A stretch of DNA of 64,000 bases from Halobaculum marinum (GTDB lineage Archaea > Halobacteriota > Halobacteria > Halobacteriales > Haloferacaceae): positions 1,302,001 to 1,366,000 of the forward strand of contig NZ_CP119989.1 of the NCBI RefSeq assembly GCF_029338555.1, written 5' to 3'. A program made the translations under genes and the position numbers. Of the stretch, positions 1-64,000 are shown piece by piece. The first letter of the stretch is position 1; each line of letters opens with the position of its first letter. The notes beneath the pieces are model-generated. The model was given only the letters and a program-made list of their open reading frames with translations, made no database searches and was not told the DNA's origin.

Positions 1-631
1 CGATCGACGCGAGGAGTCCGGGGGCGTCGGTGTTCTCCCGGCAGATGATGCTCTGTTCGAGCAGGCCGAGGCGCTCGACGGTGACGATGTCGTTGGCGTG
101 GCCGGCGCGGTTCACCGTCGCGCGCGTCTCCGCGCGGGTCGCGGAGTTGACGTTCACGCGGCCCTGGCCGCGCGTCCAGTCGTACAGGCGGTCGCGCTCG
201 GCGTCGGCCAACTCGTGGTCGCCGTCCTCGTCGTACACGAACTGGAGGGTGGTGTGCTGGACGATGCCGAACCGGTCGCGGATCTGCTCGGGGGTCCCGG
301 CGCCGAGGCCGAGGCCGTCGGCGGGGATGCGGACCTCCGTGCCGGCGTCGAGGACGAACCCGTCCTCGTCCCACCCCTCTAGCGTGCCGGCGTACGTCTC
401 GCCGTCGCTGAAGTGGTCGGTGATCTCCCCCCACTCCTCGCGGAGGACGTTGCGAGCGACGGTCTCGTCGTCGCCGGAGACGGTGACGGACACGAAGTCG
501 TCGTGGCGCACGCCGACGTCGAACTCGACGTCGAGGTCGCCCAACTCGTTGCCCACCAGCGAGGTCATCCCGTCGAGTGCGCGGTCGCGAGCCTCACCGG
601 AGACGTAGCACTTGGTCGCGAGGACAACCAT
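1..631 (-). CDS. DUF2110 family protein (3' end cut by window)
   Basis: The frame starts at ATG 631, directly after the TAG stop of tfe (632-634), and runs off the left edge, so the C-terminus is missing. The visible protein opens MVVLATKCYVSGEARDRA and is acidic and soluble, with no membrane segment. Its place immediately downstream of tfe in the same transcription unit is the arrangement I know for the archaeal DUF2110 family, which is of unknown function. Co-expression with the transcription factor suggests a role in RNA metabolism or transcription, but nothing in the sequence proves it. Confidence 0.75.
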   Translation of the reverse strand, partial: MVVLATKCYVSGEARDRALDGMTSLVGNELGDLDVEFDVGVRHDDFVSVTVSGDDETVARNVLREEWGEITDHFSDGETYAGTLEGWDEDGFVLDAGTEVRIPADGLGLGAGTPEQIRDRFGIVQHTTLQFVYDEDGDHELADAERDRLYDWTRGQGRVNVNSATRAETRATVNRAGHANDIVTVERLGLLEQSIICRENTDAPGLLASI

Positions 632-1171
632 CTACGCTTCCGCCTCGGCTTCGTCGCGGTCGACGTTCAACTCGTCGCGGAGCTGGTCGATGCGCCACTC
701 CATCGCCTCGACGAGGCGGGAGTTCTCCATCGACTCCAGCGGCGACCCGCACTCGGGGCACTCGAAGCCGAACTCCATCGCCTCCTCAAACTCGAAGCGG
801 ATGGAGTCGACCTCACACAGGTAGAACTGGTGGTCGGACTCGTAGGAACGGCGCTTCTCCAGCCCCTCCAGGAGCCGGTGCATCTCCTCGTCGAGGTTCT
901 CCGGGATGTTCTCGTAGTGGAACGTCCACAGGTACGTGAGCCACCCGGAGTCCTCGTCGCGGACGCGACGGTAGGAGGCCAGGTCGTTCTCGTACAGGAT
1001 GAACAGCGCGCGGCGGACGTCGTTCAACTCCAGTCCCATGTCCTCGGCGAGCTCCTCGTCGGTGACCTCGCCATCCGGCGGGGCCGCCGCGACGGGCATC
1101 CCCGTCGGGCCGACGAGCTCGTGGAGGTACTTCTGGATGACAGGGTCTCCAAGGAGGTCCTCAAAAGCCAT
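632..1171 (-). CDS. tfe: Transcription initiation factor E (TFE alpha)
   Basis: TFE is the archaeal counterpart of the TFIIE alpha N-terminal half; it helps RNA polymerase open promoters and binds the clamp. The 179-aa protein has an N-terminal winged helix (about residues 1-100, opening MAFEDLLGDPVIQKYLHELV), a coiled linker, and a C-terminal zinc-ribbon region with C138-P-E-C141. The first knuckle reads C119-E-V-D122, so one usual cysteine is an aspartate. I chose ATG 1171 over an upstream start because a TTTAAC box (about 1196-1202) lies 27-30 nt before it, fitting a leaderless transcript. The stop abuts the DUF2110 start. Confidence 0.93.
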   Translation of the reverse strand: MAFEDLLGDPVIQKYLHELVGPTGMPVAAAPPDGEVTDEELAEDMGLELNDVRRALFILYENDLASYRRVRDEDSGWLTYLWTFHYENIPENLDEEMHRLLEGLEKRRSYESDHQFYLCEVDSIRFEFEEAMEFGFECPECGSPLESMENSRLVEAMEWRIDQLRDELNVDRDEAEAEA

Positions 1172-1315
1172 TTGTCGAAACTGCGGGCGGATGTCGGTTA
1201 AAGTCACCGACTCGTCGGGTCCACTCGCCCGCTAGCGGCGGTTGCGCGACGGATCGACCCCGGCGACAACGGGCGGACAGTTATGCCGTGTGAACCCGAC
1301 ACGCCGAACCGACGT

Positions 1316-1912
1316 ATGTCGGTGTTTCCCACGCTCCCGACGGCGACGCTCGACGCCGGGGGCTGGCGCGAGCGCGAGCGACGCGAGACGCGCGCGTTCG
1401 ACGCCAAGGTGGTCACCGTCGACGCCGCGACCGTCGTCTACGAAGACGTCGACCTCCGCGAGCGCCTCCGCGAGGCGACTGGCCTCGACCGCCTGTGGCG
1501 CTTCTTCGTCGCGAGTCGACTGACGCTGACGCCGTCAGCGACGCCCTCACCGCCGCTCACGCGGATCATCGCCAATCGCGCCCACGCGGGCTTCGCCGAC
1601 ACGCTCGGCGAAAGGGGGTTCGACGGTGTCCGTCGCGCCCCCGACGCCACAGCCGACGCCAGCGAGTCGCTCGACCCGGCCGACCGGCTGGCGGGCTACG
1701 AGGCACTGTGTCGTCTCGACGGCGTCGGCGTCCGGGCGCGTGGGTGGGCGGCCGTCCGCCCAGCCGACGACGCCTACCTCCTCGTCGGGGGCGCGTACCC
1801 GACGGCGGTCCGCGAGGCGCCCGACGCCGCGACCGCCGACGCGGTGACGGCGGCGCTGGACCCCGAGCGGTTCCGCGAGGACCTGTTCGCGCTGATGCGC
1901 GACACGGCGTGA
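1316..1912 (+). CDS. Hypothetical haloarchaeal protein
   Basis: A 198-aa acidic, soluble protein that I do not recognise. It is divergent from tfe, and the 144 nt between the two starts hold both promoters. The start at ATG 1316 (MSVFPTLPTATLDAGGWRER) is preferred to the in-frame ATG at 1283 because a TTAT box sits around 1281, about 30 nt upstream, as in other leaderless genes here. No cysteine motif, signal peptide or membrane segment is visible. Codon use (G/C at third positions) matches the neighbours, so it is very likely a real gene. Confidence 0.75.
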   Translation: MSVFPTLPTATLDAGGWRERERRETRAFDAKVVTVDAATVVYEDVDLRERLREATGLDRLWRFFVASRLTLTPSATPSPPLTRIIANRAHAGFADTLGERGFDGVRRAPDATADASESLDPADRLAGYEALCRLDGVGVRARGWAAVRPADDAYLLVGGAYPTAVREAPDAATADAVTAALDPERFREDLFALMRDTA

Positions 1913-1940
1913 CCCCGACCTGCGTTGGGTGGCGGTGGCC

Positions 1941-2345
1941 TCACCGCTCGCGTCGCTCCCGGACGAGCGCGCGGACCACGCCGCGCAGGTCGACGCTGGC
2001 CGGCGCGACGCCCAGCGCACGCGACAGCGGACCGGGCGGGACGCCTGGGTCGATACGGGCCACCTCGACGCCGGCGACGCGGACCCCGAGCGGCACGCGG
2101 TCGACCGGGAGCCTGTCGAGTGCGTCCACCGCCGCCGCCGGGAGCACGTCCCGAAGCGACCGGACCTGCCGGAGCGCACCGAACCCGTCGGCGGTCACCT
2201 CGACCCGACCGTCTACCGTCCGCACACTGAGTGCGTCCCCGTCGACGGTCGCCTCGACGTCGGCGGCGATTCGAAACTCCTCCACGGCGAGCGTCTCGGG
2301 ATCGCCAGTCGGCGGGCGGTCGCGACCGCCCCTCGCGTCGCTCAC
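1941..2345 (-). CDS. Hypothetical protein, second gene of a small operon
   Basis: A 134-aa protein rich in Asp, Arg and Val with no motif I recognise. Its ATG (2343-2345) overlaps the stop of the upstream gene by 4 nt (ATGA), so the two are translationally coupled. The middle region, around VDGRVEVTADGFGALRQVRS, looks like short beta strands. It converges on the hypothetical gene ending at 1912. A conserved haloarchaeal protein of unknown role is the best description. Confidence 0.65.
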   Translation of the reverse strand: MSDARGGRDRPPTGDPETLAVEEFRIAADVEATVDGDALSVRTVDGRVEVTADGFGALRQVRSLRDVLPAAAVDALDRLPVDRVPLGVRVAGVEVARIDPGVPPGPLSRALGVAPASVDLRGVVRALVRERRER

Positions 2346-2581
2346 TCCTCGTCGTCCTCGTCGGCGTGCTCGCTGGAGGCGATTCGGAGCGTCCCGTTGA
2401 GTCGCCAGTGCGCGTGTTCGGCGTCCTCACCCGCCGCACTCGGGACGTCGACCTCCATGTCGTCGAACGTGTAGCTGATCTCGGCGCCGCGACCGGTCAG
2501 CCGCTCGTACAACGCGATCCCGAAGTCGGGCCACGTCGTGGTCTCTCCGCGTCCCCGCCCCGGCGTGTCGTCGGCGCTCAT
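2342..2581 (-). CDS. Hypothetical small acidic protein
   Basis: A 79-aa acidic protein (C-terminus SSEHADEDDEE) with a central segment around PDFGIALYERLTGRGAEISY. It is the first gene of a two-gene unit with the 134-aa protein (4-nt overlap). A GATAAG box near 2609-2615 on this strand lies about 28-33 nt before the ATG at 2581, supporting the start and a leaderless transcript. No function can be assigned. The acidic tail is typical of salt-in haloarchaeal proteins. Confidence 0.7.
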   Translation of the reverse strand: MSADDTPGRGRGETTTWPDFGIALYERLTGRGAEISYTFDDMEVDVPSAAGEDAEHAHWRLNGTLRIASSEHADEDDEE

Positions 2582-2670
2582 AACGTGTCACGCAAACGGC
2601 TCCGACCGACTTATCGGTGTCCCCGGTGGCGGTCCCCCCGCCGCCACCGCGTATCGCCGACAGTCGGTCG

Positions 2671-3486
2671 CTACGCCTCCAGCGTCTCGTCGAGACGCTC
2701 GACGAGTGTGGCGGGCGCCAGCCCGGCGAACGCCTCATCCGCGAGCACGAGGCGGTGGCGAGGGCGGCCCACACCGACCGGTTCGCGTTCGGTGTCGACG
2801 ACGCCCGCGTCGACGAGGCGCGACTTCGCACGGGCGATTTCGGTCCGACTGGAGAAGTCGACCTCCTCGGCCCACTCGCCGAGACGCATGGTGAGGATCC
2901 GGTTTCGCGCGGCCACGAGCGTACAGACGGTCACGGGCGAGCGGTCCGTCCCCCTCGCGGCGTCGAACGCGTCGTCCAACTCCGGCGCCGCCTCGGGCCA
3001 CCGGTCGGCGAACGACTCGACCAGCGTCTCGTGCGCGGGCACGTCGGGAACGCGCTCGTCAGCGCGCTCCCAGCGGCGGTCGTAGGTCTCGGCGAGTGCC
3101 GCCGAGACCGCGCCGTCGGCCTCCGCGCCGTGGACGCTCCCGCCGATAACACCGTCGTCGTCGGGTGGCAGGCGGAACCGCGGTTGAACGGTCCCGTCGA
3201 CGACCGACAGGCTCGCGTCGACGGTGGCGGTCCGAACCGCGAGGGGACCCGACTCGATGGCCTCGACGGCGGTCGCGGCGACGAGGAAGTCGCGGAACGC
3301 GTCTTCGGCAACTTCGGGCGAACAGAGGAGTCTGACTCGGTCGGGGACCGCCGCCGTCCCGTCGTAGCGCTCGCGTAGGCGGTCGACGACCGCTCGGACG
3401 AGCGCCGGTCGCGGGGCGACGAGCAACACGTCGTCGGCGTCGGCGAGGGTCTCTCCCGCGAGTGTAGAGGGGGAACGTGTCGTCAC
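2671..3486 (-). CDS. DUF5821 / TbsP-type transcriptional regulator
   Basis: A 271-aa soluble protein starting with GTG at 3486. The N-terminal half, around ADDVLLVAPRPALVRAVVDR, resembles the receptor-like domain of the haloarchaeal DUF5821 family. The C-terminal part, around EVDFSSRTEIARAKSRLVDA, looks like a winged helix. Members of the family have been named TbsP and linked to control of sugar and gluconeogenic genes together with TrmB; that link is from memory and cannot be confirmed here. It lies 57 nt downstream of trmI on the same strand and may be co-transcribed with it. Confidence 0.65.
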   Translation of the reverse strand: MTTRSPSTLAGETLADADDVLLVAPRPALVRAVVDRLRERYDGTAAVPDRVRLLCSPEVAEDAFRDFLVAATAVEAIESGPLAVRTATVDASLSVVDGTVQPRFRLPPDDDGVIGGSVHGAEADGAVSAALAETYDRRWERADERVPDVPAHETLVESFADRWPEAAPELDDAFDAARGTDRSPVTVCTLVAARNRILTMRLGEWAEEVDFSSRTEIARAKSRLVDAGVVDTEREPVGVGRPRHRLVLADEAFAGLAPATLVERLDETLEA

Positions 3487-3543
3487 GACGGGATGTGCGC
3501 GGGTCCTTGACTTCAGTTTTCAGGATTCGAGTCGCTTGGATTT

Positions 3544-4287
3544 TCACTCGATCCGGCGTGCGAAGAGGAGGTAGCCCGTGTGGCCGACGCCGGCGGTGCT
3601 GGGGCGCGTGCCGCGGTCGTCGACCGTCAGTTCGCGCTGGATCGTCTCCATGGTGCGCACTTCGCCGAGGCCGGCCTCGCGGGCCGCGCGTTCGGTGTCG
3701 CGCGCGTCCTCGACGAACGGTGTGTAGACGGCGACGTAGCCGCCGGGGACGAGCAGATCGGGGGCCCGCGCGACTACGTCTGCGGCGTCGGCGGTGTCGA
3801 GGGTGATCAGGTCGAACGGCTCGCCGTCGGTGAGGGCGTCGAGGTCGTCGGTCAGGTCGCCGGTGCGCACCTCGACGCGGTCGCTCACGCCGCCCATCGC
3901 CATGTTCTCGCGGGCGTTCTCGGCGAACTCTGCGTCGATTTCGTAGGTGGTCACGTCGGCGCCGATGCGACCGAGGTAGCCCGAGAGCACGCCGGTTCCG
4001 GTGCCGGCGTCGAGCACGCGGTCGCCCGACTGCGCGCCGGTGTGGCCGATCACGAGCCCGATGTCGCGGGGCATCATCGGCGCGCCGGTGCGCTCGAAGT
4101 GGTTGAACAGGTCTGGGCCGCGCAGCCGACGGACGTGGAACGGCTCGCCGAGATGCGTCTCCAGCACCTGGCCGTGTTCGACGTCCTCGGGCACCTCGAG
4201 CACGCCCAAGTCGGTCTGGAGTTCGTCACCAGGACCGCGGAGGTACTCCCGGTCCGACTCGGCGTGGACGAGGAGGTACGAGCTCAC
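3544..4287 (-). CDS. trmI: tRNA (adenine-N1)-methyltransferase TrmI
   Basis: This class I SAM methyltransferase (247 aa) makes m1A at positions 57/58 in the T-loop of archaeal tRNAs. An N-terminal beta domain (residues 1-75) precedes the Rossmann fold. SAM motif I is [17 protein letters not shown], followed by the acidic YEID and the [10 protein letters not shown] segment typical of TrmI. The ATG at 4287 overlaps the stop of nac by 4 nt, so the genes are translationally coupled. The nac-trmI linkage is a pairing I know from haloarchaea and joins nascent-chain handling to tRNA modification. Confidence 0.92.
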
Positions 4288-4676
4288 TCCAGCCGGGAGA
4301 TTGCGGCCGCGAGGTCGCCGCCCTCGGCCTCCAGCGCCTCACGGGCCTCGTCCTTGCTGACGCCGGCGCGCGTGGCGACCAGTTGCACGTCGTCGTCGGG
4401 CACCGCGCCGCCGTCGTCGGCGTCAGCGTCACCGGCGTCGGCGTCGCCCTCGACAGCCGCGGCCGCGCCCTTCTCGCGCGTCTCGGGGGAGCCGACGATC
4501 TGGTACGTCTCCTGGCCCTGGGCGTCCATCTTCGTGACCTGCGGCGCCTCGAACACGAGGTCCTCGTCGGCCGTCTTGATGACGACCTCCTCAGCGTCGA
4601 TCTCGGTCACGTCGATACCCATCTGCTTCATCATCTGCTGCATCTTGCGCGGGTTCATCCCGCCGCCTCCGAACAT
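4284..4676 (-). CDS. nac: Nascent polypeptide-associated complex protein (NAC)
   Basis: Archaeal NAC forms a homodimer near the ribosome exit tunnel and contacts nascent chains. The 130-aa protein starts [20 protein letters not shown], the characteristic N-terminal helix. The NAC barrel follows (residues about 20-65, [20 protein letters not shown]), then an acidic Ala/Asp linker and a C-terminal UBA domain ([20 protein letters not shown]). The ATG at 4676 is chosen because this N-terminus is conserved in the family; the frame stays open far upstream by chance. It is coupled to trmI through a 4-nt overlap. Confidence 0.93.
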
Positions 4677-4802
4677 ACCCGGCGAGTGGCCCGCACGGAG
4701 CAAAAGCGTGGCGAAGCCCCCGCCGGTCGTCACGGTGGGGCCGCCCCGGTCGCGGGCCGCCGCCACCCCCGGATTCATCCCCTCCGCGTCCCTGCCTCGA
4801 CC

Positions 4803-5597
4803 GTGTACCTCTCTCACCAGACGTGGCCGGAACTCGGGGACTACGTCGCCGAGGAGTCGACTGCGGTCGTCCCGCTCGGCTCGACCGAACAGCACGGCCC
4901 GCACCTGCCGCTGGCCACCGACTACCTCATCGCCGAGGCGCTGGCGCGGGAGGCGACGGACCGCACGAACGTCCTCTGTACCCCACCGGTCAGGATCGCC
5001 GTCTCCGAGCACCACCGCCAGTTCCACGGCACGATGTGGGTCGAACCGGGCGTGTTCCGCGACTACGTCGAGAGCTTCTCGCGCAACCTCACCTACCACG
5101 GGATCGACCGGATCGTGTACGTGAACGCCCACGGCGGCAACACCCAGCACCTCCGGGAGGTCGGTCGTCGCCTCCGGCGCGACGAGACCGCCTACGCCAT
5201 CGAGTGGATGTGGGACGAGTCGATCCCAGACCTCGTCTCGTCCATCTTCGAGCACAACGGCCCCCACGGCGGCCCGAAGGAGACGGCGATGATCATGCAC
5301 ATCGCCGAGGAGTTGGTGCGGACCGACCGACTGGAGGCGGCCCGCGACGGCGGCCTCGTCGACCTCACCGAGGCGGACGTGCGGCAGTTCGGCTCGCGGA
5401 CGTACTACGACTCGCCCGACAACTCCGAGAACGGCGTCTTCGGCGACCAGACCGACGCGACGCCGGAGAAGGGGGCACAGCTGTTCGAGGCCGCGAGCGA
5501 CCAGTTGGTCCACCTGATCGAGTGGCTCGACGACCAGCCGTTCGAGGACCTGATGCCCAAGCCGCACGTCGACCCGCAACCCGGCAGCCGGCGGTGA
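4803..5597 (+). CDS. Creatininase family amidohydrolase
   Basis: A 264-aa metal-dependent amidohydrolase of the creatininase fold, possibly related to ArfB/MftE-like formamide hydrolases. The GTG at 4803 gives an N-terminus ([20 protein letters not shown]) that fits the family length. Visible metal-site motifs are [15 protein letters not shown] (Glu, His, Asp) near residues 26-40 and [10 protein letters not shown] near 107. Because the window also encodes ArfA and ArfC of the archaeal riboflavin/F420 route, a role as the ArfB formamide hydrolase is worth considering, but family membership alone does not establish the substrate. Confidence 0.85.
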
Positions 5598-5818
5598 CGA
5601 CGACGGAGTCGGCGCCACAGCGTCGTTCGCGTCACTAAGGAGACGCGTACCTCAGCGTCGAGGAGGCTGACAGGCGACACGCGTCGACCGAGACACCCCG
5701 TCACTCGGCCGCTTGCTCCCGTCGCGGTGTGTCGCACACCCGCTGGACACGACGGGTCGAGGATCAAGGCACGGCGTCGCTGGTCCCGGCTTCGGGTTTC
5801 AATGTTCGCCCGGGTCGA

Positions 5819-6478
5819 TCACTCGACCGTCGTGCTCACGGTCAGTCCGGAGCCGACCGGGAGGACGGTCGTCTCGACGCCGTCGTCGCCGCGGACCGCG
5901 TCGAGGTAGTCGGCGATCCCACGAGTCTGGTCGTTCTGCGCGTCGAGCGCGTCGGCGTCGCCGTCCACGTACGCCAGCAGCGCGTCGAAGTCGATGGGGC
6001 CGCGCATCACGTTGTCCGCGACGACGACGCCGCCCGGCGCGAGTTTGTCCTGGACGGCGTGGAAGGCGTCGGCGTAGCGCTCCTTCTGGTGGTCGATCAG
6101 CACCACGTCGAACGGGCCGTCGTAGCGCTCGACCGTCTCCATCGCGTCGCCCTGCTCGAAGACGCAGCGGTCGGCGAGGCCGGCGTCGGTCATGAACGCG
6201 CGCCCCTGGTCGAGTTCGTCGGCGTCGAACTCGGTGAGCACCACGCGGTCGGCGCCGCCGCGGAGGAACCACGACGCGGAGTAGCCGAAGCCAGACCCGA
6301 ACTCGAACACCGTGCTCGCGTCGGTGAGGCGGGCGAGCAGGCGGAGGACGGCACCCGACTCGGGACCGATGTTCGGGAAATTGTGGTCGGCGGCGAAGGC
6401 GGCCATGCGCTCCTGTACGTCGGTGTGTGCGGGTCCGGCGGCGCGGACGAACCGCGACACCTCCTCTGAGAGGACCAT
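5819..6478 (-). CDS. SAM-dependent O-methyltransferase (COMT-like)
   Basis: A 219-aa class I methyltransferase of the catechol/caffeoyl-CoA O-methyltransferase type. The SAM motif VFEFGSGFGYSASWFLRG is near residues 58-75. The segment DVVLIDHQKERYADAF contributes the family's metal-coordinating acidic residue, and VVVADNVMRG follows as usual. The substrate is unknown; haloarchaea carry several such genes. It is monocistronic. The 220 nt between its stop and the creatininase stop at 5597 hold nothing I recognise. Confidence 0.87.
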   Translation of the reverse strand: MVLSEEVSRFVRAAGPAHTDVQERMAAFAADHNFPNIGPESGAVLRLLARLTDASTVFEFGSGFGYSASWFLRGGADRVVLTEFDADELDQGRAFMTDAGLADRCVFEQGDAMETVERYDGPFDVVLIDHQKERYADAFHAVQDKLAPGGVVVADNVMRGPIDFDALLAYVDGDADALDAQNDQTRGIADYLDAVRGDDGVETTVLPVGSGLTVSTTVE

Positions 6479-6546
6479 ACCGGCGGCTCGTGGGGCTGGG
6501 ACTTAGGCGTGAGGCGCGATGGGTCAGCGACGGTGCGAGTGGCCGT

Positions 6547-7014
6547 TCAGGCGGCGAGGTAGCCACCGAGGACGAGCAACACGAGCCCGACGACGGCGGC
6601 GGCGCGCAGGAACGTCCCACCGTCGCGGGCGGCGGTGCGGACCTTCCCCTCGTCCAGCGCCGACCGGATCTTGCTCCCGCCGACCTCGACGAGACCGGTC
6701 ATCACGACCCACAGCCCCAGCATCGTGAGGACGACGTGGCCACGCGGCGGCATGAACAGCCCCTCGGAGCCGTAGACGGTCGCGGCCATGTGGCCCCCCG
6801 TCACGAGGAACACGAGCGCGCCGATCCGGGTGATCCACGAGACGCCCGAGGTGATGCCCCCGAGCACCTCCGGGTTCATGTCACCGTCTCGCGCCAGCGG
6901 CACCACCTTCCACGCCGTGAGGACGACCGCGCCGACCCAGAGGCCGGCGAACAGAGTGTGGAACACGTACGCCCCGGTGAGGACGGGGTCGAGTTGCAAC
7001 GGAGCGACTTGCAT
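6547..7014 (-). CDS. CopD-like four-helix membrane protein
   Basis: A 155-aa integral membrane protein with four predicted helices (about residues 10-30, 48-68, 83-103 and 132-152). The loops carry histidines, for example in YVFHTLFAGLWVG and VTGGHMAATVYGSEG. This layout resembles small CopD/heme-type membrane proteins, but no ligand can be assigned. The ATG at 7014 is preferred to upstream in-frame starts because a TTTATG box (about 7038-7044) lies 26-28 nt before it. It is divergent from the methylmalonyl-CoA mutase gene. Confidence 0.72.
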   Translation of the reverse strand: MQVAPLQLDPVLTGAYVFHTLFAGLWVGAVVLTAWKVVPLARDGDMNPEVLGGITSGVSWITRIGALVFLVTGGHMAATVYGSEGLFMPPRGHVVLTMLGLWVVMTGLVEVGGSKIRSALDEGKVRTAARDGGTFLRAAAVVGLVLLVLGGYLAA

Positions 7015-7160
7015 GGCCGGTCCCACCAGCGGCATCGACATAAAGCCCACACGACGACGGCGGCGGTTTCGGATGCGGGTCGACGCCCGCCGGCGGCACG
7101 GTCCCCCGCCCGCGGCCACCGTCCCCCCGCTTTAAGCCACGGGCGCGTGTTCGGTCGATC

Positions 7161-8840
7161 ATGTACGACCCCGACGACCTCGAAGCGATCCGCGAGGGGA
7201 AGCGGGAGTGGGAGGAGGAGACCCTCTCGCCGACGCTCGACCGCTTCGGGGAGCGGAAGGAGACGTTCGACACCGACACCGGCGGGCAGGACGTGCGACG
7301 ACTGTACACGCCCGACGATGTGGCGGACATCGACTACGACGAGGACATCGGCTTCCCCGGCGAGGAGCCGTACACGCGCGGCGTCTACCCGACGATGCAC
7401 CGCGGGCGCCTGTGGACGATGCGCCAGTACGCCGGCATGGGCACCGCCAGCGAGACGAACGAGCGCTTCCAGTACCTGATCGACCAGGGGTCGTCGGGGC
7501 TGTCGATGGCGTTCGACCTGCCGACGCAGATGGGGTACGACTCCGACGCCGCGATGGCCGCCGGCGAGGTGGGGAAGTCGGGCGTCGCCATCGACTCGCT
7601 GGAGGACTTCGAGCGCGTGTTCGACGGCATCCCGCTGGACGAGGTGTCCACCTCGATGACGATCAACGCACCCGCGTCGGTGCTGCTGGCGATGTACGTC
7701 GCGATGGGCGACCGGCAGGGCGTCGACCGGTCCGAACTCCGGGGCACCATCCAGAACGACATCATGAAGGAGTACATCGCGCGGAACCTCTACATCTACC
7801 CGCCGGAGCCGTCGATGCGGCTGATCACGGACATCTTCGAGTTCTGCGCGAACGAGACGCCGAAGTTCAACACCATCTCCATCTCCGGATACCACATCCG
7901 CGAGGCCGGCTCCACCGCCGCCCAGGAAATCGCGTTCACCCTCGGCGACGGCATCGAGTACGTGCAGGCCGCCGTCGACGCAGGTCTCGACGTCGACGAG
8001 TTCGCCCCACAGCTCTCCTTCTTCTTCAACGCCCACAACAACGTCCTGGAGGAGGTCGCGAAGTTCCGCGCCGCCCGCCGGATGTGGGCCCAGATCATGG
8101 AGGAGCGCTTCGGCGCGGAGAACCCCAAGTCGAAACAGCTGAAGTTCCACACCCAGACCGCCGGGTCGACGCTCACCGCCCAGCAGATTGAGAACAACGT
8201 CGTCCGCGTCGCCTACCAGGCGCTGGCGGCCGTCCTCGGCGGAACCCAGTCGCTGCACACGAACGGGAAAGACGAGGCGCTGTCGCTGCCGACCGAGAAG
8301 TCCGTGCGCACCGCCCTGCGCACCCAGCAGATCCTCGCACACGAGTCGGGCGCCGCCGACACCATCGACCCGCTCGCGGGGAGCTACTACGTCGAGAGCC
8401 TCACCGACGGCATCGAGGAGGAGGCGTTCGAGATCCTGGAGGAGGTCGACACCCGCGGCGGGATGCTCGACGCCGTCAAGAGCCAGTGGGTCCAGCGCCA
8501 GATCCAAGACACCGCCTTCGAACGCCAGCGCGAGATCGAAGAGGGCGAGCGCGTCATCGTCGGCGTCAACGAGTTCCGGATCGAAGACGAGGAGCCCCAG
8601 ATGGACTTGGAGGACGTCTCCGAAGAGGAGGAGCAAGCACAGATCGACCGCGTGCAGGCCCTGCGCGACGACCGCGACCAAGAGGCGACCGACGCCGCGC
8701 TCGCCTCGCTGCGGGACGCGTGTCAGGGCGACCAGAACGTCATGCCCCACATCGTCGACGCCGTGAAGACGTACGCGACGGTCGGTGAGATCTGTGACGT
8801 GATGCGCGAGGAGTTCGGCGAGTACAAGCCCGGGCAGTAA
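7161..8840 (+). CDS. Methylmalonyl-CoA mutase, large (catalytic) subunit
   Basis: This 559-aa protein interconverts methylmalonyl-CoA and succinyl-CoA in propionyl-CoA and odd-chain metabolism. Family signatures include [36 protein letters not shown] and [12 protein letters not shown]-type text (here [15 protein letters not shown]). The cobalamin-binding domain is absent, as expected when it is encoded by a separate small-subunit gene, which is not in this window. A TTTAAG box at 7131-7136 lies 25-30 nt before ATG 7161. The epimerase gene follows 83 nt downstream from its own promoter, so the pair acts in one pathway. Confidence 0.95.
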
Positions 8841-8923
8841 CCTCGCGTCGTCGACGCCGCCGGACCAGGACCCGGACACGGAACGGACACGGATTTTATC
8901 GCACCCGCCGCCGACCGACCGGT

Positions 8924-9310
8924 ATGCATCTCGACCACGCCGGGATCGCGACCGACGACGCCGCCGGCCTCGCGGCGCTGTACGCCGACCTCCTCGACTG
9001 CGAGGTCGTCCACGAGGAGGAGTTCGACGGCATGCGCGTCGTGTTCCTCGCGGTCGGCGACTCGTATCTCGAACTGCTGGAACCGCTCGACGACGAGGGG
9101 ACCATCGCCCGCTACGTCGACGGAAACGGGCCGGGGATTCACCACCTGGCGTTCGCGACCGACGACATCGCGGGGGCACTCGCCCGCGCCCGCGACCTCG
9201 GCGTCGAGTTGATCGACGAGGAGCCACGTCCGGGCGCGTGGGGGCACGAGGTCGCCTTCCTCCACCCGCGCGACACCGGCGGGATCCTCGTGGAGTTCGT
9301 CCAGCACTGA
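8924..9310 (+). CDS. mce: Methylmalonyl-CoA epimerase
   Basis: A 128-aa vicinal-oxygen-chelate (glyoxalase fold) enzyme that epimerises (S)- to (R)-methylmalonyl-CoA for the mutase encoded just upstream. It opens MHLDHAGIATDDAAGLAALY, whose first His is a metal ligand. The remaining ligands are expected in YLELLEPLDDEG, GIHHLAFATDDI and the final ILVEFVQH. A TTTTATC box at about 8894-8900 sits 24-30 nt before the ATG, giving a leaderless transcript. Size and motif order match the family. Confidence 0.93.
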   Translation: MHLDHAGIATDDAAGLAALYADLLDCEVVHEEEFDGMRVVFLAVGDSYLELLEPLDDEGTIARYVDGNGPGIHHLAFATDDIAGALARARDLGVELIDEEPRPGAWGHEVAFLHPRDTGGILVEFVQH

Positions 9311-9379
9311 AGAGACGGGCCGGTCCCGCTCGCTCGCGACGATGGAAAGAGGGTAGTGGGGGGCGACCCATTCGCCCCC

Positions 9380-11251
9380 ATGCGCGATTGGCTCTCCCAC
9401 CGTGTCGCCGCCACGCCAGACGCCGAGGCGCTCGTGCTCGCCGCTTCGGGGGAGTCGCTGACGTACGCCGACCTCGACGCCCGAGCGGAGGCACTCGCCT
9501 CCCGACTGTCGGGGCTCGGTATCGGCCCGGGTGACCACCTCGCGGTCGTACTTGACAATCGCGTCGAGTACGTCGCACTCGTCCACGCGGCGATGCGGTT
9601 GGGCGTCCGCCTCGTGCTCTGTTCGGACCGCCTCACCGCCGCGGAACTGCGACCGAAACTCGCCGCCGCCGACGCGACCGCAGTGGTGTGTGGCGCCGAC
9701 ACCGAGTCGGTCGTCGTCGACGCCGCCCTCGGCCGCGGAAGCGACGGGGCCGCCACTGGCTGGGACTCGACCGACGGGTTCGAACCCGCCCGCGTCGCCG
9801 ACGAGGGTGTCGACGAGGAGGCCCCGGTGGACGCCGACGCACCCGCCGACGTACCCGGCGACGCGCCCGCCGGCGACCACGACCCGGTGCCGGTCGTCTC
9901 GTTAGACACCCCGAGCGACGGGCGCGTCGCCGACGTGGACGCGGCGCCCGACGGGGCCGTCCCGACCGTCCGGTGGGGGCGACAGGACCACCTCCTCATG
10001 CTGTTCACCTCGGGGTCGACGGGCGACCCGAAACTCGTGTCGCTGACGCTGGGGAACGTGCTCGCGTCGGCGACGGCGTCGGCGTTCCGCCTCGGCGTGC
10101 TCCCGGACGACCGCTACCTCGCGACGCTGTCGCTCCACCACACCGGGGGCGTGATGCCGCTGTACCGGGCGACGCTGTACGGGACGAGCGTCGTCCTCCG
10201 GCGGGAGTTCGACGCCGGCGGCGCCGTCGACGACATCCGCGCGTACGACGTGACGGGCGTCTCGCTCGTCCCGACGATGCTGTCGCGGATGCTCGACGCC
10301 CGCGGCACGCTCCCGAGTTGCCTGCGGACCGTGTTGCTCGGCGGTGCACCCGCGCCGGACTCGCTGATCGAACGCTGTCGCAACTACTCCGTCCCGGTCC
10401 ACCCGACGTGGGGGATGACCGAGACGGCGTCCCAGGTGACGACGGCACGACCGAAGGAGGCGTTCGACCGCGTCGGCACCGTCGGTCGCCCGCTGTTCTG
10501 GACGGACGTGGCCGTCCGCAACACGGAAGGCACGCTCCTCCCGCCGGGTGAGACGGGCGAACTCGTCGTCGCCAGCCCGACGGTCGCCGACGGCTACTAC
10601 GGCAACCCCACCGCGACGGCCGGCGCGTTCACCGAGGACGGGTGGCTCCGGACGGGCGACGTGGGCTACCGCGACGAGGACGGCTTCGTGTACGTGCTCA
10701 ACCGCCTCGACGACCGGATCATCTCCGGCGGCGAGAACGTCGACCCCGGGGAGGTGACGGCGACGCTCCGCGAGCACCCCGGCGTCGACGACGCCGTCGT
10801 CGTGGGCGTCCCCGACGACGAGTGGGGCGAGCGGGTGGCCGCGCTGGTCGTCCGATCCGACCCCGACCTCTCGGCGGCGACGCTGGAGTCGTTCTGTCGC
10901 GAACGGCTCGCGGGGTTCAAACTCCCCCGCACGGTCGCGTTCGCGGAGGAGCTCCCGCGGACCGTCTCCGGCACCGTTCGTCGTCCCGAGGTGCGCGAGC
11001 GGCTGACCGCCGTCGTTGACGGCACCGCCGACGCCGACGAGCAGGAGGCGGTGGACGATGACGGGGGCGGGGACGGTGACGAGGCAGCGGAGCGCGGGAC
11101 GACCGAAGGGGGGGCCGACGAACGCGAGGAAGACGCCCCCGAGACGGATGGAGAAGAGACGAGCGACTCCACGGTCGAAGAGGGGGAGACGGGGGACACC
11201 GATCCGGACGCCGACCACGGCGAAACTGGTGCCGACGACGACGAGGAGTAG
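9380..11251 (+). CDS. menE: o-Succinylbenzoate--CoA ligase-like enzyme (MenE type)
   Basis: A 623-aa adenylate-forming enzyme. The P-loop LMLFTSGSTGDPKLVSL, the motif WGMTETASQVTT, the GRPLFWTDVAV segment and GGENVDPGEV match MenE, which activates o-succinylbenzoate in menaquinone synthesis. Start ATG 9380 gives MRDWLSHRVAATPDAEAL. Two oddities stand out. The C-terminal A10 motif reads LPRTVSGTVRR, with Thr where the catalytic Lys normally lies. After about residue 545 there is an acidic, disordered tail of roughly 75 residues. No other menaquinone gene is nearby, so another acyl-CoA ligase specificity remains possible. Confidence 0.78.
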   Translation: MRDWLSHRVAATPDAEALVLAASGESLTYADLDARAEALASRLSGLGIGPGDHLAVVLDNRVEYVALVHAAMRLGVRLVLCSDRLTAAELRPKLAAADATAVVCGADTESVVVDAALGRGSDGAATGWDSTDGFEPARVADEGVDEEAPVDADAPADVPGDAPAGDHDPVPVVSLDTPSDGRVADVDAAPDGAVPTVRWGRQDHLLMLFTSGSTGDPKLVSLTLGNVLASATASAFRLGVLPDDRYLATLSLHHTGGVMPLYRATLYGTSVVLRREFDAGGAVDDIRAYDVTGVSLVPTMLSRMLDARGTLPSCLRTVLLGGAPAPDSLIERCRNYSVPVHPTWGMTETASQVTTARPKEAFDRVGTVGRPLFWTDVAVRNTEGTLLPPGETGELVVASPTVADGYYGNPTATAGAFTEDGWLRTGDVGYRDEDGFVYVLNRLDDRIISGGENVDPGEVTATLREHPGVDDAVVVGVPDDEWGERVAALVVRSDPDLSAATLESFCRERLAGFKLPRTVAFAEELPRTVSGTVRRPEVRERLTAVVDGTADADEQEAVDDDGGGDGDEAAERGTTEGGADEREEDAPETDGEETSDSTVEEGETGDTDPDADHGETGADDDEE

Positions 11252-11344
11252 CCCGCGACGAGAGCGACGGAGAGCCCAGTAAACGCGAGGCCCGGGGTCC
11301 ACAGTTCCACGGATGTTATGGTGAGTCGTTCCCGAGTGGGGATC

Positions 11345-12505
11345 ATGAACACGGACCTTGGACTGCTGGACGAGTCGCTGGTTCCCGAGCACGCGCGCGA
11401 CGTGAAGCGCGAGGCGCGCGAGTTCGCTCAAGAGCACATCGCGCCCGTTGCGCAGGAGCACTTCGAGGCCGACGACTACCCGACAGAGGTGCTGGAGGCG
11501 GGCCAGGAAGCCGGCCTCGTCGGGCAGGACATCCCCGAGCAGTACGGCGGTCGCGGCTTCGACATCTACGAGATGCTCGCGCTGGCGGAGGAGTTCTACC
11601 GCGCCGACGCCGGCATCGGCCTGACGCTGATGCTCGCGTCGTTCGGCAACGAACTCGTGTACGACTACGGCACCGAGGAGCAGTGTGAGGAGTACGTCCG
11701 CCCGGTCGCCGAGGGCGAGCAACTCTCCGGCCTCGCCGTCTCCGAACCGCAGACTGGCTCCGACCTTGCGGGCATGACGACGAAGGCCGAGAAGGTCGAG
11801 GGCGGCTACGAGATCACGGGCGAGAAGTACTGGGTCGGCAACGCCGTCGAGGCCGACTGGCTCACCGTGTACGCGAAGACGGGTGACTCCGACGACCGCT
11901 ACGGCAACTACTCCTGTTTCATCGTCGAGACGGACACCGACGGCTACGAGGCCGAGCACATCCCCGAGAAGATGGGGATGCGCGCCTCGAAGCAGGGCCA
12001 CATCGTCATGGAGGACTGCTTCGTCCCCGAGGAGAACCTCATCGGCGCCGAGGGCGGCGGTTTCTACATGCTCGCGGACTTCTTCAACCACGGACGCGTC
12101 GTCGTCGGCGGCCACGGCATCGGCCTCGCCGCCGCCGCCATCGAGGAGGCGTGGGAGTTCGTCCACGACCGCGAGGCGTTCAACCGCCACATCTCGGAGT
12201 TCCAGTCGGTCCAGCACGACCTCGCAGACATGATCACCGAGTTCCAGGCCGCCCGCTCGCTCAACTGGCGCGCCGCCGAGAAACTGGCGAACCACGAGGA
12301 CGCCGGCCTGTGGGCCGCGATGGCGAAGCTCAAGTCCACCGAGATGGCCGTCGACTGCGCCGAGCGCGGGATGCAGCTCCACGGCGGCCGCTCTATCCTG
12401 ACCGAGCGCCGCATCGCTCGCGTCTACCGCGACGTGCGCATTCCAGTCATCTACGAGGGCGCCAGCGAGGTGCAGCGCAACCTGGTGTACCGGCAGAGCA
12501 AGTAA
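11345..12505 (+). CDS. Acyl-CoA dehydrogenase
   Basis: A 386-aa FAD-dependent acyl-CoA dehydrogenase for the first oxidation of fatty-acid or branched-chain CoA esters. Family signatures are LAVSEPQTGSDLAGM (FAD/substrate loop), KYWVGNAVEADWLTVYAKTG, and the C-terminal RVYRDVRIPVIYEGASEVQR, whose YEGAS Glu is the usual catalytic base. ATG 11345 is chosen because a TTATGG box around 11314-11319 lies 26-30 nt upstream. It is separate from menE, with a 93-nt gap holding its own promoter. A paralogue is encoded at 45341-46486 on the other strand. Confidence 0.93.
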   Translation: MNTDLGLLDESLVPEHARDVKREAREFAQEHIAPVAQEHFEADDYPTEVLEAGQEAGLVGQDIPEQYGGRGFDIYEMLALAEEFYRADAGIGLTLMLASFGNELVYDYGTEEQCEEYVRPVAEGEQLSGLAVSEPQTGSDLAGMTTKAEKVEGGYEITGEKYWVGNAVEADWLTVYAKTGDSDDRYGNYSCFIVETDTDGYEAEHIPEKMGMRASKQGHIVMEDCFVPEENLIGAEGGGFYMLADFFNHGRVVVGGHGIGLAAAAIEEAWEFVHDREAFNRHISEFQSVQHDLADMITEFQAARSLNWRAAEKLANHEDAGLWAAMAKLKSTEMAVDCAERGMQLHGGRSILTERRIARVYRDVRIPVIYEGASEVQRNLVYRQSK

Positions 12506-12639
12506 CGCGTCCGGCAATTCTCCCCACCGGCGTGACTACGTCGGAGGTGCCGATACCGGCTCCTCAGGGCCTGAAGTGTCAGAATCTCCGGTGAGAACCA
12601 CGCCGTTTCCGTTATATCCTCGGTCGCGACCGTGCGGGT

Positions 12640-12999
12640 ATGGCATTCGAACTGGGGGCGCTCGACGCCAAGGAATTGGTGTTGGTCGCCGTCGCACTCG
12701 TCGGGCTGATTCCGGTGGTCACACAACGGACAGAGGGGTCACGACTGTTCACACTCGGCTACGCGCTGTTGGTGTTCGGTGCAGTGGCCACGAACGCCGA
12801 ACACCTGTTCCTCGGCGAGGTGTTGGGCCTCCTCGAACACGCGGTCGGCATCGGCGCCGCCGGCCTGTTGTTCCTCGTCGCCGCCTACCGGCGTCGCCAG
12901 CGGATCGTGACGGGCAACGAACTGGGCGGTGGTGACGGCGACGACGAGTCGCCCAGCCGAGCAGACGCCGCCGTGACCGACGGTGGGGAGGTGGCCTGA
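12640..12999 (+). CDS. Small three-helix membrane protein coupled to a transducer
   Basis: A 119-aa membrane protein with three predicted helices (about residues 10-30, 36-56 and 63-83) and a hydrophilic, acidic C-terminus. A GTTATATCC box around 12611-12619 lies 22-29 nt before the ATG. Its TGA stop shares one base with the start of the transducer gene (TGATG), so both are made together. Helix spacing and loop lengths resemble the N-terminal membrane part of that transducer, suggesting a partner or accessory sensor subunit. No known family name can be given. Confidence 0.75.
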
Positions 13000-14567
13000 T
13001 GGTCGAACTCGCCACGCTGTTCGACCTCGTTGGCTTCCTCGGCTTCGTCGGCGCCGCCGGCTACGCCGTCCTCAACTACCGCGACGCCGAGGTGGAGTCC
13101 GGCTTCTGGGCGAACTACCTCCTCGCGTGTGTGCTGGGTGCCGGCTGGACCGGTGTCGTGTTGGCCGAGCACGCCGGCGTGCAGTGGTCGGTGCTCGACA
13201 CGCTGAGCGTGTCCCTGCTCACCGCGACCGTGGCGGCGTTCGCCGTCGGCACCTCCGGCACCCTGTCGGTCGTGAACGACTCGAAGGCCGCCCGCGCGGA
13301 CGCAGAGCGGGAGGCGTCGGCGGCACGCGAGGCGCGCCAGTCCGCCGAGACCGCTCGCGAGGAGTCCGAGGCGGCGCGCGTCGAGATGCGCGAACTGCAC
13401 GACGCGCTGACGGCGCGCGCGGAGGCGTTCGGCTCGTCGATGCGCCGCGCGGCCGACGGCGACCTCACGGTCCGACTCGACCCCGGCGACCGCGACGACG
13501 CACTCGCGCTCGTGGCGGAGTCGTTCAACGAGATGATCGACGACCTCGAAGCACTCGTCGCCGATGCCGGCGAGACCGCCACCCACGTCGCGACCACCGC
13601 CCAAGAGGTCGCCGCGGGCGCCGACCAGATCCGTACGGTCAGCGAGGGCGTCAGCGCGGACGTCGAGACGGTGTCGGCGTCGACCGCCGAGCAGGGGGAC
13701 CGCCTCCGCGAGGCCGCCGGCGAGATGAACCAACTGTCCGCCACCGTCGAGGAGGTTGCCTCCTCGGCGGACGAGGTGGCGACCGTCTCCCGGGCGGCTG
13801 CCGAGCGCGGCGAGGCCGGCAGCGAGTTCGCAGAGGACGCCCTCGACGAGATGGACGCCGTCGAGGAGCGTGCCACCCAGGCCGTCGACCAGGTCGAACG
13901 GCTGGAGAGCGAGGTCAGCGAGGTCGGCGCCATCGTCGAGACGATTTCGGGAATCGCCGACGAGACGAATCTGCTCGCGCTCAACGCCTCCATCGAGGCG
14001 GCCCGTGCGGGTGAGGAGGGCGACGGCTTCGCGGTCGTCGCCAGCGAGGTGAAGGCGCTCGCCGAGGAGGCGTCCGTCGCCGCCGCGGACATCGAGCGCC
14101 TCGTCGACGACATCCGCGCCGCCACGGACGGCGCCGCCGAGAACATGCGTGCCACCGGCGAGCAGGTGCGCGAGGGGCGCGAGACCATCGACGACGCGCT
14201 CGGCGCGCTGGAGGACGTCAGCGAGCGGATCGAGTCCGCCGACAGCGGCGTCCAGGAGATCAACCGCGCCACGGACTCGCAGGCGACCTCCACCGAGGAG
14301 GTGGTCTCGATGGTCGAAGACGCCGCCATCGCCGGCGAGGAGAGCGCCGACACCGTCGATGGCGTCGCCGCCGCCGCCGAGGAGGCGGCGGCCTCGACGG
14401 CCCAGATCTCCGACCGCGCCGAGGGGCTGTCGGGGCTCGCAGATCGGCTCACGGGTCGCCTCGAACAGTTCGAGACCGAGTCCGCAGACGGCCCCGACCC
14501 GACCGCCGACCCGTTCGACACACCGGCGGTCGCCGACGGCGGCGAGCGCCACGCTGGCGACGACTGA
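12999..14567 (+). CDS. Methyl-accepting chemotaxis-type transducer (HAMP + MA domain)
   Basis: A 522-aa signal transducer with about three N-terminal membrane helices (residues 5-95). A HAMP-like segment follows (about 140-190, around [20 protein letters not shown]), then a long cytoplasmic methyl-accepting coiled coil. The signalling hairpin reads [20 protein letters not shown], then [20 protein letters not shown]. There is no large extracellular ligand domain, so the stimulus is probably sensed in the membrane or by the co-encoded 119-aa membrane protein (1-nt overlap). It should signal to CheA/CheW, which are not encoded in this window. Confidence 0.9.
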
Positions 14568-14589
14568 GGAGACGGTCGACCACACTCGG

Positions 14590-16041
14590 TCACTCCGACG
14601 CCGACCCCGCGGCGTCGTCGTCTCCGATCTCACCGACCGCCTCACGCGTCGCGTCCCCCCGGGCGCCGTTTTCTCGCGGAGTCACAGTGCGCTCCAGCGC
14701 GAGCAGTGCGAGGACGACGAGGCCGCAGACGGCGACGAGTGCCGGCCACAGCAGTTCGGACAGACCGTAGTCGAAGAGCACTCCCCTGGCGAACGACCCC
14801 AGCCCGATGCCGAGTCGTTTTGCAACCTCCAGCACGGACAGTTGCGTCCCTCGTTCGGCGGCCGTCCCGAGGTCCGACATGAGCGCCGACGCCAGCGGCG
14901 AGTGGAGAATCTCGCCGACCGTCCGCAACAGGAGGTGGCCGCCGACGAGCGCGACGCCGACGAGCACCGCCGGCGCGGCGAGTCCCGTTCCCGGCGCCAC
15001 GGAGGCGAGGTCGGCGCCCCACGCCGCCAGCATCGACACCGCCCAGAAGCCCGCCGAGGCGACCAGGCCGCGGGTGCGACGCCAGCCTCCGACGGCGTCG
15101 ACGAGCGGGAGTTGGAGGAGGACGATGGTGAGCGGGTTCACGACGTACAGCGTGCCCAGTTGCGCCGCCGTCAGGCCGAGTCCCTCCTTCGCGACGACGG
15201 GGACGGTCGTCTGCATCTGCGCGTACATGACGGCGAAGCCGACGTTGACTGCCGCCAGCGCCACTACCCGCGGGCGGGTCGCCGCGCGCCACCACGCCGC
15301 GAGGGCGCCGGTCGGGGCGCGGTCGTCGCCTCCGTCGTGGTCGGTTCCATCGTCGCCACCCGCGTCGTCGCGGTCCACCCGCGGGACGAACAGCAAGAGC
15401 ACGAGCGCGACGACCGCGGAGGTGGCGCCGTCGGCGAGGAACACCGCGACGGAGGCGACCGCGTACAGGAGGCCGCCGACGACGAACCCGGCGCCGAAGC
15501 CGACGTTGTTCGCGACCTTCAACAGGGCGTAGCCGCGGTCCCGCTCGGCGGCGTCGGTCAGGTCGGCAGTCATCGCGTGGCTGGCGGGCGTGTACAGACC
15601 GGAGACGAATCCCGAGACGACGCAGACGCCGACGAACGCCACGCCGAGGGCAGAGACGCCCGTCGCGGCGACGACCCCGGCTGGCACCGCCGTCGCGAAC
15701 GCCGGGACGAACGCGAATGCCGCGAGTGCGACCGCGGTGAGTGCCATCGAGGCGACCATCACGGGTTTGCGACCGACGGCGTCCGCGAGGAAGCCGCCGA
15801 CTGCGGTGCCGGCGGCGGAGGTGACGCTCTTGGCGCCGAGGCCGAGGCCGACGATAGCCAGCGCGATGCCGACCTGGAGGTGGAAGTGGACGGTCGCGAA
15901 CGGGTAGACGAGGCCGGCGCCGAAGACGTTGACCAGTTGCCCCGCCGCGACGACGTACACCGCGCGGTCGAACCCCCGGACGGCATCGAGCGACGGGCGA
16001 CGCACGCGCCGCGATTCGGCCACGGGACAGGTGAACGACAC
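14590..16041 (-). CDS. MFS transporter
   Basis: A 483-aa major facilitator superfamily protein with about 11-12 hydrophobic helices and a long charged central loop (about residues 215-255, with an acidic His/Asp stretch near DDAGGDDGTDHDGGDD). The motif between helices 2 and 3, GGFLADAVGRKPVM, is the MFS signature G-x-x-x-D-x-x-G-R-K. The start is GTG at 16041; alternative starts inside the first 20 residues cannot be excluded. It converges on the transducer gene (22-nt gap). The substrate is unknown; a drug or metabolite exporter is the usual guess. Confidence 0.85.
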   Translation of the reverse strand: MSFTCPVAESRRVRRPSLDAVRGFDRAVYVVAAGQLVNVFGAGLVYPFATVHFHLQVGIALAIVGLGLGAKSVTSAAGTAVGGFLADAVGRKPVMVASMALTAVALAAFAFVPAFATAVPAGVVAATGVSALGVAFVGVCVVSGFVSGLYTPASHAMTADLTDAAERDRGYALLKVANNVGFGAGFVVGGLLYAVASVAVFLADGATSAVVALVLLLFVPRVDRDDAGGDDGTDHDGGDDRAPTGALAAWWRAATRPRVVALAAVNVGFAVMYAQMQTTVPVVAKEGLGLTAAQLGTLYVVNPLTIVLLQLPLVDAVGGWRRTRGLVASAGFWAVSMLAAWGADLASVAPGTGLAAPAVLVGVALVGGHLLLRTVGEILHSPLASALMSDLGTAAERGTQLSVLEVAKRLGIGLGSFARGVLFDYGLSELLWPALVAVCGLVVLALLALERTVTPRENGARGDATREAVGEIGDDDAAGSASE

Positions 16042-16204
16042 GGTTCGCTGTCGGCACCCCCGACCGACCGCGCACCCCTTTGAATGTCGTCTTTGCGTAT
16101 CAAATGGGAAAATCAGGTGCCTCGGGGCTCCTATCGACTGATCGCGGAGACGAGTCTGTCAGGCTACCAAAAGACTCTATATGCATCGTACTAACGGGCT
16201 GACG

Positions 16205-16212
16205 AAGGAGGA
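16205..16212 (+). promoter_or_regulatory. Shine-Dalgarno site for the RHH regulator
   Basis: The sequence AAGGAGGA ends 7 nt before ATG 16220. It is one of only two clear Shine-Dalgarno sites in a window dominated by leaderless genes. Together with a TATA-like box near 16173-16180, it argues that translation begins at 16220 rather than at the upstream in-frame ATG 16181. Confidence 0.7.
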
Positions 16213-16219
16213 ACTCGGA

Positions 16220-16624
16220 ATGGCCAAGGACACCGTTCGATACCCAGACAAAGTGGTCGACGAGATTGACTCACTCGTCGACGACGGCGTCTTCGAGAGC
16301 AAGTCCGAGTTCTACCGATTCTCGGCGGAGTACGTGCTCGCACTCGTCAGCGACGACTGGGAGCCAGAGACGTTCAACTACGGCGAGATCCGCGATGAGT
16401 TGGACCTGAAAGAGGAGCCGGTGTTGTTGGGGGCCGACGGCGGTCGCGACTTCCTCAACGCCGTGATCACGGTGCGCCAACTCGGCCTCCGCAACGACTT
16501 CGCCGAGGCCGAGCAGTTCATCGACGAGAACTACGCGACGACGGACCGCTCGGGGATGATCCTCGAGGAGCTGTTGCGCGTGTACCGCGACCGCGCCGAC
16601 GGCGGCTCCTCCTCCAGCGCCTGA
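16220..16624 (+). CDS. Ribbon-helix-helix (CopG-type) DNA-binding protein
   Basis: A 134-aa protein. The N-terminus MAKDTVRYPDKVVDEIDSLV followed by FESKSEFYRFSAEYVL is a ribbon-helix-helix DNA-binding domain (residues 1-45). The rest is a haloarchaeal C-terminal domain (TVRQLGLRNDFAEAEQFIDE) likely to mediate oligomerisation. RHH proteins bind operator DNA as dimers. The start is fixed by the SD site AAGGAGGA at 16205. It is monocistronic. It resembles the class that includes haloarchaeal cell-division regulators, but I cannot assign it to a named member. Confidence 0.83.
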   Translation: MAKDTVRYPDKVVDEIDSLVDDGVFESKSEFYRFSAEYVLALVSDDWEPETFNYGEIRDELDLKEEPVLLGADGGRDFLNAVITVRQLGLRNDFAEAEQFIDENYATTDRSGMILEELLRVYRDRADGGSSSSA

Positions 16625-16721
16625 TCCGTACCAGACGGAATCGATTACTCCCCGTCTTCGGTCGAATTCGGCCTCTGAGCGGCGTCTTTAGCCGTCTTCA
16701 GCACTTACGACGTGTACTACG

Positions 16722-17060
16722 ATGCGGAAGCACGAACTCGTCCACCTCCACGCGCTCGTCCGAACGGTCGCCGACCACCTGATCGACCGCGACGCGCTCG
16801 ACGCCGACGCGCTCGCCGACTACGAGACGCGCGGCGTCACCCCCATGTCGCTACAGGCGTCTCGCGACGACCACAAACGAGCCCTGCTGACGCTCGCCGC
16901 CGCGGTCGCCGACGACCTCGCCACAGAAGTCACAGCCGACTTCACCACCGACGCCGTCAGCGCCACAGTCGCTGACGCGACACCGCTCGCCGAGGCCACG
17001 AATCGCGAGCAAGCGCCCGACGACGACCACGCGGCCCGACCCGACGGTCCCGCCCGTTGA
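16722..17060 (+). CDS. UPF0058 family protein
   Basis: A 112-aa protein whose opening MRKHELVHLHALVRTVADHL is the signature of the archaeal UPF0058 family (function unknown). The second conserved block is VTPMSLQASRDDHKRALLTL. The C-terminal 25 residues are acidic and disordered. A CTTTAGC box at about 16685-16691 lies upstream. It stands alone between the RHH regulator and the MutS-family gene. Confidence 0.82.
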   Translation: MRKHELVHLHALVRTVADHLIDRDALDADALADYETRGVTPMSLQASRDDHKRALLTLAAAVADDLATEVTADFTTDAVSATVADATPLAEATNREQAPDDDHAARPDGPAR

Positions 17061-17156
17061 CCAGCTAGCTCGCACCTCCGTTGTCGTGAGTGACCCCTGG
17101 GCGACGCCCGGACGGGGACCGGTACCGTCTACACCCCCGCGTCCACACAGCCGCGT

Positions 17157-18899
17157 ATGCGATTGGAGCAGTACTGGGGCGTCGGCCCGAAGACGGCCGA
17201 CACGCTCCGCGAGTCGCTCGGCGAGGAGGCGGCCATCGCGGCCATCGAGTCCGCCGACGTGCGCGCGCTCGTCGACGCGGGCGTCTCACGCGGGCGCGCG
17301 ACCCGCGTGCTCCGCCGGGCCAACGGGAAAGCGGGGATGGACCTGTTCGGGACACGCGACGCCCGCGAGGTGTACGACGACCTCCTCGACATCGCCGCCG
17401 GCTACGCCGTCACCGATCACGCCGCCGACCGTGTGCGCGTGCTCACGCCGCTGACGAGCGCCGAGCGGCGCCGCGAGCGCCTCGACGACGTGCTGGAGGC
17501 GCGCGACGCGTGGGCCGCACTCGACGACGATGAGCGCGAGGCCGTGTTGGCGGCGTTCGCCGAGTACGACGAGGCCGGCGGCACCGACCGCGCGGCGGTC
17601 GAGTGTGCGCTGGCGCTCCGGGAGGCCGGGCTCCGCGGCGGCACGTTCGCCGCGCTCGACGACGTCGACGAGACGGCGCTCCGAGAGGCGGCGGCGGCGC
17701 TCGCGGTCCTCACCGACGACGGGGTCGCGGCGGGCGCCGACGACCGACTGGACGCCCTCCGCGAGCGGGCCGACCGCGCCCGTGACCTCGCGGACTCGGC
17801 GTTCGACGTGGTGGAGACCGTCCGCGAGCGTGGCGCCCGCGACGCCGACGCGTTTCAGTCGGCGGTCGTCGAGTACGTCGCCGGGGAGACAGGCCTCGAC
17901 CGCGGCCGCGTGCGCTCGGCGGCGCCCGACGGCGCCGTCGACTCGGCGGACTTCGTCGGGTCGATGCTACGGACACTGGCGGACGAACTGGAGACGGAGG
18001 CCGCCGAGCGCGCCGAGACGGTCCGCAAGGAGTTGGAGGCGGACGTGGCCGCCGGTGGCGCCGACGTGGACGCGGTCGCGTCGGCGGTCGGCGACATCGC
18101 GTTCCTGCTGTCGCTGGCGCGGTTCGCCGTCGCCCACGACCTCGTTCGCCCCACGCTCGACGGCGACGGGGTCGCCGTGGCGAACGCGCGCAATCTCTTC
18201 CTCTCGGGCGACGTCCAGCCAGTCACCTACGGCGTCGGTGACCACGCGCTCGACATCCCCGCCCCGGCGGACGACCGCGTCGCGGTGCTGACGGGCGCCA
18301 ACTCTGGTGGGAAGACGACGCTGCTGGAGACGGTGTGTCAGGTCGTGACCCTCGCGTCGATGGGCCTGCCCGTCCCGGCCGACGCCGCCGAGGTCGGTCG
18401 ATTCGACACGGTCGTGTTCCACCGCCGCCACGCGTCGTTCAACGCGGGCGTGCTGGAGTCGACGCTGAAGTCGGTCGTCCCACCACTCGTCGGCGAGGGG
18501 CGGACACTGATGCTCGTCGACGAGTTCGAGGCCATCACCGAACCCGGCCGCGCGGCCGACCTGCTCAACGGCCTCGTCGAACTCACCGTCGACCGCGGCG
18601 CCGTCGGCGTGTACGTCACCCACCTCGCGGAGGACCTCTCGCCGCTGCCCGACGCCGCACGCGTCGACGGCATCTTCGCCGAAGGGCTCACCGCCGACCT
18701 CGACCTGCTGGTGGACTACCAGCCACGCTTCGGCGTCGTCGGGAAGTCCACGCCGGAGTTCATCGTCTCTCGGTTGGTCGCCAACGCCTCCGACCGCGCG
18801 GTCAGACAGGGGTTCGAGGAACTCGCCGCCGCCGTCGGCGAGGAGGCCGTCCAGCGGACGCTGTCGGACGCCGAGTGGACGACTGCGGACGGAGGGTAA
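17157..18899 (+). CDS. MutS-family ATPase with N-terminal helix-hairpin-helix
   Basis: A 580-aa DNA-binding ATPase. Residues 5-20 (QYWGVGPKTADTLRES) form a helix-hairpin-helix. A long helical, charged middle region resembles the MutS core/clamp. The C-terminal MutS ATPase has Walker A GANSGGKTTLLE (about 381), the signature region RHASFNAGVLESTLKSVV, and Walker B LMLVDEFEAITEPG (about 451). It lacks the mismatch-recognition domain and a Smr nuclease domain, so it fits the MutS2/MutS5-like archaeal group better than canonical MutS. A role in recombination or junction processing is inferred. It converges on the rhodopsin gene (18-nt gap). Confidence 0.87.
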   Translation: MRLEQYWGVGPKTADTLRESLGEEAAIAAIESADVRALVDAGVSRGRATRVLRRANGKAGMDLFGTRDAREVYDDLLDIAAGYAVTDHAADRVRVLTPLTSAERRRERLDDVLEARDAWAALDDDEREAVLAAFAEYDEAGGTDRAAVECALALREAGLRGGTFAALDDVDETALREAAAALAVLTDDGVAAGADDRLDALRERADRARDLADSAFDVVETVRERGARDADAFQSAVVEYVAGETGLDRGRVRSAAPDGAVDSADFVGSMLRTLADELETEAAERAETVRKELEADVAAGGADVDAVASAVGDIAFLLSLARFAVAHDLVRPTLDGDGVAVANARNLFLSGDVQPVTYGVGDHALDIPAPADDRVAVLTGANSGGKTTLLETVCQVVTLASMGLPVPADAAEVGRFDTVVFHRRHASFNAGVLESTLKSVVPPLVGEGRTLMLVDEFEAITEPGRAADLLNGLVELTVDRGAVGVYVTHLAEDLSPLPDAARVDGIFAEGLTADLDLLVDYQPRFGVVGKSTPEFIVSRLVANASDRAVRQGFEELAAAVGEEAVQRTLSDAEWTTADGG

Positions 18900-18917
18900 G
18901 GAAAGGGCTGGGGGCGG

Positions 18918-19706
18918 TTAGTCTGCTGTCGTGACGGGGTGGTCTGTCGCCGGGGCGGCGTCCTGACCGCCGATGGCATCGCCCGCACCCGGACCGTCGA
19001 CAGGCTCGGCCGTCAGCGTGCGCTCGAACACGCCCCGGTGTTCGTACACGACCCACGTGAACGGGACCTTCGCTGCCACGTCGAGGAACGTGATCAGCAT
19101 CACGGTTCCGAGCGTCGACACCAGCCCGAAGCCGGCGCCGCCAGCGAGCCAGACGACGGGGTACACCAGCCAGATGACGCTGCTTTGGTTGCGAAGCCGG
19201 AGGAACAGGCGCTCGCGCTCGGGCGTCATCTCGCCAGCGCTGCGCGGGTACACCCGGAACAGGACGACCATCGTGGCCGCGAACGCGACACAGGCGCCGG
19301 CGAACGCGGCCCACTTCACGGTCCCCTGCGTCGTCGTCGCGACCCAGCCGCCGGCGATGAACAGGCCGTCGAAGGTCGCCGCCAGCAGCATCCACTTGCG
19401 CTCCACGTCGACCACGTGGCCGACGTACCACACCATCACGGCGGTCGTGACGAACCAGTCCAGATACCGCGCCGCCTCCGCCTCGACGCCGCCGACGGAG
19501 AGGCGACCGACGCCCACCGCCATCGCGGCGTACGCGAGCGCGGCGAACACGGGGACGATCAGCAGGTATCGGAACTTCCCAGCCTCGGGGTCGAGCGTGT
19601 CGTCGCGGAGCAGCCACGCCACGACGGCCACGCCGACGAGCATGCCCACGGTCCCGCTGGCGAACACGAACGTCTCAATCGTGGCCGCATCCAGCCCGCC
19701 GATCAT
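18918..19706 (-). CDS. Sensory rhodopsin (SRI-like, divergent)
   Basis: A 262-aa seven-helix retinal protein. The Schiff-base lysine is K213 in LDVAAKVPF, with counter-ions D83 and D209. R80, T87, D113, W179, Y182, P183 and W186 match the bacteriorhodopsin retinal pocket. The proton-donor position of pumps (BR D96) is Y94, as in sensory rhodopsin I, so it is a sensor and not a pump. Segments such as [16 protein letters not shown] also resemble SRI. Oddities: the helix-C proline after TT is A89, and the SRI functional histidine in helix F (H166) is Q174. It overlaps the transducer stop by 4 nt, a classic htr-sop operon. Confidence 0.9.
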
Positions 19707-21292
19707 CGGCGATCACCTCCACTGGCGGTCCCGCCGTCGCCCATCGCGGCGGGCGTCGACCCCCTGGACTCGGCGACGACCGTGTCGGCGTCCCCGGTGT
19801 CCCCGCGCTTCACGCGCGACTCGCGGAGGTCGAACTCCGCGAGCACGTCGAGCAGGTCGTCCGAGCGGACCCGGAACGTCTCCGACTCCTCGACGACGGC
19901 GTCGACGGTCGTCGACTGTTCGGTCGCGGCGGCGTTGGCCTCGGCGGCGCGGTCGGCCGTCCGGTCGCTGTTCTCCGCGAGGTCTTCGATCGTCTCGGAG
20001 ACACCGGCGGCCGCGGACGCCTGTTCGTCTGTCGCGTCGCTGATCTCGCGGACCCCCTGGTCGAGGTCCTCGACGGCCACGGCGATGTCGTCGAGTCGGT
20101 CCACCGCCTCGGCCACCGTCGTCGACCCGTCGCTCACCTGCTCGCTGGTCGCCCGGATCGCCTCGACGGCCCGCTCGGTTTCCGTGCGCACCTCGTCGAT
20201 CATGCCGGCGATGGCGTCCGCGCGGTCGCCGGTGTCCTCGGCGAGTCCCTTCACCTCCTCGGCGACGACGGCGAAGCCGTCGCCAGCGTCGCCCGCATCG
20301 CCGCCGGCGCGGGCGGCCTCGATGCTCGCGTTCAGCGCGAGCATGTTCGTCTGCTCGGCGATGTCGCGAATGAGTTCGGCCGCCTCGGTGATGTCGGCGG
20401 TCGCCTCGTCGAGCGTCTCGATGCGGTCGACAGCCTCGGTCATCGTCTCGTCGACGTCGCCCATCGTCTCGATGGCGTCGCCCGCGGCGGCGCGCGCCTC
20501 CGCGGACGCGTCGGCGGCCTCGTCGGTTCGCTCGACGAGCGACTCCGTGGTCGCGGCGACTTCCTCGGCGGTCGCCGAGAGGTCAGCCGTCTCCTTGGCG
20601 CCCGTTCGGGCGGTCGCGCGCTGTTCGTCGGTCGCGGCGTCGATGCCGTCGGTCGCCGCGAGGACGTCGTCGGTTCGGTCGTCGATCTGTTCGGCGGCCG
20701 AGCGGACGTCGCCGGCACCGTCGGCCACGTCGCGTGCGAAACTGTCCACACGTGCGAGTGCGACCTCCAGTTCGCCGACGGCGTCGTTGAACGCCACGCC
20801 GACAGTCTCCATCGCGTCGTGCTCCCGGTCGACGTCGATCCGCCGCCGCAGGTCGCCGTCCGCGACGGCGCGCATCGTCTCGGCGTACTCGGTCGCCGTC
20901 CGCTGGTAGTCGTCCGCGAGCGACTGAGCGCGCGCTTCGGCGGCTTCGGCCTCCGTCCGCGCCTGGTCTGCCTCCTCGATCCGGGAGGCGAGCGACCGGC
21001 GCATCCGGTCGACGGAACTGTACACCCGCCCGAGTTCGTCGATTCGAGAGGTCCGGACCTCCACGTCGAGGTCTCCCCCGGCGATCGCCTCGGTCTGTTC
21101 TTCCAGTGTGCGCATGGACACGACGGTGTTCGTCCCGAGATACGCTCCCAACACGACCTGCCCCGCGGTCGCCATCAGTATCGTTCCGACGACGTTCCGC
21201 GTCACCAGCCCGTAGCCGACAGTCGCGCCCGTCGTGAGCGCGAAGCCGACCAAGAGCTTCACCGCGAAGCTGCGTCGAAGTAGTCGAAACAT
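19703..21292 (-). CDS. Sensory rhodopsin transducer (HtrI-like)
   Basis: A 529-aa transducer with two N-terminal membrane helices (about residues 9-31 and 35-57) and no extracellular domain, as in HtrI. Two HAMP-like segments follow ([20 protein letters not shown] and [20 protein letters not shown]), then the methyl-accepting coiled coil with hairpin [20 protein letters not shown]. From memory, the membrane and HAMP text aligns closely with Halobacterium HtrI. ATG 21292 is chosen because the longer frame would start with TTG, and a TTGATAC box lies 27-33 nt upstream. It should couple light absorbed by the rhodopsin encoded in the same operon to the CheA pathway. Confidence 0.9.
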
Positions 21293-21392
21293 CCTGGTTG
21301 GGGATTCCCCGTACTGACGTATCAAGTGACCCCACGAGATATCGGATCTGAGACTGTGGCGGCGCGGTCGCGAGCCCCGTCGGGTGTCACGG

Positions 21393-22235
21393 CTACCCGA
21401 ACGCGCCGAGACTCGACTGGAGGTCGCGCTCGCTGGCCCCCTCCTCGAGTTCGTAGCCGACGAGGTCGCGCATGTCGACGGCGTACGTCGTGCCGGCGTT
21501 CTCCAGCACGAGCACCCGCCCCTTCGTCCCGACGACGGTCCCCGTCGCGAGCGTCTCAGCCACCGGTCGTTCCGTGAGGTCGAGGCCGTAGTCGAACGCG
21601 AACGACTCCGCGTAGTCGACGCCGGCGAGCAGACGGTCCCACGCGTCGTCGTCGACGGCGGTCCCGAGTCCCGCGACCTTCGTCGGCACGCGAACCCGAT
21701 CCACGAGTCCGTCCGCGTCCGGTGGCGCGACCGCGGGCGAGGCGTCGGGCCGCACCCGTTCCAGTCCGTGGGCGGCGATCGACGACTCGATCTCGCGAGC
21801 GATCCGCCCGTCGTCGACGGTCTGGAGGTGGATCGCTCGGTCGGCGCCCTGCTCGCGCAGTCGCGTGTCCAGGCGCCACTCGCGCGTCACGCCGACTTTG
21901 AACACGTCGGGGGCGAACGCCGCGACGTAGATGGCGTGGTCGTCGAAGCAGTCCATCTCGTCTTTCAGGCACGTCCCGGTACACCGCGCACACACCCACG
22001 TCGACCGGTGGTCGTCGCAGTACGGCGCCGTCGCGTTACCGCAGGCGACGTGACCGTCGTCGTGGACCGTCCCCGCACAGCGCCGATCGCCGAGGCGCCA
22101 CGACAGGTCGGTTCCCGGGTCGAGGGCGACCCGGTCGACCTCGCCGGTCGGCGACCCCGGCGGCGCCGACGGGTCGGGGTCGCCGTCGCTGACGAACAGC
22201 GCGCCAGACGGCGTGTCGTAGCCCACGACCTGCAC
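21393..22235 (-). CDS. DUF2797 family protein
   Basis: A 280-aa soluble protein. A cysteine/histidine-rich block resembling a zinc site spans about residues 50-95 (C-A-G-T, A-C-G-N, Y-C-D-D-H, then [16 protein letters not shown]). The family segment [20 protein letters not shown] follows. This matches DUF2797, whose function is not known; the Cys-rich part suggests nucleic-acid or metal binding. Start ATG 22235 is plausible but not backed by a strong box. The promoter-side region 22236-22431 is shared with the divergent subtilisin gene. Confidence 0.83.
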
Positions 22236-22431
22236 GTCCCGCGATAGTGCCCGGTCGGGTATATCCGTGTCCCATCCGGCGGCGGTCGCCGAGACGACCG
22301 GTCGGGGGACGTTGGAAACGCCGACTGTCGATTTATATTAGCCAACAAACAAATTTAGATGAATAACTATATAGTAATTTAATCCCGTTTTCGATAGAAT
22401 TATAGTCGGTTGTCACTCTGTCACATTCGTC
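22236..22431. promoter_or_regulatory. AT-rich divergent promoter region before the subtilisin gene
   Basis: This 196-nt gap changes sharply in composition. Positions 22330-22410 are strongly AT-rich (runs such as TTTATATTAG, AAATTTAGATG and ATATAGTAATTTAAT), unlike the flanking GC-rich genes. Several TATA-like boxes are present, the last (AATTATAG, about 22397-22404) about 28-35 nt before ATG 22432. The density suggests a regulated promoter for the exported protease. Confidence 0.55.
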
Positions 22432-23574
22432 ATGGTATATCGTGACGGGAAGACGCGGCGTGACGTACTGAAAGCGACCGGGGCGGCGGTCGCGACGACC
22501 GGACTCGCGGGCATGGCGTCGGCCTCGCCCGGCACCGTCGAGGTGAACGTCGGCTACAGCGCCGACAGCGGCAAGCGCGCGGCGAAGGCGGAGGCCAGCG
22601 AGGTCGTCCGCGAGTTCAACTTCGACGCGATGACGATCCGCGTCAACGAGAACGCGATCCAGGGCCTCAGCAAGCGCCCCGACGTGCGCTACGTCGAGGA
22701 GAACGGGCAGATGCACGCGCTCGCTCAGCAGACGCCGTGGGGCATCGACCGGACGGACTCCGAGGTCGCCCACGCGAACGGGTCGACTGGCGCGGGCGCA
22801 GACGTCGCCATCCTCGACACGGGTATCGACTCCGACCACCCCGACCTGCAGGCCAACCTCGGCTCGGGGCGGGCGTTCGTGAAGTCGCGCGGCAAGTACC
22901 AGTACGACTGGGACGACGACAACGACCACGGCACCCACTGTGCCGGCACCGCGAACGCGGACGACAACTCCCAGGGCGTCGTCGGCGTCTCCACCGAGGC
23001 GACACTGCACGCGGTGAAGGTGCTCGACAAGCGCGGGTCGGGGAGTTTCTCCGACATCGCCGCCGGCGTCCAGTACGTCGCCGACCAGGGGTGGGACGTG
23101 GGCTCGATGAGCCTCGGCGCCTCCTCCGGGTCGGCGGCGCTGAAGGACGCCTGTTCGTACGCCGTCGACCGCGGCGTGTTCCTCGTCGCCGCGGCGGGGA
23201 ACTCCGGCCCCTGTACGGACTGCGTCGGGTACCCGGCCGCCTACCCCGAGTGCATGGCCGTCTCCTCGTCCGCCAGCGACGACTCGCTGTCGAGCTTCTC
23301 CTCGACCGGCCCGGAGGTCGAAATCATCGCGCCTGGCACGGACGTGTACTCGACGGTCCCCGGTGGCTCGTACGCTACCTTCTCGGGCACGTCGATGGCG
23401 ACGCCCCACGTCGCTGGTGCCGCGGGCCAGCTGATGGCCGACGGCTACACCGCCAGCGAGGCGCGCTCGCGCCTCAAGAGTACGGCAGAGGATCTGGGCC
23501 TCGCGTCGAACGAGCAGGGCGCCGGCCTCCTCGACACGGCCGCCGCACTGGGCTACACGTCGAGCGACAACTGA
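22432..23574 (+). CDS. Tat-exported subtilisin-like protease (halolysin type)
   Basis: A 380-aa S8 serine protease. The N-terminus has a Tat signal (TRRDVLKATG, then a hydrophobic stretch ending MASASP, residues 8-33). Next comes an I9-type propeptide (about 34-95), then the catalytic domain with D129 (ILDTGID), H166 (NDHGTHCAG), oxyanion N257 (AAAGNSGP) and S321 (SGTSMATPH). Cysteines 170, 241, 261, 264 and 274 could form disulfides outside the cell. Unlike classical halolysins it ends right after the protease domain, lacking the C-terminal extension. A BsuPI-type inhibitor gene follows 56 nt downstream. Confidence 0.92.
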   Translation: MVYRDGKTRRDVLKATGAAVATTGLAGMASASPGTVEVNVGYSADSGKRAAKAEASEVVREFNFDAMTIRVNENAIQGLSKRPDVRYVEENGQMHALAQQTPWGIDRTDSEVAHANGSTGAGADVAILDTGIDSDHPDLQANLGSGRAFVKSRGKYQYDWDDDNDHGTHCAGTANADDNSQGVVGVSTEATLHAVKVLDKRGSGSFSDIAAGVQYVADQGWDVGSMSLGASSGSAALKDACSYAVDRGVFLVAAAGNSGPCTDCVGYPAAYPECMAVSSSASDDSLSSFSSTGPEVEIIAPGTDVYSTVPGGSYATFSGTSMATPHVAGAAGQLMADGYTASEARSRLKSTAEDLGLASNEQGAGLLDTAAALGYTSSDN

Positions 23575-23630
23575 CTACACCCGCGACAGCGGACCCGTAC
23601 GTTCTTTTCGCCACCCCGTGATGTGCAGGT

Positions 23631-23981
23631 ATGGCCGACGCGCTGACGGCGACGCTGACGGTCGCACCGACCGACGTGGGACTCGAACTGACGCTGACGG
23701 TCGAGAACGCGGGCAGTGCGGCGGTCGACCTCTCGTTCTCGGACGGCCAGCGCGCCGAGTTCGTCGCGGTCGACGCCGACGGCGCGGAGGTGTGGCGCTG
23801 GAGCGAGGGGCGTGCGTTCGCGATGATGCTCGGGAGCGAGACGCTCGCACCCGGCGAGTCGGTGGCCTACGACGGCACGTGGGCGTCGACGCCGGCGGGC
23901 GAGTACGAGGTCACGGGGTCGCTCGCGGCGACCGACGCGGACGCGTCGGCGTCGATGTCGGTCGTCGTGCCGGACGAGTGA
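23631..23981 (+). CDS. BsuPI-type putative proteinase inhibitor
   Basis: A 116-aa all-beta protein without a signal peptide. The pattern LTVENAGSAAVDLSFSDGQR, then VWRWSEGRAFAMMLGSETLA and ESVAYDGTW, matches the intracellular proteinase inhibitor (BsuPI) domain, an immunoglobulin-like fold known from Bacillus. It sits directly after a subtilisin gene in the same direction. It could therefore restrain protease that folds inside the cytoplasm before Tat export; that function is inference from the domain and the pairing. Confidence 0.78.
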   Translation: MADALTATLTVAPTDVGLELTLTVENAGSAAVDLSFSDGQRAEFVAVDADGAEVWRWSEGRAFAMMLGSETLAPGESVAYDGTWASTPAGEYEVTGSLAATDADASASMSVVVPDE

Positions 23982-24023
23982 ACGAGCGTCGGAAGAACCG
24001 AGAGAACTCCGCGGTTGGACCGC

Positions 24024-24125
24024 TCAGTCGTCGCTGGCGGGGCGGCCCAGCGGGACGGCACGGTCGGTGATCTGGTGCATAGCGGTCGCGACTTCGGCGT
24101 AGGTTGCTTGGCGGTACGTGTTCAT
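24024..24125 (-). CDS. 33-aa small protein with its own promoter
   Basis: A short frame from ATG 24125 to TGA 24024 (opens MNTYRQATYAEVATAMHQ, ends PLGRPASDD). An AACTATTT box (24151-24158 on this strand) lies 26-33 nt upstream within an AT-rich gap, the spacing typical of leaderless haloarchaeal genes. The frame is open further upstream, but no better start is supported. The family is unknown. Confidence 0.5.
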   Translation of the reverse strand: MNTYRQATYAEVATAMHQITDRAVPLGRPASDD

Positions 24126-24234
24126 ACTAACGTGTACGCGAGCCAAGTAGAAATAGTTTTTCACGACCGAGTAAATAATTCGTGCTGGGTGTTGACAGTC
24201 TGTGTGACACCCTCGACGGGGTGTTCGCGCGTCG

Positions 24235-25170
24235 TCAGCGAAGTTCAGCGAGTAAATCCCGCGTCGCCGCACGGACGGCGTCGTCGCTGGAGGCGGGCGG
24301 CTCCCACCCGAGCGCAGAGAGCTTCTCGACGGAGAGGCGCATCTTCGGTACGTCCCCCGTCCAGCCGCGGTCGCCGCCGGTGTAGCTGTAGTCGGGGTCC
24401 AGCCCCATCTCGTCGGCGACGATGTCGGCGATGCGGTTCACGGATGTCGTCGTGCGCGACCCGAGGTTGTACGTGTTGAGGTCGCGCTCGCCGTGTTCGA
24501 CGACGTGGCACATCGCGTCGACGCAGTCGGTAACGTGGAGGTACGACTTCTCCTGGCGGCCGTCGCCGAGGATCTCCAGTTCCTCGGGGTCGGCCTGCAG
24601 TTTCTGGATGAAGTCGGGGACCACGTTGCCGCGCTGGTACGGGCCGACGATGTTGGCGAAGCGGTACACCCAGGCCGTGAAGCCGTAGCTCTTGGCGTAC
24701 GTAGAGATGAGCGCCTCGTCGGCCAGTTTCGAGGAGCCGTAGATGCTGATCGGTTCGAGGGGGGCGTAGTCCTCGGGGGTTGGCCGGGGGGCTTCACCGT
24801 ACACGGTCGACGAGGAGGTGAACGCGAGGTTCGTGACGCCGGCGTCCTCCATCGCCTCCAAGACGTTGTACGTCATCTCAGTGTTCTCCTCGAACAGCCG
24901 ACGGTCGTCGTCGAAGTTCGTGTCAGTGTACGCCGCCAGGTGGAACACGACGTCGAGGTCGTCGGTCACGGTCTCTCGCGTCGCCGCCTCGTCGGTGAGG
25001 TCGGCTTCGATCACGTCGACGCCGTCCGGGATGCGCTCGCGCTCGCCCTTCGAGAAGTCGTCGGCGACGCGCACGTCGGCGTCGTACTCGTCGTGCAGGT
25101 GCCCCGCGAGGTGCGAGCCGATGAGGCCGCCCCCGCCCGTCACGAGGGCGGTTGCGTCGGTCAGGTCCAT
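24235..25170 (-). CDS. NAD-dependent sugar-nucleotide epimerase/dehydratase
   Basis: A 311-aa extended short-chain dehydrogenase (GalE/RfbB-like). The NAD-binding motif is TGGGGLIGSHLAGHL (residues 11-25). The catalytic S-S-T-V-Y-G text lies near residue 123 and Y-x-x-x-K is YGSSK near 143. The sugar-binding region includes NIVGPYQRGNVVPDFIQ. Such enzymes prepare sugar nucleotides for protein glycosylation or polysaccharides; the exact substrate cannot be read. It is monocistronic. Confidence 0.88.
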   Translation of the reverse strand: MDLTDATALVTGGGGLIGSHLAGHLHDEYDADVRVADDFSKGERERIPDGVDVIEADLTDEAATRETVTDDLDVVFHLAAYTDTNFDDDRRLFEENTEMTYNVLEAMEDAGVTNLAFTSSSTVYGEAPRPTPEDYAPLEPISIYGSSKLADEALISTYAKSYGFTAWVYRFANIVGPYQRGNVVPDFIQKLQADPEELEILGDGRQEKSYLHVTDCVDAMCHVVEHGERDLNTYNLGSRTTTSVNRIADIVADEMGLDPDYSYTGGDRGWTGDVPKMRLSVEKLSALGWEPPASSDDAVRAATRDLLAELR

Positions 25171-25260
25171 GTCCGTGGGGGCGTGAGAGCGCGGAAAGTG
25201 TCTTCCGGTCCGGCGTGCGCGCCGTCGGGCGGACTGCCGGTCGCCGGCGTTCGCCCCTCG

Positions 25261-26277
25261 TCACTCGGCTGTCGGCGAGGCGTCAGTTGTGTCGGATTCG
25301 TCAGTGTCGACCTCGTCGGTGTCTACGTCGTCGCCGTCGGCGGTCGCTTCGGCGCTGGGTCGCTCCTCCGCGAGCGGTTCGTCGATGCCCAGCAGGTCGG
25401 CACTGGCCTCCCACAGCCGCCGCATCGCACGCGGGTCCTGCGCCTCTGTCGAGGGCTTCTTCTCGCGCAGGTCTGCGAAGTAGCGCCCGGAGGTGTCGGC
25501 CACCTCCTCGGAGACGGCCAGGTAGACGGCGGTCGCGGCACCGTCCGCGGGCGTCGTCACGAACGGGAGCCGACCGAGTCCGCTGGCGGCGCTCGACAGC
25601 GGGCCGGGCAGGTGCCGGAAGAACCCCGACCCGGGGATCGCACCGGGGTGGAAGCTGTTCGAGGTGACGCTGCGATCGCGCTCCCACAGCCGACGAGCAA
25701 GCTCGGCGGCGAACTGGACGTTCGCCAGCTTCGACCGTTGGTACGCCCGCCACGAGGAGAAGTCGTCGAGCGTCGTCACCGCGTCGAGGTCGATCTGATC
25801 GCCGCGGTGAGCATCGGAGGCAGTCGTCACCACCCGCGCGTCGTCTGCGAGGTCGTCGAGCAACTCGGCGGTGAGCTGATACGGGCCGAGGTGGTTCACG
25901 TGGAACGTGTACTCGACGCCGAGGTCGGTGAGTTGCGCCTCGCGGAAGTAGCCGCCGGCGTTGTTGACCAGGATGTCGAGCCCCTCGTCGCCGGCCGCCT
26001 TCCGTGTCCGGTCGGCCAGCCGGGACACCTCGTCGGGCTTCGCGAAGTCGGCGCGGACGAACTCGGCGGTCCCCTCGTTCACCGCGTCCTCGATGGCGTC
26101 GACCACCTCGCGCCCCTGCTCGTCGTCGCGTCCGTGGACGATCACGTGTGCGCCGAGGCGGCCGAGTGCCCGTGCGGTCTCGCGACCGATACCGCTGGTC
26201 GAGCCGGTGACGAGGGCTGTGCTGCCGACGATCCGGTCGTCGCCGACGCCGGCGACGTCCTCGGGGAACTTCGTCAT
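25261..26277 (-). CDS. SDR family oxidoreductase
   Basis: A 338-aa classical short-chain dehydrogenase of the retinol-dehydrogenase/WW-oxidoreductase-like group. The cofactor motif is TGSTSGIGRETARALG (about residues 24-39), NNAG is near 106, and the active-site Y-x-x-x-K is YQRSK near 179. The last 40 residues are an acidic Asp/Thr tail. Whether it acts on retinoids is unknown; the presence of a retinal protein in the window makes it tempting, but there is no direct evidence. It is divergent from the aTrm56 gene. Confidence 0.85.
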   Translation of the reverse strand: MTKFPEDVAGVGDDRIVGSTALVTGSTSGIGRETARALGRLGAHVIVHGRDDEQGREVVDAIEDAVNEGTAEFVRADFAKPDEVSRLADRTRKAAGDEGLDILVNNAGGYFREAQLTDLGVEYTFHVNHLGPYQLTAELLDDLADDARVVTTASDAHRGDQIDLDAVTTLDDFSSWRAYQRSKLANVQFAAELARRLWERDRSVTSNSFHPGAIPGSGFFRHLPGPLSSAASGLGRLPFVTTPADGAATAVYLAVSEEVADTSGRYFADLREKKPSTEAQDPRAMRRLWEASADLLGIDEPLAEERPSAEATADGDDVDTDEVDTDESDTTDASPTAE

Positions 26278-26376
26278 GGCTGGTGAGAGGTGTCGGACGA
26301 CTAAAGACTCGTTGGCGGGTGAGGGGTACGAGCGGGTGTCGCTCGCTCGGTCTTGACTGCTGATCTGGTCTCAACG

Positions 26377-26403
26377 GGCGGCGCGGCACAGGACCGCGCC
26401 GCC
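26377..26403. repeat. Perfect 10-bp inverted repeat, copy 1 of a shared intergenic hairpin
   Basis: Arms GGCGGCGCGG (26377-26386) and CCGCGCCGCC (26394-26403) flank a 7-nt loop CACAGGA. It is followed by a CTCGCTCG-type low-complexity stretch. The identical stem recurs at 28314-28341. Here it lies between divergent gene starts (25261-26277 minus and 26502-27089 plus), so it is not a simple terminator. Confidence 0.75.
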
Positions 26404-26501
26404 GGTGGTCGCGGTCTCCCTCGCTCGTTCCCTCCGGTCGCTCGCTCGGTCGACCGCGCACGAAGCGAACCGCCCTTACGCCGCCGCGACGACGTGGACG
26501 T

Positions 26502-27089
26502 ATGACCGACGACGTCGTCGTCCTCCGGTACGGCCACCGCCCCGGACGGGACGACCGGATGACGACCCACGTGGGACTGACCGCGCGGGCGCTCGGCGCC
26601 GACCGCGTGGTGCTCCCGGACAACGCCGGGCAGTCCGCCGAGACGATCCGCGACATCACCGACCGCTTCGGCGGCCCCTTCGCCGTCGAACTCCGTGACG
26701 ACCAGCGCGCGTACACCCGCAACTGGGAGGGGACGGTGGTCCACCTCACGATGTACGGCGAGCGCGTGCAGGACGTCGAGACCGACATCCGCGCCGACTC
26801 CGTCGACGTGGACGCGCCCCTCCTCGTCGTCGTCGGTGGCGAGAAGGTCCCATTCGACTTCTACGAGGAGGCCGACTACAACGTCGGCGTCACCAACCAA
26901 CCCCACTCGGAGGTCGCCGGCCTCGCGGTGTTCCTCGACCGCCTGTTCGAGGGGGCGGAACTGGAACGCGAGTGGGAGGACGCCGACCGCGTCGTGCTCC
27001 CCCAGGCGACCGGGAAGAAGGTCGTCGACCCCGCAGAGGCGGCCGCCGAAGCCGGCGAGCGCGGCGAGGACGACGACGGCGGCGACTGA
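26502..27089 (+). CDS. trm56: tRNA (cytidine-56-2'-O)-methyltransferase (aTrm56)
   Basis: A 195-aa SPOUT methyltransferase that 2'-O-methylates C56 in the T-loop of archaeal tRNAs. It opens with LRYGHRPGRDDRMTTHVGLT. The knotted SAM-binding C-terminal part contains LLVVVGGEKVPFDFYEEADY and NVGVTNQPHSEVAGLAVFLD, which are diagnostic. The last 25 residues are an acidic, haloarchaeal-specific tail. ATG 26502 matches the family start. The zinc-ribbon gene follows after 6 nt, so they form a unit. Confidence 0.95.
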   Translation: MTDDVVVLRYGHRPGRDDRMTTHVGLTARALGADRVVLPDNAGQSAETIRDITDRFGGPFAVELRDDQRAYTRNWEGTVVHLTMYGERVQDVETDIRADSVDVDAPLLVVVGGEKVPFDFYEEADYNVGVTNQPHSEVAGLAVFLDRLFEGAELEREWEDADRVVLPQATGKKVVDPAEAAAEAGERGEDDDGGD

Positions 27090-27095
27090 CTATCG

Positions 27096-27347
27096 ATGGT
27101 CGGATCGCGGACGCGCACGGCGCTGGTCGGACTGGCCGTGTCGCTCGCGGTCAGCGTCGCCGCGTGGTACTACTTCGACACGCTGCTCGTGTTCCTGTTT
27201 CTCCCGTTCGTCCCGGTGCTGTTCCGCGGGCTGACGGGCGGCGAGGACCGACAGCCGGCGAAAACGTGTCCCACCTGTGGGTTCGAGACGCGAGCGCGGG
27301 ACGTGAACTACTGTCCGCGCGACGGCGCACAACTCGTCGTGGAGTGA
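27096..27347 (+). CDS. Membrane-anchored zinc-ribbon protein
   Basis: An 83-aa protein with two short N-terminal hydrophobic helices (about residues 8-24 and 27-45). A cytoplasmic zinc ribbon follows, made from CPTCGFETRARDVNYCPRDG (Cx2C and the CPRDG knuckle). It begins 6 nt after the aTrm56 stop and is probably co-transcribed with it. The function is unknown; such small membrane zinc ribbons often act as accessory or regulatory factors. Confidence 0.72.
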   Translation: MVGSRTRTALVGLAVSLAVSVAAWYYFDTLLVFLFLPFVPVLFRGLTGGEDRQPAKTCPTCGFETRARDVNYCPRDGAQLVVE

Positions 27348-27434
27348 GCGGTCGTCGGAACGGAAACGGCTACCTGCAAGTCGCTGACGGCTACCGGTGC
27401 GCGAAAACGAAGCCCGCCGAGCGCGCGGTCCCGA

Positions 27435-27761
27435 TCAGTGGTCGTCTTCGCGCCACTTCTTCCCGCACTCTGTGCAGGTGAAGAAGCGCGTCTCGGACTC
27501 GTCGGCCGAGCGGATCTGTTTCATCTCGTAGCGCACCGTCTGCACCTCGTCGCACTCGGGGCACTTCTGTTCGACCGTCGGGCCGACTTCGGCGGCGTCG
27601 ACGTCGGACATGTCGACGACGGTCGTCCCCTCCTGTCCCTGCGTCGTCGTCATCTCCTGTTCGGTCGCGGAGTCGCGCAGTTCCTCGTGGCCGCACGAAC
27701 CGCACACCCACTTCTCGTCGTCCGCTTTCATCATCGAGCCGCACTCGTCGCAGAAGTTCAT
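27435..27761 (-). CDS. tfs: Transcription factor S (TFIIS/RPB9-like cleavage factor)
   Basis: A 108-aa factor that stimulates transcript cleavage by backtracked RNA polymerase. It has the N-terminal ribbon MNFCDECGSMMK...VCGSCGHEE, an acidic linker, and the C-terminal ribbon starting QKCPECDEV and ending FFTCTECGKKWREDDH. The catalytic acidic pair in RSADESET is intact, so it should be cleavage-competent rather than an inhibitory paralogue. ATG 27761 is supported by a TTAAG box near 27788-27792, 27-31 nt upstream. Confidence 0.94.
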   Translation of the reverse strand: MNFCDECGSMMKADDEKWVCGSCGHEELRDSATEQEMTTTQGQEGTTVVDMSDVDAAEVGPTVEQKCPECDEVQTVRYEMKQIRSADESETRFFTCTECGKKWREDDH

Positions 27762-27843
27762 ATCGGCCTCGTCGGCCGTCCTCGTACTTAACGTCAGGGT
27801 TCTGTCCCCGGGACCGCCCACTGGCTACCTCCTCGTCGTCGGT

Positions 27844-28098
27844 TCAGGCGTCGCCTTCGGACTGCCCTGGCTCGCCGAGCGCCTCGATCGGGAGGACGTT
27901 GTTGAGGTCCGCGTACAGGTCCTCGGCGCTGCGGAACTGCTCGCTGGAACACTCCGCGACGTACTCCCCGAGGTTCCCCTCCCCGTCGGCAAACAGCACC
28001 GTCACGTCGTCGAACTCCTCGGCGGCCGTCTCGCGGCTCACCGGGTACTCCAGCTCCTCGAACAGCGAGTCGATGCGCGAGAACTTGACTGAGGACAT
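27844..28098 (-). CDS. DUF5789 family protein
   Basis: An 84-aa haloarchaeal protein opening MSSVKFSRIDSLFEELEYPV, with VTVLFADGEGNLGEYVAECS and NNVLPIEALGEPGQSEGDA. This matches the DUF5789 family of small acidic proteins of unknown role. ATG 28098 is the conserved start; the frame is open further upstream without support. It is transcribed toward tfs, with an 82-nt gap. Confidence 0.83.
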   Translation of the reverse strand: MSSVKFSRIDSLFEELEYPVSRETAAEEFDDVTVLFADGEGNLGEYVAECSSEQFRSAEDLYADLNNVLPIEALGEPGQSEGDA

Positions 28099-28313
28099 GT
28101 GTACGCGAAGAGGTACGCGCGCCGAGCGTATCATCTTATTGTCCAGAACGAGGCCGTCGACAGTCCGGACGTCTGCGGCGCACGAGGTCACCTGGCCACG
28201 GGTGCCGCTTCCGCGAGCATCGAGGGGCCCGCGGTGTCTCCCTCGGTCACGGTCGCGACGTACTCGTCGACAAGTGTCGTCGTCTCGGTCGCTCCGACGG
28301 CGTTCGTCTTCTG

Positions 28314-28341
28314 GGCGGCGCGGCCCGAGGACCGCGCCGCC
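28314..28341. repeat. Perfect 10-bp inverted repeat, copy 2 of a shared intergenic hairpin
   Basis: Arms GGCGGCGCGG (28314-28323) and CCGCGCCGCC (28332-28341) with loop CCCGAGGA are identical in stem to the copy at 26377-26403. They are again followed by a CTCGC-rich low-complexity tract (to about 28440). The 345-nt gap 28099-28443 otherwise holds no supported gene. This copy lies downstream of the enoyl-CoA hydratase gene. Confidence 0.75.
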
Positions 28342-28443
28342 GCGTCCCGAGGGCTCGCTACGCTCGCCCTCGCCCTGCTCGCGGGTCGTTCCTCCCCGCT
28401 CGCGTTCCGTCGTCTCGCTCCCGTCGGTCGCTCCGACGACGCC

Positions 28444-29220
28444 TTACTCGAACTCGGGGTCCCGCTTGTCCACGAACGCGTCCATCCCCTCGCGCTGGTC
28501 GTGGGTCCCGAACAGCCCCGAGAACACGCGCTGCTCGTACTCCAGCCCGGCGCCGAGTCCCGTCTCGTGCGACTGGTTGATCGCCTCCTTGGCTGCGGCG
28601 ACGGCGAACTTCGGCTGGGCCGCCAGATCCGCGGTCAAGTCGTCGACCCGCGCGTCGAGTTGGTCGTGAGCGACGACCTCGCCGACCATCCCGTACTCGT
28701 GGGCATCGGTCGCGTCGATGCGCTCGCCGAACAGGATTAGCCGCCGCGCCACCTCGTCGTTGACGAGTCGGGGGAGCCGCTGGGTGCCGCCCCACCCCGG
28801 GACGATGCCCAGATCGATCTCCGTCTGGCCGAAGATGGCGTTCTCGGCGGCGACACGCAGGTCACACGCCAACGCGAGTTCACAGCCGCCACCGAAGGCG
28901 TAGCCGTTCACCGCAGCGATGGTCGGCGCCGGGAACGTCTCCAGCGACCGGGCGATGTCGTGGCCCAACTCGGCGTACGCCTGTGCCTCGGCCGTCCCCA
29001 GGTCCTTCATGTAGGAGATGTCGGCGCCCGCGATGAACGCCTTCTCCCCCGCACCCGTCAACACGAGCGCGCGAACGTCGGCCGCCTCGGCCTCCGCGAT
29101 GGCCTCCTGCAGCGCCTCCAGCGTCTCGACGTTCAGCGCGTTCAGCTTGTCCGGGCGGTCGACGGTGATCGTCGCGACCTCGTCGGCGACCTCGTACCGG
29201 ATCGTGTCCCAGTCGGTCAT
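28444..29220 (-). CDS. Enoyl-CoA hydratase/isomerase family protein
   Basis: A 258-aa crotonase-fold enzyme for hydration of enoyl-CoA in beta-oxidation. It opens MTDWDTIRYEVADEVATITV. The oxyanion-hole segments are AFIAGADISYMKDLG and NGYAFGGGCELALACDLRVA. E-I-D-L-G-I-V-P-G-W-G-G-T-Q carries the second catalytic Glu region, so both glutamates of classical hydratases appear present. ATG 29220 gives the usual family length. It probably cooperates with the acyl-CoA dehydrogenases encoded at 11345 and 45341. Confidence 0.91.
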   Translation of the reverse strand: MTDWDTIRYEVADEVATITVDRPDKLNALNVETLEALQEAIAEAEAADVRALVLTGAGEKAFIAGADISYMKDLGTAEAQAYAELGHDIARSLETFPAPTIAAVNGYAFGGGCELALACDLRVAAENAIFGQTEIDLGIVPGWGGTQRLPRLVNDEVARRLILFGERIDATDAHEYGMVGEVVAHDQLDARVDDLTADLAAQPKFAVAAAKEAINQSHETGLGAGLEYEQRVFSGLFGTHDQREGMDAFVDKRDPEFE

Positions 29221-29373
29221 ACTCGGGCGGTCGCTCCCCGCCGGCAAAGTCGTACGGGTCGCCCGTACACCGAGCGCCAGCGTGAAGATCGTGAGTGATA
29301 GGTGGCCTGTAACCGACTGTTCGTACAATTCTATCGCGACTTACTATGGCTGACTGATGCGGACTGTCGGTGA

Positions 29374-30309
29374 ATGTCGACGATCGAACGAACCGTCTAC
29401 CACGACCGAACCCCGCTGCCGCTGGAGCGAACCGCCCTCCCCGCACGCCCCGACCACGACACCGTCCTGCTGGTCGCGCCGACGTACTTCGACGTTCGCT
29501 ACCGGATCAACCCCTACATGGGCGGCCGCGTGAACGGCGCACGTGCCCGTAGCGAGTGGGACCGCGTCCGTCAGACGTACGAGCGCTACGCCGAACGGGT
29601 CGTCGTCATGGACCCCGACCGCTACGGCACGCCCGACCCGAGCGAGTCCGGGCGCGGGCACGTGGCGCCCGCGTCGCTCCCGGACCTGGTGTTCGCCGCC
29701 AACCTCGGCGTCCCGACTGCCGACGGCGACGGGGTCGTCCTCGCGCGGATGGCGACCGCCGAACGCGCCGGCGAACCCGCGCACTTCGCCCGCTGGTGTC
29801 GCGCGGTCGGCTACGACGTGTTCGACCTCCCCGGTGACGCCGCCTTCGAGGGCACCGGCGACGCGATTTGGCACCCGGGCCGTCGCCTCCTGTGGGGCGG
29901 CTACGGCGTCCGCACCGAGCGCGCGGCGTACGACGGCCTCGCCGACCTCGTCGACGCGCCGGTCGTCACACTGGAGTTGACGGACGAGCACTTCTACCAC
30001 CTCGACGTCTGCTTCGCGCCGTTGACCGAGGAGACCGCGCTCGTCGTCCCCGAGGCGTTCACCGACGAGGGGCGCGCCCGCATCGACGCCTTGTTCGAGA
30101 CGGTGGTCGAGGTGCCGCTCGACGAGGCGACGGGCGGACTCGCGTGTAACTGTCACTGCGTCGACGGCGAGCACGTCCTGCTGTCCTCGGGTAACCCCGA
30201 GACGGAGCGTCGATTGCGGGACGCAGGATTCACGCCGGTGCCGGTCGACACCACCGAGTTCCAGAAGGCGGGCGGGTCGGTGTGCTGTCTGTCGCTGCTG
30301 CTCGGGTGA
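29374..30309 (+). CDS. Amidinotransferase / dimethylargininase-type hydrolase
   Basis: A 311-aa member of the guanidino-group modifying superfamily (arginine deiminase fold). Expected catalytic elements are the acidic FEGTGDAIWHPG (residues about 157), His in EHFYHLDVCFAPL (about 208), and a C-terminal Cys in AGGSVCCLSLLLG (residues 304/305). The N-terminal block PTYFDVRYRINPYMGG resembles N,N-dimethylarginine dimethylaminohydrolases. The substrate could be a methylated arginine or another guanidino compound. A TTACTATGG box near 29340-29348 lies about 26-33 nt before ATG 29374. Confidence 0.84.
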   Translation: MSTIERTVYHDRTPLPLERTALPARPDHDTVLLVAPTYFDVRYRINPYMGGRVNGARARSEWDRVRQTYERYAERVVVMDPDRYGTPDPSESGRGHVAPASLPDLVFAANLGVPTADGDGVVLARMATAERAGEPAHFARWCRAVGYDVFDLPGDAAFEGTGDAIWHPGRRLLWGGYGVRTERAAYDGLADLVDAPVVTLELTDEHFYHLDVCFAPLTEETALVVPEAFTDEGRARIDALFETVVEVPLDEATGGLACNCHCVDGEHVLLSSGNPETERRLRDAGFTPVPVDTTEFQKAGGSVCCLSLLLG

Positions 30310-30367
30310 GCGACGGCGACTTCTCGAACCGGGAGGCCCAAATACTCCCCACCGGAACTCCCCGCTG

Positions 30368-30883
30368 ATGAGCGACCTCACCGACGAGGAGTTGGAGCGC
30401 CTCGGTGACGTGGTGCGACTCCAGCCGACGAAGAACAGCGAACTCGGCGACCGGTGGGGCATGGACAGCGGGAGCGACGTGCACAGCTACCTCGAAGGCC
30501 ACCTGAAGGACTACTACTACCGCGACGACAACAGCCTCATCCGAGCGACGCCGGAGGCCGCGGAACTCACCGGCGTCGAACCCGGCGTCGTCGACGACGA
30601 GAACGACCCGAACGCGGTGCCCGAGCGGATCACCGTCCCCGAACTCCACTGGCAGGTGTTCGCGGTCGTCCCCGACCACGACGAGCGCTCGGAGTCGGTC
30701 GTCTCGGTGTTGAACAAGGTCCGCGAGGAGTTCGGTGTCGACCCCGAGGCGGGCGACGTGCGCCGCGCCCTCCAGAGTCTCCGCCGCAAGAACGTCGTCG
30801 AGGTCGTCTACCGGACGGTGCCGACGTTCAAACTCGCCGTCCCTCGCGAGGACGTCGAGGTCGTCTCCGAGGCCGACGCGTAA
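30368..30883 (+). CDS. DUF5797 family protein (helix-turn-helix-like)
   Basis: A 171-aa haloarchaeal protein. The N-terminus, around LGDVVRLQPTKNSELGDRWG then VHSYLEGHLKDYYYRDDNSL, looks like a winged helix that could bind DNA. The C-terminal half (VVSVLNKVREEFGVDPEAGD, RRALQSLRRKNVVEVV) resembles a second HTH-like domain. This matches DUF5797, of unknown function. An AAATACTCC box lies near 30338-30346. It converges on the DUF5787 gene with a 4-nt gap. Confidence 0.8.
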   Translation: MSDLTDEELERLGDVVRLQPTKNSELGDRWGMDSGSDVHSYLEGHLKDYYYRDDNSLIRATPEAAELTGVEPGVVDDENDPNAVPERITVPELHWQVFAVVPDHDERSESVVSVLNKVREEFGVDPEAGDVRRALQSLRRKNVVEVVYRTVPTFKLAVPREDVEVVSEADA

Positions 30884-30887
30884 CGCG

Positions 30888-31889
30888 CTACTCGCTGTCC
30901 ACGCGGTCACGCTCCCGCTCGCGACGCCGTTCGAGCAACTCCCGGACCCCCTTCCCCGGCCCGCCCGCTATCGGCCAGCCGTTCGTCCGCCACTGCGGTG
31001 GCTCCGGCGAGAACTCCGCGCACCCACCCTTGCACTCCGCGGCCGTCGGAACGCGTCCTTTCGCCGCGCAGTGCGGAACCAGCGCGCGGCCCTCCCGGCG
31101 CACCTCGAAGTGGCGGCAGTCCGGCCGCATCGTCTCTCTGAGCGAGCGCCACCCCTTCCCGTAGGCGCGTTCGGCGAGGAGGAGTCTGGTTCGGGCGTCG
31201 CCGTCGGCGCGGAGACTCGTCGGGTGCCACACGACCTCGCCGGCGTCGGCGTCGACGCCGTCGGCGAAGTCGAACTCCAGCACGCCCACCTCGACGGGCA
31301 TGTCCTCCAACAGCGCGGGCGAGACGCGTTCGCCGGTCGTCCCGGTAGCGACCCACACCTCGTCGGCCAGGCCCGACTCGACGTCGTGGCGGAGTTGGTC
31401 CGCGAGCGCACGCGCCGCGCTGGCGTCGAGGTCCGGCTTGTTCTCGATGGCGATGACCCGCTCGACCCAGTCGGGGTACTCGCGGACGCGACGGAACTCG
31501 ATCCGACCGTTGGGGCCGCTCCGCTTCTCGATCAGGTCGAGGGCGGCGGCGCGGTGAATCGCCTCGCGGATGTAGCGCCACGGGAACCCCGGATCGTCGA
31601 GTGCGTCGCGGTACCACGCCCACTCGGCGGGCGCGCCGCGGACGACGCGCAGGAGGTCCGAGTCGAGCGTCCGCTCGCCGAACGCGCGGCGAGTCGCGAA
31701 CACCTCGGGCGCGACTTCGAGGACGACCGTGTCCCACCGCCGCTCGCGCGTGCCGAGTTGGCGGGCGACGACGACCGGCCGGTCGCCGTCGGCGGGATGC
31801 CACGCTAACTCCGCCCAACGGCACACGAGCAACTCGAAGGCGAACTCGCTGTCGCCGGCGCCCGGAAACACGTGCCTCCGTGGGGTCAC
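30888..31889 (-). CDS. DUF5787 family protein
   Basis: A 333-aa protein starting with GTG at 31889. The N-terminal half (FAFELLVCRWAELAWHPADG, ERRWDTVVLEVAPEVFATRR, later VIAIENKPDLDASAARALAD) resembles a PD-(D/E)xK nuclease-like core, with an E-N-K motif near residue 185. Near the C-terminus is a four-cysteine cluster: DCRHFEV, VPHCAAKG, ECKGGCAEF. This matches haloarchaeal DUF5787. A metal-binding nucleic-acid enzyme is a reasonable inference, not established. Confidence 0.75.
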   Translation of the reverse strand: MTPRRHVFPGAGDSEFAFELLVCRWAELAWHPADGDRPVVVARQLGTRERRWDTVVLEVAPEVFATRRAFGERTLDSDLLRVVRGAPAEWAWYRDALDDPGFPWRYIREAIHRAAALDLIEKRSGPNGRIEFRRVREYPDWVERVIAIENKPDLDASAARALADQLRHDVESGLADEVWVATGTTGERVSPALLEDMPVEVGVLEFDFADGVDADAGEVVWHPTSLRADGDARTRLLLAERAYGKGWRSLRETMRPDCRHFEVRREGRALVPHCAAKGRVPTAAECKGGCAEFSPEPPQWRTNGWPIAGGPGKGVRELLERRRERERDRVDSE

Positions 31890-31992
31890 GGCTGACTAAC
31901 CGCTTTCGGTGCGCGGAGGCTGTCGGGTGGGGGAGCGCCGACGCTGGTGGGTCGGGGTCCGCGAAAATCGCCGCGTCGGGGTCGCCCGAGCG

Positions 31993-32454
31993 TCAGTTCT
32001 CGGTGCCCAACAGGTACCCCTCGGCGTCGGTCGCCTGGAGTTCGTCGAGGTACTCGTGGGCCTCGCGCAGGATGTCGCGGGGACCGTCCTGCGTGATGGT
32101 GTTGAGCGCCTGCTCGTAGTCGCGCCACTGCAGGTCGCGGTGTTCGGTCGACAGTTCCGCGGAGGCTTCGAACGAGTGGGCGATGAACAGGTGCACCGTC
32201 TTGTGGATGGTGTTGCCGCCCGCCTCGAACACGTAGTCGTACTCCTCGCGGAAGCCGTCGATGAGACGGAAGTCTTCGACCCCCGCCTCCTCAGTCACTT
32301 CTCTGATCGCCGTCTGCTGGAGTTCCTCTTCCCCTTCGACCCCGCCCTTGGGAAACTCCCAGTCCCCGGGTCGGCTCTTCAGGAGCAAGTACTCCCTGCG
32401 GCCGCGGGTGTCGCGGAAGAGGATGGCTCCAGCGCTAGTCGCTTCGACCGGCAT
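31993..32454 (-). CDS. Nudix hydrolase, Ap4A hydrolase type
   Basis: A 153-aa Nudix protein of the bis(5'-nucleosyl)-tetraphosphatase group, which splits Ap4A to ATP and AMP. The Nudix box is GGVEGEEELQQTAIREVTEE followed by AGV (residues 37-59, matching GX5EX7REUXEEXGU). The preceding PGDWEFPKG is typical of the Ap4A hydrolases. ATG 32454 gives MPVEATSAGAILFRDTRGRR. It is monocistronic; the sequence on its promoter side is the repeat-bearing gap 32455-32887. Confidence 0.9.
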   Translation of the reverse strand: MPVEATSAGAILFRDTRGRREYLLLKSRPGDWEFPKGGVEGEEELQQTAIREVTEEAGVEDFRLIDGFREEYDYVFEAGGNTIHKTVHLFIAHSFEASAELSTEHRDLQWRDYEQALNTITQDGPRDILREAHEYLDELQATDAEGYLLGTEN

Positions 32455-32486
32455 TGGCGACAGGTAAGCTACCCCGGTTCAAGAGT

Positions 32487-32810
32487 ATGTCGGAGCGGAA
32501 ACCGGCAGGCGACGACGCTCACCCGCCGAGCCGGCCCGAGCGCCCGCGAACGCCGATGGTTCGGATCGACCTCGCGCGACCCTCCCCCGCAGGAACCTCA
32601 TTCACCCCCGCAGGAACCGCATCCACCCCCGAAGGAACCGCACCCACCTCCGAACGCACACCTCGAATCGCCATCCCATCCCCACCCATCCCAACGGATT
32701 CTACCCCCACCCACACCGAATCACCCCCAGTCGCACGGAGTCGACGCCGGCCGATCCACAGACGGCGCCGCCGAACGGCGCCGGCGCCTCCGATCACCGA
32801 GCCGCCATGA
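32487..32810 (+). CDS. Doubtful Pro/Thr-rich ORF with heptapeptide repeats
   Basis: An open frame from ATG 32487 (107 aa) with three to four imperfect copies of a PAGTxxT heptapeptide encoded by a 21-bp tandem repeat (32584-32646), then a Pro/Ser/Thr stretch and an Arg-rich end. Codon use (many A-ending codons) differs from neighbouring genes, and no domain is visible. It may be a fast-evolving low-complexity protein or simply non-coding intergenic DNA; I lean slightly to non-coding. Confidence 0.25.
   Translation: MSERKPAGDDAHPPSRPERPRTPMVRIDLARPSPAGTSFTPAGTASTPEGTAPTSERTPRIAIPSPPIPTDSTPTHTESPPVARSRRRPIHRRRRRTAPAPPITEPP
32584..32646 (+). repeat. 21-bp imperfect tandem repeat (three units)
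   Basis: Three consecutive 21-bp units of the form CCCCCGCAGGAACCGCATCCA differ at a few positions, and a fourth, decayed unit follows. They lie in the C-rich gap between the Nudix and S10-like genes. Confidence 0.8.
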
Positions 32811-32887
32811 GAGCGCTCCACGTGGCGAGGAACGGGTAGATGCGTTTTTCACGCTCTGGTGAATCAGATGGGGTAGACCCCCAGCTC

Positions 32888-33220
32888 ATGACCTTCGTAA
32901 CCAAACTCCGCTTTCAGAGCGGCGACCGAGCCGCCCTCGACGACACGGTGAACAGCCTGCGGTCGATGCTCGAACGCAAGGGCGCCGAGTGCAAGGGCCC
33001 GCACACCGAACCAGCCGAACGCGTCCGCGTCCCGCTGTACGAGGGACTCTCCTCGGGCGACGAACTCGGCGACTGGACGTTCGAGGTGTTCGCGCGCCGC
33101 CTCGAAATCCACGGCAACGACCACATCGCCCGCGAGGTCGGCCACATGGACTTCCCCGACTCCGTCCACGTCGAGATCGAACTCGAACAGAAGAAGCCGC
33201 TCGGCTACCGGCAGAACTGA
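32888..33220 (+). CDS. Ribosomal protein S10-like paralogue (uS10 family)
   Basis: A 110-aa protein opening MTFVTKLRFQSGDRAALDDT. The middle KGAECKGPHTEPAERVRVPL and end FARRLEIHGNDHIAREVGHM-DFPDSVHVEIE follow the uS10 fold, including the K-G-P loop region and RRLEIH. It is not in the usual EF1A-S10 context, so it is probably a haloarchaeal paralogue of the ribosomal protein with an unknown, possibly regulatory, role. The start at 32888 gives the conserved N-terminus. The reductase gene follows 28 nt downstream in the same direction. Confidence 0.8.
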   Translation: MTFVTKLRFQSGDRAALDDTVNSLRSMLERKGAECKGPHTEPAERVRVPLYEGLSSGDELGDWTFEVFARRLEIHGNDHIAREVGHMDFPDSVHVEIELEQKKPLGYRQN

Positions 33221-33248
33221 GTCGCCAGCGCCACCAGTCCCCGCCCAC

Positions 33249-33914
33249 GTGTACGTCCACGTCAACGCCGCCGTCTCCGTCGACGGGAAGCTCTCCTCGC
33301 GCCGCCGCGAACAGGTCCGCATCAGCGGCGACGACGACTTCGACCGTGTCGACCGCATCCGCGCGGCCGCCGACGCCGTGCTCATCGGCGTCGGCACCGT
33401 GCTCGCGGACGACCCGCACCTCACGCTCGACGAGGAGGACCGCCGCGTCCAGCGCCTCCGCAACGGCCGCCCGGGGAACCCCGCCCGCGTCGTCGCCGAC
33501 TCGCGTGCGCGCACGCCGACGGACGCCCGGATCCTCGACGACGAGGCGACCACGTACCTCCTCGTGAGCGACCGCGCCGACCCACAGCGGCTCGACGCAC
33601 TCCGCGAAGCCGGCGCCGAGGTCGTCGAGGCGAGCGGCGACGACGGTCGCGTCGACTTCGACGCGGCCTTCGAGACGCTGGAGGCGGAGGGCGTCGAGCG
33701 CACCATGGTCGAGGGGGGCGGTGAGGTCATCTTCTCGCTGTTCGACGCCGGCCTCGTCGACGAACTCACCGTCTACGTCGGCTCGCTCGTCGTCGGTGGG
33801 CGCGAGGCGCCGACGCTCGCCGACGGCGAGGGGTTCGTCGAGGGGTTCCCGTCGCTGGACTTGACCGGTGTCGAGCGCGTCGACGACGGCGTCCTCCTCT
33901 CGTACGAAGCCTGA
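33249..33914 (+). CDS. 2,5-diamino-6-(ribosylamino)-pyrimidinone 5'-phosphate reductase (ArfC / RIB7)
   Basis: A 221-aa RibD-C type reductase using NADPH in archaeal riboflavin and F420 biosynthesis. It opens (GTG start) MYVHVNAAVSVDGKLSSRRR. Family motifs are DDDFDRVDRIRAAADAVLIG, GVGTVLADDPHLTL and the phosphate-binding TMVEGGGEVIFSLFDAGLVD. Archaeal enzymes of this size lack the deaminase domain, consistent with ArfC. It works two steps after ArfA, encoded at 62135-62887. It is probably co-transcribed with the S10-like gene (28-nt gap). Confidence 0.9.
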   Translation: MYVHVNAAVSVDGKLSSRRREQVRISGDDDFDRVDRIRAAADAVLIGVGTVLADDPHLTLDEEDRRVQRLRNGRPGNPARVVADSRARTPTDARILDDEATTYLLVSDRADPQRLDALREAGAEVVEASGDDGRVDFDAAFETLEAEGVERTMVEGGGEVIFSLFDAGLVDELTVYVGSLVVGGREAPTLADGEGFVEGFPSLDLTGVERVDDGVLLSYEA

Positions 33915-34048
33915 CGCCCGAGTCGCCTGACCACCACCGAAACGACACCGTCGCTGTGAGTCGTCGCCGCTGGCGGTCGCTGATTCGGTCGTGCGCGGAA
34001 CCAACAATTCTGTGCAACGGTTATCATCGCCACCTCCCAATGAGGGGT

Positions 34049-34384
34049 ATGAGCAGTCAAACTGGCGCCGGAGAGCCCATCCACGTCGAGAGCACCGAAC
34101 AGTTCAGCGACCTGACGAGCGACGGCATCGTCCTCGTCGACTACTACGCCGACTGGTGTGGGCCGTGTAAGATGCTGGAGCCGACGGTGGAGGCGCTCGC
34201 CGCCGAATACGACGACCTCACCGTCCTGAAGGTGGACGTCGACGCGTTCCAGGGCCTCGCCCAGAAAGCCGGCGTCCGCGGCATCCCCGCGCTGCAGTTC
34301 TACGCCGACGGCGAGCAGGCCGAGCGACTCGTGGGCGTCCAGGAGAAGCAGAACCTGGAGCGCGTCATCGAGTCGCTCCGGTAA
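34049..34384 (+). CDS. Thioredoxin
   Basis: A 111-aa thioredoxin with the redox motif YYADWCGPCKMLEP (about residues 30-43) and the cis-proline loop RGIPALQFY (about 75). A GGTTATCA box around 34018-34025 lies 25-31 nt before ATG 34049, which is therefore preferred to the ATG at 34040. It is a soluble cytoplasmic disulfide reductant. It is monocistronic, and its 3' end converges on the IMPase gene. Confidence 0.94.
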   Translation: MSSQTGAGEPIHVESTEQFSDLTSDGIVLVDYYADWCGPCKMLEPTVEALAAEYDDLTVLKVDVDAFQGLAQKAGVRGIPALQFYADGEQAERLVGVQEKQNLERVIESLR

Positions 34385-34402
34385 CGACCGACGGTCGCGC
34401 GC

Positions 34403-35200
34403 TCACGGCGTCTGGTCGAATGCGTCGACCAGCACGCCGTGGGCTGCGTCGTTCGACGCGATCAGTCCCGCCGAGCCCGGGGTCCACCGGTCGCCGTGAA
34501 TGTCCGTCACCCGACCGCCTGCCCGTCGGACGAGGTGGACCCCAGCGGCGGTGTCCCAGTCGTTAAGTTCGACCGTCGAGACCGCCGCCTCCAACTCGCC
34601 GGTCGCCACGCCCGACAGCGCCGCCTGCGCACAGCCGAAGCGACGGAGGTCGCCGAAGCGGTCGAGCACTGTCTCGATCACCGCTCTGAGGGAGCGCTTG
34701 TGCCGCGGCGAGACACCGAAGACGGGGTTGACCGTGAACGCCGCCGTGTCCGTCGTCTCGCTCACTGACACCGCCTCGCCGTTGCGGTACGTCTGTTCCT
34801 CGCCGGCGACGTACAGGTCGTCGATTGCGGGGGCGTAGTTCGCCGCGGCGACCGGGTCGCCGTCGCGACAGCGGGCGACGCTCGTCATCCAGACGCGGTT
34901 GCCGGCGGCGTAGTTGACCGTCCCGTCGATCGGATCGACCACCCACGCGTCTCCCTCGTCGGGGACGCGCTTGCGCGCCTCCTCTTCCTCGCCGACGAAC
35001 ACGTCGTCGGGGTAGGCGTCGGAGAGCAACTCGAACACGCGTCGTTGGACGGCGCGGTCGACCGCCGTGACCGCATCCATCGGGCCGTCCGCCTTCGTCT
35101 CGACGTGGAGGTCTGAACGGAACGAGTCCAGCGCGAGCGCGCCCCCGCGCTCGGCGGCCTCGACCGCCGTCGCGACCGCCCCGTCGGTGTCGTCGGTCAT
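34403..35200 (-). CDS. Inositol monophosphatase family phosphatase (IMPase/FBPase)
   Basis: A 265-aa metal-dependent sugar phosphatase. The metal/substrate motifs are VGEEEEARKR (Glu near residue 70), WVVDPIDGTVNYAAG (about 86-100) and ELNDWDTAAGVHL (about 214-226), which together define the family. In archaea such enzymes can act on inositol-1-phosphate, fructose-1,6-bisphosphate or NADP. The sequence does not decide between these. ATG 35200 gives the usual length. Confidence 0.9.
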   Translation of the reverse strand: MTDDTDGAVATAVEAAERGGALALDSFRSDLHVETKADGPMDAVTAVDRAVQRRVFELLSDAYPDDVFVGEEEEARKRVPDEGDAWVVDPIDGTVNYAAGNRVWMTSVARCRDGDPVAAANYAPAIDDLYVAGEEQTYRNGEAVSVSETTDTAAFTVNPVFGVSPRHKRSLRAVIETVLDRFGDLRRFGCAQAALSGVATGELEAAVSTVELNDWDTAAGVHLVRRAGGRVTDIHGDRWTPGSAGLIASNDAAHGVLVDAFDQTP

Positions 35201-35264
35201 ACTAGCGGGTCGACCGGGCGGTACAAACGTCGGTCGGTCCCGGCCGTCGTCGCGGGCAGACGCG

Positions 35265-35405
35265 TCAGTGGACGCGACCGACCGCGACCTCGTGGTCGAC
35301 CGTCTCGGCGTGGTCGTCGGCGACGGCGGCGGCCGCCTCGCGCGTCGGTCGCAGCGATTCCGTCGTACAGTCGCGACAGACGACGTGGTACAGTTCCTGA
35401 CTCAT
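35265..35405 (-). CDS. 46-aa small protein with one CxxC pair
   Basis: A short gene, ATG 35405 to TGA 35265, encoding 46 aa that start MSQELYHVVCRDCTTESLRP and end EVAVGRVH. It has one CxxC pair and downstream histidines that could bind zinc. A TTACTAAAC box around 35430-35438 on this strand lies 26-33 nt upstream, strongly supporting a leaderless gene. It resembles the many zinc-finger microproteins of haloarchaea. It sits between the IMPase and hflX genes, all on the same strand. Confidence 0.68.
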   Translation of the reverse strand: MSQELYHVVCRDCTTESLRPTREAAAAVADDHAETVDHEVAVGRVH

Positions 35406-35496
35406 CGTACCGGCGACACACAGACCACCCAGTTTAGTAACCGCCGGCTAACTGGTTCGAGAACCGGGATCTCGGAGGGTCGCGGTTCGGTGTCGG

Positions 35497-36720
35497 TTAC
35501 GCCGACTCGACGGACCCCGCCGCCTCGCGTTCGACCTCGGCGGCGCGCGAGCGGGCGCGCTCGACGACCGAGGGGGGCGCCTCGAACTCCACGTCGACCT
35601 GTCGCCCGTCGTACTCCTCGCGGTCGACGTACCCGTTGTCGTGGATCCACGAGACGAGGCTCATCGCGTCGTCCGACAGCGGGAGCAACAGGCGCTCGCG
35701 CTTCCAGTCGGGGAGTTCGGCTTCGACGCGACCTCGGAGCGTCTCGATGCGGTCACCCGTCAGCCCGGACACACAGACGGGATTCGGCGCCAGCGCTGAC
35801 AGGGCCTCGCGCTTGCGCCGGAGGTCGTCGTCGCTCAGCCGGTCGACCTTGTTGAACACCGTGACGATGGGCGCCTCGTTGCGCTCGTACAGCGTGTCGT
35901 GGGAGGTGACGAGTTTCTCGCGCATCTCCTCGACGGACTCGCTGGCGTCGACGACGAGCAAGACGAGGTCCGCGTGGTACACCGAGTCGAGCGTCGACTT
36001 GAACGACTCCACCAGCCAGTGCGGCAGGTCGGAGATGAACCCCACCGTGTCCGTGAGGAGCACGTCGCGCTTGCCCGTGTTCGCCCGCCGAGTGGTCGTG
36101 CCGAGCGTCGTGAACAGTTGGTTTTGCGACTCCGCGGTCGTGTCGATGTCGGGGTGTTTCTCGGCGTTCTCGTCGACGTCGAGGTCGTCCGCGAGTCGAC
36201 GGAGGAGCGTCGACTTGCCGGCGTTCGTGTACCCCGCCAGCGCGACGAGGTCGAACCCGGACTCGCGGCGGCGCTCGCGCCGCTCTTCCTCCTTCTCGGC
36301 GATGGCGTCCAACTCGTCTTTGATCCGGCTGATCTGGGACTTGATGTCGCGCTCGCGCGACTCGTCGTACTCGCCCAGCCCCATGAACCCCGGTCGCTCG
36401 TCGCGCTTGGCGAGGCTCGCTTTCACCTCCGCACGCGGGAGTTCGTAGCGCAACTCGGCGAGTTCGACCTGCAGTTGCGCCTTGCGCGTCTGGGCGCGCT
36501 GGCCGAAGATGTCGAGGATGAGCGTGAAGCGGTCGATGACCTCGGCACCCTCGGGGAGTTTCGAGCCGATGTTGAACGTCTGGTAGGGGCCGACCTCGTT
36601 GTCGATGATCACCACGTCGGCGTCCTCGCGGGCGACCAGCGCCGCGAGTTCGTCCGCCTTCCCCTCGCCGAAGTGGTACGCGGGGTCCTGGTCACGCGTC
36701 TGCGTGAGCGACCCGGTCAC
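35497..36720 (-). CDS. hflX: GTPase HflX (N-terminus probably frameshifted)
   Basis: HflX is a ribosome-associated GTPase of the Obg/Era class that can split stalled ribosomes. The GTPase domain shows G1 ALAGYTNAGKST, G3 DTVGFISDLP and G4 VFNKVD, after the HflX N-terminal domain (QLQVELAELRYELPR). The first in-frame start, GTG 36720, is too late: conserved HflX text (TAVVAKRV, then ITELARAAGYEV) continues upstream in frame to about 36800. A leaderless ATG at 36871 with an AATTGAAG box lies in another frame, off by one base across three G4 runs. See the findings. Confidence 0.87.
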   Translation of the reverse strand: MTGSLTQTRDQDPAYHFGEGKADELAALVAREDADVVIIDNEVGPYQTFNIGSKLPEGAEVIDRFTLILDIFGQRAQTRKAQLQVELAELRYELPRAEVKASLAKRDERPGFMGLGEYDESRERDIKSQISRIKDELDAIAEKEEERRERRRESGFDLVALAGYTNAGKSTLLRRLADDLDVDENAEKHPDIDTTAESQNQLFTTLGTTTRRANTGKRDVLLTDTVGFISDLPHWLVESFKSTLDSVYHADLVLLVVDASESVEEMREKLVTSHDTLYERNEAPIVTVFNKVDRLSDDDLRRKREALSALAPNPVCVSGLTGDRIETLRGRVEAELPDWKRERLLLPLSDDAMSLVSWIHDNGYVDREEYDGRQVDVEFEAPPSVVERARSRAAEVEREAAGSVESA

Positions 36721-37062
36721 CTCGTAGCCGGCGGCGCGCGCGAGTTCGGTGATCTCCGTCAGGTCCGCGCGGCCTCGGTCGACGCGTTTGGCGACGACGG
36801 CGGTGAGGTCGTCGCCGGTTCTGCGGTCAGGGATGGTTCCCCTCCACCCCGTCGCCCCGGTTGCTTCGCATACGCGCGCCTACGGGACCAGACGACTTCA
36901 ATTCCGCGCCGACGTGCGCTGGCGCCTCCCGGGCGCCGTCGATCGATCCGGTCTCGACCCTCCGCGGTCGGGCCCGCGCCGGGCCGGTCTTACCCAGCCG
37001 AGTACGAACGTGTCGCTATTCACCCCACAAACGACTTAACCGGGGACGGCCCATCCCGGGGT

Positions 37063-37404
37063 ATGCCAGGGCCAGAAGTGATCGCACAGTTGGGAATCGA
37101 CCCGCAGAAACTCGGGCTGGAACTCGGGACGGGCGCCGTGATCGGCGGGATCATCGGGTTCGCCGCGAAGAAGGTCGCGAAGCTGATCGCCGTCATCATC
37201 GGGCTCGAGCTCGCGCTGTTCAAGTTCCTCGAGTCGCGTGAGATCCTCACCGTCAACTGGGACAAGCTCGGGGGCACGTTCATGTCCGCGGGCGAGGCCG
37301 CGACCGCGAGCACGCCGCCGACGTGGGTGCAGACGATCCTGTCGACGCTGTCGGTGTCCGCCGGCTTCACCGGCGGCTTCTTCATCGGCTTCAAGCGCGG
37401 ATAA
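37063..37404 (+). CDS. FUN14 family membrane protein
   Basis: A 113-aa membrane protein with FUN14-type helices (GAVIGGIIGFAAKKVAKLIA, then VIIGLELALFKFLE, and a C-terminal helix ending GGFFIGFKRG). FUN14 proteins occur in mitochondria and archaea; the archaeal role is unknown. A CTTAACC box near 37034-37040 lies 24-30 nt before ATG 37063. It is convergent with the SBDS gene (54-nt gap) and divergent from hflX. Confidence 0.86.
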   Translation: MPGPEVIAQLGIDPQKLGLELGTGAVIGGIIGFAAKKVAKLIAVIIGLELALFKFLESREILTVNWDKLGGTFMSAGEAATASTPPTWVQTILSTLSVSAGFTGGFFIGFKRG

Positions 37405-37458
37405 CGACGCACCGACACACGATCCAACGACCGGCCCGCCGCGCCGGTCCCCGCTCCG

Positions 37459-38184
37459 TTACCGCCGACTGATCTCGTCTTCCTCTTTGACGACGCGCGT
37501 GTCCGCCTCCCCCTGGGACACCTCGTTCACGAGGTCGTAGAACTCGTTTTGGAGCCCCGCGGGGAACGTCACGACGCCGACCCACGAGCCGTCGTTCTGC
37601 CACTCCTCGCGTTCGAGGTCACCGAACTCGCGCACCTTCGCCTGGCCGGAGCCGGCGTAGTCGGCGGGCAACTGCACCGCGATGGTCACCTCGTCGAACC
37701 GGATCGGGATCACCGGGCGCAGCGCCTCCAGCGCGTCGTCGATCTGGTTCTCGACCGGTTCCATCGGTTCGATGGTGAAGCCGGCCTCCTCCAGCGCCCG
37801 CTCGATGCGCTCGGGCGGGTGGGGCGCGTCGTCCATCTGCGGGTTCACCGCGTTGCGGGTGATCTTGTTGATGAGCTGTTTCTTCTTCTGTTCGAGCATC
37901 TCCTTGCGCTGCTCGGCGGTGATCTGGATCTCGCCGCGGCGGACGACCTCCGGGATGATCTCCATCGGGTCGGTCGTGCCGAACACCTCCTCGACGTCCT
38001 CCTCGGGCGGTCGGTCGCCGCGGGAGGCGTTCTCGAACACGTCCTCGGCGGCGATCACGTCTTCCAGTTCTCCGTCGAACTCGCCGCGCTTCATCGCGAG
38101 CGCCGCGTCCGGGTCGATGAGGACTTCGAAGCGGGTGCCGTGCGATTCCAACCGCGCCGTGACGGCCTCGTCGAGTGATATCAT
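37459..38184 (-). CDS. Ribosome maturation protein SBDS (Sdo1)
   Basis: A 241-aa orthologue of SBDS, which acts in late maturation of the large ribosomal subunit. Domain I is the FYSH fold ([20 protein letters not shown], with [17 protein letters not shown]). Domain II is helical ([40 protein letters not shown]). Domain III is ferredoxin-like. All three are present. ATG 38184 is supported by a TTTTAAT box near 38205-38212 on this strand. It is monocistronic. Confidence 0.94.
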
Positions 38185-38281
38185 GGACGGTGATACTCCG
38201 TCCGGCATTAAAAGGTATCCGCCGACTGGGAGGTGGCGACCGGACGGGTGCAGTATGGTAACCGAACCGACGTGTGCTCGG

Positions 38282-38791
38282 CTACTGCAGTACCGTCTTC
38301 TCTTTCGTCACGACTTCCACGTCCGTGATCCGGGTGTCGGGGTAGCCCCCGGTCGCGTCCTTCTCGGCGGCCTTCACCATGTCCCAGACGACGTTCAGCC
38401 CCGTGGTGACCCCCTCCAGCGCCTCCATCTCACAGCCCGTCTTCCCCGTCGTCTCGACGGCCACCTCGAGGTGGATGCGGTCTTCCGAGACTGTGAACTC
38501 CGTGTCGACGTTCGTGATCGGGATCTGGTGGCACATCGGGATCGTCTCCCAGGTGTGTTTCACCGCCTGCACGGCGCCGACGCGGGCGGTCGCGAGCACG
38601 TCGCCCTTCTTCAACTCGTTACCGCGAACGGCCTCGACCGTCGACTCGGTGAGGTGGATGGTGCCGCGGGCGACCGCGCGGCGCGAGGAGTCGGGCTTCT
38701 CGCCGACGTTCACCATCTGCACGTCGCCGGCCTCGTCGGTGTGGGTCAGGTCGTCGTCGCGGTCGGCGTCGGGCGTGGCGTCGTCGCTCAT
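38282..38791 (-). CDS. moaC: Cyclic pyranopterin monophosphate synthase MoaC
   Basis: A 169-aa enzyme of molybdopterin cofactor synthesis. Signatures are [37 protein letters not shown] and [20 protein letters not shown], which carry the conserved active-site residues. The first 22 residues are an acidic haloarchaeal extension. It starts one base after the nnr stop (38793), so it belongs to the same transcription unit. Confidence 0.95.
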
Positions 38792-38792
38792 G

Positions 38793-40238
38793 TCACTCCC
38801 CTTCGTCTCGGAGGGCTTGTGGGATGCGATCCGGGAGGTCGGAGGCCGCGAGGCCGTTCCCGTACGCCTCGGCGGCGTCGTCGCCCGCGCGACCGTTCGC
38901 GTACGCCGCCAGCGCCGCCGCCTGCAGCGGCGACTCGATCTGTGCCGCCAGCGCGCCCGTCACGCCGGCGAGCACGTCGCCGGTGCCGCCGACGGTCATC
39001 CCGGGGTTGCCGGTCCGCCCGACGCGAACCTCGTCGCCGTCGCTGACCACGTCGTACGCTCCCTTCACGAGGAGCGTGTGACCGACCTCGGCGGCGAACT
39101 CGCGGACGAGGTCGGCGCGGTCGCGCCAGTCGTCTGCAGTGGTGCCGCCCATCTTCTGCAACTCGCCCTGGTGTGGCGTGCAGATCAACTCGGCGTCGGT
39201 GTCGACCTCGGGGACGACCTGGAGCGCGTCGGCGTCGACGACCGCCCGCCCGTCGTACCCCGCGAGGAACTCGCCGACGGCGTCGAGCGTGGACTCGTTG
39301 TCCCCGAGTCCTGGCCCGAAGACGACGGTGTCGTGGCCCGCGGCGAGGTCGAGGATGCGCTCGACGTGCGGCGGCGCGAGGTGCTCGCCAGCGAACGGGC
39401 GGACGATGACGTCGGGGCCGTACCCCTGAATCTCGCGGGCGACGTGGTCGGGGCAGGCGACCCGCACGAGGTCGGCGCCAGCCCGGAGGGCCGCGCGGGC
39501 CGAGAGCGCCGGAGCGCCGGTGTACGGCCCGCCGCCGACGACGAGCACCTCGCCGTTGTCGCCCTTGTGGGAGTCGCTCGCGCGGTCGAGCGCGCGGAGG
39601 TCGCCCGGGCCGACGAACGTCTCGGCGGCGGTCGGGATGCCGATGTCGGCGACCGTGACGGCGGCCTCGAGGTCGGCGAGGCCGGGCTTCTCGTCGTGGA
39701 AGGTGACGACGGCGTCGGCGTCGACGGCGACGCCCGCCGCCTCGCCCGTGTCCGCGTCGACGCCGGAGGGCACGTCGACGGAGACGACGGGCACGTCGGC
39801 GGCGTTGACCTGCCGGGCGACGGTCGCCTCCGGTTCGCGGAGCGCGCCCGTCACGCCGGTGCCGAGCATCGCGTCGACGACCAGATCCGGCGCGTACTCG
39901 TCGAGGGCGAACGCGCGCGAGTCGCCGACGACCGCCGTCGACGCTTCGCTGTCGACGAGCGCCTCCCAGTTCTCGCGTGCGATGTCGGTCGTGATCGTCT
40001 CGGGGCGACCGAGCAGCACCGCGTGGGCGTCGTAGTCGGCGAGGAAGCGAGCGGCGACCGCCGCGTCGCCGCCGTTGTTCCCGCGCCCGCACACGAGCAG
40101 GACACGGTCGCCCGGGTCGGCGTGACCGCGGACTAGCCGGGCGACGGCGTTGCCCGACGACTCCATCAGTTGCTTGCGGGGGACGCCGAGCGCCGCGGCG
40201 TTGCGGTCGACCATCGCCATCCGCTCGGAGGTGATCAT
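38793..40238 (-). CDS. nnr: Bifunctional NAD(P)H-hydrate repair enzyme (epimerase + dehydratase)
   Basis: A 481-aa fusion. The N-terminal YjeF_N domain (residues 1-210, with VCGRGNNGGDAAVAARFL) epimerises NAD(P)HX. The C-terminal ribokinase-like domain (220-481, with GVGGGPYTGAPALSA-type text and TVGGTGDVLAGVTGALAAQI) is the ADP-dependent NAD(P)HX dehydratase. Together they repair hydrated, inactive nicotinamide cofactors. moaC follows immediately downstream. The promoter side faces Rnp4 on the other strand. Confidence 0.94.
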   Translation of the reverse strand: MITSERMAMVDRNAAALGVPRKQLMESSGNAVARLVRGHADPGDRVLLVCGRGNNGGDAAVAARFLADYDAHAVLLGRPETITTDIARENWEALVDSEASTAVVGDSRAFALDEYAPDLVVDAMLGTGVTGALREPEATVARQVNAADVPVVSVDVPSGVDADTGEAAGVAVDADAVVTFHDEKPGLADLEAAVTVADIGIPTAAETFVGPGDLRALDRASDSHKGDNGEVLVVGGGPYTGAPALSARAALRAGADLVRVACPDHVAREIQGYGPDVIVRPFAGEHLAPPHVERILDLAAGHDTVVFGPGLGDNESTLDAVGEFLAGYDGRAVVDADALQVVPEVDTDAELICTPHQGELQKMGGTTADDWRDRADLVREFAAEVGHTLLVKGAYDVVSDGDEVRVGRTGNPGMTVGGTGDVLAGVTGALAAQIESPLQAAALAAYANGRAGDDAAEAYGNGLAASDLPDRIPQALRDEGE

Positions 40239-40376
40239 GGTTGCTGTGCGACGGTTCGTCGGGAACGTGCTAAAACGCGGGGGTGATCGTCGGTGACTGC
40301 GACTCGCCGGGAGCGACGCCGAGCACCCGAAACCGCTATCCGACGCAGTCTCTCACCCAGTAGCAACGACCCGCCG

Positions 40377-40667
40377 ATGTCCGACGACCAAATCGCCGAG
40401 GAGCGCATCGACCGCCTCGCCGCGTTCGCGCGCTCGATGACGCTCGCCGGCGACGAGGACCGCGCCCGCGAGGCGGTTCGGCTGGCGAACCGGATCGCAG
40501 AGCGGCATCGCTGCGGTGTCCCTCGTCGGTTCGAGCGGTTCACCTGCGACGCCTGCGACGCGTACCTGATCCCCGGTCGGAACGCTCGCGTCCGCCTCCA
40601 AGAGGGGAGCCACGTCGTCGTCCGGTGCGACTGCGGCGCGACAGCGCGCTACCCGTACGGCGAGTAG
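40377..40667 (+). CDS. rnp4: RNase P protein component 4 (Rpr2/Rpp21 homologue)
   Basis: A 96-aa RNase P subunit with an N-terminal helical part (AEERIDRLAAFARSMTLAGD, RIAERHRCGVPRRFERFTCD) and a C-terminal zinc ribbon built from FTCDACDAYL and VVRCDCGATARY. ATG 40377 is chosen to match the family length; the frame is open upstream. A YhbY-type RNA-binding protein follows, a linkage common in archaea that points to tRNA/ribosome maturation. Confidence 0.92.
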   Translation: MSDDQIAEERIDRLAAFARSMTLAGDEDRAREAVRLANRIAERHRCGVPRRFERFTCDACDAYLIPGRNARVRLQEGSHVVVRCDCGATARYPYGE

Positions 40668-40741
40668 CCCGTCACCCCGGCACACGGGCGTCGACACCGC
40701 GAACGGGAACGTTCAAACGGCTTCCGCCGGTAGCGACCTCC

Positions 40742-40990
40742 ATGACCGATCAGGACCTCCGCAAGCAGGCCCACGACCTTGACGTGACCGTCTGGGTCGG
40801 CAAGAAGGGCGTCTCCGCGGTCGTCGACGAACTCGACGACCAACTGACAGAGCGCGACCTCGTGAAGGTGAAGTTCCACCGCTCGGCGCAGGCCGGCACC
40901 GACGTGGACGAACTCGCCGCCGACCTCGCCGAGCGGGTGAACGCCGACCTCGTCGAGACGCGCGGCCACACGGCGGTCCTCCACAGATGA
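40742..40990 (+). CDS. YhbY / CRM-domain RNA-binding protein
   Basis: An 82-aa CRM domain with the GxxG-like loop VWVGKKGVSAVVDELDDQLT and the RNA-binding strand DLVKVKFHRS. CRM proteins associate with pre-ribosomes or introns. A GTTCAAAC box near 40710-40717 lies 25-32 nt before ATG 40742. Its stop overlaps the MscS start by 4 nt (ATGA), so all three genes of rnp4-yhbY-mscS may be coordinately expressed. Confidence 0.91.
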   Translation: MTDQDLRKQAHDLDVTVWVGKKGVSAVVDELDDQLTERDLVKVKFHRSAQAGTDVDELAADLAERVNADLVETRGHTAVLHR

Positions 40991-41952
40991 GCCTCGTGGG
41001 GATTCCGCTCCTCCAGACGGCGACGCCGGCGCCCGGGACGACCGGCGGTGGCGAGGAGGCCGCGGGCGCGACGCTCGCGACCCCCGTCGCGAACTTCCTC
41101 GCGGGCCTCGGCGTCCCGCCGGGGATCGCCGACGTGCTCGGCGGCGCGATCACGTTCGCCGTCGTCCTCGGGGCGTTCTACCTCGTCGGTCGGCTGTTCG
41201 TCGTGCCGCTGGTCGACCGCGTGCTGGAGTCGCGCGGCCTCGACACCCACGCCAAGCGCCCGCTCCGCAAGATCACGAACGTCGTCGTCGTGTTCGTCGG
41301 CATCGCCGTCGGCTTCGGCTTCGCCGGCTACGGCGACTTCCTGCAGTCGCTCGCGACCGTCGCCGCGGCGGCGACGCTCGCCATCGGCTTCGCGATGCAG
41401 GACGTGATTAAGAACTTCGTCGCTGGTATCTTCATCTTCACCGACCGACCGTTCCGCATCGGCGACTGGATCGAGTGGGACGGCAACTCCGGCATCGTCG
41501 AGGACATCTCCTTCCGTGTCTCGCGGGTGCGCACGTTCGACAACGAACTGCTGACGGTGCCGAACTCCCAACTCACCGACGGCGTGATCAAGAACCCCGT
41601 CGCGAAGGACACGCTCCGCCTGCAGTTCCTGTTCGGCATCGGCTACGGCGACGACATCGAACACGCCACCGAGATCATCGTCGAGGAGGCCGAGCGCCAC
41701 CCCGAGATCCTCTCGGACCCGGCGCCGTCGGTCCGCCTCACCGAACTCGGCGACAGCTACGTCGGCCTCAAGAGCCGCGTCTGGATCGCCAACCCGTCGC
41801 GTGCGGACTTCGTGAAGACGCGCGGCGAGTACGTCACGAACGTGAAACAGCGCTTCGATGAGGAGGGCATCGAGATCCCGTTCCCCCAGCGCGACCTCTC
41901 CGGGAACGTGGAGCTCAACACGCCGCCAGAGGCGGCGCTCGGCGACGACTGA
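40987..41952 (+). CDS. MscS-family mechanosensitive channel
   Basis: A 321-aa channel protein with three N-terminal membrane helices. The pore-lining TM3 region is AAAATLAIGFAMQDVIKNFV. The beta domain follows (DRPFRIGDWIEWDGNSGIVE, NELLTVPNSQLTDGVIKN), then an alpha/beta vestibule domain. It releases osmolytes on hypo-osmotic shock, which is important for a halophile. It overlaps the YhbY gene by 4 nt. The acidic C-terminal end is short. Confidence 0.92.
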   Translation: MSLVGIPLLQTATPAPGTTGGGEEAAGATLATPVANFLAGLGVPPGIADVLGGAITFAVVLGAFYLVGRLFVVPLVDRVLESRGLDTHAKRPLRKITNVVVVFVGIAVGFGFAGYGDFLQSLATVAAAATLAIGFAMQDVIKNFVAGIFIFTDRPFRIGDWIEWDGNSGIVEDISFRVSRVRTFDNELLTVPNSQLTDGVIKNPVAKDTLRLQFLFGIGYGDDIEHATEIIVEEAERHPEILSDPAPSVRLTELGDSYVGLKSRVWIANPSRADFVKTRGEYVTNVKQRFDEEGIEIPFPQRDLSGNVELNTPPEAALGDD

Positions 41953-42103
41953 CCACGCCGGGCCGTTCAAGCCGGTATTTTCGCTTTCGTGGCACTCTTT
42001 TCCCGCCCACGGGACAGTCCGCTCGATGGTCCCCGAACCCGATTCGAAAGCCCCTCTCGACCGCCCGAGCCGACCGACTGATGGACACACCCGCCGGCGA
42101 GGC

Positions 42104-42113
42104 GGAGGTGATC
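42104..42113 (+). promoter_or_regulatory. Strong Shine-Dalgarno site before a GTG start
   Basis: GGAGGTGATC is a full match to the anti-Shine-Dalgarno end of 16S rRNA and lies 4 nt before GTG 42118. It decides that start in a region where an ATG at 42081 in another frame could mislead. It is one of only two clear SD sites in the window. Confidence 0.75.
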
Positions 42114-42117
42114 GGCC

Positions 42118-43188
42118 GTGAGGGGGCGACGATTCGCACTCCTCGCAGTGTTGATACTGGCATGTGCTGCCTCCGGCGCGACCGTGATCGCGGTTCCCCC
42201 AGAGTCGCCACCGGCCTCGACTGATGCGGCGTCGGCCGCGTTCGTGTACGCCGGCGACGCGATCACTGTGGAGGCCGAGCCCCGCCAAGCGATTCGCGGT
42301 GAGACGACGCTCGACCCGGGGACGGAGGTAACCGTCAGTCTCCGGTCGACGGGTGACACCGAGCCTCGGTTCGTCCAGCGGGAGACGGTCACGGTCACCC
42401 CCGACGGTACGTTCACCGCCGCCGTCGACTTCTCCCAACAACGCGGTGGCGGGACGTTCTCCGCGAGGCTCCTCTACGATGGCGAGGTCGTCGACGAGGC
42501 CCCCGGCGAAATCGTCGCCTCGGACGGATCGACTCCCGGCCCGACGGCGACCCCGGCGGAGGCGTCGTCGACACCCTCGACGACCACCGAGCGTACTGAT
42601 GAACGGTTCCTCCCCGGATTTCCCAAGTCGCTCCTGTCGGGGACGGTCGGCGACTCGGTTTCCATCGAAATCACGGTCTCACCCGGCGGGACTGCGACGC
42701 TCCGGATCGGTGGCGAGGAGGCGGGCTACGAAACGAGCGCCACCGTTCGTGACGACGACGGCGACGGGTCCGTCACGGTCGTGTTCGACACGGCTGCTGC
42801 CAGCGACCCCGAACGGGTGCTCGCCGTCGCTGACGACGGCGACACGCTGGTGTCGACGACCAGCGACCGGGCGGTCTCCGTCCCGCTCGATCCCGGCGAC
42901 TACGACCTCGCGCTGTACGAGGGTGGTCACCTGGCAGACGACGACCACCTCGACGACGTGGGGAGCCTGAGGCTCCAGTCAGCCCCGGAGACGGAGTCGG
43001 CTACACCCACCACGACACCACAAGCGGCGACGCCGACGGTGACGACGGCGACGTCGTTGGCGACGACCGTCCCCCTCGACGGACTCGATGTCGTTTCCCC
43101 ATCCGTGCTCGGCGCTGGTGCACTGGTCGTTGGTGTGCTCCTCGGCGGTGCCGGCGTGGTTCTCGTCGGCGGCGCACTCCGGCGGTAG
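42118..43188 (+). CDS. Secreted, membrane-anchored surface protein (BGTF-domain-like)
   Basis: A 356-aa extracellular protein. It has a signal peptide MRGRRFALLAVLILACAASG (a lipobox-like LACA is possible) and a first beta domain (about 38-135, FVYAGDAITVEAEPRQAIRG), like the haloarchaeal BGTF surface domain. A Thr/Pro linker, a second beta domain (about 165-285), another Thr-rich linker and a C-terminal membrane anchor (about 332-354) follow. The GTG start is set by the SD site. It converges on the membrane winged-helix gene and probably belongs functionally with it and the protease beyond. Confidence 0.78.
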   Translation: MRGRRFALLAVLILACAASGATVIAVPPESPPASTDAASAAFVYAGDAITVEAEPRQAIRGETTLDPGTEVTVSLRSTGDTEPRFVQRETVTVTPDGTFTAAVDFSQQRGGGTFSARLLYDGEVVDEAPGEIVASDGSTPGPTATPAEASSTPSTTTERTDERFLPGFPKSLLSGTVGDSVSIEITVSPGGTATLRIGGEEAGYETSATVRDDDGDGSVTVVFDTAAASDPERVLAVADDGDTLVSTTSDRAVSVPLDPGDYDLALYEGGHLADDDHLDDVGSLRLQSAPETESATPTTTPQAATPTVTTATSLATTVPLDGLDVVSPSVLGAGALVVGVLLGGAGVVLVGGALRR

Positions 43189-43215
43189 GCACCGGCCCTC
43201 CCACCGGACCTTCCC

Positions 43216-43803
43216 TCAGCACCGACTGAGGACAGCAACCACGATCGCGACGACGACGCACCCCACGACGAACACGGCGGCCACGTCAATCCCGACCGGC
43301 GATCCGACGGCGCCATCGCCGACGCCGGCAGATCCGACCGCGACCGCCCGCTCGACCCCACCGCCGTCGAGCGTCTCCAGCCCCCACGCGACCGCGAGCC
43401 CGCCGAGCGAGACGAGCCCCACCCCGCCCACGGCATCGAGCACGGCCTCGCGGACCGGTCGCCGGCGCTCGGCGTCGCCCACGAACACCAACGGGTCACA
43501 GGCTGGTGCGTACACCGTCATCTCATTGCCCTTCTCCGAGTAGCTCACTCCGGCCGGCTCGACGAGTCCCGCCTCCTCGAGCGTCTTGAGGTGGTAGTGG
43601 GCGTTCTGGACGGAGGTGTCGACCCGCTCGGCCAACGCAGAGGCGGTACCGGGGCGGTCGAACGTCGATCGCAACAGCCCGCGGCGCGTCTCGGCGGCGA
43701 GCGCGTCGAGGACCTCGTCGCTCTCGGTGTCGTCGACGTCGATCACCCGGGGTCGCTCGTTCGACGCCACCGTTCCGGCGAGGCGTTCGAAGACGGAGGA
43801 CAT
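43216..43803 (-). CDS. Membrane-tethered winged-helix regulator (ArsR-like)
   Basis: A 195-aa protein. The N-terminal winged helix (about residues 28-105) reads VLDALAAETRRGLLRSTFDR, then ALAERVDTSVQNAHYHLKTL and GLVEPAGVSYSEKGNEMTVY. The C-terminus has two hydrophobic helices (about 119-145 and 172-193), which would hold the DNA-binding domain on the inner face of the membrane. A TTTTTGTG box near 43826-43833 lies 23-30 nt before ATG 43803. The upstream gene on the same strand is a membrane-anchored subtilisin, so regulation by proteolysis is a reasonable hypothesis. Confidence 0.8.
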   Translation of the reverse strand: MSSVFERLAGTVASNERPRVIDVDDTESDEVLDALAAETRRGLLRSTFDRPGTASALAERVDTSVQNAHYHLKTLEEAGLVEPAGVSYSEKGNEMTVYAPACDPLVFVGDAERRRPVREAVLDAVGGVGLVSLGGLAVAWGLETLDGGGVERAVAVGSAGVGDGAVGSPVGIDVAAVFVVGCVVVAIVVAVLSRC

Positions 43804-43907
43804 ACCTCACCCTCCGAACCACCACACAAAAACCCCTCCAAGACTACAGGTGCGGTTTGAACGGTCCGCGCGCGGCGGCCTCTGAGCCGTCGACGGCCAC
43901 GGGTCGG

Positions 43908-45275
43908 TCACGTGGGCGTCCGTGTGGGACCGGCCGCTGGCGACCGCTCGTCGGCTCCGAACACGGCCGGCCACGGGTCGACCACGCCGTGTCCGGTCGC
44001 GAGGTCGACGCCGTCGCGACCTCGGTCCATCGCCGTCCGTTCGAGTCGTTGTTCGACCGTTCGCGGCGTCACGGTCGGATCGGCGCCGTGGATCAGCGCG
44101 GCGACGCCAGCGACCCGGGCCGCCGCCACGGACGTGCCTTCGAACCGCTCGGCGTCTCCGCTGCCGACCACGGTGCCAGTAGCGGCCACGTCGACACCGA
44201 GCCGTCCGTCGGTGGTCGGGCCGCGACCGCTGTATGCGGCTGGTTCGCCGAGCTCGCCGACGGCACCGACCCCCACCACTCCCGCACCCGCCGCGGGCGA
44301 CAGCACGCTCCCGTCGGCACTCACAACGCCGAAGCGGTGGGTCGGCGAGGTGAGCGACACACGCCCGCCAGTGTCGTCTCGTGGTCCCGAGACGACGACC
44401 GCGTACCGGCCGCCCCGAAGTGACGTCGACAGCCTGGCGTTCGGCGTCCCGTCTCGGCGATACGGCACCGAGCGTGCGACCGGCGTCCGCCCGTCGTCGT
44501 TGAGGCGGTACAGCGTCGCGGTGTACGGCCCGGTGCCACGCTCCCACTCGACCCAGACAACGGCGCGCTCGCGGTCGCCCAGCAGCGGCGTCTCACGCGC
44601 ACCGTCGACGACGACCGTCGCGTCGGTCGAGCGGTCGACCGTTGTCCAATGGCGCTTTGCCACGTTGCCGACGGGGGCGACGACGGTGACGCCCGCGTCG
44701 ACCGCGGCGGCGGCCGCGCTCGCAGCACGCGACCGCCCGTCGCCAGCCGCCCCGTAGAAGGAGACCGGTGCGACGATCACGTCGACGTCTCGCTCGATGA
44801 GCCACTCGACGGCGCGCACGAACCCGCGCTGGGAGTCGATCCTCGTCAAGAGGAAGCGAGCCCCGGGGGCGACCTCTGCCACGGTCGTCGTCGTCGCGGT
44901 TCCGTGGTGGTCGGGCCCTGCCAGCGGATCCGAGTCGCCGAACCCGCGGACGGCGAGCACTCGGTCTGCGACGACCGGATCACTCGGGTCGTATCCGGAC
45001 GCGTCGATCACGCCGACTCGGACGCCGTCGCCCGTCTCGCCGGCGTCGTGGATGCGAGTGACCGCCGAGCCGCCGGGCGGGGTGGCCTCGTCCCCCAGCC
45101 TACTCCACGGCTCGGCGTCGGCGACCGGGCGGAGGTCTGGCTCGGCCACCGGCCGCCCGTCGGTCGGGGGCGACCGACTCGCCGGGTCGGTCAGCGTCGC
45201 GGCGGTCAACCCGGCAGTCACCACGAGGACGCCGACGAACGCGACGACGAGTACTTCGTGGGCATCGTTACTCAT
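43908..45275 (-). CDS. Membrane-anchored S8 (subtilisin-like) serine protease
   Basis: A 455-aa protease with an uncleaved N-terminal anchor (about residues 8-28) facing outward. The catalytic Asp is in VGVIDASGYD (D91), His in GPDHHGTATTT (H124), oxyanion Asn in APVGNVAKR (N204) and Ser in EGTSVAAARVAGV (S382). A beta-rich insertion (about 205-320) splits the protease domain. It has no Tat motif or propeptide, unlike the halolysin at 22432. It lies beside the membrane winged-helix regulator and near the surface protein. Confidence 0.86.
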   Translation of the reverse strand: MSNDAHEVLVVAFVGVLVVTAGLTAATLTDPASRSPPTDGRPVAEPDLRPVADAEPWSRLGDEATPPGGSAVTRIHDAGETGDGVRVGVIDASGYDPSDPVVADRVLAVRGFGDSDPLAGPDHHGTATTTTVAEVAPGARFLLTRIDSQRGFVRAVEWLIERDVDVIVAPVSFYGAAGDGRSRAASAAAAAVDAGVTVVAPVGNVAKRHWTTVDRSTDATVVVDGARETPLLGDRERAVVWVEWERGTGPYTATLYRLNDDGRTPVARSVPYRRDGTPNARLSTSLRGGRYAVVVSGPRDDTGGRVSLTSPTHRFGVVSADGSVLSPAAGAGVVGVGAVGELGEPAAYSGRGPTTDGRLGVDVAATGTVVGSGDAERFEGTSVAAARVAGVAALIHGADPTVTPRTVEQRLERTAMDRGRDGVDLATGHGVVDPWPAVFGADERSPAAGPTRTPT

Positions 45276-45340
45276 GGGCGACGGACGGTGTGGAGGGCTG
45301 CTGATCGGGCGCGGGGGGCATCGGCGGACCGATGGGATCG

Positions 45341-46486
45341 TTACTCGTCGAGCACCTGCCGTGCGATGGTGTTGCGAAGGATCTCGCTGGTGCCCTCGTA
45401 GATCTCGTTGAGCTTCGCGTCGCGGTAGTAGCGCTCGACGGGGAAGTCCTTCGTGTAGCCGTAGCCGCCGTGGATCTGGATCGCCTCGTTGGCGACCTCG
45501 CGGCTGATCTCGCTGGCGTACAGTTTCGCCTGCGCGGCCTCTTTGATGAACGGCTCACCCTTGATCTTCAGGTCCGCGGCCTTGTGCATGAGCAGTTCCG
45601 CGGCCTGGAGTTTCGTGTCCATGTCGGCGATCTTGTGCTGGATCGCCTGGAACTGCGAGATGGGGCCGCCGAACTGGTCGCGCTCGGTGGCGTACTGGGC
45701 CGCCTCCTCCAGCGCGGCGCGCGCGATGCCGACGCCGCGCGCGGCGATGGTGATGCGCCCGCCGTTGAGCGTCTTCAGCGCCTGCACGAAGCCGTCGCCC
45801 TCGTCGCCGAGCAGGCGGTCCTCGGGGAGGTACAGGTCGTCGAAGCGGAGTTCGGCGGTCGGACAGCCCTTGTCGCCGAGTTTGTGCTCCGTCCCCTCGA
45901 CGATGAAGCCGTCGTCCTCCTCGGGACGGACGACGAACGAGGAGATGCCCTTGTTGCCGGCGTCGGGGTCGGTCTTGGCGAACAGCGTCACCGTGTCCGC
46001 GACCGAGCCGTTCGAGATCCACAGTTTGCCGCCGTTGACGACGTAGCCGTCGCCGTCCTTCTCCGCCGTGGTCTCCATCGCGGGCACGTCGGAGCCGGCG
46101 CCGGCCTCAGACAGCGCGAACGCGCCGATGTCGCGCCCCTCCGCGAGCGGCGTGAGGTACTCCTGTTTCTGCTCCTCGTCGCCGAAGGCGTACAGCATGT
46201 TGCCCGCCAGGGAGATGTGCGCGGCGACGACGGTGCCGAGGCCGCCCGAGCCGCGAGCGATCTCAGAGAGCCCGAGCGCGTAGCTGTGGTAGTCGAGGCC
46301 GGCCCCGCCGTACTCCTCGGGGAACGGCATCCCCATGAGGCCGAGTTCGGCCATCTCGTCCACGATGTCGCGCGGGAACTCGTCTTCTTCGTCGATCTCC
46401 GCGGCCCGCGGCACGATTTCCTCGTCGACGAACTCCGCGACCATGTCGCGGATCTGCTGTTGTTCGGTCGTCAGGCCGAAGTCCAT
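45341..46486 (-). CDS. Acyl-CoA dehydrogenase
   Basis: A 381-aa flavoprotein of the short/medium-chain acyl-CoA dehydrogenase type. It has FALSEAGAGSDVPAMETTAE, KLWISNGSVADTVTLFAKTD and the C-terminal QIHGGYGYTKDFPVERYYRD, then LNEIYEGTSEILRN with the catalytic Glu in YEGTSE. It is more canonical than the paralogue at 11345. It is divergent from the squalene/phytoene synthase gene. It provides the first beta-oxidation step, with enoyl-CoA hydratase encoded at 28444. Confidence 0.94.
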   Translation of the reverse strand: MDFGLTTEQQQIRDMVAEFVDEEIVPRAAEIDEEDEFPRDIVDEMAELGLMGMPFPEEYGGAGLDYHSYALGLSEIARGSGGLGTVVAAHISLAGNMLYAFGDEEQKQEYLTPLAEGRDIGAFALSEAGAGSDVPAMETTAEKDGDGYVVNGGKLWISNGSVADTVTLFAKTDPDAGNKGISSFVVRPEEDDGFIVEGTEHKLGDKGCPTAELRFDDLYLPEDRLLGDEGDGFVQALKTLNGGRITIAARGVGIARAALEEAAQYATERDQFGGPISQFQAIQHKIADMDTKLQAAELLMHKAADLKIKGEPFIKEAAQAKLYASEISREVANEAIQIHGGYGYTKDFPVERYYRDAKLNEIYEGTSEILRNTIARQVLDE

Positions 46487-46650
46487 GGTCGTCCCTGTGG
46501 GTTCGCGGGCTTCAATCTTTGCGGTGTCGCCGCCGGCCCCGAGTTCGCCGCCAATATGGTGAGGTCACAGCCGGGTTCACCTCCGATCGTGGCACCTCGA
46601 CACACCCCACATTACTTTTTAACCCACCTACCTTACGACCGTACAACCGA

Positions 46651-47730
46651 ATGCCCGACGCCGACCGCCCCGCCGCGACTCACCCGGATGCCGACCTCGC
46701 GTGGTGCCACGAGGCCGTGCAGGGAGTGTCGCGGACCTTCGCGCTGACCGTGGACACCCTCGACGAACCGATGTCGTCGTACATCTGTCTCGGCTATCTC
46801 GTCTGCCGTATCGCCGACACCGTCGAGGACGCCGACCACATCGCCCCGGACGAACAGGCAGCCCTCCTCCGGGAGTTCGACGCCGCCCTCGACCCCGACG
46901 ACGACACGACCGCGACCGACTTCCGCGACGACGTCGACCCGCACCTCCCGCCCGAGGAGAGTCGGTCGGCAGACTGGGCGGTGGTCGCGAACGTCGAGCG
47001 CGTGTTCGCCACCTTCGAGGGCCTCCCGCCGGAGGTCCGCACCGCGGTCGTCCCGCCGGCCCGCGAGATGGCGACGGGGATGGCCGACTTCGTCGAGCGC
47101 TACGCCGACGACGGCGGCCTCCGCATCGAGACCAAGGGGGAACTGGAGGAGTACTGCTACTACGTCGCCGGCACGGTGGGGAACCTCATCACGAACCTCG
47201 TCACCACGCTCGGCAACGTCGACGAGGAGCGCACCGAGCGCCTGTACGCCGTCGCCGAGGAGTTCGGGCTGCTCCTCCAACTCGTGAACGTCGCGAAAGA
47301 CGTCCACGACGACTACACCGAGGAGAACAACGTGTACCTCCCCGCCGAGTGGCTCGCCGAGGAGGGCGTCTCACAGGACGCGGTCGTCGCGCCCGAGAAC
47401 CGCGAGGGCACCGCCAGCGTCGTCTCCCGCACCGCGGGGTTCGCCCGCGGCTTCCTCGACGGCGCCCAGACGTACCTCGAACACGTGCCGCTGGTCGAGG
47501 GCAACACCCTCGCGGCGTGGGCGATTCCGTACCTGCTCGCGGTCGGCACGCTGCGTGAACTCTCCGCTCACCCCGAGCGCGCGGTCACCGGACAGGGTGT
47601 GAAGGTGAGCCGCGAGGAGGTGTTCGCGGTCGTCACCGCGGCCCACCAACACGGCCGCGACGCGCTGCCACACCTGCGCGAGTCGATCGCGAGCGAGCCG
47701 TTCCACACGGTGTCGTCGACGGCGGACTGA
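46651..47730 (+). CDS. Squalene/phytoene synthase family protein
   Basis: A 359-aa head-to-head prenyl synthase. The first Asp-rich motif is YLVCRIADTVED (D56-x3-D60) and the second is LQLVNVAKDVHDD (about 210-222). The text EEYCYYVAGTVGNLITNLV resembles squalene synthases more than CrtB, so squalene synthesis is favoured, with phytoene (the route to bacterioruberin and retinal) as the alternative. The TTTTTAACCC box at 46615-46624 lies 27-36 nt before ATG 46651. Confidence 0.87.
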   Translation: MPDADRPAATHPDADLAWCHEAVQGVSRTFALTVDTLDEPMSSYICLGYLVCRIADTVEDADHIAPDEQAALLREFDAALDPDDDTTATDFRDDVDPHLPPEESRSADWAVVANVERVFATFEGLPPEVRTAVVPPAREMATGMADFVERYADDGGLRIETKGELEEYCYYVAGTVGNLITNLVTTLGNVDEERTERLYAVAEEFGLLLQLVNVAKDVHDDYTEENNVYLPAEWLAEEGVSQDAVVAPENREGTASVVSRTAGFARGFLDGAQTYLEHVPLVEGNTLAAWAIPYLLAVGTLRELSAHPERAVTGQGVKVSREEVFAVVTAAHQHGRDALPHLRESIASEPFHTVSSTAD

Positions 47731-47838
47731 ACGGATTCCGCGGGACCTGCGGGACGCGACTGGCGACCTGCGACTGGCTGATCCTCGCACGTCCTCTTGG
47801 GCAGAAGCACTATCCGACTTCTCCACCGATCCTATCCC

Positions 47839-48051
47839 GTGACTGACTCAGACGGGCTTCTCGCATCGAACGCCCCGGTCGTGTTGGCGCTCGCTGGGGT
47901 CGTCGCGTTCTTCTTCCCACTTCTGTACCTCGACAGCATGGCCGCCATCATGGTAGGCATCTTCGTCGCGATGGGACTGTGGGTGGCCGCCGCCGGGGCC
48001 GCGGGCGACGACTCGATTGCCGCCGAGAGCGTGCCGCAGAAGCGCGCTTGA
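47839..48051 (+). CDS. Small two-helix membrane protein
   Basis: A 70-aa protein from GTG 47839 with two hydrophobic helices (about residues 10-27 and 30-50, joined by LLYLDSMAAIM) and an acidic end. A CACTATC box near 47809-47815 lies about 25-30 nt upstream, supporting this start over the in-frame ATG at 47797. No function is known. Confidence 0.6.
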   Translation: MTDSDGLLASNAPVVLALAGVVAFFFPLLYLDSMAAIMVGIFVAMGLWVAAAGAAGDDSIAAESVPQKRA

Positions 48052-48186
48052 CACAGGACGACTGCCCCCGCGACAGTCGACACCACTCCCGATGAGTTCG
48101 ACACGTCGTCGCCGGAGGTGACTTCGAACTAACCGGATGGGGACGCATGGCTATCCCCTCACGCGTCGACTAGGGGGCGTGATGCA

Positions 48187-48333
48187 GTGACCCTTGAACG
48201 TCGTTTCCTGTGTGTTCGGTGTGGAGCGTCCGACGGACGACCGCTCGTGACGACCGCCCTCGAGGACCCGCTTGAGGTGTCCGAATGCGCCCGCTGTGGG
48301 GCGATCCTCGACATCGGAGGGCACAACTGGTAG
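48187..48333 (+). CDS. 48-aa zinc-ribbon microprotein
   Basis: A short gene, GTG 48187 to TAG 48331-48333. The 48-aa product has two CxxCG knuckles, FLCVRCGASDG and SECARCGAILDIGG, enough for one zinc ribbon. It ends GGHNW. Codon use is typical of the genome. Haloarchaea encode many such zinc microproteins, some affecting biofilm or swarming, but the role here is unknown. Confidence 0.62.
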   Translation: MTLERRFLCVRCGASDGRPLVTTALEDPLEVSECARCGAILDIGGHNW

Positions 48334-48386
48334 GCCGACGGTCGGCCCAACGACTTTCTCCGCCGCGACCCAATCGTCGACGACTC

Positions 48387-48944
48387 ATGGTCCAGACCGA
48401 CTCCGACTCCGACCTCGCACGCGGGGACGTGGCACCAGGGTTCGACCTCCCCGGAACCGACGGCGACACCCACGCGCTCACCGACTTCGACACCGACGCG
48501 GTGTTGGTCGTGTTCACCTGTAACCACTGCCCGTACGCGAAGGCGAAGTTCGACCTGCTGAACCGGATCGCCGCCGAGTACGACGACTGCGCGGTCGTCG
48601 GGATCAACCCCAACGACGCGACCGAGTACCCCGACGACTCCTTCGACAAGATGGTCGAGTACGTCGAGTCCGGCGAGGTCGCGTACGACGCGTACCTCCG
48701 CGACGAGACCGGCGCGGTGGCCGAGGCGTACGGCGCCGTCTGCACGCCCGACCCGTTCCTCCTGCGCAACGAGGGCGACGGCACGTTCACGCTCGCGTAC
48801 CACGGTCGCCTCGACGACGCGCTCAACCCCGACGACGAGGCGACCGAGTACTACGTCGAGGACGCCATCGACGCGGTGCTGGCGGGCGAAGACGTGACGT
48901 TGGACCCCGGCCCGAGCCGCGGCTGTTCGATCAAGTGGCCGTAG
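48387..48944 (+). CDS. Thioredoxin-fold peroxiredoxin-like protein
   Basis: A 185-aa soluble thioredoxin-like protein of the AhpC/TlpA group. The N-terminal GDVAPGFDLPGTDGDTHAL is the usual opening, and the redox motif is VVFTCNHCPYAKAKFD (CxxC). Its TCNHCPY form and the C-terminal PSRGCSIKWP match the family of thiol-disulfide proteins with a conserved GCSIKW end. It is cytoplasmic, with no signal peptide. ATG 48387 gives MVQTDSDSDLARGDVAPG. Confidence 0.87.
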   Translation: MVQTDSDSDLARGDVAPGFDLPGTDGDTHALTDFDTDAVLVVFTCNHCPYAKAKFDLLNRIAAEYDDCAVVGINPNDATEYPDDSFDKMVEYVESGEVAYDAYLRDETGAVAEAYGAVCTPDPFLLRNEGDGTFTLAYHGRLDDALNPDDEATEYYVEDAIDAVLAGEDVTLDPGPSRGCSIKWP

Positions 48945-48977
48945 CGACGGTGTCGACGCCGACCGATCCGGTGCCGT

Positions 48978-49439
48978 TCAGGCAGCCTCGCCGCCCGCCT
49001 CGGTAGCCTCCTCGGCCAACTCCTCGAACGTCTCGCGGGCGTTCTTCACCGCCTTCTCGCGCTTGGCGGGGTACGCCTCCACCTTCGCGCGGAACGTGAT
49101 CCCCGGCCCCAACTCGGCGCGGCCTTTGAACGCCGCCTGCTTGTCGAGGCGGAGGAACAGCGAGTTGTTGTCGTCGACGCGCTCGTCGAGTTCGGCGAGC
49201 ACGCGGTCCCACTCGGCCAACTCCGAGAGCCGCGAGAGGACGTGGCGCACGTCGTCGGCGCGCTCGACGCGCGCGGAGAAGACGACGATGCGGTCGCCGT
49301 GGTGGCCGGTGTTGACGACGCGGTCGATGTCGAACTCCTCGGGGAGGAACGTGCGGAGGGCGTCCTCGACGCGTTTCTCGTCTTCGGTCGCGTAGCAGAA
49401 AGCCCGCAGATCGACGTAGTGGAACGGAACGGAACCCAT
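48978..49439 (-). CDS. Archaeal RNA-binding protein (DUF54/PF01877 type)
   Basis: A 153-aa protein opening MGSVPFHYVDLRAFCYATED, then TGHHGDRIVVFSARVERADD, LFLRLDKQAAFKGRAELGPG and ITFRAKVEAYPAKREKAV. This matches the archaeal RNA-binding family linked to exosome or ribosome biogenesis. A TTTTCAT box (49466-49472 on this strand) supports a leaderless start at 49439. A perfect inverted repeat lies between the box and the start codon (see the separate entry). Confidence 0.85.
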   Translation of the reverse strand: MGSVPFHYVDLRAFCYATEDEKRVEDALRTFLPEEFDIDRVVNTGHHGDRIVVFSARVERADDVRHVLSRLSELAEWDRVLAELDERVDDNNSLFLRLDKQAAFKGRAELGPGITFRAKVEAYPAKREKAVKNARETFEELAEEATEAGGEAA

Positions 49440-49442
49440 GAT

Positions 49443-49460
49443 ACCCGCCTGTAGGCGGGT
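49443..49460. promoter_or_regulatory. 18-bp palindrome between TATA box and start codon
   Basis: ACCCGCCT-GT-AGGCGGGT is a perfect inverted repeat with 8-bp arms. It begins 4 nt upstream of the RNA-binding protein start (49439) and ends just before its TATA-like box (49466-49472). This is the position expected of a repressor operator that would block transcription initiation. Confidence 0.6.
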
Positions 49461-49535
49461 CGGGATGAAAAGGGTTGGACTCGCGCTCGGGCGGATCGGT
49501 TCGTTTTCGTAGCCGCACTCGGGACCGACGAGCGA

Positions 49536-50735
49536 ATGACGACTGCCGTCCTCCGCTACTATCTCTACAAGGCCACCCGGGCGGTCGAGTTGTACCGCCC
49601 GGTGATGTACCTCTACTTCGTCTCGGTCGGCCTGTCGTTCACCCAGATAGCGGTGCTGGAGGCTGCCTACAACGTGACGACTGTCGTCGCGGAGGTGCCG
49701 ACGGGCTATCTCGGAGACCGACTCGGCCGGCGCGCCAGCCTGGTCGTCGGGACGGGTGTGATCGCGGCCACGCTCGCGGGCATCGCGTTCGCGACGACGT
49801 TCCCGGCGTTGCTGGCGCTGTACGTGCTGTGGTCCGTCGGCTACGCCTTCCGCTCGGGCACAGAAGACGCCTGGCTGTACGACTCGCTGGTCGGCGACGG
49901 CGACTTCGCCGCCGTCCGCGGCCGCGGCGAGTCCGTCGCGCTGGCCGTCGGCGTGGGCGGCGCCGTCGTCGGCGGCTGGCTCGCGGGACTTGACCTCACC
50001 CTCCCGTTCCTCGTCGCGGCGGTCGTCACCGCCGTCGGCGCACTCGTGTTGCTCACCGTCGACGACCCGGACGACGACGGCGAGTCGTTCGACCCGCTCA
50101 CTCCGCGGCGCGCGCTCGACGCGGTTCGTGCGGCGCTCGAGGACCCGCGGCTCCGCTCGTTCCTCCCGTACTACTACGTGCTGTTCTCGGCGGTCACGTA
50201 CCTCGTGTTCATCTTCCTCCAGCCGCGCATCGAGGCGGTCGCCGCCGCGGGCGGGGCGGGGGCGACGGTCGTGGGCCTCGCCGGCGGCGTCGAGCCGTTC
50301 CTCGGCTGGTACTACGCCGGGATCAGTCTCGTGGGGGCGCTCTTGACCGGGCGCGCCGGGTGGCTCCGCGACACGGTGGGCATCCGGACGTGGTTCCTCG
50401 CCGTCCCGTTCGTCGTGGCGGCGCTGCTCGTGGGCCAGTGGGCAGTCCCGTTGCTGGCGTTTCCGGCGTTCCTCCTCGTTCGGGGGTTGGCTGAGGCCAC
50501 GTCGGTGTTCGCCGCCAACTACGTCAACGACCGGATCGCCTCGCTGGGGCGCGCGACGACGCTGTCTGCGCTGGCGATGGTGTCGGGGCTGACGGTCGTC
50601 CCGTTCCAACTCGCGGGGGGTAGTCTCTCCGACCGCTTCTCGCCGGGGCTGGCGCTCGGCGTCGCGGGCGTCGTGCTCGCCGTCGGGGCCGTCGCGGTGC
50701 TCGCGTGGCGCGCGCCGGTGGCGCGGGCGACGTGA
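49536..50735 (+). CDS. MFS transporter
   Basis: A 399-aa permease with 12 hydrophobic segments. The loop 2-3 motif EVPTGYLGDRLGRRASL is the MFS signature. A short acidic loop, VDDPDDDGESFDPLTPRRA, separates the two halves. The RSGTEDAWLYDSLVGDGDF stretch resembles the haloarchaeal/bacterial transporters with the GTEDAWLYDS motif. The substrate is unknown. A TCGTTTTCGT box lies about 26-35 nt before ATG 49536. Confidence 0.88.
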   Translation: MTTAVLRYYLYKATRAVELYRPVMYLYFVSVGLSFTQIAVLEAAYNVTTVVAEVPTGYLGDRLGRRASLVVGTGVIAATLAGIAFATTFPALLALYVLWSVGYAFRSGTEDAWLYDSLVGDGDFAAVRGRGESVALAVGVGGAVVGGWLAGLDLTLPFLVAAVVTAVGALVLLTVDDPDDDGESFDPLTPRRALDAVRAALEDPRLRSFLPYYYVLFSAVTYLVFIFLQPRIEAVAAAGGAGATVVGLAGGVEPFLGWYYAGISLVGALLTGRAGWLRDTVGIRTWFLAVPFVVAALLVGQWAVPLLAFPAFLLVRGLAEATSVFAANYVNDRIASLGRATTLSALAMVSGLTVVPFQLAGGSLSDRFSPGLALGVAGVVLAVGAVAVLAWRAPVARAT

Positions 50736-50778
50736 GTCTGGCGGGGTGACCCCGGCGAAGGGAACGGGGCGGCGTCGC

Positions 50779-51207
50779 TCAGCCGCCGTACAACTCGTCG
50801 ACGACGAGGTGGGTACCGAAGCCGGCGACGAACACCATCGGGAACGTGACGAGCCACGCGAGGAAGCCCTGGCCGCCCGCGCCGTAGGTGAACAGCAACA
50901 GCAGGGTGCTCAACTCCCACCCAGCGAGCAGTTGCGGCGACAGGACCAACAGCATGTAGCAGACGTACGAGGTCGGCAGCAGCACGACGAGCACGCCAGT
51001 CGCGCTCCGCAGTTCCAGGCGCAGCAGTGACAGGGAGACACCCGCGACGAGCGTGAGCGCCGCGGGGAGCCACCCGGGCGTCGGCAGCGCCGCCGCGTAC
51101 ACCGCGTCCTGCACCCAGACGAACGTGAGGACACCGCCGAGCGCCGCCAGTAGGACGCCGAGCGCGACGATTTCGACGCGCGAGGCGCGGTAGCGCAACG
51201 AACTCAC
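50779..51207 (-). CDS. Hypothetical four-helix membrane protein
   Basis: A 142-aa protein with about four hydrophobic helices (residues 12-32, 45-61, 68-90 and 112-135). No family is recognised. Its ATG at 51207 overlaps the stop of the upstream surface-domain protein by 4 nt, so they are translationally coupled and probably function together in the membrane. Confidence 0.68.
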   Translation of the reverse strand: MSSLRYRASRVEIVALGVLLAALGGVLTFVWVQDAVYAAALPTPGWLPAALTLVAGVSLSLLRLELRSATGVLVVLLPTSYVCYMLLVLSPQLLAGWELSTLLLLFTYGAGGQGFLAWLVTFPMVFVAGFGTHLVVDELYGG

Positions 51208-51689
51208 GAGTCGGCCCCCACGGTGGTCCCGACGTCGACCTCCGTCCGGTAGCCCACCACCTCGATGGGCAGCGACCCCGCGAGTCGCGCGCTCGCCACG
51301 TCGTCGCTCGTCAGCGGGTGGTGGTCACCGGCGGCGTCGAGCGTGAGCGTCAGGTCGGCGGACCCGCCCGGAGGTACCCGAGCACCCGAGACGGCGACGC
51401 CGCGCGACTCGGTCACGCGGGTGTCGCCGTCGAACAGCGCCAGTCCGGACTCGCTGGGATGTTGCCGCACGACGACTGCGGCGGTCGTGGGGTTGTCGAC
51501 GCGGACGGTGACCTCGACGCGCGCGCCGTCGTCGAGGACGGTCGCGTCGGTCGCCGTGACGGCGACCCGACTCGTGTTCGCCACCGCGAGGTGACCCGAG
51601 AGCACGGGGACGAGCATGGCGGTCGCGACGATGGCGACCGCGAGGAGGAGGGCGACCGTGCTCCGACGGCGGTCGGGGAACTCGACCAT
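51204..51689 (-). CDS. Membrane-anchored protein with extracellular beta domain
   Basis: A 161-aa protein with a single N-terminal membrane helix (about residues 11-32). An extracellular immunoglobulin-like beta domain follows, patterned as alternating hydrophobic strands (VEVTVRVDNPTTAAVVVRQH, GGSADLTLTLDAAGDHHPLT). This resembles LEA14-like/CARDB folds. ATG 51689 is favoured because a CTTAGGTG box lies near 51713-51720, 24-31 nt upstream. It is coupled to the 142-aa membrane protein. Confidence 0.68.
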   Translation of the reverse strand: MVEFPDRRRSTVALLLAVAIVATAMLVPVLSGHLAVANTSRVAVTATDATVLDDGARVEVTVRVDNPTTAAVVVRQHPSESGLALFDGDTRVTESRGVAVSGARVPPGGSADLTLTLDAAGDHHPLTSDDVASARLAGSLPIEVVGYRTEVDVGTTVGADS

Positions 51690-51749
51690 ACGCGTCGCTG
51701 ATGCTGTCGACACCTAAGCGCGTTGAAAATGGGTCGCCCCGGGGGGCGA

Positions 51750-51959
51750 TTACTCCTCCTCGTCGTCGTCCGCGTCGGCCTCGGCGGCCTCCAGCGCGTC
51801 GGCGGGGACGCCCTGCTCTTGCCCCTCCTCGAAGCTGACCGTGTACGTCGCGTCGCCGAACATCGTCTCCATGACCTGCGTCACGGTGCCCGTCTCGCCG
51901 TCGAACTCGCTGTGCACGTCGTGCAGCACGACGCTGTCGTCCTTCTCGAAGTCTGTCAT
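51750..51959 (-). CDS. Small SH3-like acidic protein (DUF1918-like)
   Basis: A 69-aa protein opening MTDFEKDDSVVLHDVHSEFD with GETGTVTQVMETMFGDATYT and an all-acidic tail. It looks like a single SH3-like barrel of the DUF1918 or KOW type found in small haloarchaeal proteins. A TTTTGTAC box near 51981-51988 lies 22-29 nt before ATG 51959. The function is unknown. Confidence 0.72.
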   Translation of the reverse strand: MTDFEKDDSVVLHDVHSEFDGETGTVTQVMETMFGDATYTVSFEEGQEQGVPADALEAAEADADDDEEE

Positions 51960-52001
51960 GGAGCCACGTTCGTCGTGGCCGTACAAAAGGCCCTTGAACC
52001 G

Positions 52002-52457
52002 TTACCGCGACCGCGAGTCCGATCGGCTGCCGACGCCGGACCGGTCGTCGCCGTCACCGCGTCGGAGGTACACCCAGGCGCCCGCGCTCGCGACGCAGTA
52101 GCCCGCCCCGACGACGGCGAGGAGGCCGGCGAGTCGTGCGACGAGCGCTCCCCCGGCGGCGACACTCCCCAACGAGTCGACCAGTCCGAGCGCGACGAGC
52201 GTCGACCGCTCACTGGCCGCGAGCACGCCGTTGGCGGCGACCCCGACTGCCCGCGCCGCGACGGCGACGACGACCGCGACCGCTACCCCCAGCGGGAGCG
52301 CGGAACCGAACGGCGCCGACGGTGGGCGGCGACGCCGGCGGACGGTGGTCGGGCCGTCTCGCTCGGTGTCTGCGAGGCGTCGCGGTCGCTCTCCACCACC
52401 GCCGCCGCCGCCGTCGGCGGCCGACCGCTTGTTCCGACCGGGGCCCGAGCGCCGCAT
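52002..52457 (-). CDS. Hypothetical membrane protein with charged N-terminus
   Basis: A 151-aa protein with a basic, glycine-rich N-terminus (a run of seven Gly near residues 16-22 and RRRRR near 40), two to three hydrophobic helices (about 52-75, 87-105 and 108-132) and a charged tail. A TTTATCAG box near 52483-52490 lies 26-33 nt before ATG 52457, so the gene is likely real. No family is recognised. Confidence 0.6.
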   Translation of the reverse strand: MRRSGPGRNKRSAADGGGGGGGERPRRLADTERDGPTTVRRRRRPPSAPFGSALPLGVAVAVVVAVAARAVGVAANGVLAASERSTLVALGLVDSLGSVAAGGALVARLAGLLAVVGAGYCVASAGAWVYLRRGDGDDRSGVGSRSDSRSR

Positions 52458-52519
52458 CGGAACCGAGTGCGTCCCGATGTCTGATAAACTTTATTCGGGG
52501 AATTCGACTCGAAATTATC

Positions 52520-52945
52520 TCACTCTCCGGCGACGAGGATCACAGCAACGACCGCGAAGGCGACGCCGAGGAGTTTCCGCGCGGTGACCGGTTCGTCGAG
52601 GAGGACGACGCCGACGGCCGAGGAGGCGACGAAGAACATGGCGAAGATGGGCGCGACGACCGAGACGCGCCCGACCGAGAGCGCCCGGTAGTACGCGAGG
52701 ATACCGACTCCGAGGCACAGGCCCGCGGCGAGGACGTAGCGCATCCGCGGGTCCGCGAAGTGTTCGACGACGCCCTCGCCGGTGGCGCCGATGACGCCGA
52801 GCGTGAGGACGACGAGGACCGTGTTCGCGACGAGCGCGGCGACCGTGCTCGGGATCGCACCCTGCCCGGCCGTAGCCAGACGCATCAGTGGTGCGACCAG
52901 GGAGTACGCCCCCATCGCGACGACCGCCCACACGAGGTAGTTCAT
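52520..52945 (-). CDS. EamA-domain membrane transporter (single-domain DMT)
   Basis: A 141-aa membrane protein with five helices forming one EamA repeat, ending with the characteristic GVVLLDEPVTARKLLGVAFA-VVAVILVAGE. Most DMT transporters carry two repeats, so this one likely works as a dimer, like small multidrug transporters. The substrate is unknown. A TCATACG-type box precedes ATG 52945. It is divergent from the Lrp regulator gene. Confidence 0.84.
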   Translation of the reverse strand: MNYLVWAVVAMGAYSLVAPLMRLATAGQGAIPSTVAALVANTVLVVLTLGVIGATGEGVVEHFADPRMRYVLAAGLCLGVGILAYYRALSVGRVSVVAPIFAMFFVASSAVGVVLLDEPVTARKLLGVAFAVVAVILVAGE

Positions 52946-53094
52946 ACCCCCGACTCGGTGACTCCGCCGTATGAGCGGTTCGAAACACGAGCCGTCTCCG
53001 GGGTCGGCCGGTCGCCGCCGACCGGATCGTGTGGTGTGCTCGCGGATATCGCACCGGGCGAAACCGCTTTGCCCAGGGGAGCGCAGTCGGGCAC

Positions 53095-53586
53095 ATGGAC
53101 GAGGCTACCCGAACCCTGATCGACGCGCTCGTCGCCGACGCCCGCGAGTCCACCGCAGACCTGGCCCGCCAAACTGGGCTGGACGAGGCCGCCGTCGAGG
53201 AAGCGCTTGCCGACCTCGAGGAGTCGGGTGCCCTGCGCGGCTACACCGCCATCGTCGACTGGGACGAACTCGACCGCGAGCACGTCTCGGCAATCGTCGA
53301 GGTGAACGTCGAACTCGACCGCGAAACCGACTACGACGACGTGGCGCACCGCATCGCCGAATCGTCGGCGGTCGACTCCCTGCGCCTGATGTCCGGCGAC
53401 TACGACTTCGCCGTCAACGTCTCTGGCTCGTCGATGGGCGACGTGTCGCGGTTCGTCTCCGAGGAGGTCGCCCCCCTCCCGGCGGTGACGAAGACGGTCA
53501 CTCACTACGTGATGGAGACGTACAAGGAACGCGGGATGACGTTCACCGACGGCGACGACGACGACCGACTCTCGGTGACGCCATGA
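53095..53586 (+). CDS. Lrp/AsnC-family transcriptional regulator
   Basis: A 163-aa regulator. The N-terminal HTH is DEATRTLIDALVADARESTA then ARQTGLDEAAVEEALADLEE. The C-terminal ligand-binding (RAM) domain is DYDDVAHRIAESSAVDSLRL, GDYDFAVNVSG. It overlaps the aminotransferase start by 4 nt (ATGA), so the regulator and enzyme are co-expressed; the regulator probably senses an amino acid linked to that enzyme. A CGCTTTGCC box lies about 24-31 nt before ATG 53095. Confidence 0.92.
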   Translation: MDEATRTLIDALVADARESTADLARQTGLDEAAVEEALADLEESGALRGYTAIVDWDELDREHVSAIVEVNVELDRETDYDDVAHRIAESSAVDSLRLMSGDYDFAVNVSGSSMGDVSRFVSEEVAPLPAVTKTVTHYVMETYKERGMTFTDGDDDDRLSVTP

Positions 53587-54821
53587 GCGGGGACCGACGC
53601 ACCGACGGCGGCACGGAGCAGGCGCCCGACGCGGAGGCTGGCGCCGACGGCGGGCGCGGATCCCGCTTCGCGCCCGCCGACCGCGTCGCCTCGGTCCCGC
53701 CGTCCGGCATCCGCGAGTTCTTCGAGGTCGCCGAGAAGCGCGACGACGTCATCTCGCTGGGTGTGGGCGAACCGGACTTCACCGCCCCGTGGCCCGCGCG
53801 GTCGGCGGCGGTCGACTCCTTGGAGCGCGGTCGCACCAGCTACACGGCCAACCGGGGCACCGTGGAGCTCCGGCGAGCCATCGCCGAACGCGTCACCCGC
53901 TACGGTCAGTCGTACGACCCCGACGAGGAGATTCTCGTCACCACGGGCGCCTCCGAGGCGGTCGACCTGGCGTTCCGCGCGTTCGTGAACCCCGGCGACA
54001 CCGTCGCGCTGCCGACGCCGACGTACGTCTCCTACGAACCGGGCGTCCGCTTCGCCGGCGGCGACCCACTCCCGGTCCACACCCACCACGAAGACGACTG
54101 GGCGCTGACCCCCGAGTCGCTGTACGACGCCGGCGTCGACGAGGCGGACGTGCTCGTGCTCTGTTACCCGAACAACCCGACGGGGGCGACGATGGACGCC
54201 GACGAGATGGACGCGGTCGCCGACTTCTGTCGCGAGCACGACCTGCTCGTCATCGCCGACGAAATCTACGCGGCGCTCACGTACGACGGCGACCACGAGT
54301 CGGTCGCGACCCGCCCGGGGATGCGCGAGCGGACGGTCGTGATCAACGGCTTCTCGAAGGCGTACGCGATGACCGGCCTGCGCCTCGGGTACGCGATGGG
54401 GCCGCCCGAGGCGGTCGCGGCGATGACGAAGGTCCACCAGTACACGATGCTGTCGGCGCCGACGACCGCCCAGCACGCGGCGCTGGCGGCGCTCGACCGG
54501 TGTGACGACGACGTCGAGCAGATGCGCCGCGAGTACGACCGCCGCCGCCGCTACGTGGTCTCCCGCCTGCGCGAGGTTGGGTTGGACGTCTCGGAGCCGG
54601 GCGGGGCGTTCTACGCGTTCCCCCGCGTCGCCGACGTCGCGCCCGACGGCGACGCTCGCGCGTTCGCGACCGAGTTACTCGACGCCGAGGGCGTCGCCGC
54701 GGTGCCGGGGACGGCCTTCGGCGAGGGCGGCGAGGGCCACATCCGCATCTCGTACGCGACGGGACTCGACGACCTGAAGGAGGCGATGGCGCGGCTGGAG
54801 CGGTTCCTGGCCGAGTCGTAG
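53583..54821 (+). CDS. Class I/II pyridoxal-phosphate aminotransferase
   Basis: A 412-aa aspartate/aromatic-type aminotransferase. VGEPDFTAPWPARSAAVDSL and SYTANRGTVELRRAIAERV open the fold. CYPNNPTGATMD and ADEIYAALTYDG are the cofactor and Asp motifs, and GFSKAYAMTGLRLGYAMG carries the PLP lysine. The first 40 residues are an acidic extension. It is translationally coupled to the Lrp regulator. The substrate (aspartate, alanine or aromatic) cannot be decided. Confidence 0.93.
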   Translation: MSGDRRTDGGTEQAPDAEAGADGGRGSRFAPADRVASVPPSGIREFFEVAEKRDDVISLGVGEPDFTAPWPARSAAVDSLERGRTSYTANRGTVELRRAIAERVTRYGQSYDPDEEILVTTGASEAVDLAFRAFVNPGDTVALPTPTYVSYEPGVRFAGGDPLPVHTHHEDDWALTPESLYDAGVDEADVLVLCYPNNPTGATMDADEMDAVADFCREHDLLVIADEIYAALTYDGDHESVATRPGMRERTVVINGFSKAYAMTGLRLGYAMGPPEAVAAMTKVHQYTMLSAPTTAQHAALAALDRCDDDVEQMRREYDRRRRYVVSRLREVGLDVSEPGGAFYAFPRVADVAPDGDARAFATELLDAEGVAAVPGTAFGEGGEGHIRISYATGLDDLKEAMARLERFLAES

Positions 54822-54867
54822 CCGGCAGCTCCGCTGGGGAGCACTGGTTCTCGGAGCGTCGACCCGC

Positions 54868-55512
54868 TCAGAGGTCGTCGAAGTCGGCGTCGTCGAACAG
54901 GTCCTCGTCGTCGTCACCGTCGAGGTCGCGGAACGCGCCCTCGAAGTCCTCGTCACCGAAGCCGGCGACGGACTCGTCGAGTTCCTCGCGGAGTTTCGCC
55001 GCGCGCTGTTCGAGTTCGCGGTACTCGTCGGAGTCCTCCAACGCCGCGCGGCCCTTCTCGGACTCCAAGACGCCCATCTTCGAGGAGACTGCGAAGAACT
55101 CCTGCATCCGCGTGTCGTACTTCGACCGGTCGTACAGTCCCTCGACCGTCTCCAGCAGCGACTCGCGCGTGACGGGCTTGACGAGGTAGTCGTCGAACCC
55201 CATCGCGACGATGTCGAAGTCCGGTTCGACCGCCGTCACCATCGCGACGCGCGCGTCGACGCCGCGCTCGCGGACCTCGTCGAGCACCTCGTCGCCCGAG
55301 AGTCCGGGCATCCGGCGGTCGAGCAGGATGACGTCGACGGCGCCGTCGAGTTCGTCGAGCGCCTCGTGACCGCCGTAGGCGGTTCGAACGTCGTAGTCGG
55401 CGCCGAGCCACGCGGCGTACAGGTCCGCGAGGTCGGGTTCGTCCTCGACCACGAGGACCACCGGCTGCTCGTCGGTGGAGGCCGAGTCGGCGGCAGTGGT
55501 GTCCTCAGTCAT
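54868..55512 (-). CDS. Response regulator with HalX domain
   Basis: A 214-aa response regulator. The receiver domain (about residues 17-130) has the acidic pair VVEDEPDLADLY, phospho-acceptor D65 in DVILLDRRMPGLSG, and the lysine in DDYLVKPVTRESLL. The C-terminal HalX domain (DRSKYDTRMQEFFAVSSKMG, ALEDSDEYRELEQRAAKLRE) is specific to haloarchaea and of unknown output. A TATATTGATAT box (about 55554-55564) lies about 42-52 nt upstream of ATG 55512, leaving a short leader. No histidine kinase is adjacent. Confidence 0.92.
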   Translation of the reverse strand: MTEDTTAADSASTDEQPVVLVVEDEPDLADLYAAWLGADYDVRTAYGGHEALDELDGAVDVILLDRRMPGLSGDEVLDEVRERGVDARVAMVTAVEPDFDIVAMGFDDYLVKPVTRESLLETVEGLYDRSKYDTRMQEFFAVSSKMGVLESEKGRAALEDSDEYRELEQRAAKLREELDESVAGFGDEDFEGAFRDLDGDDDEDLFDDADFDDL

Positions 55513-55713
55513 TCTGGGGGATTCCGTCCGTTCGTACGTGTGTGTCGGACGGGTACATATCAATATACCCCTTCGACGTGTTGCGGTCCGAGCGCGTCGC
55601 GCCGCGGCGCGTCCGGTCGTTCTGGCGCCGTCCGACCATTGCACTCTGTTGACGCCGCGGGGTACTTAATCGTATGCGATGCGTCAGGAACCGAGTAAAA
55701 CGGTGTGGGTCGG

Positions 55714-55731
55714 GTGACGTTTTTGCGTCAC
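55714..55731. repeat. Inverted repeat GTGACG-TTTTTG-CGTCAC
   Basis: Six-bp perfect arms with a T-rich loop, in the 346-nt gap (55513-55858) between the HalX regulator start and the guaB stop. The T5 run in the loop could help terminate guaB transcription, but the hairpin could also be an operator. The rest of the gap holds no supported gene. Confidence 0.45.
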
Positions 55732-55858
55732 GCCGCTGTGGTGCCCCACGAACCGCGGTGGCCACCAGCCACCACCTGTGGTGTACGTCAGCACCCATCG
55801 AAAGCGTACCGGCCCCGGTGGACGCGTCGAGGCGGGCGCGCCGCCTCGGGCGCGCACC

Positions 55859-57352
55859 TCACTCGGGGCTGTAGTTCGGTGCCTCGTCGGTGATGGTCAC
55901 GTCGTGCGGGTGGCCCTCGGTCTGGCCGGCCTGCGAGACGCGGACGAACTCGGCGCGCTCCTTGAAACCGGGGAGCGTCTCCGCGCCGACGTAGCCCATC
56001 CCAGAGCGCATGCCGCCGACGAGTTGGTGAAGCTCCGAGGAGAGCGGCCCCTTGTACGGGGTCGCGGCCTCGACGCCCTCGGGGACGAAGTCCTCGTCCT
56101 CGTCGGCGTCCTTGAGGTAGCGGTCGCCGCCACCCTCGGACATCGCACCGACCGAGCCCATGCCGCGGTACTGCTTGTAGCGCTTGCCGTTCATCGTGAT
56201 GACGCGGCCGGGCGCCTCGTCGGTGCCCGCGAAGTACGAGCCGAGCATGACGGCGTCGGCGCCGGCGGCGACCGCCTTGATCGCGTCGCCGGAGTAGCGG
56301 ATCCCACCGTCGGCGATGACGGGGACGTCCTCGCGAGCGGCCACGTCGGCCACCTGCGCGACCGCGGTGATCTGGGGCATCCCGGCGCCGGAGACGACGC
56401 GGGTGGTACAGATCGAGCCCGGCCCGATACCGACCTTCAGGCCGTCGGCGAAGTCGACGGCGGCCTCGGCGGCCTCGCGCGTGCCGATGTTGCCTACGAC
56501 GACGTCGGCCTCGACCTCCTGTTTGATCGCCTCCGCGGAGTCGAGGACGTTGAGGTTGTGCGCGTGCGCGCAGTCGATGAACAGCACGTCCGCGCCGGCC
56601 TCGTCGGCGGCGACGGCGCGCTCCTCCTCGAACGGGCCGACGGCGACGCCGACGCGCAGCGACCCGGACTCGTCGCGGGCGGCGTCGGTGTGCTCGCGGC
56701 GAGCGAGCACGCCCTGCATCGTCACGAGGCCGACGAGGTGGTTGTCGTCGTCGACGACGGGGACGCGTTCGATCTTGTGGTCGTACATCAGTTCGAGCGC
56801 CTCGCGCGCATCGACGTCCTCGGGCGCGGTGATGACCTCGTCGGTCATCGCCTCGCTGACCGCGTCGGACTCGCCGACCTCCAGGTACGGGCGGATGTCC
56901 GTGCCGGAGATGATGCCGAGCACGCGGTCTTCCTCGTCGACGACGGGCGCGCCCGACACGCCCTCGTACTCCATCATCGCGTCGACCTCGCTGACCGGCT
57001 GGTCGGGCGAGGCCGTCACGACGTTCTCGCGGCGGATCACGAGTTCGTCGGCGCGCTTGACGCGCTCGACCTCGGCGGCCGTCTCCTCGACGGTCATGTT
57101 CCGGTGGAGGACGCCGAGGCCGCCCTCGCGCGCCATCGCGATCGCGAGTTCGGACTCGGTGACCGTGTCCATCGCCGCCGAGAGCACGGGGATGGTTAGC
57201 GCCACGTTCGTGGACACGCGCGTCGAGACGTCGGCCTCGTCTGGCTCGACTCGACTCTCCTTGGGTCGAAGGAGCACGTCGTCGAACGTCAGCGCTTCCG
57301 GTACCTCCAGCTTCTGTGAGAACGGACTACCGCCGAAACCGTCGTTCGCCAT
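55859..57352 (-). CDS. guaB: IMP dehydrogenase
   Basis: A 497-aa enzyme that oxidises IMP to XMP, the committed step of GMP synthesis. A TIM barrel (LTFDDVLLRPKESRVEPDEA; DGGIRYSGDAIKAVAAGADA) carries the catalytic-cysteine loop GIGPGSICTTRVVSG. Two CBS domains are inserted (about residues 100-220, VTASPDQPVSEVDAMMEYEG; MTDEVITAPEDVDAREALEL). The flap includes GKRYKQYRGMGSVGAMSEGG. ATG 57352 is supported by a CGCTTTTGCGG box near 57373-57383. The upstream region is rich in palindromes (separate entry). Confidence 0.96.
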   Translation of the reverse strand: MANDGFGGSPFSQKLEVPEALTFDDVLLRPKESRVEPDEADVSTRVSTNVALTIPVLSAAMDTVTESELAIAMAREGGLGVLHRNMTVEETAAEVERVKRADELVIRRENVVTASPDQPVSEVDAMMEYEGVSGAPVVDEEDRVLGIISGTDIRPYLEVGESDAVSEAMTDEVITAPEDVDAREALELMYDHKIERVPVVDDDNHLVGLVTMQGVLARREHTDAARDESGSLRVGVAVGPFEEERAVAADEAGADVLFIDCAHAHNLNVLDSAEAIKQEVEADVVVGNIGTREAAEAAVDFADGLKVGIGPGSICTTRVVSGAGMPQITAVAQVADVAAREDVPVIADGGIRYSGDAIKAVAAGADAVMLGSYFAGTDEAPGRVITMNGKRYKQYRGMGSVGAMSEGGGDRYLKDADEDEDFVPEGVEAATPYKGPLSSELHQLVGGMRSGMGYVGAETLPGFKERAEFVRVSQAGQTEGHPHDVTITDEAPNYSPE

Positions 57353-57440
57353 ATCAACGGTGGCGGCGGACACCGCAAAAGCGTTCCGAGAATCGCTCCG
57401 CCTGGGCAGTGATTCACACACGTCCGTGTACAGTTTCGCG

Positions 57441-57463
57441 GGGTCGACCCCCCGATATCGGGG
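57441..57463. promoter_or_regulatory. Two adjoining perfect palindromes upstream of guaB
   Basis: GGGTCGACCC (57441-57450) is directly followed by CCCCGATATCGGGG (57450-57463, sharing one C). They lie 89-111 nt upstream of the guaB start, in a 540-nt gap. Back-to-back perfect palindromes are unlikely by chance even at this GC content and look like binding sites for dimeric regulators. Confidence 0.55.
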
Positions 57464-57521
57464 TGCGGTGGGCACGTCGATGGTGTAGTCGGGCGATCCA
57501 CCCCCGCCACCGCCTCGGACG

Positions 57522-57536
57522 GCGCAATTCTTGCGC
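57522..57536. promoter_or_regulatory. Inverted repeat GCGCAA-TTC-TTGCGC
   Basis: Perfect 6-bp arms with a 3-nt centre, between the tandem palindromes near guaB and the strong TATA box at 57603. A further element, GTGGG-CATGT-CCCAC (57638-57652), lies just downstream of that box. Confidence 0.45.
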
Positions 57537-57602
57537 GACGAGCGGACCCGGTCCGACGGTCCGACGACGCAACGGCGACTACACCGACGAACCGTAGCAC
57601 GT

Positions 57603-57611
57603 GTATATAAA
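57603..57611 (+). promoter_or_regulatory. Strong TATA box (TATATAAAG) of an unidentified transcript
   Basis: TATATAAAG is the best TATA box in the window and reads toward the right. The expected transcription start is about 57633-57638, where a short frame from GTG 57638 / ATG 57644 begins. No recognised gene follows until 57893, which has its own box (GGTTATGC at 57866-57873). Confidence 0.55.
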
Positions 57612-57643
57612 GAACCGCGAGAGATCGCCCGTACTGTGTGGGC

Positions 57644-57889
57644 ATGTCCCACGCAACGATTAAGTCTCGGCTACCACAGTGTACCTGTATGGACTTCGAG
57701 TCCCGCATCGCAACGGGTATCGTCGGCTGGGTGAGCGACAACGCTGCACTCCCGACATTTATTCCGTTCAAACGCGGACTCGACTGGCTGGCTACAGGGG
57801 AACGCCCGTTCTCCACCCGAGCGTCCGTCGCCTCCGGGTCGTCACCAGATCCCCGTCCGGTCCAGGGTTATGCCGGGTCGTATCGCTGA
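57644..57889 (+). CDS. Doubtful small ORF behind the strong promoter
   Basis: An 81-aa frame opening MSHATIKSRLPQCTC, with no recognised domain. Its third-position base use is less GC-biased than in neighbouring genes, and a frame is also open on the opposite strand. It could be a recent or species-specific protein or the chance reading of a non-coding RNA made from the TATATAAAG promoter. I looked for SRP RNA and RNase P RNA landmarks here and did not find them. Confidence 0.3.
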   Translation: MSHATIKSRLPQCTCMDFESRIATGIVGWVSDNAALPTFIPFKRGLDWLATGERPFSTRASVASGSSPDPRPVQGYAGSYR

Positions 57890-57892
57890 GCC

Positions 57893-58930
57893 GTGAGTAC
57901 CTCAGCACACCCCATCGCGCTCCGCCTCGAGCGGCAGGTCGGCGGCGCGACCAGGCTGTTGGCGACCGTGATGGCGCTGCCGTTGATCGACGGCATCTTC
58001 CCGGCGCTCGTCATCGCCGGCGCGCTCACGGTGCCGTTCGGCATCCTCGAGACCGGCCTGCTCATCTTCGGTGGCTCCGCCACGATGGCGGTCGTCCTCG
58101 CGGAGATGGAGGGGACCCCTCGCGAGAAGGCGATCTCGATCCTCCTGTTGGGTGCCGTCCTCGTCCCGGTCGCGATGGTCGAGGCCGCCCTCGCCGAGAC
58201 GATCCAGAGTCTCCTCGACACCGCCGTGTTCCACCGCTTCGCCGCGGTGGTGATCCTCGCGGTCGCGGCCAAGACCGCCAGCGCAGAGATCGGCGAGTAC
58301 CTCCCGAGCCCCGGCGCGATCATCGGCCTGGGCCTGCTGGCGTCGTTCCAGCCCTCCGGCGCCGAGTTGGTCGTCTCGCTCGACCCCGACCTGCTCGCCC
58401 GTGCGGCCGCGGCCGCCGGCGTCGGCGTCGCGTTCGCGCTGTCGATCGCACTGGCGGGCGACCACCTCCGCGGGCGCGTTGACATCGACCGCTTCCGCTT
58501 CGGCTCGGCGGTCGCGCTGGGCACGCTGGCACTGTCGGTGTCGGGCCTGCTCCCGACGGAACAACCCGTCGCGCTCGGCGTGCTGTGCGTCACGGGGCTG
58601 TTCGCCTACGACCCCGGCGACGGCGGCGACGACCTCGTCGAAGGCGACGACGACGCCTCCGGCGGCCAGTCGGCTGGCCCGACTGCCGCGGGGTCGGTTA
58701 CCACCGACGGCGGCGACGAGGTCGACGTCGACCACGACACGCCGTCGGCGGCGGCAACGAGCGGCGTCGACGCCGACCGTGACCCCGACGCGGGCGTCGC
58801 GTTCGGGAGCACGCCGACGGCGTCGACCGCCGGTATCGACCCGGTCGACTCTGCCGGCAGCGCAAACGACGACGCCGACGACGGCGCCGCCGACGGTGTC
58901 GACGAACCGTCGCGGGCGCCGTGGCTGTGA
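57893..58930 (+). CDS. DUF5794 family membrane protein
   Basis: A 345-aa haloarchaeal protein with about six to seven hydrophobic helices in the first 250 residues (ATRLLATVMALPLIDGIFPA; LETGLLIFGGSATMAVVLAE) and a long acidic, disordered C-terminal tail (about 255-345). This matches DUF5794. A GGTTATGC box at 57866-57873 lies 20-27 nt before GTG 57893, supporting a leaderless GTG start. The function is unknown; the DUF5795 gene follows 65 nt downstream from its own promoter. Confidence 0.8.
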   Translation: MSTSAHPIALRLERQVGGATRLLATVMALPLIDGIFPALVIAGALTVPFGILETGLLIFGGSATMAVVLAEMEGTPREKAISILLLGAVLVPVAMVEAALAETIQSLLDTAVFHRFAAVVILAVAAKTASAEIGEYLPSPGAIIGLGLLASFQPSGAELVVSLDPDLLARAAAAAGVGVAFALSIALAGDHLRGRVDIDRFRFGSAVALGTLALSVSGLLPTEQPVALGVLCVTGLFAYDPGDGGDDLVEGDDDASGGQSAGPTAAGSVTTDGGDEVDVDHDTPSAAATSGVDADRDPDAGVAFGSTPTASTAGIDPVDSAGSANDDADDGAADGVDEPSRAPWL

Positions 58931-58995
58931 CTCGCCTACCGACCGACTGACGCGCAACCGCGGCGTTTTATCGCCGCCGGTGTTCACTGACCCTC

Positions 58996-59220
58996 ATGAG
59001 CAACCGCGTCGTCGAAGGACGGATGGTCACGCCGAAACGGCTCGCAGAGATCGTCGAGGGCGACTCCGTGATGGACGCCGAACCGATCGAAGACGCCGAC
59101 CGGGACTGCCCCGAGTGTGGGGGCGACGTGCTGTCGGTGGGCTACATGCCGAGCGTCACGGAGTTCGTGACCGCCTACAAGTGCCAGGAGTGCGCGTGGG
59201 GCGAAACCGACCGCGAGTAA
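58996..59220 (+). CDS. DUF5795 family zinc-ribbon protein
   Basis: A 74-aa protein opening MSNRVVEGRMVTPKRLAEIV, with a zinc ribbon built from DCPECGGDVLSVGYMPSVTE and YKCQECAWGETD. This is the haloarchaeal DUF5795 family, of unknown role. A GTTTTATC box near 58963-58970 lies 26-33 nt before ATG 58996. Confidence 0.82.
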   Translation: MSNRVVEGRMVTPKRLAEIVEGDSVMDAEPIEDADRDCPECGGDVLSVGYMPSVTEFVTAYKCQECAWGETDRE

Positions 59221-59272
59221 GCGGATCCGATCGAAATCCCTTTAGGTATCTCGGCGGAATGAGCGACTGCAC

Positions 59273-59450
59273 GGGGTCGTGGCCAAGCCCGGTATGGCGA
59301 CTGACTCCAGAGGCAACGCGCCCGGTGACGAACTCCAGACTGATATACCGAGCGTCCGACTGATCATCGGACGCGACGACGACCCTCTGGAGTACCGAGG
59401 TGCCGACCGGAGATATCAGTCGATCGGGGGTTCAAATCCCTCCGACCCCA
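59273..59450 (+). tRNA. tRNA-Trp (CCA), interrupted by a 104-nt intron
   Basis: Exon 1 is 59273-59310 and exon 2 is 59415-59450; the mature molecule is 74 nt. The acceptor stem GGGGTCG/CGACCCC, D stem GCCA/TGGC, anticodon stem ACTGA/TCAGT and T arm GGGGG-TTCAAAT-CCCTC all pair. The anticodon CCA (59307-59309) is in the loop CTCCAGA. The intron sits at the canonical 37/38 position and would be cut by the archaeal splicing endonuclease at a bulge-helix-bulge. The 3' CCA is not encoded. A CTTTAGG box near 59239-59246 serves as promoter. Confidence 0.96.
59311..59414 (+). ncRNA. Box C/D guide RNA inside the tRNA-Trp intron
   Basis: The intron holds box C GTGACGA (59325-59331), D' CGGA (59368-59371), C' GCGACGA (59373-59379) and D CCGA (59395-59398). 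The guide TCTGGAGT (59386-59393) pairs with the anticodon loop so that G59390, fifth from box D, faces C34. The guide CGACTGAT (59357-59364) pairs with exon 2 so that A59363, fifth from D', faces U39. These are the two 2'-O-methylations known to be guided by the haloarchaeal tRNA-Trp intron (described in Haloferax volcanii). Confidence 0.85.
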
Positions 59451-59511
59451 TTCACTCCATAAACCTACTCGAATAGTCCCGACAGTTGCACGCGTGGCAA
59501 AACGGCACGCG

Positions 59512-59715
59512 TCAGTAATTGGGCACCTCCGTGCCCAAGTCCGTCGGGGGGCGATGTTCCTCGATGTCGATGGTCTCCGTGTCCGTACGACGCCGCTCCA
59601 GTTCGTCCGCGTACTCCTCCTTGTCGTAGTTGACCATCTGCTTGCGCAGTTCGACGAGGAGCCAGCCAGCGTTCGTGTTGCCCGTCTCCGGGTTCCCACC
59701 GACAGAGACGAACAC
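59512..59715 (-). CDS. Hypothetical 67-aa protein beside tRNA-Trp
   Basis: A small protein opening MFVSVGGNPETGNTNAGWLL and continuing with a charged helix (VELRKQMVNYDKEEYADELE). The start is GTG 59715; a CGATACC box near 59737-59743 on this strand lies 22-28 nt upstream. It lies 61 nt past the 3' end of tRNA-Trp. No domain is recognised, and I see no integrase motif. Confidence 0.5.
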   Translation of the reverse strand: MFVSVGGNPETGNTNAGWLLVELRKQMVNYDKEEYADELERRRTDTETIDIEEHRPPTDLGTEVPNY

Positions 59716-59832
59716 GGGGGCGCGTGGGTATCGAGAGCGTTTGAGAGCTATTCGAGAAGTCGCACTTTGGGGGCGGTCAACTCCGCTTCGGTCAGGACGA
59801 CAATCGTCGCGAGCCGTTCGCGGCGCCGGGGA

Positions 59833-60171
59833 TCACGGCCAGTCGTCCGGGAGTTCGTCGGCGTGTCGCTCCATGAGTCGGAGGAGAGGCCGGATCTCGT
59901 CGAACCGCGGTCCGCGCGTGATCACGTCTCGTTCCCGGTCCCAGCTGATGAACCCTGCAGCGTTGAGTTTCGGCAGGTGTACGTGGTGGAGTCGGTGGCG
60001 GAGGAACTGGTCGTCCTCGTCGGTCAACTCGTCGACGACGCTCTCCGAGTGGAGTTCTGACTCGTCACGCGGGTTCGACTGCATCAACGCCACGAGCAGT
60101 CGACGCCGGTGCCCGTCCGACAGGACGGTGAAGTAGTCTCCGAGGGTGCCGGTGTTCTGTTGTGGTTGCAT
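59833..60171 (-). CDS. Winged-helix protein, DUF7344-like
   Basis: A 112-aa protein. DYFTVLSDGHRRRLLVALMQ is the typical first helix pair of haloarchaeal wHTH proteins, and FLRHRLHHVHLPKLNAAGFI is the recognition helix plus wing. It ends RLMERHADELPDDW. A DNA-binding regulator of unknown target is the best reading. ATG 60171 gives the conserved start. The 299-nt gap beyond it (60172-60470) contains a hairpin and an extra promoter-like box. Confidence 0.8.
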   Translation of the reverse strand: MQPQQNTGTLGDYFTVLSDGHRRRLLVALMQSNPRDESELHSESVVDELTDEDDQFLRHRLHHVHLPKLNAAGFISWDRERDVITRGPRFDEIRPLLRLMERHADELPDDWP

Positions 60172-60289
60172 GATTGCGTGTCTCTGGGCTGTGCACGGCC
60201 TACTCGATCGCCCGCACCGCGTCGGCGGTCCGTCGGGCGTTCGAGCCGTTCAGTCTCGAACGTTCAGCCGGACCTCGGTACGCGGGGGG

Positions 60290-60304
60290 ACCCTCCAAGA
60301 GGGT
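60290..60304. repeat. Hairpin ACCCTC-CAA-GAGGGT in the aIF1A upstream gap
   Basis: Perfect 6-bp arms with a 3-nt loop in the gap 60172-60470. An unassigned CTTTAAGC/GCTTAAAG box (60352-60359) lies about 50 nt away and could promote transcription on either strand; no gene with proper spacing is found for it. The aIF1A gene has its own box (ACTTATCC) at 60439-60446. Confidence 0.45.
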
Positions 60305-60470
60305 GACCGGTCTGTCGATGCATATTCCCGGGGGGATAATCGCTCGCAATCAGCTTAAAGCCAGATGTGGAGGGACCACGCAGCGTCTCCGGGCCCCTCA
60401 CGTCGTGTCGAGCGGGGCGACTGCTCCCCGAATACACGTACTTATCCCACTCCATCACCAACCAGAACGT

Positions 60471-60758
60471 ATGAGCGACGACTCTCCGAACCGAAAGCCG
60501 CTGAGGATGCCGGACGACAACCAGGTGTTCGCCACCGTCACCGAGATGCTCGGCGGGCGACGCGTGACACTGCGCTGTGCCGACGGCGAAGAGCGAATGG
60601 GCCGTATCCCCGGCCGAATGCGCTTCCGAACGTGGGTCAAGGAGGGCGACATCGTCATCGCCGAGCCGTGGGACTGGCAAGACGAGAAGGCCGAGGTCGT
60701 CTGGCGCTACGAGTCCGACGACGCACAGCAGCTTCGCGAAGAAGGCCACATCCAGTAG
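60471..60758 (+). CDS. eif1a: Translation initiation factor aIF1A
   Basis: A 95-aa OB-fold factor that binds the small ribosomal subunit A site during initiation. It contains [40 protein letters not shown] and [20 protein letters not shown], which are diagnostic. The usual C-terminal tail is short. An ACTTATCC box at 60439-60446 lies 25-32 nt before ATG 60471. It is monocistronic. Confidence 0.95.
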
Positions 60759-60872
60759 TCGACCACGCCGAGCGTGCGAGCCACGCTCGCCGCGCAGTCC
60801 GGATCTCTACACAACCACTATACTCCCACTTCTCTCGACGCCAGCGCGTACACTCCCGACTAGCGATGCTGT

Positions 60873-61700
60873 TCACCGCCGCTCGGCTGGCGACGCTTCG
60901 GTGAGCGCGTCCGCGAGGTCGCGCAGGACCGCAGCAGTCTCGCCGAGTCCGTTGCGCCACCGAATCGGCACGTCAGCCTCGCCGTGGCGTGCACCGGCGA
61001 GCGCACCGGCGACGGCGCCGAGCGCCGCTGCCTCGCCGCCACGGCTGACGGACGCGACCGTGGACTCCTCCGGCCCGTCGGCGACCACGGCCTCGTGCAG
61101 CGCGGTCTCCAACAACGCCAGCGCCGGCCCCGCGGTCGCGATAGTCACGGCGGCCCGGTCGCCGACGACCGCGAGCGTCTCCCGAACCGAGACGGGCGCT
61201 CCCCGGTCGAGCGCTACCGTCCGGGCGGTGTCGAGGGCCGCCGCCGTCGTCGCACCGTCGACGAGTTCGCCGACAACGACCGCCACCACCGCGGCGGCCT
61301 CGCGTGTGTCGTCCTCCACGGGGTCGGCGTCGGCCCGCCGCTCGGTCGTATCAGCCGCCGAGGCCGCCCGTTCGCTCGCGGGTGCGTCCACGAGACCGTG
61401 CGGGACGGCGGCCGTCAGCGTTCGACCCGCCGTCGACCCCGCGACGGCTGGCGCCGGCCAGTCCCCCGACTCGCCGATGTGGTCGTGGGCCGTCGCGACA
61501 GCCGCCGCCGTCAAGCCGGTTGTCGTGCCGGCCCGGTGCCCGTCCGCACCGAGCAGTTCCGTCACCCGTCCGTACCGGTCGCGCACCGCCGCCGGCGTGT
61601 CGCCGGTGACTGGTCGACCGAGTGCGTCGCCGCAGGCGAGGCCGATCAGTGCGCCGCGAGCACGTGCTCGCCGCTCGTCCGTGGTCGCGCTGTCGCTCAC
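60873..61700 (-). CDS. ADP-ribosylglycohydrolase-family protein, degenerate active site
   Basis: A 275-aa all-helical protein. It keeps the family opening RGALIGLACGDALGRPV (residues 15-31) and the C-terminal GAVAGALAGARHGEADVP, but the metal-binding motifs are lost. The TDDT-type motif reads GTTTGL (59-63), and the usual GGDTDT reads GGEAAA. It is therefore probably inactive as a hydrolase. GTG 61700 is chosen from a TTTGTC box 24-31 nt upstream; an in-frame ATG at 61730 is the alternative. Confidence 0.75.
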   Translation of the reverse strand: MSDSATTDERRARARGALIGLACGDALGRPVTGDTPAAVRDRYGRVTELLGADGHRAGTTTGLTAAAVATAHDHIGESGDWPAPAVAGSTAGRTLTAAVPHGLVDAPASERAASAADTTERRADADPVEDDTREAAAVVAVVVGELVDGATTAAALDTARTVALDRGAPVSVRETLAVVGDRAAVTIATAGPALALLETALHEAVVADGPEESTVASVSRGGEAAALGAVAGALAGARHGEADVPIRWRNGLGETAAVLRDLADALTEASPAERR

Positions 61701-61795
61701 GGCGTCCGAGTAGGTGAAGAGAGGTGACAAACGTACCGACCCCGTGCCGGCGCAGTCGACCGTCGTGGTCGGCTCGTCGCGGTCCCGGCGGCGAG

Positions 61796-62038
61796 TCAGC
61801 CGTCGACGACCGCCGCCTCGAGGAGGCGTCGCGCGGCGGTTGGGTCCTTCTGTGAGACCACGACGAGTTCCAGTGCGTCCCAGCGGTGACCCCGCCGTCG
61901 CAGGCGGGTGACGGCGTCCGCCAGTCCCTCGTCGAGCTCCTCGTGTTCGAGGAACGCGTCGAGCAGTCGTTCCGCGCGTGTCTCGACCGGTCCGTCGGGG
62001 TCGACGTCGACGGATCGGTCAGTCGGGTTCAGAGTCAT
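61796..62038 (-). CDS. Hypothetical small helical protein
   Basis: An 80-aa acidic protein made of helices (ETRAERLLDAFLEHEELDEG, LADAVTRLRRRGHRWDALEL), ending RRLLEAAVVDG. No family is recognised and no clear box is seen. Codon use fits the genome. It lies between the ADP-ribosylglycohydrolase-like gene and the GTP cyclohydrolase III gene, all on the same strand, with gaps near 95 nt. Confidence 0.55.
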   Translation of the reverse strand: MTLNPTDRSVDVDPDGPVETRAERLLDAFLEHEELDEGLADAVTRLRRRGHRWDALELVVVSQKDPTAARRLLEAAVVDG

Positions 62039-62134
62039 GTGGGTGAGAACGGGAGCAGCGCGCGGCCAGCGATCGCACGCGTCTCTCGTCTCCCTCCACC
62101 CGACACGACTAAGAGCGTGGTGGCCGGCGCCGAC

Positions 62135-62887
62135 TCAGGCGAACTCGACGAGCGTCCCTTCGTAGCGGCAGTCCTCCAGCGCGTGCTTGGCGGCGTAGCC
62201 GGCGTCGTGGGGCGTCTCGCCGCTGCCGACGCCGACCTTCAACTGGACGCCGGCGTCGTCGGCGACGTGGTCGATGGCGCCCATGTACTCGTCGTGGGTG
62301 AGGTCCGGGCAGACGGCGATGACGTTGTCGCCGCCGACGAAGAACGACAGGGCGCCGTGCTCCTCGCGCATGTACTTCATCAGGCTGGCGTAGCCGTGTT
62401 CGATGTTGATGAACGAGTCGAACTCGTTGAGGCGGTCGGTGTACTTCCCCGTCGCGTCGTTCACGTCGAAGTGGGCGATGTGCACGTCGTCGTCGGCCGA
62501 CTCGGTGAGGAACTCGCCCGCGAACGCCTCGCTGCGGTCCGACGACTGCGCGGAGCCGGCGGCCTGGACGCGCTCGGTCGCCGTCTCCAGCGCCTCGATC
62601 GGCACCTCGTCGACGCCGACACCGAGGCTGACGGTGACGGGGAAGCGGTTGCCCACCGACTCCTGGAGGAGTTCGTGGTCGCGGCGGTCGAGGCCGTTCG
62701 TCACGGCCACCATGTTGTCGAAGCGGGTGAAGAAGACGTAGCCCCCCCGGTTGCCGATGTACTGTGCCAGGTCCGCGAACAGGCGTGACTGGAGCGTCTG
62801 GAGGTCCATCTCCCGACGCGGCTCCGGCGTCACGGTCCACGGGCCGTAGTTGTCGATCTGCACCAGGGTCAACTGCGCGGCGGTCAC
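62135..62887 (-). CDS. arfA: GTP cyclohydrolase III (ArfA)
   Basis: A 250-aa enzyme converting GTP to 2-amino-5-formylamino-6-ribosylamino-4-pyrimidinone 5'-phosphate, the first step of archaeal riboflavin and F420 synthesis. It is built of two GGDEF-like ferredoxin repeats. The first contains ADLAQYIGNRGGYVFFTRFD and the second FFVGGDNVIAVCPDLTHDEY with the GGDN metal site. GTG 62887 (MTAAQLTLVQIDNYGPW) is supported by a GCGTATGTG box 27-35 nt upstream. ArfC is encoded at 33249. Confidence 0.94.
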   Translation of the reverse strand: MTAAQLTLVQIDNYGPWTVTPEPRREMDLQTLQSRLFADLAQYIGNRGGYVFFTRFDNMVAVTNGLDRRDHELLQESVGNRFPVTVSLGVGVDEVPIEALETATERVQAAGSAQSSDRSEAFAGEFLTESADDDVHIAHFDVNDATGKYTDRLNEFDSFINIEHGYASLMKYMREEHGALSFFVGGDNVIAVCPDLTHDEYMGAIDHVADDAGVQLKVGVGSGETPHDAGYAAKHALEDCRYEGTLVEFA

Positions 62888-63044
62888 TGTACTCCGAGGG
62901 CGGGGCCGCCGACACATACGCGTTACCGTTCACAGATCCGTGATACCGGAGCGGTTCGCCGGTACCCGAACAAGACCGATGGGACGACCCACCGACCGTC
63001 GCTCCCGGCGACGGCTTCAACACCGTTCCGGCCCAAGCGCGCCC

Positions 63045-63851
63045 GTGATACGCGGCGTCGTACTCGACGTGGACGGGACGGTCGTGCGGGGCCGAGATCC
63101 GATTCCGGGCGCGCCGGCGGCGTTGGTCGACCTGCGCGCGGCGGAGCTCTCGGTGTGTTTCTGCTCGAACAACCCGACGAAGGGGCCGCCGGCGTACGTC
63201 GAGCGACTCGCGGCCGCCGGTATCGACGCGCACGAGTCCGAGGTCGTCACGGCCGCCGACAGCACGGTCGCGTACCTCCGCGACAACCACGCCGACGACG
63301 CGCTGTACGTGCTCGGGGAGGCGGGCCTCGTCGAGCAACTGGAGGCCGCCGACCTGACCGTCACGACCGATCGCGACGCGGCGACCGCCGGCGTCGTCTC
63401 CATCGACCGCTCGTTCGACTACGACGACCTCTGTGGGGCGCTGTGGGCCCTGAACGACGGCACGCCGTACGTCGGAACCGACCCAGACCGCGTCATCCCC
63501 GGCGCCGACGCGTTCGTCCCGGGTTCGGGCGCGGTGATCAACGCCGTCCGCGGCGTCCTCGACCACGACCCGGACGCGGTCCTCGGCAAGCCGTCGGCGA
63601 CGGCGCGAGACCTGGTGCTCGACGCGGTGGGCTGTCCGCCCGAGGAGTGTCTCGTCGTCGGCGACCGCCTCGACACGGACATCGCGCTCGGCGCCGACGC
63701 CGGGATGACGACCGCGCTCGTGTTGACGGGCGTCACCGACCGCGCCGACGTCGCCGACTCCCCATACGACCCAGACTACGTCCTCGACGACCTCTCGGGC
63801 CTCGCCGACGTGCTCGCGGCCGAGTCGACGCCTCAGGAACGTACCGACTGA
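63045..63851 (+). CDS. HAD-IIA family phosphatase (NagD/PNPase-like)
   Basis: A 268-aa haloacid-dehalogenase hydrolase. Motif I is GVVLDVDGTVVRG (residues 5-17, both Asp present), motif II SNNPTKGP, the Lys in AVLGKPSATARDLV, and motif IV VVGDRLDTDIALGADAGM. The cap domain (about 80-170) is of the NagD type. Substrates may be sugar phosphates or phosphoglycolate-like compounds. GTG 63045 is supported by a CTTCAAC box near 63014-63020. It is divergent from arfA. Confidence 0.9.
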   Translation: MIRGVVLDVDGTVVRGRDPIPGAPAALVDLRAAELSVCFCSNNPTKGPPAYVERLAAAGIDAHESEVVTAADSTVAYLRDNHADDALYVLGEAGLVEQLEAADLTVTTDRDAATAGVVSIDRSFDYDDLCGALWALNDGTPYVGTDPDRVIPGADAFVPGSGAVINAVRGVLDHDPDAVLGKPSATARDLVLDAVGCPPEECLVVGDRLDTDIALGADAGMTTALVLTGVTDRADVADSPYDPDYVLDDLSGLADVLAAESTPQERTD

Positions 63852-63942
63852 TCACCCGAACGCGAGTGAACTGGTCGCTCGGAGAATCACGTGTGGTATT
63901 GTCTGACAAAGACTTATGCCGGGTGATGTGGTATGGTGTGTC

Positions 63943-64000
63943 ATGGAAGAGCGCGACTCACCGTACGTCTTCCGCGACGAGCCAGCCGATCCCCTCGAGG
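63943..64000 (+). CDS. Start of a gene cut by the right edge
   Basis: ATG 63943 opens a frame reading MEERDSPYVFRDEPADPLE before the window ends. A CTTATGCC box near 63912-63919 lies 24-31 nt upstream, the usual leaderless spacing, so the start is likely real. Nineteen residues are too few to name a family. Confidence 0.55.
   Translation, partial: MEERDSPYVFRDEPADPLE

Follow-up and report, generated by a model that had tools for sequence, protein, structure and literature searches.

Locus and host genome

The window, by which we mean the whole 64,000-nucleotide stretch of Halobaculum marinum DNA analyzed (genome size, 3.5 Mb), encodes on its minus strand a transducer gene, htr, followed by an opsin gene, sop. 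The features of the locus and its immediate neighbors are as follows.

21292..19703, minus strand: htr, a 529-aa two-helix transducer assigned to the HtrI lineage, with HAMP and MCPsignal domains and without an extracellular domain
19706..18918, minus strand: sop, a 262-aa predicted sensory rhodopsin of the SRI superclade, with seven helices, K213, D83, D209, and Y94
19703..19706, minus strand: ATGA overlap of the htr stop and the sop start
19068..19070, minus strand: codon of K213, the predicted retinal-binding lysine (BR K216), with codons numbered from the sop start codon at 19706
19185..19187, minus strand: codon of Gln174, aligned with SRI His166 (Gln in 8/8 clade members)
19281..19283, minus strand: codon of Phe142, aligned with BR145, the site of the second SRI-specific His
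19440..19442, minus strand: codon of Ala89, aligned with BR P91, the helix-C proline of nearly all relatives; within the clade, only L007 and L008 share this Ala
21128..21139, minus strand: Htr residues 52 to 55, Leu-Gly-Thr-Asn, with Leu52 and Asn55 at HtrI Asn53 and Glu56
20279..20311, minus strand: lengthened hairpin-tip loop, Htr residues 328 to 338 (11 residues versus the usual 7)
21393..22235, minus strand: DUF2797 protein, upstream neighbor on the same strand, adjoining the pair in Halobaculum (context only)
17157..18899, plus strand: MutS-domain-V-like ATPase, convergent downstream neighbor (context and divergence yardstick)

Both open reading frames and the 4-nt overlap were found as described in an earlier interpretation made from the letters alone (the sequence-only reading), and the ATG start of htr is kept in relatives. 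The same reading had described a two-helix transducer without an extracellular domain and a seven-helix opsin with K213, D83, D209, and Tyr94, and this description holds. Pfam searches recovered HAMP (E = 2e-12) and MCPsignal (E = 3e-37) in Htr, with no extracellular sensor domain, and Bac_rhodopsin (E = 4e-34) in Sop; no NCBIfam model matched any opsin scanned. The four opsin residues align with BR K216, D85, D212, and D96, respectively. The AF2 model of Sop has seven helices (mean pLDDT, 88), with SRII/HtrII complexes as its best PDB matches, and the low-confidence model of Htr (pLDDT 68) shows two N-terminal helices with a short loop and a long hairpin turning at residues 330 to 335. Neither a stable fold (z = 0.26) nor a terminator-like site was found 3' of sop, and a sigma-70 promoter scan is inapplicable, the host being an archaeon. 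A second MCP of the window (12999 to 14567, plus strand; 522 aa, HAMP and MCPsignal), about 4.4 kb from sop, has a standard 7-residue tip.

Seven other genomes keep the pair and its gene order, most of them with the same neighbors as well; the arrangement is therefore not due to chance. The genera carrying this subtype are, so far, only Halobaculum and Halobonum (Candidatus Halobonum tyrrellensis). The host genome has CheW- and CheA-type genes, 13 MCPs, several archaellin-family genes, and a Blh-type beta-carotene dioxygenase for retinal synthesis. Besides Sop, it encodes two opsins, a halorhodopsin and a BR relative that lacks the lysine; the window pair is therefore the only sensory rhodopsin found in its genome. 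A viral origin was rejected, the pair having no match in viral contigs, as was a plasmid origin, plasmid matches reaching only 37% (Haloarcula) and 31% (Deinococcus).

The lysine-less BR relative (locus L004, 5326 to 6063, minus strand; genome C1, ~224.3 to 225.1 kb) is closest to deltarhodopsin and has an open frame, with the retinal lysine replaced by Thr, D85 by Gly, D96 by Ala, and T89 by Val. It adjoins a lycopene-cyclase-like gene and a blh gene, and its dN/dS to relatives is ~0.4 versus 0.14 between two intact relatives. Lysine-less haloarchaeal opsins are an already known class (opsin-related proteins [ORPs]; PMC4915679), and they resemble Sop in often lying beside MCP transducers but differ in lacking the retinal lysine that Sop has; the L004 protein, however, is placed in the BR/deltarhodopsin branch. 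Four other Halobaculum genomes (L145, L147, L150, and L026) encode an MCP-linked SRII-like opsin with Leu for the helix-C proline (TTL), which is absent from the window genome. Candidatus Halobonum tyrrellensis has no flagellar system according to its genome paper; in its genome (G028, contig C8) we found an archaellin-family gene, further weaker matches, and CheW/CheA-type genes on one contig, and we accordingly dropped the idea of Halobonum as a carrier of the pair without motility.

Phylogenetic placement and diagnostic residues

The opsin tree comprised 110 opsins, including BR, HR, deltarhodopsin, NpSRII, the 9wxr chain, and H. salinarum SRI, which matches a genome sequence at 100% over 239 aa. 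Sop falls inside an SRI superclade of 42 sequences (SH-aLRT 99) and, within it, belongs to an eight-member clade (SH-aLRT 99) that is sister to the rest of the superclade except one long outer row. In the transducer tree, 36/36 SRI-linked transducers group together (98), separate from the SRII-linked and other MCPs, and Htr is thus closer to HtrI than to a generic MCP, as had been proposed. In neither tree does the pair fall within the SRII groups, and it also lies outside the clade formed by the SRIs of Halobacterium and Haloarcula, to which it forms a sister branch; Sop is also outside the BR/HR pump groups and lacks the proton donor and release residues. The deep order outside the true SRI clade has moderate support (85 to 92). 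The deep order is concordant between careful trees of the opsin and the transducer, and the two genes, adjacent in eight genomes, have therefore been inherited together as one pair; the sequence-only reading had taken them to be probably one functional photoreceptor.

That reading had further called the pair SRI-like and HtrI-like. The trees support a sensory photoreceptor pair of the SRI/HtrI lineage; an identification with SRI itself is not supported, identity to the Halobacterium pair being only ~36/37% and characteristic residues being replaced throughout the clade. Sop retains the retinal Lys, the Asp counterions, and the aromatic box and has no pump proton donor, as befits a sensory rhodopsin. 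The SRI His166 position is Gln in 8/8 Halobaculum/Halobonum-clade opsins and His in all superclade rows tabulated outside Halobaculum/Halobonum, except the divergent L133. To our knowledge, all mutants tested at His166 of H. salinarum SRI disrupted phototaxis signaling. The BR145 position, to which His131 of Salinibacter SRI corresponds, is His in true SRIs and Phe in the eight-member clade. A review assigns a conserved His, His131 of Salinibacter SRI, to the SRI chloride site (PMC3274258). Sop and its two nearest relatives have in addition lost the helix-C proline found in SRI (TTP has become TTA); they also differ from SRI in having Phe at BR118, and they have Met at BR93.

On the transducer side, HtrI Asn53 and Glu56 (SINAAET) are confined to the partners of the true SRI clade. 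The corresponding stretch of Htr is AYLGTNT, and Leu and Asn occupy these two positions in 8/8 members of its clade. Three other superclade subgroups (L014, L041, and L039; L109, L042, and L108; L112 and L040) keep His166 in the opsin but lack HtrI Glu56 in the aligned transducers. Glu56 thus seems to characterize only the true SRI branch, and its loss need not alter the sign of the response. An equivalence of the Asn in this column with NpHtrII Asn74 was dropped, since the residue count from the known G83 contradicts it.

Among characterized systems, the pair resembles SRI/HtrI of Halobacterium salinarum (PDB code 9wxr, rhodopsin-chemotaxis protein chain), sharing its gene order, transducer architecture, Asp counterion, Tyr at the donor site, helix-G Pro (Pro215 in Sop), lengthened tip, and superclade in both trees. 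With SRII/HtrII of Natronomonas pharaonis it shares the overall fold, as the best structural match, and Phe at BR145, and the SRII-linked transducers examined mostly have Asn in the HtrI Glu56 column, as does Htr; however, Sop has Ala212 at the position of SRII Thr204, and the tip is 7 residues in nearly all SRII-linked transducers. SRM of Haloarcula marismortui represents another type of sensory rhodopsin and likewise has a transducer of its own, HtrM. HtrM is reported to lie downstream and to lack the methyl-accepting and signaling parts (PMC6450946), whereas the window transducer lies upstream and its domain is complete.

Signaling tip and opsin alleles

We measured tip length as the number of residues separating the conserved EAA from the conserved GFxVVA in the MCP hairpin. 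A tip of 8 to 16 residues, mostly Gly-rich and variable, is present in 31/37 SRI-superclade transducers (e.g., L113, L117, L114, and L008), versus 7 residues in the ~69 other haloarchaeal MCPs that were examined, with three exceptions (Fisher P = 2e-17, which is not a tally of independent events because the long tip is clustered on the tree). At least 6 changes in tip length are needed on the transducer tree, and in a Halorubrum-containing branch of SRI-linked transducers the tip is back at 7. H. salinarum HtrI, whose tip has 9 residues, was reported to bind both CheW proteins, like other membrane Htrs (PMC3579733), and a lengthened tip is therefore compatible with CheW binding. We found no mention of the lengthened tip of SRI-type transducers in the papers searched. 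A rhodopsin-unlinked MCP with a hydrophobic N-terminal half (L086, 1189 to 3177, minus strand; genome C1, ~260 kb) has a 9-residue Gly-rich tip.

The opsin has diverged differently from its neighbors. Relative to four Halobaculum genomes (G002, G004, G005, and G007), identity is 87 to 90% for the MutS-like protein and 86 to 88% for Htr versus 56 to 58% for Sop, with dS of 0.42 to 0.47 for htr and 0.64 to 0.79 for sop. The corresponding identities relative to G001 are 88, 70, and 61%, and those relative to Halobonum are 78, 80, and 77%; relative to G003, Sop is 83 to 87% identical. Its dN/dS relative to the two nearest relatives is ~0.2 to 0.3. Exchange of old opsin alleles, with htr remaining stable, explains these values better than fast change alone, and topology tests are suggestive. 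The opsin tree groups the window with G003 and Halobonum (support, 100/99); in topology tests, whose groupings were chosen after the trees were seen, this grouping is mildly rejected by MutS (P = 0.039) and not rejected by Htr (P = 0.17). That sop alone was replaced is therefore likely, not proven, and on the same two values a simple transfer of sop from Halobonum was set aside.

Predicted signaling and alternative readings

The pair is real and probably functional, and we estimate a probability of about three in four that it is a coinherited photoreceptor and dedicated transducer forming an early, separate subtype of the SRI/HtrI lineage, which mediates single-color phototaxis with a differing photocycle and perhaps a differing sign. 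The two genes would be made together; light would isomerize retinal on K213, and the resulting change in opsin shape would be passed to the two-helix transducer and through its HAMP domain to the CheA/CheW-binding tip, thereby biasing the archaellum. With taxis machinery and retinal synthesis genes present, phototaxis through the predicted pair is plausible. Because the residues tying SRI-HtrI to the attractant form and two-color behavior are absent, we expect a single-color receptor with a photocycle, and perhaps a sign, unlike that of Halobacterium SRI.

The alternatives differ in how much of this they retain. That Sop is a light-driven pump beside an MCP gene by chance is suggested by the BR-like counterions and is extremely improbable: Tyr at the proton-donor site, the lack of Glu at BR194/204, the position in the SRI superclade, and a transducer adjoining in 8/8 genomes contradict it, and the tree and residues together rule out a pump identity. 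Also very improbable is an ongoing loss of light function in Sop, of the kind that the BR relative of the same genome has undergone. The low opsin identity to the four Halobaculum species beside a well-kept Htr, and several pocket changes, including the loss of the helix-C proline, would fit such decay, but the Lys, counterions, and aromatic box are intact, the frame is open, dN/dS to the two nearest relatives is ~0.2 to 0.3, and between the allele groups dS too is raised, which fits old alleles rather than relaxed constraint.

An ordinary SRI-HtrI pair, giving an orange-light attractant and a near-UV two-photon repellent response with the missing residues compensated elsewhere, would account for the superclade, gene order, transducer architecture, Tyr94, and Pro215. 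We consider it improbable in view of the low identity and the loss of both SRI-specific His residues and of HtrI Asn53/Glu56 in 8/8 members. Changes at HtrI Glu56 and at SRI Asn165/His166 invert the response in Halobacterium, and changes at HtrI Asn53 restore it (review, PMC3274258). In view of these mutant reports and the lost residues, the SRI attractant/two-photon scheme should not be transferred to the window pair. They also raise the possibility of a sign-inverted branch in which visible single-photon light is a repellent and Gln174 and Asn55 favor the conformer favored by the inverting mutants, the His166 and Glu56 sites both being naturally changed here; yet single-site effects may not transfer at 36% identity into a wholly changed surrounding protein, and we hold this reading to be possible but doubtful. 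We regard a changed or inverted response as a reasonable hypothesis and nothing firmer. Somewhat more speculative is a composite in which a sign-inverted or otherwise rewired SRI branch has its receptor gene swapped among diverged alleles beside a constant transducer, with the long tip marking SRI-type photoreceptors apart from chemoreceptors.

On the preferred reading of a separate SRI/HtrI-lineage subtype, the pair bears on how one receptor signals both attractant and repellent responses, the understanding of which rests largely on mutants of one species. Because evolution has replaced the residues concerned in both partners while the pair was kept, the mechanism becomes testable with natural sequences. 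The lengthened tip, located where CheA and CheW bind, offers a second handle.
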